From an uncultured Rhodospirillales bacterium (GTDB taxonomy: Bacteria > Pseudomonadota > Alphaproteobacteria > Acetobacterales > Acetobacteraceae), in contig CAIJTR010000145.1 of the NCBI GenBank assembly GCA_903823665.1, forward strand, positions 1 through 43,816: a stretch of DNA of 43,816 bases. Direction: 5' to 3'. Every line of letters starts with the position of its first letter. The stretch's first letter is position 1. Of this stretch, positions 1-43,816 are shown piece after piece. The notes under the pieces are model-generated. The model saw only the letters and a list, made by a program, of their open reading frames with translations, had not been told where the DNA came from and did not search any database. The position numbers were made by a program, and so were the translations under genes.

Positions 1-1257
1 CGGCTGATCGATCACATTAGCGAAGTTTATGATTTGGATGGCCATACGGCAACCATTGGCACCAGTATCGGCATTGCCATCGGCCCACAGGATGGCGCCA
101 ATGCTTACGCGTTGCTGGGTGGGTTGATCCTGAACCTGATGCCGTGCGTGTTCCCGGTGCTGGCGATGAAGGCGATGGCGATTGCGCGGTTGTCCTCCGA
201 AGCGCGCAGCGTGGCGCGGGCGCAGGCGGCGGGATATGCGCTGGGCGTGGTGCTGAGCTTTGTGGCGATTGGCGGGGCTGTGCTGGCGTTGCGCTCGCTG
301 GGCCACGCTGTCGGCTGGGGGTTTCAGTTTCAGTCCCCGGTGTTCGTAGCCGTGATCGGCTGGGTGCTGTTCGCGGTGGGGCTGAACCTTTCGGGCGTGT
401 TCGAGATCGGCGGGAGCGTGGTTGGGGCGGGGCAAAGCCTGACCTTGCGGCGTGGCTTTGCGGGCAGCTTTTTCAGCGGGGCGCTGGCGGTGCTGGTGGC
501 GACACCCTGCACGGCTCCGTTCATGAGCGTGGCGCTGGCGGCGGCGCTGACGGCCTCACCGGTGGAGACATTGCTGATTTTCGCCTCGCTGGGCGTGGGG
601 TTGGCGGCCCCGATTGTGGCGTTGGAGATGCTGCCGGGTGTGGCCCGGCTGATCCCGCGACCGGGGCGGTGGATGATTGTGTTCAAGCAGGCGCTGGCGT
701 TTCCGATGTATGCGGCGACAGCGTGGCTGGCCTGGGTGATCAGTCAGCAGGCGGGGGCGGACGGCGTGCTGGCGATGGCGGGCGGCATGGTGCTGATTGG
801 GATGGCGGCGTGGTCGATGGGTCTTGGGCGTTGGGGGCGTGGCGTGGCGTTGGCCTCGGTGATCGCGGCGGGGTTCTTGCTCACCACGGTTTCGCCCGCA
901 CCGGCTGCGGTGGAGCAGGCGAGCGGGGAGAGGTTTACCGCGGCGCGTTTGGCGAGCCTGCGTGCGGAAGGGCGGCCGGTGTTCGTGAATTTGACGGCGG
1001 CGTGGTGCGTGACGTGTTTGGTGAATGAGCGCGTGGCGCTGGCACCGGCGGAGGTGCGTGAGGCGTTCGATAAGCTGGGCGTGGCTCGGCTGACCGGCGA
1101 CTGGACGCGGCAGGACCCGGAGATTTCGGCGTTTCTGGCGCAGCAGGGGCGTGATGGTGTGCCGCTGTATTTGTTCTATCCAGCGGGCGGAAAGCCCGTG
1201 CAGGTGCTGCCGCAGATCCTCACGCCGTCAACCGTGCTGGAGGCGCTGCGGTCCTGA
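1..1257 (+). CDS. DsbD/ScsB-type thiol:disulfide reductase, 5' end fused to a GGDEF-domain tail (5' partial)
   Basis: The frame is open from base 1; the first ATG is at 34. From about residue 40 (counting from base 1) the protein is a DsbD-family membrane reductase, which carries electrons across the inner membrane to periplasmic thiol proteins. The first membrane segment carries the LNLMPCVFP motif and a later one has TPCTAPFM, the two cysteines of the transmembrane reductase. About eight hydrophobic segments follow one another, and the C-terminal thioredoxin-like domain has the active site WCVTC. Codons 1-37 do not belong to this family: the stretch HTATIGTSIGIAIGPQDGA reads like the end of a GGDEF diguanylate cyclase domain. 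The usual N-terminal periplasmic domain of DsbD is missing. The last 38 bases overlap the convergent glycosyltransferase gene. The DsbD assignment is firm; whether the hybrid 5' end is real or an assembly join cannot be told here. Confidence 0.85.
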   Translation, partial: RLIDHISEVYDLDGHTATIGTSIGIAIGPQDGANAYALLGGLILNLMPCVFPVLAMKAMAIARLSSEARSVARAQAAGYALGVVLSFVAIGGAVLALRSLGHAVGWGFQFQSPVFVAVIGWVLFAVGLNLSGVFEIGGSVVGAGQSLTLRRGFAGSFFSGALAVLVATPCTAPFMSVALAAALTASPVETLLIFASLGVGLAAPIVALEMLPGVARLIPRPGRWMIVFKQALAFPMYAATAWLAWVISQQAGADGVLAMAGGMVLIGMAAWSMGLGRWGRGVALASVIAAGFLLTTVSPAPAAVEQASGERFTAARLASLRAEGRPVFVNLTAAWCVTCLVNERVALAPAEVREAFDKLGVARLTGDWTRQDPEISAFLAQQGRDGVPLYLFYPAGGKPVQVLPQILTPSTVLEALRS

Positions 1258-3994
1258 CGCTGGTGGGTTGATCGAGGCCGAGGCGGTGCTGCAAGGCGGT
1301 TTCGATGGCGGCTGCCAGCACGCGCTCGCCCATGGCCAGCGAATGGTTTTCGCGCACGAGTTTTTGGCCCTGTTCGGATAGGGTTTGCCACAGCACCGGA
1401 TCGCGATAGGCGCGCAGGCAGGCTTCGGCAAAGGCCTCGGCCCCGTCTGCCAGCAGCACGTTTTCGCCGTCGATGAGGTCCATGCCCTCCGCTCCGCAGG
1501 AGGTGGAGACGACGGGCAGGCCGTATGCCATGGCGGTGGAGACTTTGCCCTTGGTGCCGGCACCGATGCGCAGGCTGCAGGCGAACACGCGGGCGGTGTC
1601 GAACACGGTTCGGAGGTCCTCGATTTGGCCGGTCACGATGATGTGGTCGCAGGCGAGGGCTTCAACATCTGGCGTGGGGTTGGCCCCGGCGATGATGAAG
1701 CGGGCTTGGGGCTCTTGCTGGTGGATGAGCGGCAGGACTTCTCGCGCAAAGAATAGCACGGCATCGATATTGGGGGAGTGGCGATAACCGCCGAGGAAGA
1801 CGAAATCTCGTCGTTCGGTGAATCGGGCTTGCGTGCCGTGGAATTCAAACATGAAGGGCCAGACTGCAACCGGTGCATCGGGTGCGACATCGCGCAGCAA
1901 TTCCTGTTCGTAGGTGGAATGGGTGATGGTGCAGTCGGCCGCCTTGATCATGGCGAGTTCGCGGTCGCGCATGGCCTCCGCCTTTATCAGTGCGTCGTTG
2001 TCTTGTGTGAGTTCGGCTTCGCGGCGCATGCGCAGGAAATGCAGGTCCATGGTGTGGAAGAGCACCGGGGCTTGTGGGGCGAGCCTCCTGAGCGGCTCGA
2101 TGACTTTTTCCAGCACGGTGACGCGGTAGACGAGAACCACGTCGAAGCACCAGCCGTAGCGGCGCAGGTATTCTTCGAAATCTGTTTCGTAGGGGGCGTA
2201 GGCAACTTCGATGCCCGCCTGCATGAGATCGGTGGAATGTCCTGGCTGAAACAGGAAGTTGTCCTGCGGGACGAAGTGGGTTTTGTAGCCGAGGGCGCGA
2301 AACAGTTGCAGTGTGAGGGTGGTGGTGACCGAGCCTGCATCCTGCCGCGGTGTGGGCACGGTGGCATCGACCACGAGGGCGCGCAGGGTGGCTTTTCTGT
2401 CTCGCTCATGGAACGGGTCTTGCGCGTTCGGGCGATGGGTGGCGAGGGCTTTGCGCCAGCGCTGGAAGAATTTGCGGCCGTTGATAACCTGGTAGGCTTT
2501 CACACCTTGTTTCGTGTCCGTGCCGGAGGTGCGGCCTTCGTAATGCACCACGCGCGATTGGGGTTGGAACCAGACTTCCCGCCCTGCTGCGCGGACCTTC
2601 ATGGCCAGATCAGCATCTTCGCAATAGGCGGGGGCGTAGTGGGCGTCAAATCCGCCGAGCTGGTGGAACAGTTTGGTGGGCAGCATGACCGAGGCCCCGC
2701 TGACGTAATCGACCTCGCGCGCACAGGCATAATGCGGGCGGTTGGGATCATCGTTGCGGCCGAGGTTCCAGCAGGAGCCGTCCCGCCAGACGATGCCGCC
2801 GGCTTCCTGCAACGCGCCATCGGGGTAGAGCATTTTGGAGCCGACGAGGCCCGCTTTGGGAAATATGGTGAAGCTGTCTACGAGCGTGTCGAGCCAGCCA
2901 TCGACGACGCGGGTGTCGTTGTTGAGGAACAGGACGTAGCGACCACGCGCTTGGCTGGCTCCGATGTTGCAGCTGGCGATGAAGCCGCCGTTGCGAAACA
3001 TTCTGATCAGCGCGATGCCTTTGATGCCTGTGAGGATAACGCCGCTGATGTCGGGGGAGCAGTCATCGACGATGATGATTTCGAAGGTGGCATGGCATTG
3101 GTGGGTGAACAGGCTGTCGAGGCAGTTCAGCGTGTAGGCGAGCTGGCCGTAGATGGGGATGACGATTGAGATGTCTGGCGTGGGTGATTGGGTGGTGCGG
3201 CCGTGGGTGTTGATTTGGGTGACGGCTCCGGTGAAGTCCGGTTTGGCGGTGTCGAGTTGGAATTTCGCCATGAATTCGCTGCCGCGATCTCCTTCGAGGA
3301 TGGCAGCGTCATCGACGCGGTGGTCGTAGAGGGTTTTGATGCCACCGCGATCTTCGGCAAGTGGCCAGGAATGGTGATGGCGAGGGTTGTCGAAGCTGGT
3401 GGCTTCCGTGCGGGGCGGCGCTTCGGTGGCGCGCTGTTTTAGTCTGGCGAGTTCGTTGGCCTGGGTGAAATGTGTGGTCTCGCGGTCAAGCAGTCGTTCG
3501 ATGAGGGCGACGGCGGGGAGGCGGGCTTCGAAGGGGAGGGTTGCGGCTGCTGCTTCGAGTTCGGCGGATTCGAGAAAGCTTGCGGGCAATGCGGGGAGTT
3601 CTGCGTCGGAGGCAAGGTGGAGGATGCAGATGCAGGCGGCTTGGACGGGCTGCGCGAGTGGCAACATGCGGCTGCTGGCGTGGCGTTCTCCGGCGAACAC
3701 CGAGCCGGTGAGGGCGCGTTGTTGGAGGGTGGTGACGTGGGCGAAGCGGCGGGTGAGTTCGTGGCGGAGTGGGGTGGCGTCGCTCCCTGGGCGTTCTGCG
3801 AGGATGAGCGTGCCGCCTTGGATGACGCTATGGCGGAGATTGTCGAGGTCGGTGAGGATGCGTTTGGCGGGGCGGGCGTCGAGTTGGGCGAGGATTGGAA
3901 CTGGGCTGGTGGGATCAGCGGTTTCACAAAGTGCGGCGGTGCGCAGGATACCTTGGATGAAGCGGCGGCGTTGGGCCTGATGGCGCTGGTTCAC
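1220..3994 (-). CDS. Two-domain glycosyltransferase (GT2 followed by GT4)
   Basis: This 924-residue cytoplasmic glycosyltransferase probably builds a surface polysaccharide. Residues 1-270 have no domain I recognise. At about 275-500 lies a GT2 (GT-A fold) domain with SIVIPIYGQ, the acidic DDCSP, LNNDTRV and the CEDADLAMK segment typical of rhamnosyl/mannosyl-type GT2 enzymes. At about 540-900 lies a GT4 (GT-B fold) domain ending in GAGTKGKVSTAMAYGLPVVS, the nucleotide-sugar binding region. I chose the GTG at 3994, which overlaps the stop of the upstream epimerase as GTGA and has AGGG about 6 bases before it. An ATG at 4066 in the same frame would lie deep inside the epimerase. The coupling suggests one operon with the epimerase. 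The sugar donors cannot be read from the sequence. Confidence 0.9.
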   Translation of the reverse strand: MNQRHQAQRRRFIQGILRTAALCETADPTSPVPILAQLDARPAKRILTDLDNLRHSVIQGGTLILAERPGSDATPLRHELTRRFAHVTTLQQRALTGSVFAGERHASSRMLPLAQPVQAACICILHLASDAELPALPASFLESAELEAAAATLPFEARLPAVALIERLLDRETTHFTQANELARLKQRATEAPPRTEATSFDNPRHHHSWPLAEDRGGIKTLYDHRVDDAAILEGDRGSEFMAKFQLDTAKPDFTGAVTQINTHGRTTQSPTPDISIVIPIYGQLAYTLNCLDSLFTHQCHATFEIIIVDDCSPDISGVILTGIKGIALIRMFRNGGFIASCNIGASQARGRYVLFLNNDTRVVDGWLDTLVDSFTIFPKAGLVGSKMLYPDGALQEAGGIVWRDGSCWNLGRNDDPNRPHYACAREVDYVSGASVMLPTKLFHQLGGFDAHYAPAYCEDADLAMKVRAAGREVWFQPQSRVVHYEGRTSGTDTKQGVKAYQVINGRKFFQRWRKALATHRPNAQDPFHERDRKATLRALVVDATVPTPRQDAGSVTTTLTLQLFRALGYKTHFVPQDNFLFQPGHSTDLMQAGIEVAYAPYETDFEEYLRRYGWCFDVVLVYRVTVLEKVIEPLRRLAPQAPVLFHTMDLHFLRMRREAELTQDNDALIKAEAMRDRELAMIKAADCTITHSTYEQELLRDVAPDAPVAVWPFMFEFHGTQARFTERRDFVFLGGYRHSPNIDAVLFFAREVLPLIHQQEPQARFIIAGANPTPDVEALACDHIIVTGQIEDLRTVFDTARVFACSLRIGAGTKGKVSTAMAYGLPVVSTSCGAEGMDLIDGENVLLADGAEAFAEACLRAYRDPVLWQTLSEQGQKLVRENHSLAMGERVLAAAIETALQHRLGLDQPTSVRTAAPPARLTA

Positions 3995-4956
3995 GCGGCC
4001 CTGCGCAGGAGTTCGTAGTCCAACACTCGGCGTACTGTTTGTTCGATGGGGACGTTTTGCCGCCACCCGGTGCGTTGTTTGAGGCGATCGTTGCGGCCGA
4101 AGATGATGGCTTCGTCGGAGGGGCGGAACAGGGTGGGGTCTGGCTGGAGGGGGAGTGGGCGGCCGGCTGCTTGCTCGAACAGGCCGATGAGGTCGCCGAT
4201 GAGATGGGCGGTGTCGGAACAGATGTTGTATGCCTCGCCGGGTTCACCGTGTTCGGCGAGGAGCAGGAGGGCCTGGACGAGATCGTAGACGTCGATGATG
4301 GCTCTGCGGGTTTTGACGTTGCCGACGCGCAGGGTGCCGCCGGTGTGCATGATGCTGGCGACGCGGGCGGCGAAGTCACTGACCACGTCGTCACGTTTGC
4401 GCGGGCCGGTGCAGTTGAAGATGCGGGCGCGAATGCTGCGGATGCCGTCGTTGCACCAGTATTGATGGGCTAGCAGGTCTTGCGCGACTTTTGATACGCC
4501 GTAGGGGTGAAGCGGCAGCGGCGTTACGTCCTCACCGACTGGGGTGTTGGTGGCGTTGAGGCTGGCCCCGTATTGCGCCGAGGAGCAGGCGACGATGACC
4601 ATTGGGTCGTAGCTAGCATCGGTGGCGCGGGCGTTTTTGACGGCTTCAAAGATGTTGACTGTGCCTTGGATGTTGACATCCATCGTCTCCCACGGATTGG
4701 CCCAGGACACTGTGGGCAGGCTTTGGGCGGCGAGGTGGTAGACGTATGCAGGACGGTGCTGGTCGATGCAGCGGCGGACCATTTCGCCGTAGCGCACATC
4801 GAGTTCCGCAAGTTTGAAGCGGCCTGCGATATCGCCGAGGTGGATGGTGGGGCGGAAATAGGTGCCGAGCACATCATGCTCGCCACGTTCAGCCAGCATT
4901 TCCAGCAGGTGTGAGCCGATCATGCCTGCAGCGCCGGTGATGAGGATACGGGCCAT
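3991..4956 (-). CDS. NAD-dependent epimerase/dehydratase, GDP-mannose 4,6-dehydratase/RMD-like
   Basis: This 321-residue extended short-chain dehydrogenase acts on a nucleotide sugar. The N-terminal Rossmann motif is GAAGMIGSH, followed by the YHLAAQS strand. The catalytic YxxxK is YGVSK at about residue 153, preceded by the serine in ACSSAQYG. The C-terminal RPSDEAIIFG and TGWRQNVPIEQT match the GDP-mannose dehydratase/GDP-6-deoxy-4-keto-mannose reductase branch, so a GDP-deoxysugar is the likely product. The gene starts at ATG 4956 with GGAG about 10 bases upstream and is coupled (GTGA) to the glycosyltransferase downstream. manC about 5 kb away could provide GDP-mannose. Which branch (dehydratase, reductase or another epimerase) it belongs to is uncertain. 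Confidence 0.85.
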   Translation of the reverse strand: MARILITGAAGMIGSHLLEMLAERGEHDVLGTYFRPTIHLGDIAGRFKLAELDVRYGEMVRRCIDQHRPAYVYHLAAQSLPTVSWANPWETMDVNIQGTVNIFEAVKNARATDASYDPMVIVACSSAQYGASLNATNTPVGEDVTPLPLHPYGVSKVAQDLLAHQYWCNDGIRSIRARIFNCTGPRKRDDVVSDFAARVASIMHTGGTLRVGNVKTRRAIIDVYDLVQALLLLAEHGEPGEAYNICSDTAHLIGDLIGLFEQAAGRPLPLQPDPTLFRPSDEAIIFGRNDRLKQRTGWRQNVPIEQTVRRVLDYELLRRAA

Positions 4957-5026
4957 TCCCTAGTTTCTCCTTCTGCCGCGGGCGCTACGGTGGTGCGGTG
5001 GATGTGAGCATAGAGGAGGGGTGTGG

Positions 5027-5845
5027 GTGGATGTCGACCTTGTGAAATCACGTAGTCTGGCTCTGCCTGGTTGTGTGCGGTTCCCGGGCGTGGCGTTTGA
5101 TGGACAGGCGGCGTTCGATGCGTTTTGCAGTGAAAGTCAAGCGCTGCTGGATGCACGCTTCGTTTATGAGCAGGCGCTGGCGGTGTGTGATGGCTCGGTC
5201 GTGCGTGAGGGGAGTTGTGCGAGTTGCGTGCGGGTGGCGCATTTCTTGACGCAGGCGGGGGATTGGCGGGATGGGCAGGTTTGCAACTGCGCTGACCGGC
5301 TTGGCCATCGTGCCCGTGCCATGCTGCATTTTCTGCAGACCTGTGCCGGGTTGGATGAACAATCGGCACTTGCGTTCATTGGGCCGCCTGGACCGTTGGA
5401 GCATCGGCTGGCGGGGCAGGTGAGCCCGCCGGTGATTTTGCCTCGGTTGCTGCTTTCGGTGGAGGCGGGGGGTGATGCGGTGTACCGGCTGGACGCGCCG
5501 GATGGGGCGTTTGGGATTGCGATTTGCTGGGATTATCTACAGCGCATTCCGCCGTTGGAGGAGGCGTTGCTGGAGATACGTCGTGTGCTGGTGAGCGGTG
5601 GCTGGTTCGTGTTTTCGTTGCCGTTTCATTATCTGGCGGCGGAGACGATCTCGCGCCTTGGACATGTGCCGCGCCGGGCTGGGCGGTTGCCTGCGGAGTT
5701 TCGCGGTGAGATCAACGAGATTGGCTGGGATATTTTGGACAAGCTGAGGGCTGCGGGGTTTTCGCAGGCGCAGGTGCATCATTACTGGTCGGATGAGCTG
5801 GGGTATTTGGGCGCGTTCAATTTGCTGCTGTCGGCACGGGTTTGA
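5027..5845 (+). CDS. Putative class I SAM-dependent methyltransferase with N-terminal cysteine cluster
   Basis: This is a 272-residue soluble protein. The C-terminal half looks like a type-11 methyltransferase: FGIAICWDYLQRIP is the motif-II-like strand and ALLEIRRVLVSGGWFVFSLP is the common post-II strand and loop. The glycine-rich SAM motif I is poorly preserved. The N-terminal half has CASC at about residue 62, then CNC about 24 residues later, which could hold a metal. I chose GTG 5027 because AGGAGG (5014-5019) sits 7 bases upstream; the GTG at 5021 abuts that Shine-Dalgarno. The gene is divergent from the epimerase/glycosyltransferase operon with only 70 bases between them, so a role in modifying the same glycan is plausible but inferred. 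Its substrate is unknown. Confidence 0.65.
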   Translation: MDVDLVKSRSLALPGCVRFPGVAFDGQAAFDAFCSESQALLDARFVYEQALAVCDGSVVREGSCASCVRVAHFLTQAGDWRDGQVCNCADRLGHRARAMLHFLQTCAGLDEQSALAFIGPPGPLEHRLAGQVSPPVILPRLLLSVEAGGDAVYRLDAPDGAFGIAICWDYLQRIPPLEEALLEIRRVLVSGGWFVFSLPFHYLAAETISRLGHVPRRAGRLPAEFRGEINEIGWDILDKLRAAGFSQAQVHHYWSDELGYLGAFNLLLSARV

Positions 5846-5971
5846 GTGGCGAAATGGTTGCGGCCAGGATATCCCGATATTTGGCTATGGTTGCGGCGCG
5901 GCGCTTGTGGTGGCTATGGTTACGGCGGGTTAACGTCACTTCACGTCGCTTTGTCACGAGAGGATACCGCC

Positions 5972-6217
5972 ATGAAAACACTGATGCTTGCCGCAGCCAT
6001 CTGTCTTGCCTCCTCCGCCGCGTTCGCCGACGGAGCCACGTGCAAATCCACCTCGGCTGACAAGAAGCTCGCGGGGGCTGCTGCCACCAGCTTTATGAAG
6101 AAGTGCGAGACCGATGCGCAGAAGACCTGCGACGCGACCGCTGCTGAGAAGAAACTGTTTGGTGCGGCCAAGACGAGCTTCACCAAGAAATGCGTTTCTG
6201 ACGCCGTGGGCTCGTAA
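5972..6217 (+). CDS. PsiF-repeat small secreted protein
   Basis: This 81-residue protein has a clear Sec signal peptide, with cleavage predicted after AFA at residue 19. The mature part consists of two 22-residue repeats, residues 24-45 and 53-74. Each starts and ends with cysteine and shares the core KKL-GAA-TSF-KKC, so four cysteines could pair as two disulfides in the periplasm. This Cys-to-Cys spacing and the F-KKC end match the PsiF repeat family, named after an E. coli phosphate-starvation-induced protein of unknown function. AGAGG lies upstream of ATG 5972. I saw no Pho box. The gene stands alone between the methyltransferase and the dehydrogenase. Upstream, at about 5881-5928, the phrase GGCTATGGTT occurs twice 28 bases apart, with no known role. 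Confidence 0.75.
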   Translation: MKTLMLAAAICLASSAAFADGATCKSTSADKKLAGAAATSFMKKCETDAQKTCDATAAEKKLFGAAKTSFTKKCVSDAVGS

Positions 6218-6226
6218 TCTCGCTCC

Positions 6227-6277
6227 CGTGGGGGATTGCGTGACGGCGGTCTTGATGCTGCTGTCGCATCCCCCACG
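6227..6277 (+). terminator. Inverted repeat after the PsiF gene, possible terminator or leader hairpin
   Basis: The arms 6227-6240 (CGTGGGGGATTGCG) and 6265-6277 (CGCATCCCCCACG) pair with one bulged base around a 24-base loop. The structure starts 10 bases after the stop codon. It ends just before the GGAG (6280-6283) that serves the dehydrogenase start. There is no U-run, so it may act as a Rho-independent-like stem, a 3' stabiliser or a translational leader. Confidence 0.4.
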
Positions 6278-6292
6278 CTGGAGCAACGATCT

Positions 6293-7198
6293 ATGACCGC
6301 ACTTTTTCTCGACTGCCCTTCCGACATGATCCCGCTTTGGGAGGCGGTGCAGCGAGAGGGTGATCCGAAGATTGCGGTCAATATTGCGGCGGGTCAGCCG
6401 GGCGATGTGCAGGCGCTGCTGGCCGGGTATGACACGGCGATCAATGACCATACTTATTTCAATGCCGAACTGCTCGGGCGCTGCGCCGGTCTTGCGCGGA
6501 TTGTGTTTCTGGGCACTGGAGCTTCGAGCTTCATCGATGTGGCGGCGGCCGAGAAGCTGGGCATCATTGTCGATACCATCAAGGGCTATGGCGACACGAC
6601 GGTGGCCGAGCACACCATCACGCTGGCGATGGCGGCAGCACGGGGCGTGGCGCAGATGGACCGGGAGGTTCGCGCCGGACAGTGGCGCCAGATTGAGGGT
6701 GTGCAGATGTTCGGCAAAACGCTGGGCATTATTGGCCTCGGCGGCATTGGCCGCGAGGTGGCGCGGATGGCGCACGGGTTGGGCATGAAGGTGGTGGCGT
6801 GGAACCGCTCGCCGGCTGAGAGCGCGCATGCGAGCATGGTCGATCTCGATACGGTCCTGGCGACGTCAGATATTCTGTGCCTTTGCCTGGGGCTGAATGA
6901 GCAGACGCGTGGGTTTATTGATCATGCGAAGCTGGCGCGGACGAAGAAGGGCGTGATTTTCGTCAACACGGCGCGCGCGGATATTGTGGTGGGGGCGGAT
7001 TTGGCGGCGCTACTGGCGTCTGGCCATATCCGGCATGCGGCAATTGACGTGTTCAGCCAGGAGCCGCCGGTGGCGGATGATCCTTTGTTGCATGCGCCGA
7101 ATGTGACGCTGACGGCGCATGCGGGGTTCATGACGCCGGAAGCGACGATGACGATGCTGCGGCGCGCGGTGGATATTGTGATTGCGGCGGGCGGGTAG
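6293..7198 (+). CDS. D-2-hydroxyacid dehydrogenase (NAD(P)-dependent)
   Basis: This 301-residue cytoplasmic oxidoreductase interconverts a 2-ketoacid and a D-2-hydroxyacid. The nucleotide-binding motif is GIIGLGGIGREVAR at about residues 143-156. The catalytic triad of the family is present: Arg in VNTARAD, Glu in FSQEPP and His in TAHAGFMTPEA. The dimerising segment TVAEHTITLAMAAARG is also typical. ATG 6293 was chosen over the upstream in-frame start at 6236 because GGAG at 6280-6283 is 9 bases away and the longer N-terminus has no family character. Substrate choice (phosphoglycerate, glyoxylate, lactate or another) cannot be read. It appears monocistronic. Confidence 0.9.
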   Translation: MTALFLDCPSDMIPLWEAVQREGDPKIAVNIAAGQPGDVQALLAGYDTAINDHTYFNAELLGRCAGLARIVFLGTGASSFIDVAAAEKLGIIVDTIKGYGDTTVAEHTITLAMAAARGVAQMDREVRAGQWRQIEGVQMFGKTLGIIGLGGIGREVARMAHGLGMKVVAWNRSPAESAHASMVDLDTVLATSDILCLCLGLNEQTRGFIDHAKLARTKKGVIFVNTARADIVVGADLAALLASGHIRHAAIDVFSQEPPVADDPLLHAPNVTLTAHAGFMTPEATMTMLRRAVDIVIAAGG

Positions 7199-7202
7199 GC
7201 GT

Positions 7203-7226
7203 CGCGCGGTTTTCGCGGCGCGTTTT
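7203..7226 (+). terminator. Possible terminator after the hydroxyacid dehydrogenase
   Basis: A GC-only stem (CGCGC at 7203-7207 against GCGCG at 7218-7222, with a competing register) is followed directly by TTTTG. It begins 5 bases after the TAG stop. The short U-run makes this a weak candidate. Confidence 0.35.
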
Positions 7227-7279
7227 GTGGGTCGGGCGATGCTGGACGTGGCGGGGTCGTAGATTGCGCCTTGTGACCT

Positions 7280-7319
7280 CTGGATTGCCACGTCGCCAAG
7301 CCGCTCCTCGCAATGACGG
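7280..7319. repeat. Dispersed alphaproteobacterial palindromic repeat (ATTGC...GCAATGACG type)
   Basis: The element runs from CTGGATTGCCACGTCGCC to CTCCTCGCAATGACG. It matches in pattern the short mobile palindrome found between genes, and sometimes in them, in many alphaproteobacteria (typical form CTGGATTGC, a GC-rich middle, CGCAATGACG). It lies in the 216-base gap between the dehydrogenase and the next gene. Only one copy was noticed in the window. The family link is from memory of the motif, not from a search. Confidence 0.6.
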
Positions 7320-7414
7320 TCTATTTTTGGCTGCGAGCGTTAGTTTTTCTTGCAAGTCTGGGGTGGTTGTGTCATAGAAGGTGACATCAACTTCTGCACA
7401 GGAACCCCGCCCCG

Positions 7415-7894
7415 ATGACCGCCTCTCGCTCTCCCGCAACTCCCGATCTGATGGCGCTGCTCTGCCTCATCGGCGGAGCTATGCGCGGCGTGGGACAGTC
7501 GGATTTGCTGATGAAGCTGGTGCTGATCGGGACGTTTGTCCGGCCGCTCGGATACGCGATGGACGCCTGGATCATGACCGAAGAGCGTTATGCGGACAGG
7601 GAGTTTTATCTTTCGCCCGGCAATGACGAGGACGGTTGGGGCGGCGAGGATGAAATACGCCCTGGGTGGATTTGTAAGCTCGGGCGGGTGGCGCTGTGGC
7701 GTCACGTGACGCGGTTTGGCCTTGCTGTGCTCGTGCCGATTCAATGGGGCGACATGATCCGCAAGCCTGAGCCTCCGGTCGCTTTGCGCGGCTGGAGTGT
7801 TGTGCGGTGGTTATCGCCGCTTTCTTTTTTTCAAACTTTTTTGCCCGTTTTGGCTTCTGCGCCGAAGCACGCCCTAATCGTTCCGATTAGTTAA
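7415..7894 (+). CDS. Hypothetical protein
   Basis: This is a 159-residue open frame of unknown family. It has two moderately hydrophobic stretches (about residues 12-24 and 30-48), an acidic glycine-rich middle (NDEDGWGGEDE) and a Trp-rich second half. ATG 7415 has AGGAA about 10 bases upstream. Codon use resembles neighbouring genes over the first 400 bases, but the last 25 codons lie in a T-rich stretch and overlap the convergent ketopantoate-reductase-like gene by 21 bases. The true end, or the gene itself, is therefore doubtful. No function can be given. Confidence 0.45.
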   Translation: MTASRSPATPDLMALLCLIGGAMRGVGQSDLLMKLVLIGTFVRPLGYAMDAWIMTEERYADREFYLSPGNDEDGWGGEDEIRPGWICKLGRVALWRHVTRFGLAVLVPIQWGDMIRKPEPPVALRGWSVVRWLSPLSFFQTFLPVLASAPKHALIVPIS

Positions 7895-8848
7895 CGAATA
7901 AAGCCCAGCCTCCCTTGCCCGGACGCGGACGAGGGCGACCAGCATGTCGAGCACCGGGGTGGGAACGCCGGACTGGCGGGCGAGGTGGAGGGTGGCGTCG
8001 TAGAGGGTGGCGATTTCCATGGGGCGGCCGAGCATCAGGTCTTGCACGATGGAGCTGCGGTGGTGGCTGGTGCGGCCGTTGGTGATGGAGGCTTCGATGT
8101 CGAGCTGTGGCGTGCAGCCGAGGGCTTGGGCGATGGCGGCACCTTCGGCATAGATGGCGCGCTGGGCTGCTTCGATGGCGGGTTCAGCCAGATTGGCGTG
8201 GCCTGCGGATTGGGTGAGCACGCCGATGGGGCCGCTGGCCAGGTTCATCAGCAACTTGGACCAAACAGCGGTGCGGATGTCGGGCGTGATGTCCACCGTG
8301 AAGCCGGCCGCGCGCAATGGGGCTGCGATGGCTTCGCAGCGGGCGGAGATTTCGCCGCCGAGTTCGCCGAAGACGATGCGGTTGCGGATGTGGCCGACAT
8401 TCACCACGCCGGGGGAGGTGACTTCGCAGGACGAGTAGACAGTGGAGCCGATGGCGCGGGTGAGGCCGATATGGGTGCGAATGACGTCGTTGGGGTCGAT
8501 GCTGTCGATTTTCGGTTCGGCCGGATACCACCAGGGGATGCCGTTCACCACGAAGGCCACCGGTGTGTTGGGCCCAAGCAGGGGGGCGATGGTGGTGGCG
8601 ACGGTGGCCAGGGCGGGGGTTTTGGTGGTGACGAGCACCGCGTCTTGCGGGCCGAGATCGGCGGGGTTCGAAGTGGCGCGGAGTTTTTCGGTGAAGGTGA
8701 TGTCCGGCGCTTCGATGCGGATGCCGTTCGATTTGATGGCTTCGAGATGCGCCCCGTGGGCGATGACGGACACCTCCGCCCCGCCACGCGCGAGCCGGGC
8801 TGCGAGATGTCCGCCGATGGCTCCGGCGCCGAAGACGCAAACCCTCAC
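7874..8848 (-). CDS. Ketopantoate reductase (PanE/ApbA)-family oxidoreductase
   Basis: This 324-residue NADPH-dependent enzyme belongs to the family that reduces 2-dehydropantoate to pantoate. The N-terminal Rossmann motif is VFGAGAIGGHLAARLA. VVTTK-type Lys (LVTTKTPA), the VVNG loop, the catalytic lysine in VWSKLLMNL and the Glu in GRPMEIATL are all present. Oddities are IAHG where canonical PanE has IARG, and an IPWWYPAEP insertion after the Asn-Gly. These suggest a paralogue with another substrate rather than the housekeeping enzyme. It starts at GTG 8848, coupled (GTGA) to the amidohydrolase stop, so the two are co-translated. The pair suggests a small catabolic operon. Confidence 0.8.
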   Translation of the reverse strand: MRVCVFGAGAIGGHLAARLARGGAEVSVIAHGAHLEAIKSNGIRIEAPDITFTEKLRATSNPADLGPQDAVLVTTKTPALATVATTIAPLLGPNTPVAFVVNGIPWWYPAEPKIDSIDPNDVIRTHIGLTRAIGSTVYSSCEVTSPGVVNVGHIRNRIVFGELGGEISARCEAIAAPLRAAGFTVDITPDIRTAVWSKLLMNLASGPIGVLTQSAGHANLAEPAIEAAQRAIYAEGAAIAQALGCTPQLDIEASITNGRTSHHRSSIVQDLMLGRPMEIATLYDATLHLARQSGVPTPVLDMLVALVRVRAREAGLYSLTNRND

Positions 8849-10038
8849 GAGAGCATGTCGAGGGCGGCGCGGGACAGGGCCTGGACGCCGAGGCCGATGC
8901 AGGCTTCGTCTGGCTGGTAGCCGGAATTGTGCAGGCGGTCGTCCCGGCCGGGTGCGCCTGCCCCGATGCCGAGCTGGAAGGCGGGCACGACCTGGGACAT
9001 GAGGGCGAAATCCTCAGCGCCCATCGAGGGTTCGGTGCGGTGGATGACGTCGCCCAGCTGGCGACGGACGGAGGCCACGACGGGTTCGAGCACGCTGTCG
9101 TTGTTCAGCATGGCGGGGACGCCGCGGGTGTAGGTGACGTTGCAATGGACGCGCATGCCCTCGGCCATTCCGGCGCAAAGGCGCTTGATGGCGGCTTCGG
9201 CGGTGTCCTGCGCCTCGGCGTGCAGGGTGCGGACGGTGCCTTTGAAGGTGACGCTGTCGGGGATGATGTTCGACGCGATGCCGCCGTTGATGGCGCCGAC
9301 GGTGACCACGGCGGGGTGCAGCGGGCGGACCTCACGGGAGACGATTGTTTGCAGCTGGCAGATGAGTTGGGCGGCGGCCACGATGGGATCGACGGCGGCG
9401 TAGGGGTGGGCGGCGTGGCCGGATTTGCCGTGGACGGTGACTTCGAATGTGTCCGCGGCGGCGAGGGCGGGGCCGGGGCAGAAGCCGAATTGGCCGACGG
9501 GGAGCTGCGGGTAGTTGTGAAAGCCGATGGCCATGTCGACGCCTTCGAGCACACCGGCCTCGATCATCTTTTCGGCACCGCCGATGGCTTCTTCGGCTGG
9601 CTGGAAGACGAGTTTGACGGTGCCGGCAAGCGACGGGGCAAGGCGGTTCAGCACATCGGCCACACCGAGCAGGGTGGTGGTGTGGATGTCATGGCCGCAG
9701 GCGTGCATCAGGCCGGGCTTGGTGCTGGCGAAGCTCTGGCCGGTTTGTTCGTGGATCGGCAGCGCGTCCATGTCCGCACGGATGACGAGAGTTGGGCCGG
9801 GCCTGCCGCCCTTGATGGTGCCGACGACGCCGGTGATGGCGATGCCGCACTCGTGCGCGATGCCGAGACGGGTGAGTTCCCGTGCCACGACGCCTGCGGT
9901 GCGAAATTCCTCGAACGCGAGTTCTGGGTGTGCGTGCAGGTCGCGCCGCACCTCGATCAGCCCCGCTTCGATTTCGGCGGTGATGGTGGCGATGGCGGAT
10001 TGGGTGTCGTTTGGCAGATGCGGGGAGGTGTCGGGCAT
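8845..10038 (-). CDS. M20D-family amidohydrolase (hippurate hydrolase/aminoacylase-like)
   Basis: This 397-residue cytoplasmic metallohydrolase would cleave N-acyl amino acids or related amides. All family motifs are visible in order: DLHAHPELAFEE near residue 33, RADMDALPI near 88, MHACGHDIH near 111, VFQPAEE near 145 with the catalytic Glu pair, GFHNYP near 174, the lid-domain GKSGHAAHPYAAVDP near 205, and the final metal ligand region SMGAEDFALM near 343. Length is normal for the family. It starts at ATG 10038 with AAGG about 9 bases upstream and is the first gene of a two-gene unit with the PanE-like reductase. Confidence 0.9.
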   Translation of the reverse strand: MPDTSPHLPNDTQSAIATITAEIEAGLIEVRRDLHAHPELAFEEFRTAGVVARELTRLGIAHECGIAITGVVGTIKGGRPGPTLVIRADMDALPIHEQTGQSFASTKPGLMHACGHDIHTTTLLGVADVLNRLAPSLAGTVKLVFQPAEEAIGGAEKMIEAGVLEGVDMAIGFHNYPQLPVGQFGFCPGPALAAADTFEVTVHGKSGHAAHPYAAVDPIVAAAQLICQLQTIVSREVRPLHPAVVTVGAINGGIASNIIPDSVTFKGTVRTLHAEAQDTAEAAIKRLCAGMAEGMRVHCNVTYTRGVPAMLNNDSVLEPVVASVRRQLGDVIHRTEPSMGAEDFALMSQVVPAFQLGIGAGAPGRDDRLHNSGYQPDEACIGLGVQALSRAALDMLS

Positions 10039-10168
10039 GGGATGCGGCCTTGAGCGTGCGTGATCGCGCGATCATGCGGATCACGTCGTTGGGTAGCAAG
10101 CTCCATACCGGCTTCTGGACAGGCGGCGGCGGCTTTCCTATAGCGACCGTGCTGCATCAGGAGCACCT

Positions 10169-11623
10169 ATGAATATCGTCTCGCCGATTGCTGCCGCCAT
10201 TTCCAGCACGCATGTTGTTCCGGTGATTTTGTCCGGTGGCTCGGGCACAAGGCTGTGGCCGGTGTCACGCGAGAGCTTTCCCAAGCAGTTCTGGCCGCTG
10301 ATTTCCGAGCGCAGCTTGATTCAGGAAACGGCGGGGCGGGCGACGGGGGATGGGTTCGCGGCGCCGATCATCGTTTGCAACGAGGCGCACCGGTTTGTGG
10401 TGGCCGAGCAGATGCGGCTGATGGGCCAAAAGCACGCGCGCATCATGCTGGAGCCGGTGGGGCGCAATTCTGCGCCTGCGATTGCTGCGGCGGCGGTGCT
10501 GGTGGCGGAGACTGATCCGGATGCGGTGCTGTGGATGATGGCGGCGGATGCTTCGATTGCGGACAACGAGGCTTTGGCGGTGGCCCTCGAACATGCCGTG
10601 ACGGCGGCGCGGGCCGGGCGGATTGTGACGTTCGGAATGCGGCCGACGGCACCTGAGACCGGGTATGGCTATATTAAGGTGGGAGCACCCTTGGCGGGGA
10701 TTGCCGGCGTGTGCGAGTTGGCGGCGTTTGTGGAAAAGCCGGATTTGGCGACGGCGACTGCGATGGTTGCGGACGGTGAGCACCTTTGGAACTCCGGCAT
10801 GTTCGTGTTCACCGCGCGCACGCTGTTGGACGAGTTGGCGAAATATGCGCCGGAGGTGCTCGACGCTGTGCGCAAGTCGGTGGCGGAGCGGCATCAGGAT
10901 CTGGATTTCATTCGTCTGGCGGAAGCCCCCTTTGCCGCCTGCCCGAATATCAGCCTCGACTATGCGGTGGCGGAGCACACGCAGCATGCAGCCGTGGTGC
11001 CCGCCGATATCGGCTGGTCTGACGTGGGCAGCTGGAGTGCGCTGTGGGAGCTGGGGGCGAAGGATTCCGGCGGGAACGTGGCGATTGGTGACGTGCTGAT
11101 GGAGGGGGCGACGAATTGCTATGGTCGCTCCGACGGGATTGTGACGGCCATTGTCGGGCTTGAGGATGTGGTGGTCGTTGTGACCGAGGATGCGGTGCTG
11201 GCGATGCATCGCGACCGGGCGCAGGACGTGAAGAAGGTGGTGGATCAGCTTCGCAAGAAAGGCCGCGCCGAGGCGTCTATGCATAACCGCGTATATCGGC
11301 CGTGGGGGTTTTATGAGAGTTTGATTCATGGCGATCGCTTCCAGGTGAAGCGAATTGTGGTGACGCCGGGCCACAAGCTTTCCCTACAGAAGCATTTCCA
11401 TCGCTCAGAGCATTGGGTGGTGGTGGCCGGGAGTGCGCTGGTGACGCGCGATGCCGAGACGCAGCTGATGCGAGAGAATGAGAGCATCTACCTGCCGCTG
11501 GGCTGCGTTCACAGGCTGGAGAATCCGGGCCGCATTCCGTTGACGCTGATCGAAGTGCAGTCTGGCAGCTATCTCGGCGAGGACGATATCGTTCGCTACG
11601 ATGACCATTACGGGCGGAATTGA
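10169..11623 (+). CDS. manC: Mannose-1-phosphate guanylyltransferase / mannose-6-phosphate isomerase (type II, bifunctional)
   Basis: This 484-residue bifunctional enzyme interconverts fructose-6-P and mannose-6-P and makes GDP-mannose from mannose-1-P and GTP. The N-terminal nucleotidyltransferase has the signature LSGGSGTRLWPVSRESFPKQ (residues about 21-40), followed by VGRNSAPAIAAAA and FVEKPD. The C-terminal cupin (about 375-484) has the type II PMI motifs RPWGFYESL, PGHKLSLQKHFHRSEHWVVV and YLPLGCVHRLENPG with the metal-binding histidines. AGGAG precedes ATG 10169. It transcribes alone and can feed GDP-mannose to the GDP-sugar epimerase and glycosyltransferases at 1.2-5 kb. Confidence 0.95.
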   Translation: MNIVSPIAAAISSTHVVPVILSGGSGTRLWPVSRESFPKQFWPLISERSLIQETAGRATGDGFAAPIIVCNEAHRFVVAEQMRLMGQKHARIMLEPVGRNSAPAIAAAAVLVAETDPDAVLWMMAADASIADNEALAVALEHAVTAARAGRIVTFGMRPTAPETGYGYIKVGAPLAGIAGVCELAAFVEKPDLATATAMVADGEHLWNSGMFVFTARTLLDELAKYAPEVLDAVRKSVAERHQDLDFIRLAEAPFAACPNISLDYAVAEHTQHAAVVPADIGWSDVGSWSALWELGAKDSGGNVAIGDVLMEGATNCYGRSDGIVTAIVGLEDVVVVVTEDAVLAMHRDRAQDVKKVVDQLRKKGRAEASMHNRVYRPWGFYESLIHGDRFQVKRIVVTPGHKLSLQKHFHRSEHWVVVAGSALVTRDAETQLMRENESIYLPLGCVHRLENPGRIPLTLIEVQSGSYLGEDDIVRYDDHYGRN

Positions 11624-11664
11624 TCCGCCCGCTCGTCTAGCTGCCTGTTGCTTTAGAGTGCATC

Positions 11665-11691
11665 CGGTTTTGGTTGAATCAACCAAAACCG
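11665..11691. repeat. Perfect 13-bp palindrome, first of a pair between convergent genes
   Basis: Arms CGGTTTTGGTTGA (11665-11677) and TCAACCAAAACCG (11679-11691) flank a single central A. It lies 42 bases after the manC stop. It could work as a bidirectional terminator between manC and the convergent M81-like gene, or be a member of an extragenic palindrome family. Confidence 0.6.
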
Positions 11692-11730
11692 ATAAGATGA
11701 CCTCTTAACATATACTTAGCGGCTGACTTT

Positions 11731-11757
11731 CGGTTCAAACTGATACAGTTTGAACCG
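11731..11757. repeat. Perfect 12-bp inverted repeat, second of the pair
   Basis: Arms CGGTTCAAACTG (11731-11742) and CAGTTTGAACCG (11746-11757) flank ATA. It has the same outer CGGTT/AACCG ends and the same size as the palindrome 40 bases upstream, but a different middle. It ends 8 bases before the M81-like stop codon, so it can also act as terminator for that gene. Confidence 0.6.
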
Positions 11758-11765
11758 GTCAGACG

Positions 11766-13319
11766 CTAGCTGAACGCGCCGCTGCGCATACCGGGTTCGT
11801 CATCCTGCGAGGACTGGCCTTCGCCGCTGCTGCTGGAGGACTGAGCGTCATGATCCAGCACAGCGCTGCCGGTTGCGAGCGTGGATTCCGGCGGGGGTGT
11901 GCGGCGGGAGACCGGCACGTAGTGATAGGGCAGGCGGAGTAGATCGGGGGTGGTTGGACCCTGGCTGTCACACACAATGCAATCGCGCACATGGGAGGCG
12001 AAGGCTGCGCGTGTGGCGGCACCGCCCTTGATGGCGAGGACGGCGTAGTCGTCGAGGGACACGCCGAAGCCGGACAGGAAGTCCGGTCCGATGATCTCAG
12101 GGCGAAGCGTGGTGACCATAATATCGGCCGCCTCGGTGCGCAGAATGGCGCATTCCCCAGCCTGCGAACTGCCGCGCACAGCGACGATTTCGGCCTGCAC
12201 CGGAAAGGGGTTGCCGAACTGGTCTGTGCTGTTGCCGCCGAGATTGAGGCCGATGGAAGCACCGACGCCTGCCTTGCTGGCCGCGATGACGCTGTCTATG
12301 TCGTGGAAGGCCGCGAACATGACGCGCCCGCTCAAGCTGTTGCGGGCTGATGGCTCTGATAGCGCTTGCAGAAGGCCCGGCGTATCGCACAGGCCTCCCG
12401 ACACGGGGTCGTCACCGGCATCGAGCAGCATCAGCGGGCGCGGACCTGCGCCGGTGGCAACGATTTGCTCGATGGCGTATTGTGGGGTGAAGTGCTTTGG
12501 TGATGGTGTGCTGCGCCAGCGGGCAAGCGACATGGCGAGACTGGCCGCGAGTTCTCGCGCGGCCCCGGCGTCTCGATCTGCCCAGACCATGGCGGACGGG
12601 CCAGCATAAGGCGTGTCACCCCATGAGAAGCCGCCGAACACGCTGGCATCCAGCACCGGCGGACGCAGCGCGCGCATGGGGCCGCGCCATTGTGCGGCGA
12701 GGGCGTCGAGCATCATGGTGTCGCTGAGCATCATCGGCACGCGGGCGAGCGCTCCGACGGGGCGGTTGCGGCCGGAGAGAATGCCCTCAAGCAGGGTGAG
12801 CGCACGCGATGCTGCGGCGGCACCGCCACCGGACGGCCAAACCTCGTTGCCGCACGCGCCGTCCAGCAGAATGGCGGTTTCCTCGGACAGGTTGGCGCGC
12901 ATGTCAAAAGTGGCCACGATCGGGGTATGGCCCAGGATGGAGCGCAGTCGGCGCAAAATGGTGAGATCGGCCGCAGGGTCACCCTCTGCCTGGCAGGCGC
13001 CGTGCAGTGACAAATAAACGCCATCGAATCGTCCGCGCCGGAGCCTGTCTTCGGTCTCCGCCATCCAGTTGCCGAACACGTCGGCTGCCAAGGGGCCTCC
13101 CGGAGGGGCGGATGCGCAGCGAAGGATGGTCGCGTCCCAGCCGGCGCGTTGGGTGACGAAACGGCGCACGCCCTCCAACTCGCCATCCGGCAGCGAGGGG
13201 GTGACCAGCGCCTGATCGCCCATCGTCCACTCATGCGCCATCATGTCCTCGGCGCGAGTGCGACGAGGCGTAAAACTGTTGGAGCAGAACCAGAGACGGG
13301 CAACTGCCAGGCGAGCCAT
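11766..13319 (-). CDS. M81/MlrC (microcystinase C)-family protein, predicted metal site lost
   Basis: This 517-residue protein has the two-domain layout of MlrC-like M81 proteins. ARLAVARLW starts the fold, YLSLHGACQAEGD and IVATFDMRANLS lie at about 103-145, and LMLLDAGDDPVSGG and the IGLNLGGNSTDQFG region form the C-terminal domain. The usual HETN near the N-terminus is FCSN (residues 11-14), the usual DLHAN is DMRAN, and the usual TYPH is VWPS (about 159-162). The metal-binding histidines are therefore replaced, although the frame is intact. The tail is Ser- and Asp-rich (about 25 residues). ATG 13319 was chosen over 13334 because MARLAVARL matches the family start. It is likely an inactive or re-purposed homologue. 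Confidence 0.75.
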   Translation of the reverse strand: MARLAVARLWFCSNSFTPRRTRAEDMMAHEWTMGDQALVTPSLPDGELEGVRRFVTQRAGWDATILRCASAPPGGPLAADVFGNWMAETEDRLRRGRFDGVYLSLHGACQAEGDPAADLTILRRLRSILGHTPIVATFDMRANLSEETAILLDGACGNEVWPSGGGAAAASRALTLLEGILSGRNRPVGALARVPMMLSDTMMLDALAAQWRGPMRALRPPVLDASVFGGFSWGDTPYAGPSAMVWADRDAGAARELAASLAMSLARWRSTPSPKHFTPQYAIEQIVATGAGPRPLMLLDAGDDPVSGGLCDTPGLLQALSEPSARNSLSGRVMFAAFHDIDSVIAASKAGVGASIGLNLGGNSTDQFGNPFPVQAEIVAVRGSSQAGECAILRTEAADIMVTTLRPEIIGPDFLSGFGVSLDDYAVLAIKGGAATRAAFASHVRDCIVCDSQGPTTPDLLRLPYHYVPVSRRTPPPESTLATGSAVLDHDAQSSSSSGEGQSSQDDEPGMRSGAFS

Positions 13320-13404
13320 TTGTTTTCCTGCCAAACCAAAAACGCCGCTAATTCGTGCGGCAGCATAAGCTCTTATGTTTTCAACTTTATATCAACCAAT
13401 GTCG

Positions 13405-13578
13405 ATGCATAACGATCTAACCATGGCGGCGTTTGAGCCCAAAGCTGATATTTCTAAGAGAGTGAAGTGCAAATTTAAAGACAGCGTTTCAAAACCCGAG
13501 TCAATCTGGCTTAATCGGGGTGCATCAGGATTTTTCTGGGGCTTCGTGAGCATCGCTCTGTGGGCAGCCATAGGTTAA
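13405..13578 (+). CDS. Possible small protein with one C-terminal hydrophobic segment
   Basis: This is a 57-residue frame (an ATG at 13423 would give 51 residues). The middle is Lys-rich (SKRVKCKFKDSVSK) and the end hydrophobic (GFFWGFVSIALWAAIG), as in small membrane-tethered peptides. There is no good ribosome binding site and no family that I recognise. Base composition here is more AT-rich than the surroundings. It is the only candidate gene in the 313-base gap 13320-13632, in which I otherwise see nothing. Low confidence. Confidence 0.3.
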   Translation: MHNDLTMAAFEPKADISKRVKCKFKDSVSKPESIWLNRGASGFFWGFVSIALWAAIG

Positions 13579-13632
13579 GTAGCCGCGTCCGTAGCGATCA
13601 TGCTGGCGGTGCCCATGGGGAGATTGGCTGGA

Positions 13633-14295
13633 ATGTTCGATTCGCTGCGCTCGATGGTGACCAGCCGCCCCCGGCTGTTCGCCGCCGCCCTGATCGGGCT
13701 GATCACCGGCCTGATGCTCCCGGAGAGCTTGGAGGTGCAAAGCCGCGCCATCATTGGCTGGGACATGATGGTGACGGTGTATTTGGTGCTGATGGCGTGG
13801 CTGTTCTCCAATCAGCCGCCCGAGGGGATTGCCGCCAATGCAGCAGCGCAGATGGAAGGGGAGTGGACGATCTTCTGGATCATCGTCGCCGCCGTGGCCG
13901 CGAGCTTTGCCGCCATCATATTCGAGTTTTCGGTCAGCAAAGATATGCCAGCCGGTGTGCGTGGAGCGCATGTAGCGCTGGTCAGCTTCACGCTGCTGGC
14001 CTCATGGCTGATGACACATACGGTGTTCGCCATGCGGTATGCGCATGAGTATTATGAAATTACCGGCGATGGCTCGCAGATCGACAAAGGGCTGGAGTTT
14101 CCGGGCGATCTGCCGCCGGATTACTGGGATTTCTTTTATTTCGCTTTGATCCTCGGGATGACATTCCAAGTGTCAGACGTGGAGATCACGTCACGTCAAC
14201 TGCGCCGGTTGGCGACCGTGCACGGCCTGCTGGGGTTTTTGTTCAACACGGTCATCATTGCGCTGACGGTCAACATTGGTGCGAGCTTGCTTTAG
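13633..14295 (+). CDS. DUF1345 inner-membrane protein
   Basis: This 220-residue membrane protein has about five hydrophobic segments (roughly residues 12-30, 40-56, 82-102, 117-136 and 196-216). The family marks are HTVFAMRYAHEYYE and the following FPGDLPPDYWDFFYFALILGM, with SDVEITSR after it, all typical of DUF1345. The function of the family is unknown. ATG 13633 was chosen because GGGGAG (13617-13622) lies 10 bases upstream; in-frame starts at 13600 and 13615 overlap that site. Confidence 0.85.
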   Translation: MFDSLRSMVTSRPRLFAAALIGLITGLMLPESLEVQSRAIIGWDMMVTVYLVLMAWLFSNQPPEGIAANAAAQMEGEWTIFWIIVAAVAASFAAIIFEFSVSKDMPAGVRGAHVALVSFTLLASWLMTHTVFAMRYAHEYYEITGDGSQIDKGLEFPGDLPPDYWDFFYFALILGMTFQVSDVEITSRQLRRLATVHGLLGFLFNTVIIALTVNIGASLL

Positions 14296-14299
14296 CCGT

Positions 14300-14354
14300 A
14301 GCATCGCCATCTTTCGGACACCGGACACGCCGAGGATGATTGGGTGGCGATGCT
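14300..14354 (+). terminator. Inverted repeat after the DUF1345 gene
   Basis: Perfect 10-base arms AGCATCGCCA (14300-14309) and TGGCGATGCT (14345-14354) enclose 35 bases and begin 4 bases after the stop codon. No U-run follows. It is a candidate for a 3'-end structure. The rest of the gap to 14468 shows nothing else I can name. Confidence 0.35.
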
Positions 14355-14468
14355 TGCCAAAACAACTGAAATATGGCGATTACACACAAACGTGAACGAT
14401 GATGACGTGTCGCCGCGCAGTGATCAGCCAGCCTCCCATCCACGCGTTATACATGTGACTGATCTGCC

Positions 14469-16115
14469 GTGACCCAATCATCTGTACGCGGCGATCGCGT
14501 GTCTCGCAATCGCCTCAGTTCCGCCCTTGCAGCCCGGCCCGGCAGTGTCATCGCAATCGTGGCGTTGTTGCTGGTGCTGGCGCTGGTGATGACAACGACA
14601 ATCCGTTCGCCGCAGAAGGATGATGTGGCGTGGCTGTTGTATGTGGCGCGCAAGTGGCTGGCTGGGCAGCGGCTTTATGAGGATCTGGTGGAGGTCAATC
14701 CGCCGTTGATCATCTGGCTGTATGCCATCCCAGCGAAGCTCGCGATCTGGCTCGATGTGACGCCGAAATTGATCGCAATTCCCACGTTCGCCGCGATGGT
14801 GCTGGGTGCTGCTTGGTGGAGTGCGTGTCTGCTGCAGGACCAAGGGCCGTTGTTTGCCCGGCGTGTGCCGGTGTTCGCCGCAATCGGGATCGTGTTGCTG
14901 GTTTTGCCGGGCGTGGAGTTTGGCCAGCGCGAGCATCTGATGGCGGCTTCGATCCTGCCATACCTGTGCGTGATGGCGACCTGGCTGAACGGCCGCAGCA
15001 CTGAGAGGCGGACTGGCATTTGGGTCGGCATTGCGGCTGGGCTTGGCTGTGCGCTGAAGCCGACCTATGCGCTGGCGTTCATTCTGCCGGAGTTGCTGGG
15101 CTGGATGCGGGGACGGAAGGTTATTCGCTCCGCACCGGTGGCAGCCGTGGTGGCGGCGATGGTTTATGCCGCGAGCATTGTGGTGCTGTGCCCAGCTTTC
15201 CTTGATCACGCGGTGCCGCTTGCGCTTGCGCTCTACGGTGGCACGGATCAGCCGTTTCCGGCGCTGTTGAGCTCGGCCTGGGTGATGCTGTTCGGCGCGG
15301 GTGTGGCCGTTGCGCTTTGGGTGACGAGCCGCACTCGCCTTGGCGCGCGGGGGGACTTCACGTTTTGCCTGTATGCGGTATTGACCAGCTTCGCCGTGGG
15401 GGCCAGCGTTGTGTTCCTGATCCAGGGCAAAGACTGGTTCTATCACCGCATCCCCGCCACGATGGCGATTATTCTGGCTCTGGTGCTGTGGTGTGCTGAG
15501 GTGCTGCCTTACGCTGCTGCCCGAGGTGCTCGCGTGGCTGCATTGGCGGTGCCGCGCTGGCGTCTGCTACCGCAAACAGGTTTTGCGCTGCTTGCACTGC
15601 TGGCGATTGCAGCCACCGGCCTTGACCGGATGCGACCCTGGATTGAGGAGGCGGTCGAGCCTGATCTCTCCACTGAGGTGCGGCTTGAGAAGATCATCAA
15701 GCGTGAGCATGCCAAGACCTATATCGCGTTCTCGGAATGGATCGAGCTTGGCTTTCCTGTGGTGAACAACACCGGCGTGGTCTGGACCTCGCGCTTTGAC
15801 TCAATGTGGGCGCTGCGCGGTGAGTTGTGGCGCACGCGTGAGGATGGACGGGCACCGGCGAATTGGCCGATCCGCCGATGGGTGGCGCGGGATTTTGTTT
15901 CGGGCTGCCCGGATATCGCGGTGGTGGATGCGCGCGGCGGCATCAACTACGTGGCCGTGCTGGTAGCTTCGGACAAGAACTTCGCCAGCGCCTGGACACA
16001 TTACCAGGAGATTGCGATGTTTAATGGTCTGCGGGTTTATAAGCGGCAGGGGCCGAGTTGCTCCATTCCGAGGGATCGCGCCCGGATTGCAACGACTGCG
16101 ATGCATGCGCCCTGA
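14469..16115 (+). CDS. Polytopic membrane protein, putative GT-C-type glycosyltransferase
   Basis: This 548-residue integral membrane protein has roughly 9-11 hydrophobic segments between residues 25 and 380 and a soluble C-terminal domain of about 160 residues. The first external loop contains RSPQKDDVAWLLYVARKWLAG then YEDLVEVNPPLIIWLYAIP. The acidic DD after the first membrane segment and this layout resemble GT-C lipid-linked sugar transferases (PMT/ArnT-like). The start is GTG 14469; an ATG is not available nearby. It could transfer a sugar from a polyprenyl donor during glycan synthesis, in line with manC and the other glycosyltransferases. No partner gene is adjacent. The assignment rests on topology and loop character only. 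Confidence 0.6.
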   Translation: MTQSSVRGDRVSRNRLSSALAARPGSVIAIVALLLVLALVMTTTIRSPQKDDVAWLLYVARKWLAGQRLYEDLVEVNPPLIIWLYAIPAKLAIWLDVTPKLIAIPTFAAMVLGAAWWSACLLQDQGPLFARRVPVFAAIGIVLLVLPGVEFGQREHLMAASILPYLCVMATWLNGRSTERRTGIWVGIAAGLGCALKPTYALAFILPELLGWMRGRKVIRSAPVAAVVAAMVYAASIVVLCPAFLDHAVPLALALYGGTDQPFPALLSSAWVMLFGAGVAVALWVTSRTRLGARGDFTFCLYAVLTSFAVGASVVFLIQGKDWFYHRIPATMAIILALVLWCAEVLPYAAARGARVAALAVPRWRLLPQTGFALLALLAIAATGLDRMRPWIEEAVEPDLSTEVRLEKIIKREHAKTYIAFSEWIELGFPVVNNTGVVWTSRFDSMWALRGELWRTREDGRAPANWPIRRWVARDFVSGCPDIAVVDARGGINYVAVLVASDKNFASAWTHYQEIAMFNGLRVYKRQGPSCSIPRDRARIATTAMHAP

Positions 16116-16206
16116 TATGCGGGTGGATCGTTTCGCACCGCTTCCTTGCGCCGCAGTGTTGCGTGTGCGTGACTGCCTCGGTTGAAACCGGGACGTGGGA
16201 GCCGCA

Positions 16207-17427
16207 GTGGAGAGAGTTGACACGCTGATCATTGGCGGCGGGCAGGCGGGGCTGGCGATGAGCGAGCGGCTTAGCATGCGCGGCTTCAGCCATTTGGTTA
16301 TTGAGCGACATCGCATTGCCGAGCGCTGGCGGGCTGAGCGTTGGGATGGGCTGCACGCCAACGGACCGGCCTGGCATGACCGCTTGCCGGGGCTGGAAAT
16401 TCCGAATGTGACCCCGGATGGTTTTGCCTCACGTGATCAGATGGTCGCGTATTTCGAGGCTTATGCGGAACGGATCAAGGTACCTTTGCGCTGTGGTGTG
16501 ACGGTCACGTCGCTGACCACCATGCCGGATGGCAGCGGGTTTCGTGCCGAAACGTCAGGTGGCGTGATCGAGGCGAAGCAAGTGGTTGCCGCCACTGGGC
16601 CGTTTCAGCGTCCGGTGGTCCCGCCGATGGTGCCGGCTGAACTTGGCATCGCGCAGATGCATTCTAATGCGTATCGCAATCCAGAGCAGCTGCCGCCGGG
16701 CGCGGTGCTGGTGGTGGGCGCAGGATCGTCTGGTGCGCAGATCGCCGATGAGCTGCAACGGGCGGGGAAACAGGTTTATCTGTGCGTCGGTCGCCACGAA
16801 CGTCCGCCACGGCGGTATCGCGGCAAGGATTTCTGCTGGTGGCTGGGGGTTCTCGATCTGTGGAACGCCACCACGCGTGGGCCACGCAGTGAGCATGTGA
16901 CGATCGCGGTCAGTGGCGCGTATGGCGGCAACACGATCGATTTCCGCAGGCTCGCCGCGCGAGGCGTAACGCTGCTCGGACGTGCCGATGGGGTGGAGGC
17001 GGGGGCAATGCGCTTCACCAACGACCTCGCGCGCAGCCTCGCGCTGGGTGATGCGAATTATCTTGGACTGTTGGATTTGGCGGATGCTTATGCGGCACGC
17101 GAAGGCATTGAGCTGCCGGAGGAGCCAGAGGCGCGGATTTTGGACCCTGATCCGGACTGCGTGAGCAACCCCATTTTGCAGCTCGACCTGAAAGCTGCCG
17201 GGATTTCGCAGATTATTTGGGCCACTGGCTACCAGCTTGATTTCAGCTGGATGCAGATTGACGTGTTCGACGAGAACGGCACGCCCCGGCACAAGCGTGG
17301 GGTGTCAGACGTCCCGGGGCTGTATTTCCTCGGGCTGAGCTGGCTTTATCGTCGCGCGTCGGCGTTTATTTTTGGTGTGCCGCATGACGCAGAGCATTTG
17401 GCGGCACATATTGCGGGTGAGGGTTAG
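16207..17427 (+). CDS. Flavin-containing monooxygenase-like NAD(P)/FAD oxidoreductase
   Basis: This is a soluble flavoprotein of about 406 residues. The FAD motif DTLIIGGGQAGLAMSE is at the N-terminus, followed by the YUC/class B monooxygenase-like WRAERWDGLHANGP. The NADPH motif VLVVGAGSSGAQIADEL is near residue 175, and the late ATGYQLDFSW segment and GLYFLGLSWLYRRAS end the fold. This layout matches FMO/indole-pyruvate-monooxygenase-like enzymes that oxidise N or S atoms or insert oxygen. The strict FxGxxxH motif was not recognised, so the substrate is open. GTG 16207 has GGGAG 5 bases upstream; GTG 16195 is possible. It ends 8 bases from the convergent histidine kinase. Confidence 0.8.
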   Translation: MERVDTLIIGGGQAGLAMSERLSMRGFSHLVIERHRIAERWRAERWDGLHANGPAWHDRLPGLEIPNVTPDGFASRDQMVAYFEAYAERIKVPLRCGVTVTSLTTMPDGSGFRAETSGGVIEAKQVVAATGPFQRPVVPPMVPAELGIAQMHSNAYRNPEQLPPGAVLVVGAGSSGAQIADELQRAGKQVYLCVGRHERPPRRYRGKDFCWWLGVLDLWNATTRGPRSEHVTIAVSGAYGGNTIDFRRLAARGVTLLGRADGVEAGAMRFTNDLARSLALGDANYLGLLDLADAYAAREGIELPEEPEARILDPDPDCVSNPILQLDLKAAGISQIIWATGYQLDFSWMQIDVFDENGTPRHKRGVSDVPGLYFLGLSWLYRRASAFIFGVPHDAEHLAAHIAGEG

Positions 17428-17435
17428 CGGCAGCG

Positions 17436-19637
17436 CTACTCTGTCGTCTCTCCTACCCTGGTCTCTGCCAGGACTGTTTCAATCATGTTGGTGAGGTCCG
17501 CAGGGCGGAACGGTTTGCGCAGCAGCCGGGTCATTGGCACGGTCCCGGCGATTGATTCCGGGTCGGCGTAGCCGGAGAAGAACACCACCGGCAGGTTTGG
17601 GCGCAGCGCATGCGCGCGCCGTGCGAGTTCCGGGCCGGTGACCTGCGGCATGACCACATCGCTCAGCAGCAATTCGATCTGCGGCATCGAAGTCAACAGG
17701 CTCAACGCCTGTTCAGCGGTGCTGGCCTCAGTCACATCATAGCCGCTGCGACGGAGCAGAAGGGCAGTGGTGGCGCGAACATCGGTGTCATCATCGACGA
17801 CGAGCAGATGCGCGCGGCCTTGAGATGCGGCAGGCAGTGGCACCGGGACAGGCTCTGCCACGACCTCTGTCACTTCTGCCACCGGCAGCAGCACGGTGAC
17901 CGTCGTGCCTGTGCCCGGCTTGCTGTCGATGCGAACCTGACCGCCTGATTGGCGGGCCACGCCGTACACTTGGCTCAGCCCCAGGCCCGAGCGGGTGCCA
18001 AGCGGTCTTGTGGTGAAATACGGCTCGAATGCACGGTTGCGGACCTCTTCCGTCATGCCGATGCCTGTGTCGGTGACGCGCACGCTGACATATGGCCCCG
18101 GTTGTGGGGCGTCTGGTGCGTGGGATTCTGCGAGTTGGGTTGTGGTCACGGCGAGGTGGAGCGTGCCGCCAGCGGGCATGGCGTCGCGGGAGTTGATGGC
18201 CAGATTGAGGATCATCAGCTCAAACTGCGATGGGTCCACCAAGGCGTGTGGTGTGCCTGGTGCGAAATCCATCGCCAGTGCCACCTGTGAGCCCACCGCA
18301 CTTTGCAGCAAAGGCTGCATGCCGGTGATCAGTGCGGCCAGATCAACGGCGCGCGGTACGAGCGGCTGGCGACGGGAGAACGCCATCAGATGCGCGATGA
18401 GCGATGCCCCACGTTCGGCTGCCGAGCGCATGATGGACAACCGCTGGGCAAAGGGTGCTGCCTGACTGTTTGACTGGAGCAGTTCCAGATTGCCGAGCAG
18501 CACGGTTAGCAGGTTGTTGAAATCATGTGCGACGCCGGCGGTGAGCTGACCCACGGCTTCGACCCGCTGGATCTGCCGCAGCGCCTTCGCAGCGCGGTCA
18601 CGCTCCACCATCTGCTCGGCCATGTCCGCATTGGCGGCCTGGGTGGAGACGTTGATCTGCCGTTCTTCGGCCAGCATCGATTCGAGTTTCGACAGCGCCT
18701 CCTCAACCTGGCGGGAGCGACGGGCCAGTTGCAGCATGAGAAATGCGATGATCAATGCGGCCGTTGCTGCGAACAGCCCAAACACCAAGGCCTCGCGGTC
18801 CCAGCCTGCCAGCGCGTCGGCCTTTCCGACCGAAACCGACAAAGTCAGTGGCCGTGGTGCCAGGGCGTGAACCGCAATGATGCGATCCTCATCGTTCGCC
18901 GCAGGGACAATTGTGCTGGTTACCGTTTCGCTGCGCGTACTGCGCACCAGCACCACGCCGTCTTGCCTTTGCAGGACAATGCTGCCGCTGTGTTCAAGAG
19001 ACACTTTTTGATAAAAGCTCTCGAAATAGCCAAGATTCAGCCAAACCACGGCAGCGCCGCCATTGGTGCCGCCAAGGCGCGTGATCTCCAGCGCCGTCCA
19101 GCTTCCATCGGACTGGTGGATCGGCTCGCTGATCAGAGTGCCGCCAGACGCGCCGTCTTTGAGGAGTTGCGCCATCAGCTTCAGTCCGGTCGATGGCAGG
19201 TGATCGTCGGTGACCAGGCGGGAACTGACCCTGATCTGCCCATCAGGGGTGACGATATCGACACCCAAAACCTGCGTGAGACCGGCAATATGCCGACGCA
19301 GCGTCTGCGGTGAAGGTGACGCTGCAGTGGATGAGAGCGACGCCGCATTCGTCTCCGCCACCACATCGCGCAGCGCGGTGTCCACATCGCCGAGTGCGCG
19401 ACTGGTCTGCTCGCTGAGAACGCCATCCAGTTCCGCCATGCGGGCCTGTGCATCGGCAATGCTCAGCGCCCTGCGCTCCAGCATCTGCGCGCCAACGACA
19501 CCCAGGATGAGGACAAGCACCAAGGCTGTCAGCAAGAACAACGAGCCGCTGATTGACTGCTTCCGGCTTCTCGGAGCTGTGGAAGCGGTTTTAGAACCGG
19601 CAGCAGCGGTGTTCGGCAGATCCGGGTCAGATGGCAA
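17436..19637 (-). CDS. Hybrid sensor histidine kinase with C-terminal receiver domain
   Basis: This 733-residue membrane sensor has two membrane segments (about 31-53 and 283-305) that enclose a periplasmic sensor of about 230 residues, probably Cache-like. A coiled coil follows (about 306-360). Then come the HisKA domain with phospho-acceptor His371 in GVAHDFNNLL, and the ATPase domain with N482 (AINSRDA), DTGIGM at 523 and GLGLSQVYG at 551. The receiver domain (about 608-722) has acidic DDD at 615, phospho-acceptor Asp660 (LLSDVVMP) and Lys708. The start is TTG 19637 with AGGAG about 9 bases upstream. No DNA-binding response regulator lies nearby, so its output partner is elsewhere. The nearest neighbour is the divergent PLP-enzyme gene. 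Confidence 0.92.
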   Translation of the reverse strand: MPSDPDLPNTAAAGSKTASTAPRSRKQSISGSLFLLTALVLVLILGVVGAQMLERRALSIADAQARMAELDGVLSEQTSRALGDVDTALRDVVAETNAASLSSTAASPSPQTLRRHIAGLTQVLGVDIVTPDGQIRVSSRLVTDDHLPSTGLKLMAQLLKDGASGGTLISEPIHQSDGSWTALEITRLGGTNGGAAVVWLNLGYFESFYQKVSLEHSGSIVLQRQDGVVLVRSTRSETVTSTIVPAANDEDRIIAVHALAPRPLTLSVSVGKADALAGWDREALVFGLFAATAALIIAFLMLQLARRSRQVEEALSKLESMLAEERQINVSTQAANADMAEQMVERDRAAKALRQIQRVEAVGQLTAGVAHDFNNLLTVLLGNLELLQSNSQAAPFAQRLSIMRSAAERGASLIAHLMAFSRRQPLVPRAVDLAALITGMQPLLQSAVGSQVALAMDFAPGTPHALVDPSQFELMILNLAINSRDAMPAGGTLHLAVTTTQLAESHAPDAPQPGPYVSVRVTDTGIGMTEEVRNRAFEPYFTTRPLGTRSGLGLSQVYGVARQSGGQVRIDSKPGTGTTVTVLLPVAEVTEVVAEPVPVPLPAASQGRAHLLVVDDDTDVRATTALLLRRSGYDVTEASTAEQALSLLTSMPQIELLLSDVVMPQVTGPELARRAHALRPNLPVVFFSGYADPESIAGTVPMTRLLRKPFRPADLTNMIETVLAETRVGETTE

Positions 19638-19782
19638 CGGGCGACGCTCCTGAACGGGTCATCGTGACGGAGACCGATGCTGCCGGTTTTGGCAGTGTGA
19701 CGAAACCGCCTCATTGCGTTTAACATGCTCAGGCGTACACCTGCCAGATGCCGTTGATCACGCCTTAAGGAGCCAAATTGCC

Positions 19783-21195
19783 ATGGATGCCAGCCTCGCG
19801 CCAGTCACCGTTCCGCCAGGTGGCCAGATCGGTGGGACGAATTCTGGAATCGTAGCACGTTACCGGGCGAAAACGCCGGGATCAGCTGAATTGGCGCGCG
19901 AAGCGGCGGATTTGCTGCCGAGTGGGATCGCCCACGACTCACGGCATGTTGATCCCTATGGCGTCTATATTGAGCGCGCTTCGGGTGCGCATAAGTGGGA
20001 TGTCGATGGCAATCGATATATCGATTACTTTGGCGGCCATGGTGCGCTGATCCTGGGTCATTGCAATCCTACCGTGACCGCTGCCGTGGCTGACGCGCTT
20101 TCGAAGGGCACTCAGTTCGGGGCGAGCCATGGCCTGGAAATCGCGTGGGCGCGGGCGATCATGCGGCTTGTGCCGTCGGTGGAGCGGGTGCGATTCACAT
20201 CGTCGGGGACGGAGGCAACGTTGATGGCGCTGCGCCTCGCCCGTGCGTTTACCGGCCATGATCGCATGATGCGGTTCAAGGGGCATTTCCATGGCTGGCA
20301 CGATCATATGACCAGTGGCTACACCAACCATTTCGACGGCTCCGCGACGCCGGGCGTGCTGGACGGGGTGGCGAGTGCCGTGACGCTGGTGGCACCGGGC
20401 GATATCGAAGCCGTGCGGGCAGCCTTCGCGGCCCATAACGATTTTGCTGCGGTGATTTTGGAGCCCACCGGTTCCAGCTTCGGTCAGGTGCCGTTGCGCC
20501 CCGAATTTCTGCACGAGCTGCGTTCTGAGTGCGACCGTGCGGGCGTGCTGCTGATTTTTGACGAGGTGGTGACCGGCTTCCGGGCCACCGCCGGGGGTGC
20601 GCAGGGCGCGTATGGTGTGCGGCCTGATTTGTCCAGTTTTGCCAAGATTGTGGCCGGTGGCATGCCGGGTGCTGCGGTGGCTGGGCGGCGCGATATTCTC
20701 GATTTGCTCGATTTCGAGGCGATGGCGAAATCCGGTCGGGAGAAGATCGGCCATCCCGGCACGTTCAACGCCAATCCGGTTTCGGCGGCGGCGGGAATCA
20801 CGTGCCTTGGGATTTTGGCGGATACCGACGCAGTGGACACGGCGACGGCCACGGCTGGTCGGCTCCGCCATGCGCTGAACGAGGTGTTGGCGGAGACGAA
20901 GACGCCGTGGGCGGTATATGGCACCTTCTCCGGCTTTCATCTGTTCATGAACCCGCAGCACCGTGCCATCGATCCGTTGGCGTTTGATCCGTTCGAGTGC
21001 TCGATGGCGGAGTTGAAGGAGCAGCCGAAGCATCTGGCGTCGCGCCTGCGTGTGGCGCTGCTGACGTGTGGCATCGACACCAATGGGCGGATCGGCGGCT
21101 TCACCTCGGCGACGCACACGGATGCGGATATCGCTGAGACGGCGGTGGGGTGGCGGGAGGCGATTGCCATGCTGCGCGCCGAGGCGGAGCTTTGA
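19783..21195 (+). CDS. Class III PLP-dependent aminotransferase, glutamate-1-semialdehyde aminomutase-like
   Basis: This is a 470-residue fold-type I PLP enzyme. PLP-binding landmarks are FTSSGTEATLMALRLAR (about residue 143), KGHFHGWHD, the ILEPTGSS segment, LLIFDEVVTGFR with its Asp, and the Schiff-base lysine in SSFAKIVAGGMPGAA. The GSA-aminomutase-like features are the HDSRHVDPYG start region and HPGTFNANPVSAAAG. It is longer than HemL (about 430) and has extra sequence near FECSMAELKEQPKH. It is therefore more likely a HemL-like paralogue (transaminase or aminomutase) than the haem enzyme. ATG 19783 has AAGGAG 10 bases upstream. It is coupled (TTGA) to trmO. Confidence 0.85.
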   Translation: MDASLAPVTVPPGGQIGGTNSGIVARYRAKTPGSAELAREAADLLPSGIAHDSRHVDPYGVYIERASGAHKWDVDGNRYIDYFGGHGALILGHCNPTVTAAVADALSKGTQFGASHGLEIAWARAIMRLVPSVERVRFTSSGTEATLMALRLARAFTGHDRMMRFKGHFHGWHDHMTSGYTNHFDGSATPGVLDGVASAVTLVAPGDIEAVRAAFAAHNDFAAVILEPTGSSFGQVPLRPEFLHELRSECDRAGVLLIFDEVVTGFRATAGGAQGAYGVRPDLSSFAKIVAGGMPGAAVAGRRDILDLLDFEAMAKSGREKIGHPGTFNANPVSAAAGITCLGILADTDAVDTATATAGRLRHALNEVLAETKTPWAVYGTFSGFHLFMNPQHRAIDPLAFDPFECSMAELKEQPKHLASRLRVALLTCGIDTNGRIGGFTSATHTDADIAETAVGWREAIAMLRAEAEL

Positions 21196-21653
21196 GCGAG
21201 CCGGGTTTCGCGCTGAGGCCAATTGGGCATCTGGAAACCCCGTTCGCCACCATTGCCGACTGCCCGCGCAACGGCCGCAAGCTCAAGCCGACGCCGTTGT
21301 GCCATGCGGTGGTGGACGAGGCGTTTCAGCCTGGGCTGGCGGGATTGGAGGGGTTTTCGCATCTCATCCTGCTGTATTGGATGGAGCAGACCAAGCCTGC
21401 GGAATTGGTGTTCACACCGCCATTTGATCCCAACCCGCGCGGGCTGTTTGCCACGCGCGCACCATGGCGGCCGAACCCGGTGGCGCTGTCGGTGGTGGCG
21501 TTCGACGGGTTCGACGCGCCTGGGCGACTGCGGGTCCGCAATCTGGATTGCCGGAATGGGACGCCGTTGCTGGACATCAAGCCGTATCTGCCGACGACGG
21601 ACAGCGAGCCGGACGCGACGATGGGCTGGCTGGCACCGCACGCAACACGGTGA
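21192..21653 (+). CDS. trmO: tRNA (N6-threonylcarbamoyladenosine(37)-N6)-methyltransferase TrmO/TsaA-family protein
   Basis: This 153-residue protein carries the VirR/TsaA (UPF0066) fold of TrmO, which methylates t6A37 of tRNA-Thr using SAM. Visible marks are FALRPIGHLETPF at the N-terminus, LEGFSHLILLYWM, then RGLFATRAPWRPNPVALSVV, the core motif of the family, and LLDIKPYLP. The start is TTG 21192, which overlaps the upstream stop as TTGA; GAGG lies 7 bases before it. No ATG is available in the right place. It is shorter than the E. coli enzyme and ends after the TsaA core, as most alphaproteobacterial copies do. Confidence 0.88.
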   Translation: MSEPGFALRPIGHLETPFATIADCPRNGRKLKPTPLCHAVVDEAFQPGLAGLEGFSHLILLYWMEQTKPAELVFTPPFDPNPRGLFATRAPWRPNPVALSVVAFDGFDAPGRLRVRNLDCRNGTPLLDIKPYLPTTDSEPDATMGWLAPHATR

Positions 21654-21670
21654 GTCCCGCCAGCCCATCG
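21619..21670. terminator. Inverted repeat spanning the trmO stop, between convergent genes
   Basis: Perfect 12-base arms CGATGGGCTGGC (21619-21630) and GCCAGCCCATCG (21659-21670) enclose 28 bases. The left arm is inside trmO. The right arm ends 12 bases before the tonB stop on the other strand. A bidirectional terminator is the simplest reading, although no U-run follows on either side. Confidence 0.4.
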
Positions 21671-21682
21671 TGTGGAGAAACC

Positions 21683-22561
21683 CTACCGCGGCTTGAAGTT
21701 GACGTTCGTGGCTCCTTCAAAATGTCCCTCTGGTGGTGGACCCGGCCGGGCGGCGCGGACCATGCGCAGGGCTGCCTCGTCGAGTTCATCGTTGCCGGAT
21801 GAACGCACGATGGCGACGTTTTGCGGCACACCGGCCACGTCGATCACGAACGAGACGCGCACGGTGCCGGAGCCGGTGACGCTGACGAGGTGGTTCCTGA
21901 TCTCCTGGACGATTTTGGTGCCATAGGTCTGTCGCGCCTGGGTGAGCAGCGCTTGCGCTTCCGCGGTGCCGGCAGGGTTGGCCTGCGGCGGCTGCGGCGG
22001 CGGGACGGCCGGCTGCGGTGGGGGCGGCGGGGCCTGGACCGGTTCGGGCGGTTTCGGCTTTGGCTGCACCTTGGGCTTTGGCGGCAGTGGAGGCGGCTTG
22101 GGTTTCGGCGGCGGCGCGATCACGGGCGCATCCGGCACCTCAACCTTCGGCGGTGCCATCTCCACTGGCGGCGGCAGCACGACCGGAGGCGGCGGCTCCG
22201 GTGGGGGAGGCTCCGGCGGAGGGGGCTCGGGCGGCGGTGGCGGCGGCTCCACGACCGGGATGGGCGGTGGAGGGGTTGGCGGCGGTGGGGGTTCGACCGG
22301 GGTGGGGAGTGGTTCGGGCTTTGGCGGTTCGGGCGGCGGCGGCTCTGGCTCCGGCCGCGGTGCGGGAGGTTCCGGCTCGGCCATGCCTGGGGCGATGGTC
22401 AATTCGATGGAGTCGACGGCACTCGGCAAGTCCGGTGCGGAAATCGTCAGGCTGAGCAATGCCCAGACATGCAGGGCCACCACCAGCACCAGCGCGCCCA
22501 TGCGAAGCCATAGCGGGCGGAGACCCACCAGCCTGGCTGCACCCATCTCAGACTGCTTCAT
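21683..22561 (-). CDS. tonB: TonB energy-transducing protein
   Basis: This 292-residue inner-membrane protein transmits proton-motive energy from ExbB/ExbD to outer-membrane receptors. One membrane segment at about 18-41 ([20 protein letters not shown]) is followed by a long proline-rich spacer (about 60-200). The spacer is almost pure Pro-Glu at first, then Pro-Lys, as expected for a rod that spans the periplasm. The C-terminal TonB domain has [32 protein letters not shown] and a FKPR end. It overlaps exbD as ATGA. With exbB, exbD and a receptor next door it forms a complete uptake module. Confidence 0.95.
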
Positions 22562-23058
22562 GGTGCGGGCGCTAGGCTCGGTGGCGGTGTTTGGGTTGCG
22601 GCGGGGCGCTGCTTGCTGTCGGTGATGAGGGCGATGTGGACCATGCCGTTGTTCGCCAACTCGTCAATGACGGTGACAACGGCCCCGTAGGCGGCCACCT
22701 TGTCGGCGCGGATCTGAATGATGCGGCTGCTGTCACCGGCGGTGAGCTTCAGCAATGCCGGGATGAGTGCTTCCATGGCCATCGCTTCGGTTCCAATGGC
22801 GACTTTGCCGTCACCGGTGACGGACACCACGATGGGCTCCTTTGGGTTGACCGGCTGGGCGGTTTTGGCTTGCGGCAGATCGACCTTAAGGCCCGTGGCC
22901 ATGATGGGGGCGGTGATCATGAAGACGATCAGCAGCACCAGCATCACGTCCACCAATGGCGTGACATTGATGTCGGCCAGAGGGCGGTGCAGACCACCAC
23001 CACCCAATGCGCCGCCAAGTGCGCCGCCGCCGCCGCCGGAGCGGTTTGCAAACGCCAT
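22558..23058 (-). CDS. exbD: ExbD/TolR biopolymer transport protein
   Basis: This protein of about 166 residues has a glycine-rich cytoplasmic start, then [20 protein letters not shown], the single membrane segment with the proton-carrying Asp, and a periplasmic domain with [13 protein letters not shown]. With ExbB it forms the proton channel that powers TonB. The start can be ATG 23058 (TGATG with the exbB stop) or GTG 23061 (GTGA); a strong AGAGGTGG lies just upstream of both. I chose the ATG. Its stop overlaps tonB as ATGA. Confidence 0.93.
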
Positions 23059-23726
23059 CACACCACCTCTTTCAGGCTGGGCTCTTTGACGTTGGCATGT
23101 CGTGTGACTGGAAGTGTCGATACGGCGCGCACGGCTTCTTCCTCGATCATGCCCGCCAAATCCTGGGCGGCGGAGCCGAGTGAGGCACCGATGCGGGTGT
23201 AGCCGATGGAGGCTGGGATCGCTGCCGCCAGACCGATTGCCGTGGTGGCGAGTGCCTCGGCAATCCCTGGTGCTACAACGGCGAGCGATGTGTCCTTGGA
23301 GGCGGCGATGGCGGTGAAGCTTGTCATGATGCCCCAGACCGTGCCGAATAGGCCAACGAAGGGTGCGACCGAGGATATGACCGCAAGGTTGGCAAGCCCG
23401 CCTTCAACGCGGCCGATCACGCCACGGCCTGCGCGGTTCATGGCTTCCATCACCCGCTGACGGGTTTCGCCGATGCCCTCGCCCGGCAGACGCACCGCCT
23501 GTGCTGCGCGCGCGGCATCGCTGATCGGGGCGAGCATCGGTGGCACGTTGCCGCCACGCCAGCTGCGCAGCGCCGATTTCAACCGCATGGCTGAGATGAC
23601 GCCCTCAATGATCAGCAACCAGCACCAGATTGACGCCAGCAGCAGGATGATCATCACGCCCCGCCCGACGGAACCTGCCTGCAGGAAGAATGTCATGGGG
23701 GATAGATCGACGCCGTTCATTGCCAT
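23058..23726 (-). CDS. exbB: ExbB/MotA/TolQ-family proton channel
   Basis: This 222-residue inner-membrane protein has three membrane segments: [20 protein letters not shown] near residue 24, and two later ones around [18 protein letters not shown] (about 115-140) and the [19 protein letters not shown] segment (about 160-180). These last two are the family core. ExbB houses ExbD and drives TonB. AAAGGCG precedes ATG 23726 by 1 base and ATG 23720 by 7, so the second may be the true start. It is first in the exbB-exbD-tonB operon. Confidence 0.93.
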
Positions 23727-23746
23727 TCGCCTTTGATGATCGCTTT

Positions 23747-23783
23747 TAAAACAAACGAAGACGGTTCGACCTAAATCGAACCG
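23747..23783 (-). terminator. Rho-independent terminator of the TonB-dependent receptor
   Basis: On the reverse strand, an 8-base perfect stem CGGTTCGA/TCGAACCG (23762-23783, 6-base loop) is followed by TCTTCGTTTGTTTT. It lies in the 88-base gap between the receptor stop and exbB. It should end receptor transcripts before exbB, so the two units have their own promoters or read through only partly. Confidence 0.6.
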
Positions 23784-23814
23784 CCTCCGATCTGACCGCC
23801 GGAATGTGCGGCGA

Positions 23815-26181
23815 CTAGAAGCCGAGGCTCACGCTGCCATAGACGAGGCGACCCGGCAGAAACGAATACGCAAGGCTGGTGTTGTTGATGTTGGTCAGAC
23901 CCGTGGGATCACCCGAGATCTCGGTCGTGTTCTTGTGGTCGAACACGTTGTAGATGCCGAGTTTGACCTGGGCGGTTTTGCCGACGCCCAGACCGTGCAG
24001 GTAATCGGTGCGGAAGCCGACGACGAGGTCGGTGGTGTTGTATGGCTTGATGTAGTTCAGGCTGGCCGCAGTGGTAGCAGATCCCTGCTTCTGGCCGCTG
24101 CTGCCGTAGGCACCGCCGGTGAACTTCTGGATCAGCGAGCCGAAGAAGCGCCCGTCGTCGTAAATGGCACCGCCCGCGGTGGTGTAGTCCGGCGCATCGC
24201 CGACGCGCAGGCCCTTGTTGGCACCCGATGTGTATTTCGCACCGATCAAAGCACCGCTGGCATAGGCGGACAGGCCGTTGATGATCGAGTAGCTACCTTC
24301 AGCTTCAGCACCACGATACTCAGCCGTGCCGCCATTGGCGTAGATCTGCTGGCCGGTCGGCAGGTTGGTAACCACTGGGAAGTTGGTAGCACGCACCTGA
24401 TAGATGTCCGCATCAGCCGTGATGCGCTCGCTCTTGTAGACCGCACCGGCCTGGAAGTTGGTCGTGGTCTGCGGCTTGATGCCGCCGATTGCCGGATTGA
24501 ACACGTAATAGGCCGAGACTGATGGCGCGAGGAAACCCTGCGAGGCCTGCGCATAGACGTTCACATTTGGTGTGACTTTGTAGTTCGCAGCAAGGAACGG
24601 CAGGCTGGTGTCGTAGGTGTGCGAGTAAAACAGCGGCTGCAGCGTGGTCTGGTTGACCAGCGCGTCGTGATCGCGGCGGAAGCTCTCGTACTTATAGCCC
24701 GGCGTGATCGTCAGACGCTCGATCGGCGTCCATTCATATTCGATGAAGGGCTGGAAGTTGTTGATGGTCGAGTTCAGATTTAGCTTGTAGGAGGCCTGCA
24801 GGCTGTTGCCCAAGGATGGGAAAGTCTGCCCGGTCGTGTAGTTGATGTATTCCTGCAAACGCTCGTTGTTGACCTGCTCCACCCACAGACCGGCGCGCAA
24901 CTTGCCGCTGAAGATACCGGCGTTGACGGTGTAATCCGCCTTCAGCACGTCGCCATAGGCGCGGTAGTTGTTGTTCTTGATATAGCCGACAACGTTGCCG
25001 TTGACGACGCCGAGCACGTTCACCTTGGTTTTGCCGCCGGTGATGGTCGGAATGGAGACCGTGGTGATGGTGCCACCGTTGGCCGTCGTTGAATTGCCTT
25101 CGATGGTCTGATTGTTGCCGTTGTTCTGCAACGCCGGATAGTCATAGGCGTAGGTATAGACCTTGTTTTCGACATGGAAGTTGCCGATGCTGCCTTCAAG
25201 GGCGATGTATTCGAGATCTGTCCGCTTCTGCGAGTTGTTGTAGCCGACATATTGCTGGCTCAGCGGGTTGTTGTTCACCGCGCCATATTTTTTGCCGTAG
25301 GCCAGGATTTGCGGATAGGTGGCGGCCACCACGTTGTTATAGTTCTCAAACCCATAGGCGGAGAACAGCGTCAGCTTGAAGTTGTCCTGCTTCTCTTCGA
25401 TCTTCGCGAGATACTGGTTCTGGTTGTATTTGCCGTAGTTGATGGCTCCGGCGGTGTAGGCGTTGGAATATTGGAACAGGGCACGGATGCCGGTGTTGCC
25501 GAGCTTGCCGGTCTGGATGGTGTAGTTGTCCTGGATCGTGGTGTTGCTGCCATACGATCCGGAGACGTTGCCGCCAAAGGTGTCGCTGAGATCGTAGGAG
25601 TTCAGCGACAGCGTGCCGCCGAACGGCGCGTAGCCAATTTGCGAAGCGCCACCCGGACCGCGATCGACCACCGCACCGCCGATGAAGGCGCTTGGGAAAT
25701 AGGCGGCCGAGTGATGGGTGGGGTCGTTGGCGTCACCGAACGGGATGCCGTCGAAGGTGATGTCGTACTGACCGTCCTGGAACCCACGCCAGCCGCCCTT
25801 GGTGTCACCGAGCAGGCCGTTCGGGTTCGAGCTGAAATAGCCGGGCGTGTATTTCACAACCTCGTTGTAGTCCCCAGTCGGAGGGACCAGATCGCGGATC
25901 ACCTTGTCGCTGACGATGGAGCCGGGCTGGTACGATTCCAGCGAGCCCTGTGTGGGTGCGAGGGCCGGTGCGGAACCTGCGGGAGCCTTGCTGCCAACGG
26001 CGGCTGGGCTTGCGAGCGGAAGTGCGCCACCGCCGGTGCCAGTCCCGTTCGACTGCACATCCACGGGGCCAATGTCAGTGGATTGGGCGACGGCGGACCC
26101 GGCCGCCAGGACCATAGCAGCCATCGAGATCGAGGCGTACAGCATGGCCCGGCGGGCAGAGCTGGGTTTTGTCATATTCAT
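23815..26181 (-). CDS. TonB-dependent outer-membrane receptor
   Basis: This is an outer-membrane channel of about 788 residues. The signal peptide ends around residue 33 (AGSAVAQS); a short linker rich in Gly, Ala and Pro follows, then the plug domain (about 80-210) with VIRDLVPPTGDYNEVVKYTP and VVDRGPGG. The rest is a Tyr- and Asn-rich 22-strand-type barrel ending in GSVSLGF with the terminal Phe used for barrel assembly. There is no N-terminal STN signalling domain. ATG 26181 has AAGG about 6 bases upstream; TTG 26184 and ATG 26175 are alternatives. Its substrate (siderophore, metal, vitamin or carbohydrate) cannot be read. Energy is probably supplied by the adjacent tonB-exbDB genes. Confidence 0.92.
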   Translation of the reverse strand: MNMTKPSSARRAMLYASISMAAMVLAAGSAVAQSTDIGPVDVQSNGTGTGGGALPLASPAAVGSKAPAGSAPALAPTQGSLESYQPGSIVSDKVIRDLVPPTGDYNEVVKYTPGYFSSNPNGLLGDTKGGWRGFQDGQYDITFDGIPFGDANDPTHHSAAYFPSAFIGGAVVDRGPGGASQIGYAPFGGTLSLNSYDLSDTFGGNVSGSYGSNTTIQDNYTIQTGKLGNTGIRALFQYSNAYTAGAINYGKYNQNQYLAKIEEKQDNFKLTLFSAYGFENYNNVVAATYPQILAYGKKYGAVNNNPLSQQYVGYNNSQKRTDLEYIALEGSIGNFHVENKVYTYAYDYPALQNNGNNQTIEGNSTTANGGTITTVSIPTITGGKTKVNVLGVVNGNVVGYIKNNNYRAYGDVLKADYTVNAGIFSGKLRAGLWVEQVNNERLQEYINYTTGQTFPSLGNSLQASYKLNLNSTINNFQPFIEYEWTPIERLTITPGYKYESFRRDHDALVNQTTLQPLFYSHTYDTSLPFLAANYKVTPNVNVYAQASQGFLAPSVSAYYVFNPAIGGIKPQTTTNFQAGAVYKSERITADADIYQVRATNFPVVTNLPTGQQIYANGGTAEYRGAEAEGSYSIINGLSAYASGALIGAKYTSGANKGLRVGDAPDYTTAGGAIYDDGRFFGSLIQKFTGGAYGSSGQKQGSATTAASLNYIKPYNTTDLVVGFRTDYLHGLGVGKTAQVKLGIYNVFDHKNTTEISGDPTGLTNINNTSLAYSFLPGRLVYGSVSLGF

Positions 26182-26256
26182 CAACGCCTTTATGCAATGA
26201 GCCGCGCACCCGGGCCCTTCATTTGTGGGATGCGTCGTAACAGTCGGTTTCCGAAA

Positions 26257-26309
26257 TTTGATGACTTCACGGCGTCAAACCGATGACAAAACGGTAAAGG
26301 TTTGATGAC
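26257..26309. promoter_or_regulatory. Direct repeat TTTGATGAC upstream of the receptor
   Basis: TTTGATGAC occurs at 26257-26265 and again at 26301-26309, with GTCAAA (26274-26279) in inverted orientation between them. The stretch lies in the 225-base divergent gap between the receptor and the TetR gene and is more AT-rich than its surroundings. It may be a regulator site for the receptor promoter. No Fur box was recognised. Confidence 0.35.
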
Positions 26310-26318
26310 GTGATTTTT

Positions 26319-26335
26319 ATGCTGCATCGCAGCAT
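26319..26335. promoter_or_regulatory. Short palindrome ATGCTGC-ATC-GCAGCAT
   Basis: Two 7-base arms (26319-26325 and 26329-26335) flank ATC, just after the TTTGATGAC repeats. It lacks a U-run on either strand, so an operator half or a leader hairpin is more likely than a terminator. Confidence 0.3.
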
Positions 26336-26370
26336 GACTCTGAATGCGACTTGAAAATCTGATGGCGACA

Positions 26371-26392
26371 TGAGAATGAACGTTCATTCTCA
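26371..26392. promoter_or_regulatory. TetR-type operator (22-base perfect palindrome)
   Basis: The half-site TGAGAATGAAC is followed at once by its exact complement, and the core ATGAACGTTCAT is of the kind bound by TetR/AcrR repressors of RND pumps. It sits 14 bases before the TetR start codon, where repressor binding would block transcription of the whole tetR-adaptor-pump operon. Confidence 0.8.
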
Positions 26393-26406
26393 AAGAGGCC
26401 TTTGCC

Positions 26407-27021
26407 ATGGCGTCCGACTCCAAAGCCGTTCCTGACCAAGCCTCCCGCCGCCGGCAGATCGCCCGTGCGGCGCTGAACTGCTTTCGCCGGTCGGGTTTTC
26501 ATGGTGCTTCGATGCAGGACATTTGCGCCGAGGCGGGCATGTCCGCTGGCGCGCTGTATCGCTACTTTCCCAGCAAGGCCGCCATCATTGTGGCGATTGC
26601 CGAGGCGGAGCGGGAGAGCCATGCGCTGATGTTTCAGCCGCTTGAAGAAGCTGCTGACCCGTTAGCAGCCTTGCAAGAACTGGGTGCAAATTTCATTCGC
26701 CAGCAGCTCGACGGCACTAGCGAATTGCTCACCGCCGATGTGCTGGCCGAGGCGGCGCGCAATCCGGATGTGAAGGCGGCTTTGGAGCGCAATGCCGCCT
26801 TCGCGCACGAGACTGTCACCCGGGCTCTGCTGCGGGGCCAGGATCTTGGCGTGGTTGATCCCGATTTGGATGTGGCGGCAGCTTGCCATCTGATCATTGC
26901 GCTCGGTGATGGCCTTTGCACCCAGCTTGGTGGTCCGGCGCAGTTGAGTGCGGACCGTATCGTGCAGGCGCTACAAACAATGCTGCAACGCTTTTGCCGC
27001 CCTGTGGGAGGGCGCGCATGA
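26407..27021 (+). CDS. TetR/AcrR-family transcriptional regulator
   Basis: This 204-residue protein has an N-terminal helix-turn-helix at about residues 15-58: QIARAALNCFRRSGFHGASM, then IC-EAGMSAGALYRYFPSKA with the family's typical recognition helix. The C-terminal ligand domain contains LGANFIRQQLDG and DLDVAAACHLIIALGDGL, as in repressors of efflux operons. A perfect palindrome lies just upstream, so autoregulation is likely. Its stop overlaps the adaptor start (ATGA), so regulator and pump are on one transcript. Confidence 0.93.
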   Translation: MASDSKAVPDQASRRRQIARAALNCFRRSGFHGASMQDICAEAGMSAGALYRYFPSKAAIIVAIAEAERESHALMFQPLEEAADPLAALQELGANFIRQQLDGTSELLTADVLAEAARNPDVKAALERNAAFAHETVTRALLRGQDLGVVDPDLDVAAACHLIIALGDGLCTQLGGPAQLSADRIVQALQTMLQRFCRPVGGRA

Positions 27022-28190
27022 TCCGCGTGATTATTGCCCTTGGGCTGGCATTCTGTTTGATGGCGATGGCGCTCGATGCGTTTGGTCAGACGCCCGCCGC
27101 CGGACCGACCGCGCCGCCGCCTGCCGTCACGGTGGTGGCCGCGCGCCAGGGTAAAATTATCGAGACAACCGCAGTGACGGGCACTCTGGCTGCGCGGGAG
27201 GAAATTCTCGTCAATCCCCAAATTGATCAGCAGGCGATCACTGAAATTCTGGCCGATGAGGGCGATCATGTTGAAAAAGGGCAGGTGCTGGCCCGGCTGC
27301 AACGCGACACGCTGATGGCCAATCTGGCGCAGTATGATGCGCAGATTGCCCACGCGGAGGCTGCGGCGGCGCAGGCGCGGGCGCAGATTGCTCAGATGAA
27401 TGCGACGATGACGGAGGCGAATATCTCGCTCAATCGCGGCAAGCGGTTGCTGTCCACCGGCGACACGTCTCGTGAGACGGTCGATCAGCGGCAGGCAGCG
27501 AATGATGTGGCGGCAGCGCAGCTGCAGGCAGCGCAGGGCAGTTTGGCAGCTGCGTTGGCGGATCGCGCTCTGGCGGCAGCACAGCGGCAGGAAATTGCGG
27601 TGAAGCTGGATCGGACGGATATTCGTGCACCCACGGCGGGGATCATCAGCCGGCGCAGCGCTCGGTTGGGGGCGGTGGTGGGCATGACCGGGGAGCCGCT
27701 GTTCCGGCTGATATCCAACGGCACTCTGGAGCTGGAGGCCAACGTGCCGGAGACCGTGCTGGCGCGGCTGCGGCCCGGTCAGACGGCGCGGATCGATGTC
27801 ACCGGGCATGACGAGCCTCGCGAGGGACATGTGCGGCTGGTGGCCCCGGAGGTTTCGATGGCCACGCGGCTGGGGCGGGTTCGCATCACGCTGGATAGCA
27901 GCGACGGGCTGGCGCTCGGCGCGTTCTGCCGGGGGCGGGTGGAGGTAGCGCGGGCGCAGGGTGTGCTCGTGCCGACATCAGCGGTGCTGACCAAGCCGGG
28001 CGGTGCGGAGTTACAGGTGGTCAAGGGCGGCGTGGTGGAGACGCGGCAGATTCATGTCGGCCTGCGCAGTGACGGGATGGCGCAGATTGCCTCAGGGCTT
28101 GCGGATGGCGAGCAGGTGGTGGCGATCTCCGGCACGTTCGTGCGCAATGGCGATCATGTGGTGGCGGTGTCCGCCCAGGCCGGGGGCTGA
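27018..28190 (+). CDS. RND efflux periplasmic adaptor (HlyD/AcrA family)
   Basis: This 390-residue membrane-fusion protein links the RND pump to an outer-membrane channel. The signal sequence covers residues 1-24 (GLAFCLMAMALDAFGQ). The lipoyl half-motif ILADEGDHVEKGQVLARLQ lies at about 77-95. A coiled-coil hairpin rich in Ala and Gln (about 100-195) follows, then the second lipoyl half with DIRAPTAGIISRRSARLGAVV, and the beta-barrel and proximal domains to the end. The start overlaps the TetR stop as ATGA, which excludes the longer upstream frame. No outer-membrane factor gene is in the window. Confidence 0.93.
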   Translation: MIRVIIALGLAFCLMAMALDAFGQTPAAGPTAPPPAVTVVAARQGKIIETTAVTGTLAAREEILVNPQIDQQAITEILADEGDHVEKGQVLARLQRDTLMANLAQYDAQIAHAEAAAAQARAQIAQMNATMTEANISLNRGKRLLSTGDTSRETVDQRQAANDVAAAQLQAAQGSLAAALADRALAAAQRQEIAVKLDRTDIRAPTAGIISRRSARLGAVVGMTGEPLFRLISNGTLELEANVPETVLARLRPGQTARIDVTGHDEPREGHVRLVAPEVSMATRLGRVRITLDSSDGLALGAFCRGRVEVARAQGVLVPTSAVLTKPGGAELQVVKGGVVETRQIHVGLRSDGMAQIASGLADGEQVVAISGTFVRNGDHVVAVSAQAGG

Positions 28191-28192
28191 GG

Positions 28193-31100
28193 ATGGCGTT
28201 TCGCATCTCTGGTGCGTCGGTTCGCAACCCCACCGTGTCGCTTGTGCTGTTTGCCGTGTTGTTTGTGCTCGGCATCGTGTCGTTCAAGCTGATCCCGATC
28301 ACCAATGCGCCGAACGTTGATATTCCGATCATCGCCGTCACCATCGCGCAAAGTGGCGCTGCACCTTCTGAGCTCGAGGCGCAGGTGACGAAGAAGGTGG
28401 AGGACAGTGTGGCCTCCGTCACCGGGGTGAAGCACGTGACCTCGACGGTGACGGACGGAGTATCGCTGACCTCGGTGGAACTGCGCCTGGAGATCAGCAC
28501 AGACCGGGCGCTGAACGATGTGAAGGACGCGGTGGCGAAAATTCGCGCCGATCTGCCGCGCACGATCGACGAGCCGATTATCGAGCGGATCGATGTCGTG
28601 GGGCAGTCCATCCTCACCTACGCGGTGAGTGCGCCGGGGCGAACGCTGGAAGGCTTAAGCTGGTTCGTGGACGATACCACCATTCGCGCACTTCAGGGCG
28701 TGGCTGGCGTGGGGCAGGTGAAGCGCATCGGTGGCGTTGCGCGCGAAATTCGGGTCACGCTTGACCCTGCGGTGATTGCCGGGCTGGGGCTTTCGGCTGC
28801 CAATATCAATGCGCAGTTGGCCGCGACCTCAGTTGATCTGGCAGGCGGGCGTGGCGATCTCGGCGGCAAGCAGCAGACCATTCGCACGCTGGCGGGGTCT
28901 CGCACGGTGGAGGAATTGGCGCAGACGAGGATTGTCCTGCCGGGTGGGCGGGATATGCGGCTGGGCGATCTGGGTGAGATCACGGATTTCTACGAGGAGC
29001 CGGTGGGATTCGCGCGGCTGGATGGGCGTGAGCCGGTGGTGGCGGTGGCGATCTTCCGCGCCAAAGGGGCGAGTGAGGTGGATGTGGCGGACCGGGTGGC
29101 GGCAAAGTTGGCCTCCATCGCCGCCGAGCATTCCGATGTCAGCTATCGCTTGATCGATGACGGTGTGCGCATCAGCCGGGGCGGGTATCTCTCGGCCATG
29201 CACTCGCTGATCGAGGGGGCGATCCTCGCGGTGGTGGTGGTGATGCTGTTCCTGCGGGACTGGCGGGCCACGCTGCTGGCGGCGATTGCCATTCCGCTGT
29301 CGATCATCCCCACGTTCGCGGCGATGCAGGCAATGGGGTTTTCGCTCAATTTCATCAGTCTGCTGGCGATCACGCTGGTGACGGGCATTCTGGTCGATGA
29401 CGCGATTGTGGAGGTGGAGAACATCGTCCGCCACATCCGCATGGGCAAACCGCCCTTCGATGCGGCGATTGAGGCGGCGGATGAAATCGGGCTGGCGGTG
29501 GTGGCGATCACGCTGACGATTGTGGCGGTGTTCGCCCCGGTGAGCTTCATGGGCGGCATTCCCGGCCAGTATTTCAAGCAGTTCGGGCTGACGGTGGCGG
29601 CCGCGGTGCTGGTGTCGTTGCTGGTCGCGCGGCTGATCACGCCGCTGGCCGGTGCGTATTTGCTGCGGCCGCATCGTGGCCGGGTGGAGGAGGCACCGGA
29701 TAGCCGGCTGATGCGCGCTTATCTTGGCGTGTTGCGCATGACCATCGCGGCCCCGAAGCGGACGCTGCTGGTGGGGCTCGTACTGTTTGGGCTGTCGCTG
29801 TTCTCCACCACGTTGCTGCCCACGGGGTTTCTGCCGTCACAGGACACGAGCCGGATTGTTCTGTGGCTGGAATTGCCGCCCGGGGCCACGCTGGACGACA
29901 CGCGCGCCAAGACCGATGAGGCGGCGGCGGCGATGCGGAAAATCCCTGAAGTGTCCACCGTGTTCGTGATCGGCGGCACCACGCCGACCGGACAGGGGGC
30001 GGAGATCAGGCGTGCCACGATGATGGTGCATCTGGTACCGAAGGGGGATCGCAGCCGGTCGCAAAAGCAGATCGAGGCGGAGCTGTCAGTGAAGCTGGCC
30101 GGCGTGCCCGATCTGCGCGGCTGGTACGTGAACGAGCGCGGTGAGCGGGAGCTTGCGGTGACCGTCAGCGGCGATGATCCGGAGGCGCTGGAGCAGGGGG
30201 TTGCGGGTATTGAGACTGGGATGCGCGCATTGCCCGGTTTCTCCAACGTCGCCGCCAATGCGGGGGTGATCCGCCCGGAGTTGCGCATCACGCCGCGCGG
30301 CGATGAGGCGGCGCGGCTGGGCATCACCACGCAGGCGATTTCGGACGCAATTCGGGTGGCCACCATCGGCGATATTTCCGCCAATCTGGCAAAGCTGCGG
30401 GTGAATGATCGGCTGATCCCGATCCGGGTGCAGGTGGCCGACGCGCTGCGGCGTGACACGGCGGAGATCATGGCGCTGACCGTCAGCAATGCCGCGGGTT
30501 TGGCGGTGCCGATTTCGGCGGTGGCTGATATCACCGAGGGCAGTGGGCCTTCTTCCATCGAGCGGTATGATCGCAGGCGGCGGGTGGTGCTGGGGGCGGA
30601 TTTGGACAGCAAGCTGGCGCTCGGCGAGGCCTTGCAGCGTGTCTATGCGCTCCCGGCGGCCAAGCGTCTGCCCACCGGGGTACAACTGGTGAACGGCGGC
30701 GACGCTGAGATTATGGCCGAAGTGTTCTCGGGCTTCGTGCTCGCCATGGGTGCTGGGTTGATGATGGTGCTGGCCGTGCTGGTGCTGTTGTTCGGTGGCG
30801 TGTTCCAGCCATTGGTGATTTTGTTTTCGCTGCCGCTGTGTCTGGGGGGCGTGATTGCAGCACTCGTGCTGACCGGTGATCCAATCAGCCTGCCGGTGGT
30901 GATCGGCATTCTGATGCTGTTGGGGATTGTGACGAAGAACGCCATCATGCTGGTGGATTTCGCCATTGAGGAACGGGCGCGCGGGGTGGACCGGATCACC
31001 GCCATTCTTGATGCCGGGCGCAAGCGGGCGCGGCCGATTGTGATGACGACGGTGGCGATGGTGGCCGGGATGGTGCCGTCTGCCCTGGGCCTCGGCGATG

Positions 31101-31291
31101 GTGGTGAGTTTCGCGCACCGATGGCCGTCGCGGTCATTGGCGGGCTGATCGTTTCCACAGCGCTTTCGTTGTTGTTCGTGCCCGCGTTTCACATCGCGAT
31201 GGATGATTTTTCCAACTTCATCCGCAGGCCTTTCCGGCGGCAGCAACCGGTGGTGCGGAAGATTTCAGCCTTGCACGCGTTGGAGCCGTGA
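28193..31291 (+). CDS. RND efflux pump permease (HAE1-like)
   Basis: This 1032-residue inner-membrane proton/drug antiporter has the full duplicated RND plan, with twelve membrane segments and two large periplasmic loops. TM1 starts FAVLFVLGIVSFKLIP. The proton relay is intact: the Asp pair in LVDDAIVEVENIV (TM4) and Lys in IVTKNAIMLVDFAIEERARG (TM10). The motif PIVMTTVAMVAGMVPSALG near TM11 is also typical. It begins 2 bases after the adaptor stop. Substrate range is unknown; the sequence has the HAE family look, not that of heavy-metal pumps. Confidence 0.95.
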   Translation: MAFRISGASVRNPTVSLVLFAVLFVLGIVSFKLIPITNAPNVDIPIIAVTIAQSGAAPSELEAQVTKKVEDSVASVTGVKHVTSTVTDGVSLTSVELRLEISTDRALNDVKDAVAKIRADLPRTIDEPIIERIDVVGQSILTYAVSAPGRTLEGLSWFVDDTTIRALQGVAGVGQVKRIGGVAREIRVTLDPAVIAGLGLSAANINAQLAATSVDLAGGRGDLGGKQQTIRTLAGSRTVEELAQTRIVLPGGRDMRLGDLGEITDFYEEPVGFARLDGREPVVAVAIFRAKGASEVDVADRVAAKLASIAAEHSDVSYRLIDDGVRISRGGYLSAMHSLIEGAILAVVVVMLFLRDWRATLLAAIAIPLSIIPTFAAMQAMGFSLNFISLLAITLVTGILVDDAIVEVENIVRHIRMGKPPFDAAIEAADEIGLAVVAITLTIVAVFAPVSFMGGIPGQYFKQFGLTVAAAVLVSLLVARLITPLAGAYLLRPHRGRVEEAPDSRLMRAYLGVLRMTIAAPKRTLLVGLVLFGLSLFSTTLLPTGFLPSQDTSRIVLWLELPPGATLDDTRAKTDEAAAAMRKIPEVSTVFVIGGTTPTGQGAEIRRATMMVHLVPKGDRSRSQKQIEAELSVKLAGVPDLRGWYVNERGERELAVTVSGDDPEALEQGVAGIETGMRALPGFSNVAANAGVIRPELRITPRGDEAARLGITTQAISDAIRVATIGDISANLAKLRVNDRLIPIRVQVADALRRDTAEIMALTVSNAAGLAVPISAVADITEGSGPSSIERYDRRRRVVLGADLDSKLALGEALQRVYALPAAKRLPTGVQLVNGGDAEIMAEVFSGFVLAMGAGLMMVLAVLVLLFGGVFQPLVILFSLPLCLGGVIAALVLTGDPISLPVVIGILMLLGIVTKNAIMLVDFAIEERARGVDRITAILDAGRKRARPIVMTTVAMVAGMVPSALGLGDGGEFRAPMAVAVIGGLIVSTALSLLFVPAFHIAMDDFSNFIRRPFRRQQPVVRKISALHALEP

Positions 31292-31300
31292 GGATCGCTT

Positions 31301-31327
31301 TGGCGGATTGGTAACCATTACCCGCCA
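31301..31327 (+). repeat. Nested inverted repeat after the RND gene
   Basis: TGGCGG (31301-31306) pairs with CCGCCA (31322-31327), and between them lies the perfect palindrome TGGTAACCA. It begins 9 bases after the RND stop and ends 2 bases before the next ATG, so it could be a 3'-end structure or hide the start of the next gene. Confidence 0.3.
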
Positions 31328-31329
31328 TC

Positions 31330-31776
31330 ATGGAGGCCCGGCATCCAAATGAGGGCATGGCGTTGGACGCATCACTATTGGGTTGGATTGACGGCACAAT
31401 GCTGCTGCCGTTTTTCCCGTCATTTGTTCTGTTGACGGTGGCTGCGGCGCTGCTGCTGGGGCAGCCGCGCACGATTGAGGTGGAGTCGGACTGGTATCAG
31501 GAACGCTTCGTCGACCCGTGCGAGGCGGCGGCTGTAGAGGTGGGAGCGAAATTGCTTGGCGCATTACAGCCAGGTGGTGACGTTTCGGCCGCGCGCGATG
31601 CCCTGGCGCGGGCGGCGCACCGGCTGGCTGATGTCTCCATCCAAACCGGTGCCACAGGCGTATGCGGGTGGGCGCGTGCATTGGAACACGCAGCCCCGAC
31701 GGCGGAGCCTGCCATTCTAGGTGATCTGTTCGAGGCTCTGGAGGAGGAGCGGCGCACGATATTGCCGGTGGGGTAG
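31330..31776 (+). CDS. Hypothetical protein with one membrane segment
   Basis: This is a 148-residue open frame of no family I recognise. A hydrophobic stretch (about 23-44, MLLPFFPSFVLLTVAAALLLG) is followed by a mostly helical Ala- and Glu-rich part (about 65-145), so it may be a membrane-anchored helical protein. ATG 31330 lacks a clear ribosome binding site; ATG 31357 has GAGGG directly before it. It may be read with the RND operon. It ends 2 bases from the convergent enoyl-CoA hydratase-type gene. Confidence 0.55.
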   Translation: MEARHPNEGMALDASLLGWIDGTMLLPFFPSFVLLTVAAALLLGQPRTIEVESDWYQERFVDPCEAAAVEVGAKLLGALQPGGDVSAARDALARAAHRLADVSIQTGATGVCGWARALEHAAPTAEPAILGDLFEALEEERRTILPVG

Positions 31777-31778
31777 CG

Positions 31779-32747
31779 TTATGGACCAGAGATTGGGCCC
31801 CATTTCGGCGCGCGGTCCTTATCGACGACCATGGCGCGGACACCCTCGGCAAAATCGGGGTGACGTGTGACGCGCTGGACTAGGGAGAGTTCGGCGGCAA
31901 GGCATTGTGTGAGGGTACGGTTGGCTCCGGCGCGAAGGATGTCAAAGCTCCAGCGCAACGACGATGGCGACATGTTTGACAGAGTGGCCAGCGTGGTGCG
32001 CGCCCAATCGGTGTCTTCTGCGGCCAGCGCTGCCTCAATCGCCTCAATGGAATGATGGCCGAAGCATCGGTCGATCGCCTCACGGTGCGGGGCTAGGGTG
32101 AAGGGGGGCAGTGCCTCGGCAAAGCCTGCCACCACCGCCACGCCGTCACGCGCCAAAGCCCTACGCAATTTGGGGAGCTGGGCGCGTGGGACGTAATGAG
32201 TGGCGAGACCAGCATGCACTGCGTCGGTGCCGCTGAGGCGGTGGCCGGTCAGCCCGAGAAAAAGCCCAAGCTGGCCGGGCAGGCGGGGCAGCACGTGGGT
32301 TGCTCCGACATCTGGGAACAGTGCGATCGCCGTCTCGGGCATTGCGAACTGGGCAAATTCGGTGGCAATGCGGATCTGGCCATGCACCGATACGCCGATC
32401 CCGCCGCCCATGCAGAAGCCGTCGATCAAAGCGACGTAGGGCTTCGGGTAGCCCGCGATGGCGGCATTCAGGGCGTATTCGTCGGTGAAGAATTCGCGAA
32501 TTACGCTTGCGTCACCGGACAGCGCTGCATCCCGCACGGCGCGGATGTCACCGCCGGCGCAGAACGCCCGCTCGCCGGTGCCCTCGATGACAACGGCATG
32601 GATCACGGGATTATCGCGCCAGCCGGCCAGGGCCAGGGCGATTGCACGGATCATGCCCATATCGAGTGCGTTCAGCGTGCGGGGCCGGTTGAGCCTCAGA
32701 TGGGCGACACGCCCCTGCACATCCACGATCACGCTCGCCTCTTCCAT
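31779..32747 (-). CDS. 3-hydroxyisobutyryl-CoA hydrolase (crotonase superfamily)
   Basis: This 322-residue cytoplasmic enzyme releases 3-hydroxyisobutyrate from its CoA ester in valine breakdown. The crotonase core is clear: LNRPRTLNALDMGM, AFCAGGDIRAV (oxyanion hole) and DGFCMGGGIGVSVHG. The segment FAMPETAIALFPDVGATHVL is characteristic of the hydrolase rather than of enoyl-CoA hydratases, with the catalytic Glu and Asp. The C-terminal extension (about 200-322) and NMSPSSLRWSF also fit. ATG 32747 has GGGGGA 7 bases upstream. No other valine-pathway gene is adjacent. It is divergent from the pseudo-ABC module. Confidence 0.88.
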   Translation of the reverse strand: MEEASVIVDVQGRVAHLRLNRPRTLNALDMGMIRAIALALAGWRDNPVIHAVVIEGTGERAFCAGGDIRAVRDAALSGDASVIREFFTDEYALNAAIAGYPKPYVALIDGFCMGGGIGVSVHGQIRIATEFAQFAMPETAIALFPDVGATHVLPRLPGQLGLFLGLTGHRLSGTDAVHAGLATHYVPRAQLPKLRRALARDGVAVVAGFAEALPPFTLAPHREAIDRCFGHHSIEAIEAALAAEDTDWARTTLATLSNMSPSSLRWSFDILRAGANRTLTQCLAAELSLVQRVTRHPDFAEGVRAMVVDKDRAPKWGPISGP

Positions 32748-32826
32748 GCCTCGTCCCCCTGTTCACAACAACGTCTTAGCGTCGAACAGACATTGCCCCA
32801 AGCCTGCCGCCAAGTGATAAGGGGGT

Positions 32827-33978
32827 ATGCTCGGACCGAATGAAACCACGCCCGCGATTGCAGCACTCACCCGCGTGCATGTATTGCCGATCCTGCCAAC
32901 CCATCGTTCGGCAGGGATGGTGGGATTGCAGGATATCTCGCTGCGCATCCAAAAGGGCGAGATCGTCTCGCTGCTCGATGCTGAGATGGGCGGCGGGGCG
33001 GATAGCGTATTGGCGGTGTTCGCGGGCACCGTACGCGCTTCGGCTGGGCAGGTGGCGCTGGACAGCAAGCTGGTTGGCACCAAGCTGCCGCATCAGCGTA
33101 TGATCGGCCTAGTCTCTCGTGATCTGATGCTGTTTCCAACCCACACCGTGATAGAGCATGCGCGGTTTTCGCCTGGCGTGAGCGCCAAGCGGTGTGATGC
33201 GGTTTTGGAGCGGCTGGAGCTTACGGTTGTTGCCCGGCAGCGACCAGCCGAGCTGTCGCCGTCGCAGCAGTTTCGCGTGGCCCTAGCTCGCGCGCTGGCA
33301 CGGGGGCCGAAACTGCTGCTGTTGCAAGACCCGCCAGGTGGGCTGTCCGCCGATCCCACGCTGAAGCCGTTGCTGCGCAGCATAGCAAGCGAAACGCAGA
33401 CTGCCATTCTGCACGCCTGCGGTGACGTGGCGTCTGTTTATTCATTCGCCGATCGAGTGGGCGTGTTGAATTTCGGCTGGATGCAGCAGATCGGCGCACC
33501 GCTGTCGCTGTATGACCGGCCAGATAGTCTGACAGTGGCTCGCGCGATGGGTGCGCTCAATCTGCTCGAAGGCGTTGTTGTCGACAGTGAGGAAGATGTG
33601 GCGCGCATCCGGCTGACGGGTGGGCCGCTGGTGGAAGCCCGCGCCGGTCAGCAATTGCAGCCGAATGAGCCCTGTGTCGTGGCGCTGCGGCCTGAGCGCA
33701 TTGCAGTGGCCGCCATGCGCCCTGATGAACTTGGCGATGGCGCGGTTCCCGTGTGGCTGATCGAGACGATGTTTGCGGGTGAAAAGACCGTTATGCGGTT
33801 CCGTATGGATGCCCGCGCCCCGTCGCCGAACGCAGCCAATCTTGGGGACGCGCAGCCTAGAGCGTCACAGGAGTTGATCGTCACGCGGCCGTCCAGTGCC
33901 GCGCCGCTACGTGGCCAGATGTTGTCGCTGGCGTGGCAGGCGCACCAAGCCCATGCCTTCCGTCTTGAGGTGGCCTGA
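32827..33978 (+). CDS. PotA-like ABC ATPase homologue with all catalytic motifs lost
   Basis: This 383-residue protein aligns in outline with spermidine/putrescine-type ATPases: LQDISLRIQKGEIVSLL, then AVFAG, LMLFPTHTVIEHA, VALARALARGPKLLLL, ADRVGVL and a C-terminal TOBE part with VALRPERIAVAA. None of the motifs needed for ATP work remains. Walker A (about 51-59) is DAEMGGGAD without Gly-Lys-Ser/Thr. The Q-loop is VSRD. The signature LSGGQ is LSPSQ (143-147). The Walker B Asp-Glu is Gln-Asp (167-168), the D-loop is GGLS, and the H-loop His is replaced (CGD at 198-200). The frame is unbroken and followed 2 bases later by a permease. It may be an inactive regulatory or structural subunit, or an old remnant. 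Confidence 0.75.
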   Translation: MLGPNETTPAIAALTRVHVLPILPTHRSAGMVGLQDISLRIQKGEIVSLLDAEMGGGADSVLAVFAGTVRASAGQVALDSKLVGTKLPHQRMIGLVSRDLMLFPTHTVIEHARFSPGVSAKRCDAVLERLELTVVARQRPAELSPSQQFRVALARALARGPKLLLLQDPPGGLSADPTLKPLLRSIASETQTAILHACGDVASVYSFADRVGVLNFGWMQQIGAPLSLYDRPDSLTVARAMGALNLLEGVVVDSEEDVARIRLTGGPLVEARAGQQLQPNEPCVVALRPERIAVAAMRPDELGDGAVPVWLIETMFAGEKTVMRFRMDARAPSPNAANLGDAQPRASQELIVTRPSSAAPLRGQMLSLAWQAHQAHAFRLEVA

Positions 33979-33980
33979 GC

Positions 33981-34673
33981 ATGGGAGCGTTTCTTGGCTG
34001 GGGTAGCCTGCTGCTTTTGCTGTTGCTGCAATTCGTGCTGTCCGGGTGGAGTTCGCTGCTGACGGTACACGGCGTTGTTGGGGCGGATTATCCGGCCGGG
34101 ATGCTGGCGGGTTTGTTTGGCGGCCAACTCACCGTGGTGCTTTGCTGGATTGCGGCGGTGGGTGCCGTGCTGCCCGGTGGTCTTGTGGCGCTGCTGATGT
34201 GGCGCGTTCGGGCCGGTGTCGCGACGCTTGCGGTGTTTTTGGTGCCGTTGCTGCTGCCGTTGCCATACGCCCTGTTGGAGGGTGACACGTTGCTGCTGTT
34301 TGCGTCCCCGGTGGCGTTGGCACAGGGCATGGCCATCGGCGCGCTGTTGGGCTTTTTGCGTCTGAGGGGCCTCAATCCAGACGTACTAAAGGCTGCGGCC
34401 AACTGCGGTGTTGGGCCGATTTCCGCGTATTTTCGCATTGTGGTGCGGCTGGCTTTGCCGGCGATGGCGGCCTCGGCACTGCTTGCGGTACTGATGCAGG
34501 CTGCAGCCATCACCGCCATGTCTGCGGTGATGGCCGGCAAGATCGCAGGGTTTGTTGTGCCTGATCCGTTGCGTTGGGATCAACTGCTGCAGGCGGTGGC
34601 GACCGGCGGCGGCATTGCGGCGGTGCTGGCTCTGCTGATGATCCTCGCTTTGGGGATGATGCGGCGGCAGTGA
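33981..34673 (+). CDS. ABC transporter permease-like protein (PotC/PotI type)
   Basis: This 230-residue membrane protein has about six hydrophobic segments. The segment DVLKAAANCGVGPISAYFRI followed by RLALPAMAASALL corresponds to the EAA loop by which such permeases dock on their ATPase (EAA, then G, then LP). The first position of the EAA is Lys and the loop is somewhat divergent. It follows the degenerate ATPase by 2 bases and overlaps the YaiI-family gene as GTGA. No substrate-binding protein or second permease is present, so this is not a complete transporter. Confidence 0.75.
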   Translation: MGAFLGWGSLLLLLLLQFVLSGWSSLLTVHGVVGADYPAGMLAGLFGGQLTVVLCWIAAVGAVLPGGLVALLMWRVRAGVATLAVFLVPLLLPLPYALLEGDTLLLFASPVALAQGMAIGALLGFLRLRGLNPDVLKAAANCGVGPISAYFRIVVRLALPAMAASALLAVLMQAAAITAMSAVMAGKIAGFVVPDPLRWDQLLQAVATGGGIAAVLALLMILALGMMRRQ

Positions 34674-35161
34674 CGATCCTTTATGTCGATGGCGATGCGT
34701 GCCCGGTGCGCGAGGAAGTATATCGCGTGGCCACCCGGCTTTCGTTGCGGGTGTTTGTTGTGGCCAATGGCTCCCGTCCGATCCGGCCGCCGGAGAACAA
34801 GCTGGTGACGATGATCACCGTTTCGGACGGGGCGGACGTGGCGGACGACTGGATTGCCGAGCGGATCGCCCCGGGCGATGTGTGCGTGACGTCTGACATT
34901 CCGCTGGCGGGGCGGTGCTTGGCGGCGGGTGGCCGTGCGTTGTCACCGAAGGGGCATCTGTGGACGGCGGATAATATCGGGCAGGCGCTGGCCGGACGCG
35001 CGATTGCGCAGCATTTGCGCGAGATTGGGGCGAGCACTGGTGGGCCTTCTGCTTTGACCAAGGTCGATCGCTCGAATTTCCTGGCGGCGTTGGACACGTT
35101 GATCCATCAGAAGGCGCGCGTGGCTCCGCGTATTCCGCCCGGCGCGGGGTGGCCGGGGTAA
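34670..35161 (+). CDS. YaiI/YqxD (DUF188) family protein
   Basis: This 163-residue cytoplasmic protein belongs to UPF0178, a PIN-like fold family of unknown function. ILYVDGDACPVREEVYRVA at the N-terminus holds its conserved acidic and Cys residues. Further marks are VVANGS, the VSDGADVADDWIAERIAPGD segment, VTSDIPLAGRCL and ALTKVDRSNFLAALD. GTG 34670 overlaps the permease stop (GTGA), so it is translated with the pseudo-ABC genes. Other in-frame starts upstream would lie deep in the permease. Confidence 0.9.
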   Translation: MTILYVDGDACPVREEVYRVATRLSLRVFVVANGSRPIRPPENKLVTMITVSDGADVADDWIAERIAPGDVCVTSDIPLAGRCLAAGGRALSPKGHLWTADNIGQALAGRAIAQHLREIGASTGGPSALTKVDRSNFLAALDTLIHQKARVAPRIPPGAGWPG

Positions 35162-35188
35162 GGTGCGTCGTGCCTGAGCGCCGCACCT
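35161..35188. terminator. Inverted repeat between convergent genes
   Basis: AGGTGCG (35161-35167) pairs with CGCACCT (35182-35188), and the inner bases extend the stem imperfectly. It starts on the last base of the YaiI stop and ends 23 bases before the hydratase stop. A shared terminator without U-run is likely. Confidence 0.35.
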
Positions 35189-35211
35189 CTGCCTACAGCT
35201 TGAGACTTGGA

Positions 35212-35967
35212 TCAGACGTAATCGACGAACACTTCGCCAAGGCTGGGGTAGCGCACGCGGACGCGGGCGGTGTGGCCCACGATGCGCTTGCCGGTCCAGC
35301 TGCCGCAGGTGACAAACTGGCCGGCTTTCAGGCCACCGGCCCAGACGGCACCCTCGTTGGCCATCCAGACGACAAGGCGGATCATGTCACCGGCGGGGTT
35401 GCCGGTGTGGGTCATTTGCAGCGCGCCGTCGACGTATTGCTCGACGACCTCGCTTGCGAAATCGATGCCGTGCCAATCGGTGCGGCCAGCCCCGTAGATC
35501 AGACCGCCGTGCGATTGCGTGTCGGCCAGATTGGTAAAGGGGGAGACGGCGTCGGGGTCGTGGTAACGACTGTCGAGCACTTCAATGACCGGGTGGGCTG
35601 CGACCATGGCGGCGATCACCTCCTCGCGGGAGTAGGGCTCGGGGCGGGGTGGCAGGTCGTGGCCGATGCGAAACGCCACTTCGGCCTCGATGCCGCGCAG
35701 AGTGTGGGCGGAGGTGGTGGCTGGGCTTGCGACGACGCCAGATGCCGGGAGGGCTCCGCATTGGAAGGCAGCATCGGGTTGCGGGCCGGTGACGCCGACT
35801 TTCCAGCCGCCGATGCCGCTGAAGGTCTCGGCGATCAGGTGCTGGATCGCGTAGGCCTCAGGCCGGTCCTTCGGCTGCAATTCGGCGGGCAGATCGGCCA
35901 GTTTGTTCGTGGGATTGCTGCGGGCGGCGAGCAGGAGGTCGGCTGCTTGGCGGGCGATGTTGGACAC
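35212..35967 (-). CDS. 2-keto-4-pentenoate hydratase / fumarylacetoacetase-superfamily hydratase
   Basis: This 251-residue cytoplasmic enzyme is of the MhpD/DmpE-type hydratase family, which adds water to 2-hydroxypenta-2,4-dienoates in aromatic meta-cleavage. Marks are GWKVGVTG near residue 54, GIEAEVAFRIG near 91 with the metal-binding Glu pair, HPVIEVLDSRY near 124 and the NPAGDMIRLVVWMAN and AGQFVTCGSWTG segments. The start is GTG 35967 with GGAG about 8 bases upstream. No other ring-cleavage gene is present, so the substrate is uncertain. It is divergent from the GNAT gene. Confidence 0.83.
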   Translation of the reverse strand: MSNIARQAADLLLAARSNPTNKLADLPAELQPKDRPEAYAIQHLIAETFSGIGGWKVGVTGPQPDAAFQCGALPASGVVASPATTSAHTLRGIEAEVAFRIGHDLPPRPEPYSREEVIAAMVAAHPVIEVLDSRYHDPDAVSPFTNLADTQSHGGLIYGAGRTDWHGIDFASEVVEQYVDGALQMTHTGNPAGDMIRLVVWMANEGAVWAGGLKAGQFVTCGSWTGKRIVGHTARVRVRYPSLGEVFVDYV

Positions 35968-36051
35968 GGGGCGTCTCCTCTTGGCGTTTCATCCGGTGTA
36001 GGGCGGCTCGGACCCACTTGTCCAACCACGGCGAACGCGAGAGAAACGCGC

Positions 36052-36903
36052 ATGCAGATCGAACTCACTGACAGCAACGACCCATCCTTGCGCGCGGCCA
36101 TTCTGGTGCCGCTGGCGGCACATCTGCAGGCCAGCACAGGGATCAGCACGCCTGGCGTGTCGCTGTCGATTATCCTGCGCGATGCGCGCGGTGTCGTCGA
36201 AGGCGGCATGTTCGGCTCAGTGCGGTATCATTGGTTCAAGCTCGAATTCGCTTTCATCCCCGAACATCGCCGCGGGGAGCGAAACGGTGCGCGGATGTTG
36301 TCCGCAATGGAGGCAGCCGCTGTGCGGCATGGCGCACTCGGCGCATGGATGCAGAGCTTCAGCTTTCAGGCCCCGGGATTTTACATCAAGCAGGGCTATC
36401 ATGAAGTGGGCCGCCTGCTGGATCGCCCGCCGGGTCATTATGACGCGTTCCTGGCCAAAACCGAAGGCTTCGCCCAAGAAGGTTCACCATTCGACGTCAG
36501 CGAAACCTTGGCCGCCGATGATCGCCTCGCGGTGATGGAACGTCTGCGCGCATGGTCAGACCAATTCGCTCCGCCGGGCGATCGGCGCGATCTGTCTTTG
36601 CTGGTGCGCAATGAGGCGGGCGACATCATCGGCGGTCTGTGGGGCCGGTCCGGGCGGGACTGGCTGTTCATTGACCTCCTTGCTCTACCGCCGGAACTGC
36701 GCGGCGAGCGGCTGGGCTCGCGGCTGATGGACATGGCGGAGGCAGAGGCGCGCAAACGGGGCTGCATTGGCGTGTGGCTCGACACGTTCAGCTTCCAGGC
36801 GCGGCCGTTTTATGAGAAGCGCGGGTTTCAGGTGTTTGCCGAAATCCCGGACTACCCGCGCGGGCATCATCGCTACTTCCTCTCCAAGCGTTTGGATACC
36901 TGA
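36052..36903 (+). CDS. Tandem GNAT-domain acetyltransferase
   Basis: This 283-residue protein is made of two GNAT domains. Each has the acetyl-CoA loop (GERNGARML near residue 77 and GERLGSRLM near 221) and an almost identical later motif (SFSFQAPGFYIKQGYHEVG and TFSFQARPFYEKRGFQVFA). Both end with GHYDAFLAK or GHHRYFLSK. The repeats clearly come from an internal duplication. The substrate is unknown. ATG 36052 was chosen at the start of the first domain. It is coupled (TGATG) to ribF downstream. Confidence 0.87.
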   Translation: MQIELTDSNDPSLRAAILVPLAAHLQASTGISTPGVSLSIILRDARGVVEGGMFGSVRYHWFKLEFAFIPEHRRGERNGARMLSAMEAAAVRHGALGAWMQSFSFQAPGFYIKQGYHEVGRLLDRPPGHYDAFLAKTEGFAQEGSPFDVSETLAADDRLAVMERLRAWSDQFAPPGDRRDLSLLVRNEAGDIIGGLWGRSGRDWLFIDLLALPPELRGERLGSRLMDMAEAEARKRGCIGVWLDTFSFQARPFYEKRGFQVFAEIPDYPRGHHRYFLSKRLDT

Positions 36904-37844
36904 TGGCCTTGCACTCGAATTGGCGTGATGTTCCCGCTTCGGCACATGGCTGCGTGCTGGCGCTGGGCAATTTCGACGGGGTGCATCGCGGTCATGCGCA
37001 TCTGCTGCACGCGGCGCATTCGGCGCGGCCTGACGCGCCGCTGGGTGTGGTGACGTTCGAGCCGCATCCGCGGGCGTTGTTCCGGCCGGATGATCCGCCG
37101 TTTCGGCTGACGGCATCGCCGGAGCGGGCGGTGCTGCTGCATGAACGCGGTGTGCGGGAGATCTTTGAAATCCGGTTTGACGCCGAGTTTTCGGACCTGA
37201 CGGCTGAGGATTTCGTGGTCGATGTGCTGCACCGGCATCTGGGTGCGGTGCATCTGGCCTGTGGGTCGGATTTCGCGTTTGGGCATCGTCGCGGCGGGAA
37301 CACCGAGTTCCTGGCGGCGCGTGCGGAGGCGCTGGGGATTGGGCTGACGCTGGTTCCGCAACTGACGGATGCGTCGGGGCCGATCTCATCCAGCCGGGTG
37401 CGCCGGGCGCTGCAGGACGGATATCCGGAGCGGGCCAGCGAGTTGCTGGGGCGGGACTGGGCGATCACCGGGCCTGTGGCGCACGGCGATGCGCGGGGGC
37501 GGACGATCGGGTTCCCGACTGCCAACATCGCGCTGGGCGAGCATTTGGAACCGGCCCGCGGGGTCTATGCCGTGCGGGCAAAGCTGCCGGACGGGCGGCT
37601 GGTGCCGGGCGTGGCGAATATTGGGCGGCGGCCGACGGTGGCGGAGGGCGCGATCTCACGGTTGGAGGCGCATCTGTTTGATTTCGCACAGGACCTTTAT
37701 GGCCAGACGCTTTCAGTGGCGCTGTGTGCGTTCATCCGTCCGGAGCGGAAATTCAGCGATTTTGCCGCCTTGCACGCCCAAATCATTGCCGATGCCGCCC
37801 ATGCGCGCAGTTTGCTTGACCCGTGGGGCGGGCTTTCTGCATAG
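36903..37844 (+). CDS. ribF: Bifunctional riboflavin kinase / FAD synthetase
   Basis: This 313-residue enzyme makes FMN from riboflavin and then FAD. The N-terminal FAD synthetase part has ALGNFDGVHRGHAHLL (nucleotidyltransferase HxGH-like motif), VVTFEPHPRALF and FAFGHRRGGN. The C-terminal kinase has HGDARGRTIGFPTANI, then GVYAVRA, VANIGRRPT and the FDFAQDLYGQ helix. The length is typical. ATG 36903 shares one base with the GNAT stop (TGATG). It opens the conserved block towards ileS and lspA. Confidence 0.95.
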   Translation: MALHSNWRDVPASAHGCVLALGNFDGVHRGHAHLLHAAHSARPDAPLGVVTFEPHPRALFRPDDPPFRLTASPERAVLLHERGVREIFEIRFDAEFSDLTAEDFVVDVLHRHLGAVHLACGSDFAFGHRRGGNTEFLAARAEALGIGLTLVPQLTDASGPISSSRVRRALQDGYPERASELLGRDWAITGPVAHGDARGRTIGFPTANIALGEHLEPARGVYAVRAKLPDGRLVPGVANIGRRPTVAEGAISRLEAHLFDFAQDLYGQTLSVALCAFIRPERKFSDFAALHAQIIADAAHARSLLDPWGGLSA

Positions 37845-37885
37845 TTCCGGCCATGAACAGGGTCCTCTCCGCGCGAATTATGTGA

Positions 37886-37901
37886 CCGGCGTTTTCGCCG
37901 G
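37886..37901 (+). other. Short stem-loop in the ribF-ileS gap
   Basis: CCGGCG (37886-37891) and CGCCGG (37896-37901) flank TTTT. It lies 42 bases after ribF and 52 before the ileS ATG. It lacks a U-run. The gap holds no T-box or other leader that I recognise. Confidence 0.3.
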
Positions 37902-37952
37902 ATGACGCATGCGCCCTTGCCCTAAGTGCCACAATGTCGCACGAGACCCATC

Positions 37953-40745
37953 ATGAACGACACACCTGTAGTGGCCGATTACCGCGGTACCGTATTCCTG
38001 CCCACCACCGACTTCCCGATGCGGGGCGATCTGCCTGCGCGGGAGCCCGCTCTGCTCGCCCGATGGCAGGCGATGGGGCTTTGGGAGAAGCTGCGCGCCT
38101 CGCGTCAGGGGCGGGAGAAGTTCATCCTGCATGACGGCCCGCCCTACGCGAACGGGCATCTGCACATCGGCCACGCGCTGAACAAAATCCTGAAAGATGT
38201 CGTCAACCGTTCGCGCCAGATGGCGGGGCAGGATGCGCTGTACATCCCGGGATGGGACTGTCACGGGCTGCCGATCGAATGGAAGATCGAGGAGCAATAC
38301 CGCAAGGAAGGCCGCGACAAGGATGCCGTGCCGGTGCTGCAGTTCCGCGCCGAGTGCCGCGCCTACGCCGCCGAGTGGGTGAAGATCCAGGCGGAGGAGT
38401 TCCGCAGGCTGGGCGTTGAGGGCGACTGGGCCGAGCGCTACGCCACGATGGATTTCGGCTCTGAGGCGATCATCGCCGGTGAGATCGGCAAGTTCCTGCT
38501 CAATGGCGCGCTGTATCGCGGGCTGCGGCCAGTGATGTGGTCGCCGGTGGAAAAGACGGCGCTGGCGGAGGCGGAGATCGAGTATCACGATCATACCTCG
38601 ACCACGATCACGGTGCGCTTCCCGGTGATCTCCAGCCCGCGCGCGGAGCTGCACGGCGCTTCGGTGGTGATCTGGACGACGACGCCGTGGACCATGCCGG
38701 GCAATCGCGCCATCGCGTGTGGGGCGGAGATCGAATATGCGGTGGCCCGCATCGACAGCGTGGCTGAGGGGTCGCTGGCGCGGGCCGGTGAGACGGTGGT
38801 GGTGGCGCTGGAGCTGCTGCCGAAGTTCTGCGCCGACACCAAGGTTGAGACGCATCATGTGGTGCATGTGCTCACTGGCGCTGATCTGGCGGGCACGATC
38901 TGCGCGCATCCGCTGGCCAATACCGGCTATCCGCATCAGGTGCCGCTGCTGACCGCGGATTTCGTCACCACCGAGCAGGGCACCGGGCTGGTCCATATCG
39001 CCCCCAGCCATGGCGAGGACGATTTCGCGCTGGGCCGGGCGCATGGCCTGGAAATCCCGGAGACGGTGGCCGATGACGGCACGCTCACGCACTTCGCGCC
39101 GGGGTTTGAGGGCGTGCATGTGTACAAGGCGGCCCCGCCGGTGATTGCGGCGCTGACCGAGGCCGGGATGCTGCTGGCGACGACGAAGTTTGTGCATTCC
39201 TATCCACATAGCTGGCGCTCGAAGGCCCCGCTGATTTTCCGCGCCACGCCGCAATGGTTCATCCGCATGGATGGGCCGGACGATATTCGCGGCAAGGCGC
39301 TCGCTGCCATCGATGCCACGCAGTTCGTGCCGGATCAGGGCCGCAACCGCATCGGGGCGATGATCGCCAGCCGTCCGGATTGGTGCATCAGCCGTCAGCG
39401 CGCCTGGGGTGTTCCGATCCCGGTGTTCGTCGAGAAAGCCACCGGTACGCCGTTGCGCGATCCCGATGTAGTGGAACGCATCGTGGCCGCTTTCAAGGAA
39501 AAAGGTGCCGATGCGTGGTATAGCTCGCCTGCGTCGGTTTTTCTCGGCAACGAGCGCGACCCGGATGCCTATGAGCAGGTGATGGACATCGTCGATGTGT
39601 GGTTCGAGAGCGGCTCGACCCATGCGTTCACGCTGGAGGCGCGCGGGTTGCCGTGGCCTGCGGACCTTTACCTCGAAGGCAGCGATCAGCATCGTGGCTG
39701 GTTCCATTCCTCGCTTCTCGAAGCAGTTGGAACACGTGGCGTGGCCCCGTTCAAGGCCATTCTGACGCATGGCTTCGTGCTCGACGAGGCCGGGCGGAAG
39801 ATGAGCAAGTCGCTCGGCAACGTGACGGCACCGCAGGAAGTATCCGACAAATACGGTGCCGATATTCTGCGGCTGTGGGTGATGAACTCCGACACCACCG
39901 AGGATTTGCGGATCGGGCCGGAGATTTTGAAGCAGCAGGCGGAACTGTATCGCCGCATCCGCAACACGCTGCGCTGGGTTTTGGGCTCGCTGGACGGGTT
40001 CACCGAGGCCGAGCGGGTGGATGTATCCGAGATGCCGGAGCTGGAGCGATTTGTGTTGCACCGTCTGTCGGAACTGGACACCCAACTGCGACATGCAGTG
40101 GCGAGCTATGATTGGACCGGCGTGATCCCAGCCATTCACGTGTTCTGTGGCAATGATCTGTCGGCGTTCTACTTCGATGTGCGCAAGGACGCGATCTATT
40201 GCGATCGTCCAGACAGTCTGCGGCGGCGGGCGGCGCGGACGGTTCTGGATCATCTGCATCGCTGCCTCTGCACCTGGCTCGCCCCGGTGCTGGTGTTCAC
40301 GGCTGAGGAAGCGTGGGTGTCGCGCTTTGGCGAGGCGGAGAGCGTGCATTTGCAGGAATTCCCGGCCATCCCCGATGCGTGGCGCGATGCGGCGCTGGGT
40401 GAGCGGTGGGCGCAAATTCGTGAGCAGCGCCGTGTCATCACCACGGAACTGGAAGGTCTGCGCAAGGCGGGCCAGCTGAAATCCTCGCTGCAGGGCAGGC
40501 TGACGGTGACGGCGGCTGAAACGGCAGCGCTGCCGCTGGATATCTGGGCCGAACTTGCCATCGTCTCGGTGGCGGAGCAGGGCGCGAGCCTGGGCGTCGA
40601 TTTGGCACCTGGTGAGAAATGCGGGCGCTGCTGGAAGTTCTTGACCGAGGTGGGCTCCGTCGCCAAGCATCCGACTTTGTGCGTGCGCTGTGCCGACGCG
40701 GTCGATCATCTCGCCTGCGAGCCTGTTTCCAGCGAGCCTGCCTGA
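37953..40745 (+). CDS. ileS: Isoleucyl-tRNA synthetase
   Basis: This 930-residue class I synthetase charges tRNA-Ile. The HIGH motif is in [19 protein letters not shown] (about residue 62). The editing domain follows ([16 protein letters not shown] near 245, then [11 protein letters not shown]). The KMSKS motif is [10 protein letters not shown] near 615. The anticodon-binding domain and a C-terminal zinc finger (CGRC near 890, then CVRC) complete the bacterial type. ATG 37953 was chosen; GTG 37926 would add nine residues outside the family start. The next gene, lspA, overlaps its stop as TGATG. Confidence 0.97.
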
Positions 40746-41248
40746 TGAGCCGGATGGCGCAGGGCATTTTGGCCGCTCTGCTGGTGCTGGCGGCTGATCA
40801 GGCCAGCAAATGGTGGATTGTCAACGGGCTGGATCTGCCGGAGTTGGGCTCGGTGGCGTTGCTGCCGGTGTTCAGCCTGACCTTCGTGCGCAACACCGGC
40901 GTGACGTTCGGGATGCTCGGCGGCCTGGGTGATGTGGGGGCCTGGATTTTGGCGCTCGTCGCACTTGCCGTGGTGGTGGCGCTGTTCTTCTGGTTGCGCC
41001 GCGCGGAGACGCGGATTGTGGCGACAGCCTTGGGTGCGATTGCCGGCGGTGCGGTCGGCAACGTTCTCGACCGGTTGCGCTTCGGCTGGGTGGTTGATTT
41101 CCTCGACGCGCATGCCTTTGGGTTTCATTGGTATGTGTTCAACGTGGCCGACGCGGCGATTGTCTGTGGGGTGGGCGTGCTGCTGCTCGACAGCATGGTT
41201 CGCAAGCCGGATACCGCGACTCTTGCCGAGCCAGCCGACCGGCGCTAG
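40745..41248 (+). CDS. lspA: Lipoprotein signal peptidase (signal peptidase II)
   Basis: This 167-residue inner-membrane aspartyl protease cleaves prolipoprotein signal peptides. Four membrane segments are visible. The conserved motifs are LAADQASKWWI near residue 15, VRNTGVTFGML near 47, GAIAGGAVGNVLDRLRFGWVVDFLD with its first catalytic Asp, and WYVFNVADAAI with the second. ATG 40745 overlaps the ileS stop. It is next to a lipoprotein gene that would be one of its substrates. Confidence 0.96.
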   Translation: MSRMAQGILAALLVLAADQASKWWIVNGLDLPELGSVALLPVFSLTFVRNTGVTFGMLGGLGDVGAWILALVALAVVVALFFWLRRAETRIVATALGAIAGGAVGNVLDRLRFGWVVDFLDAHAFGFHWYVFNVADAAIVCGVGVLLLDSMVRKPDTATLAEPADRR

Positions 41249-41257
41249 ACAATCTCT

Positions 41258-41842
41258 ATGCCAATCATCACCCGCGCCCGGCGTTTGACTGTTCAGACCG
41301 CCACCGGTCTGGCCCTGCTGATGTCCTTGGTCGGCTGCGGGAGCGGTGACGATCTGGCGCGCAGCATTGGCTTGACGCGTGATGCGCCGGACGAATTCAC
41401 CGTCACCACCCGCGCGCCATTGTCGATGCCGCCTGATTTCAGCATCAAGCCGCCGCAGCCCGGTGCGTCTCGCCCGCAGGAACGATCGGCCAGCGCCTCT
41501 GCCGCTGCAGCGCTGAGCCCGCAGACGGCGCTGAGTTCGGCGAGCAAAACCTCTCCCGGTGAGCAGGCATTGCTTGCCGCTTCCGGTCCGCAGGCACCGA
41601 GCGGCATTCGCACGGACGTGAACAAAGAGGCACATCTCGATGCGGGCAATCCGAGCTTCACGGACCGGCTGATGTTCTGGAAGGCGGCTCCGCAGGCTGG
41701 TACGGTCGTGGATCCGACGAAGGAGTCGCAGCGTCTGCATGAGAACGCGGCACTCGGCCAGCCGACCCAGGCCGGGGACACGCCGATCATTCAGCCGAAA
41801 TCGACACCGCTGCTCAATTCTTTGCTGGGCAACGTGTTCTGA
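41258..41842 (+). CDS. DUF3035 lipoprotein
   Basis: This is a 194-residue predicted lipoprotein. The signal has an Arg-rich start, a hydrophobic core (about 12-24) and the lipobox LVGC, so Cys27 would be lipidated. The conserved LARSIGLTRDAPDEFTVTTR and APLSMPPDF mark DUF3035, whose function is not known. The middle is Ala- and Ser-rich and probably disordered. It follows lspA by 9 bases and is likely in the same operon, as in many alphaproteobacteria. Confidence 0.9.
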   Translation: MPIITRARRLTVQTATGLALLMSLVGCGSGDDLARSIGLTRDAPDEFTVTTRAPLSMPPDFSIKPPQPGASRPQERSASASAAAALSPQTALSSASKTSPGEQALLAASGPQAPSGIRTDVNKEAHLDAGNPSFTDRLMFWKAAPQAGTVVDPTKESQRLHENAALGQPTQAGDTPIIQPKSTPLLNSLLGNVF

Positions 41843-41905
41843 TCTGACGCATGCGGCCGTAAGGCTCGCAAACTTGATCGTCTGACCTGTCCGCGAGGTG
41901 TCGCC

Positions 41906-43585
41906 ATGCCGCACGAAGCCCAATACCCCAATAAGCTTGCCACAGCGCAGGCTTGGCAGACCCTCCAATCCCTCGCGCAACCGCCGCACTCGACCGATAT
42001 CAGGGCGCTCTTTGAGGCCGACCCGTCTCGTGCGGCGCGGTTCAGTGCTCGGCTTGATGATCTGACCATCGATTTTTCCAAGACCGCCATCGATCAGGCG
42101 GTCCTCGACGCGTTGCAGACTTTGGCCCGCAGTGCCGGGTTGAGCCCGTTCCGAGACCGGCTGTTCGAGGGAGCGCGCGTCAACGAGACCGAGGGTCGCG
42201 CCGCCATGCACATGGCGCTGCGCGACGGTCGTGCGGCGGGGCTTGGGGCGGACACGGCAACCGGCCGGGACGATGCCTCCGGGATCGCGGCCGATGAGTT
42301 GGCCAAGATGCAGGCGTTCGTGGCCCGAGTCCATGATGGTTCGCTGGTGGGCGCGACTGGCCTGCGCTTCACGCATGTGCTGAACATCGGCATCGGTGGG
42401 TCTGATCTCGGCCCGCTGATGGCCACCGAGGCGCTGACATTGGCGGATGGGCCGATCCTGCACCCCCGTTTCCTGTCCAACGTGGACGGTCTGGGCATGG
42501 CGGCCGTGGCGCGGGATTTGAACCCGGCGACGACTTTGGTGCTGGTGGCGTCGAAAACCTTTACCACCCAGGAGACGTCCACCAACGCCCATGCCGCCCG
42601 CGCGTGGCTGGTGGCAGCACTCGGTGAGGCGGCGGTGGGCCAGCATTTCGCAGCCCTCTCCACCAACCTCGACGCCGTGGCGAAATTCGGCATCAAGCCT
42701 GAGCATGTGTTCGGCTTTCGTGACTGGGTGGGTGGCCGTTTCTCCCTCTGGTCGCCGGTGGGCCTGTCGATCGCTCTCGCCGCCGGATGGCCCGCCTTCG
42801 CCGCGATGCTCAAAGGGGCTGCCGCGATGGACGAGCATTTCCGCTCTGCCCCGTTCGCCGAGAACCTCCCTGTGTTGCTCGCGCTGGTGGGCATTTGGCA
42901 CGTGGATGTCTGCGGCTATCGCGCCCATTGCGTGTTGGCGTATGACGACCGTCTCCGCCGCTTCCCCGCCTTCCTCCAGCAGCTGGAAATGGAGAGCAAC
43001 GGCAAGTCCGTTGGCCTCGATGGCCATCCGGTTCAGCACCCAACCTGCCCGGTGGTGTTTGGCGAGCCCGGCACCAACGCCCAGCACAGCTTTATGCAGC
43101 TGGTGCATCAGGGCACCTCCGTCATTCCCGTCGATTTCATCCTCGCCGCCAATCAGGACCATGGCAGCCCAGACGCGCATCGCATTCTCGCCGCCCACGC
43201 CTTCGCCCAGGCCGAGGCGCTGCTGCGCGGCAAAACGCTGGCCGAGGTGGAGGCCGAAATGCGCGCGCGTGGCGTGTCCGACGCCGAGATCACATTCGTC
43301 GCCCCCCATCGCGTGTTCAGCGGCAACCGGCCCAGCATCACCATCCTGCAATCCCGCCTCGATGCCTTCTCGGTCGGCCGCCTGATCGCGCTGTATGAGC
43401 ACAAGGTCGCCGTCCAAGGCTGCGTCTGGGGCATCAACAGCTTCGACCAATGGGGCGTCGAACTCGGCAAAGTCCTGGCCGGCAACCTCCTCCCCGACCT
43501 TGCGCCTGGTGCCCCTCCCGGCGCGCATGATGGCTCGACCAACGCGCTCATCGCGCGCTTCCGGGCGCTGCGCCAAGAAGCATGA
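41906..43585 (+). CDS. pgi: Glucose-6-phosphate isomerase
   Basis: This 559-residue cytoplasmic enzyme interconverts glucose-6-P and fructose-6-P. Family motifs are [13 protein letters not shown] near residue 160, [15 protein letters not shown] near 215, [16 protein letters not shown] near 285, the signature region [20 protein letters not shown] near 390 and [18 protein letters not shown] near 510. Length is normal. ATG 41906 has GAGGTG about 6 bases upstream. It supplies fructose-6-P, the entry point to mannose-6-P and so to manC. The stop overlaps mutL (ATGA). Confidence 0.97.
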
Positions 43586-43816
43586 GCCGCATCCGGCTTC
43601 TCTCCGAAGCCGTCGTCAACCGCATCGCCGCCGGTGAGGTGATCGAGCGCCCCGCCGCCGCCGCCCGCGAGCTGGTGGAGAACGCGCTCGATGCTGGGGC
43701 CACCCGCATCCGCGTCATCATCGAGGGCGGCGGCATCGACCGGATCGAGGTCGTCGATGACGGCACCGGCATGACCAGCGAGGAACTCGCCCTCGCCGTG
43801 CAGCGTCACGCCACCA
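43582..43816 (+). CDS. mutL: DNA mismatch repair protein MutL (3' partial)
   Basis: Only the first 78 codons are inside the window. They form the start of the GHKL ATPase domain: [20 protein letters not shown], then [15 protein letters not shown] with the ATP-binding Asn, and VVDDGTGM. MutL couples MutS mismatch recognition to strand repair. ATG 43582 overlaps the pgi stop as ATGA. The gene runs off the end of the window and shows no damage in the visible part. Confidence 0.95.

Follow-up and report, generated by a model that had tools for sequence, protein, structure and literature searches.

Why should a gene for a PotA-type ABC ATPase in which the residues that bind and hydrolyze ATP have been replaced remain open beside a permease gene? 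The question is raised by the window analyzed here, a contig stretch of 43,816 nucleotides from an uncultured Rhodospirillales bacterium. Because selection has preserved this protein without ATP motifs, along with reduced parts of the transporter, in many genera of one family, it probably serves a purpose different from transport. Our preferred reading, to which we assign a probability of about 0.5 from comparisons of sequence, is that the pair forms a non-hydrolyzing complex made from PotABCD parts, acting as an anchor, sensor, or regulator.

The module in the window

The preliminary description of this DNA had reported a 383-codon ATPase frame ending two bases before a permease, and ORF calls confirm this arrangement (Table 1). 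Its further claim that all ATP motifs are replaced while the PotA outline and TOBE domain are kept also stood, on alignment and Pfam, with the D-loop read from the sequence. None of the five motifs scored (Walker A, Q-loop, signature, Walker B, and H-loop) is kept when the protein is aligned to an intact homologue; in Walker B the Asp has become Gln and the Glu has become Asp, and outside the five-motif scoring the D-loop Asp is missing as well. The features of a functional ABC ATPase, i.e. GK[ST], the Q-loop Gln, LSGGQ, the Walker B Asp-Glu, and the H-loop His, are all absent. By descent the protein is nevertheless an ABC_tran and PotA/MalK-type family member, on homology and fold, with nucleotide-binding (NBD) and TOBE domains. 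Pfam ABC_tran (56 bits, E 8e-15) and TOBE_2 (E 2.5e-5) both match over their cut-offs; the NCBIfam models PhnT2 (134.7 bits vs a cut-off of 457.7) and potA (128.5 vs 355.6) do not. An AlphaFold2 model built with 51 homologues as input (pLDDT 88.8, pTM 0.86) superposes on FbpC, MalK, and PotA over almost its whole length, with VIA Z of about 30–33. From the superposition of the model together with the loss of all five motifs, the ATPase fold is predicted to persist with its ATP chemistry gone.

Table 1. Positions in the window of the ATPase, its one-time motifs, the permease, and adjoining genes
Feature	Position	Strand	Basis
Pseudo-ATPase (PotA/MalK fold, TOBE domain), 383 aa	32827..33978	+	ORF, Pfam, alignment, AlphaFold2
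One-time Walker A, DAEMGGGADS, residues 51-60	32977..33006	+	Sequence; alignment to intact homologue
One-time Q-loop Gln, now Arg98 (GLVSRD)	33118..33120	+	Alignment
One-time signature motif, LSPSQ, residues 143-147	33253..33267	+	Alignment
One-time Walker B, LLLLQDP, residues 163-169	33313..33333	+	Alignment
One-time H-loop, HACGD, residues 196-200; catalytic position without His	33412..33426	+	Alignment
C-terminal TOBE half; Pfam TOBE_2 at residues 285-333	33565..33975	+	Pfam
PotC-like permease, diverged, 230 aa, ATG at 33981	33981..34673	+	Profile match, alignment
Permease EAA/coupling loop, kept, residues 134-160, inside ...LKAAANCGVGPISAYFRIVVRLALP	34380..34460	+	Alignment; model
DUF188 (YaiI/YqxD) gene, context	34670..35161	+	GTG start, 4-base overlap with permease stop (GTGA)
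ECH_2 gene (enoyl-CoA hydratase/isomerase family), divergent, syntenic marker of the locus	31779..32747	-	ORF, Pfam

As a control for chance, a GK[ST] Walker A was present in 20 of 20 other ABC_tran matches in this genome; these were picked down a list of 150 scored out of 251 candidates with the window gene excluded, and the control leans toward intact ATPases because the list is the scored part without that gene. Many other ABC ATPases are encoded in the genome, and no second ATPase ORF lies beside the one in the window. There are no frameshifts or stops in the ATPase or the permease, so that with both ORFs open neither is a pseudogene in the usual sense.

The permease is diverged, with a Pfam BPD_transp_1 match below cut-off (12.9 bits vs 26.4, E 0.094). 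A profile of the permeases of the window's genus (g1) picked out PotC proteins from full, intact operons among the ORFs searched, at a best E of 4e-11, and alignment to PotC showed the EAA loop to be the best-kept part of the genus permease; because of this profile match and the loop, the protein is recognizable as PotC-like. The permease model is of low confidence (pLDDT 67), the EAA loop being its best modeled part (block means of pLDDT 85–90), and in a fold search with it nothing passed E <= 0.001, ABC permeases being the top-ranking entries. Searching 60 relatives with the permease found one g1 genome, G006, alone at 2.4e-8, with nine others at about 1e-4. The preliminary description had noted a single permease and no binding protein, which holds for the window operon and, at E <= 1e-8 with one query, for binding-protein homologues in the whole genome. 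Such homologues occur away from the locus in the g1 genomes G003 (E 2.9e-67), G002 (4.0e-22), and G007 (2.2e-9). With one permease, no binding protein, and an ATPase that has lost its motifs, the window operon is not a type I ABC importer.

Conservation, selection, and degrees of loss

The same pseudo-ATPase was found as best match in five of seven other g1 genomes searched (G002, G003, G004, G005, and G006). All but that of G004 are 42–46% identical to the window protein, with all five motifs readable and lost; the G004 copy, cut by the contig start, is without the three motifs on its contig. Walker A was present in none of the four copies in which that part was readable, and in G002, G005, and G006 the aligned P-loop is three residues shorter than in intact homologues. 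A permease follows the ATPase in four of the five, the G005 contig ending inside the ATPase. G001 has the ECH_2 neighbor and no module, neither module nor ECH_2 was found in G007 (75% complete), and G004 gave no ECH_2 match at 1e-40. Recurrence of the same losses in related genomes, a check that the preliminary description had proposed, was thus borne out among the genus members read. Intact motifs at this locus in close relatives, which it would have taken as refuting its reading, were absent from these members and present in other genera.

Selection was assessed as omega, the pairwise maximum-likelihood dN/dS (GY94, own script), for up to the eight most similar pairs per genus. Across 63 pairs of degenerate ATPases from nine genera omega was below 0.19 throughout, and the likelihood-ratio statistics for its difference from 1 ran from 8.8 to 269; in the 39 pairs (seven genera) with dS < 2.5 it was 0.033–0.187, and in the others, including all g1 and g80 pairs, dS was saturated. 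Medians for the degenerate ATPases of six genera were 0.08–0.15 (pairs with dS 0.1–2.5), compared with 0.046 and 0.058 in two sets of intact ATPases and 0.03–0.10 in six sets of ECH_2. At degenerate loci the median was 0.08–0.17 for binding proteins and 0.10–0.21 for permeases, some of these from one to four pairs. In all six degenerate genera the TOBE domain was more constrained (0.03–0.12) than the NBD (0.095–0.19); intact copies of g57 showed the reverse (NBD 0.040, TOBE 0.081), and those of g4 were equal (0.038 and 0.036). In the window's genus dS is saturated in all pairs, which leaves omega unmeasurable. Between the window ATPase and four relatives there are 482–510 nucleotide differences per pair and no stops, with at least 12 expected under neutrality, and for the g1 permease about eight stops were expected in each of three pairs and none occurred. 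Decay is rejected for the sister lineages with measurable dS, because omega is 0.03–0.19 there with ratio tests strongly against 1, a sign of strong purifying selection, and it is unlikely in the window's genus because stops are absent where at least 12 were expected. The dN/dS well below 1 that the preliminary description had asked to be tested is thus seen in the sister lineages; the frameshifts, or dN/dS near 1, that would mark a decaying remnant were not found.

The profile of the genus ATPase matched at E <= 1e-60 in 153 of 397 family genomes. From among the matches listed, loci were taken non-randomly, by rank and for genus coverage, and 127 homologues were scored. All five motifs were kept in 63, some of which are paralogues elsewhere, and none in 35 (one of these, from G004, readable for three motifs only); Walker A alone was kept in 20, Walker A and Walker B in six, and Walker B alone in one, and in two only the signature and H-loop were missing. 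At least three of the five motifs were lost in 62 of the 127, spread over 18 genera. Ten more genera were entered via the binding protein, since no ATPase there had reached 1e-60, and their pseudo-ATPases had lost all five motifs in ORFs that were open, bringing the degenerate copies to 72 in 28 genera. Among 16 genera entered via the binding protein, six were without an ATPase in the fetched flank, four of them with the full 1.5 kb. In L215–L218, L220, and L222 a PotD-like binding protein had no ATPase found upstream, the contig ending early in L215 and L216; the ABC match in L215, L216, and L218 is presumably MlaF. The ECH_2 gene lay within the fetched stretch at 81 of 127 loci, 38 of these degenerate, and many degenerate copies occupy the syntenic ECH_2 locus at which sister genera hold intact motifs; in g4 both intact and degenerate operons occur at the same place. 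In a search at the level of the order 69 of 395 matches were at 1e-75, all from the same family, the only one among the matches listed, so that the result bears on this family alone. Matches with one internal stop were reported at G246:C17, G110:C197, and G230:C98, although in G246 (L131) the ATPase ORF proved to be open.

Whether the motifs were lost once or several times is answered differently by different trees. On the ATPase tree one branch parts degenerate from intact copies (support 100/99), with SH-aLRT of 78 for this branch when motif columns were left out and 96 for the NBD only with 58 chosen rows. Other trees ask for more changes, namely seven for ECH_2 (at least four forced), six for the binding protein (at least three), and six for the TOBE half (at least three), and AU tests reject neither single nor repeated loss (p 0.10 and 0.12). 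The conflict could stem from convergence together with long branches or from recombination.

Column by column, in 33 chosen representatives, 27 positions are kept in intact copies (at least 95%) and lost in degenerate ones (present in < 40%), and the five motif stretches, 46 columns in all, account for 16 of these. Among the lost positions are the P-loop Ser/Thr, the Q-loop Gln, the signature Gly-Gly-Gln, the catalytic Glu (Asp in 64% of degenerate copies), and the H-loop His (Arg in 58%). At or near 100% in degenerate copies are many core columns, Gln231, Ala248, Gly252, and Asn255 at the joint of NBD and TOBE, and Trp366 in TOBE (L028 numbering). The stretch of 18 columns after the Q-loop, which we take to be the coupling groove, was noticed post hoc to be relatively well conserved in degenerate groups with a permease-like gene, with identities of 0.58 (g1), 0.85 (g66), 0.81 (g4), 0.70 (g80), and 0.69 (g100), and poorly, 0.52 (g86) and 0.49 (g24), in two groups mostly without one; intact g57 copies that have no permeases keep it too (0.91).

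Partial operons and what the pair may do

The operon sits between the divergent ECH_2 gene and a downstream superoxide dismutase or mlaE gene, and the distance to the latter marker varies with what is left. For the full operon of ATPase, binding protein, and two permeases it is mostly 2.9–3.3 kb, with exceptions from 2.2 to 5.1 kb; where permeases are gone and the ATPase is intact (g57) it is about 1.1 kb, and a lone intact ATPase before mlaE lies within 20 bases of it. Such lone PotA-type ATPases were seen 3–19 bases before mlaE in L061, L079, L089, and L092 and overlapping it by 15–18 bases in L082 and L100. These mlaE-adjoining intact copies have no binding protein or PotB/PotC between, and their context is a phospholipid-transport operon. 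A lone pseudo-ATPase stands directly before the superoxide dismutase gene at 14 loci (g24, g60, g87, g114, and g16), nine of them at 55–72 bases. We had considered a reduced binding protein behind these lone copies and dropped the idea because the short secreted protein there is the Fe/Mn superoxide dismutase.

Loci with 3.2 kb or more of sequence downstream numbered 106, of which 54 were degenerate, 51 intact, and one intermediate. Among the degenerate loci 10 had the full operon, 24 had the binding protein without the complete pair of permeases, and 20 were without a binding protein; the intact ones comprised 22 full operons, 12 with only the binding protein, 16 with none, and one with both permeases and no binding protein found. 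Because the PotB/PotC profiles miss diverged permeases, these figures count the mini-permeases described below and most members of the window's genus as lacking permeases. On these counts the transporter and the motifs were lost in part independently.

Elsewhere in the family some pseudo-ATPases have a binding protein and a mini-permease beside them, others belong to a full operon or stand by themselves, and a binding protein is present at 38 of 62 degenerate loci. That of L096 is an SBP_bac_8 protein whose nearest solved chains are 4i1d, mannopine MotA, and agropine, GABA, and polyamine binders. In several genera the unit is a pseudo-ATPase, a binding protein, and a mini-permease of about 110–230 aa with 3–4 predicted TM segments; many of these genera have small genomes and, judged by that size, may be similar to acetic acid bacteria. 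Outside g4 there are 38 degenerate binding-protein loci, 36 with enough sequence, and at 26 of these 36, in 13 genera, the downstream TM ORF has an EAA-type block, compared with 1.6% of shuffled ORFs. The block form used, AxGLGAx4RxRxLWLP, was drawn after the loops were seen (of 32 ORFs, 8 had matched an earlier pattern that was poorly drawn), nine of the 26 matches come from one genus, and that in L140 looks spurious. In the remaining 10 there were six TM ORFs without the block and four loci with no TM ORF within the length filter, one of which, L084, has a longer ORF with an EAA-type loop. In g86 the binding protein is mostly without a recognizable permease after it, and the g4 degenerate loci keep the binding protein and two permeases, with Walker A in 9 of 10. 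Docking between pseudo-ATPase and permease probably persists, since mini-permeases retain the EAA-type coupling loop at the 26 loci. The membrane complex is not universal, given the 14 lone pseudo-ATPases and the g86 loci.

The preferred reading of a non-hydrolyzing complex could operate as follows. The window pair would be the g1 remainder of a PotABCD-type importer operon beside the ECH_2 gene, with the ATPase fold kept (by model), the residues binding and hydrolyzing ATP gone, and the same dead protein in close relatives. By its coupling groove the pseudo-ATPase would dock on the EAA loop of the permease to give a membrane complex unable to pump, possibly a membrane-anchored scaffold or switch in which the TOBE half presents an interaction surface, likely the output. 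In lineages with a binding protein, a periplasmic ligand could be reported inward through this docking site; the cytoplasmic part, anchored to the membrane, would be all that is left in the window's genus, whose operon has no binding protein. A non-transporting complex had already been suggested in the preliminary description, and the retention of the dead module and of the docking loop fits it; what was incomplete was the picture of a single pair, as the locus is a patchwork. More tentatively, and with somewhat less conviction, we extend the reading to the family: a PotABCD-type operon beside ECH_2 may have given rise, perhaps on several occasions, to a complex that does not transport and is made up of an NBD-TOBE protein without ATP motifs, a binding protein, and a mini-permease of 3–4 helices that is little more than a coupling loop, kept in at least 28 genera for ATP-free ligand signaling or TOBE anchoring.

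The leading alternative gives the ATPase protein a soluble role of its own, performed by its TOBE half independently of transport; this ancestral second role would have been kept when the transporter and ATP hydrolysis were given up, with the window permease incidental. This is rather unlikely but is what one might expect from pseudo-ATPases alone before superoxide dismutase, from intact lone copies before mlaE, and from a TOBE domain more constrained than the NBD in every degenerate genus measured. It fits less well with conservation of the coupling loop in mini-permeases and with the six of 16 binding-protein-entered genera that have no ATPase in the flank, and the constant presence of the ATPase is partly ascertainment because loci were mostly found through it. 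An improbable alternative is that the protein is the degenerate half of a mixed transporter that still transports, paired with an intact multitask-type ATPase from elsewhere in a genome that encodes many. Shared ATPases do exist in type I importers (PMC7658222), and degenerate sites under selection are described beside a canonical site in ABC exporters (PMC7756269). The exporter sites described there can still bind ATP; in the window protein, by contrast, even the P-loop has been replaced, and in three relatives it is shortened. In addition, the window has one permease and no binding-protein homologue was found, and elsewhere the permeases are reduced to about 110–230 aa.

Two further explanations have little probability. 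An ATP-independent carrier, in which the permease with or without a binding protein passes solute down its gradient and the pseudo-ATPase only stabilizes it, could be imagined for the g4 degenerate loci with their binding protein, two permeases, and frequent Walker A, but mini-permeases of 3–4 TM segments and lone pseudo-ATPases cannot form the usual pathway, which makes it very improbable. Slow decay of a useless operon is the least probable of all. Parts have been lost piecemeal and differently in each lineage, G001 is without the module, and a few matches carry an internal stop, e.g. in G246 and G110, though the first of these frames is open; set against this are the low omega wherever dS is measurable, the open ATPase ORFs of the ten further genera, and a window pair without stops.

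Precedents for parts of the preferred reading exist. MalK-type regulatory ATPases, which bind MalT and EIIA-Glc, are importer ATPases that carry a TOBE domain and have a regulatory function besides transport; unlike the window protein, MalK hydrolyzes ATP. PotABCD spermidine/putrescine importers (PDB 8y5f, 8zx1) and GABA/opine-type systems share the ATPase fold, domain order, and TOBE domain and have the permease that the window permease resembles, but the window module lacks ATP motifs, a binding protein, and a second permease. In degenerate sites of the ABC exporters TAP, CFTR, Pdr5, and TmrAB, according to a review (PMC7756269), catalytic residues are replaced yet under evolutionary pressure, as here; the exporter sites still bind ATP and are paired with a canonical site in the same transporter, whereas the sole ATPase of this operon has lost all motifs including the P-loop. 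FtsEX and BceAB-BceRS likewise use ABC parts in non-transport roles, signaling or mechanotransmission, but they are described with an active ATPase (PMC7828314). A literature search, mostly of sources other than subscription journals, returned, among the matches listed, no description of an importer family that is conserved yet has none of its ATP motifs left, and the accessible part of a Gluconobacter knockout screen (PMC12041372) names no such gene. With intact copies in sister genera and graded intermediates at a single syntenic locus, the loss of all ATP motifs from a protein kept by selection offers a natural series on a non-pumping ABC importer. Removing the gene from cultured family members would put the idea of transport-independent roles of importer ATPases to a direct test. 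For annotation, some genes labeled "ABC transporter ATP-binding protein" here probably cannot bind or hydrolyze ATP in the usual way.

Neighboring genes

Several observations concern genes around the module. In L026 an ATGA overlap at 8683 occurs in the same place as the GTGA before DUF188 in the window, which suggests that the DUF188 gene may be translationally coupled to the module in two genus members. In L104, L105, L111, and L118 no ECH_2 was found in the stretch, and upstream of the pseudo-ATPase is a flagellar gene pair, FliI-like and FliJ (Pfam on L104 only). The gene at L061:6162-6536 encodes a small membrane protein with a weak Phage_holin_3_6 match below cut-off, and related genes were present in the stretches fetched for 50 of the 127 loci.
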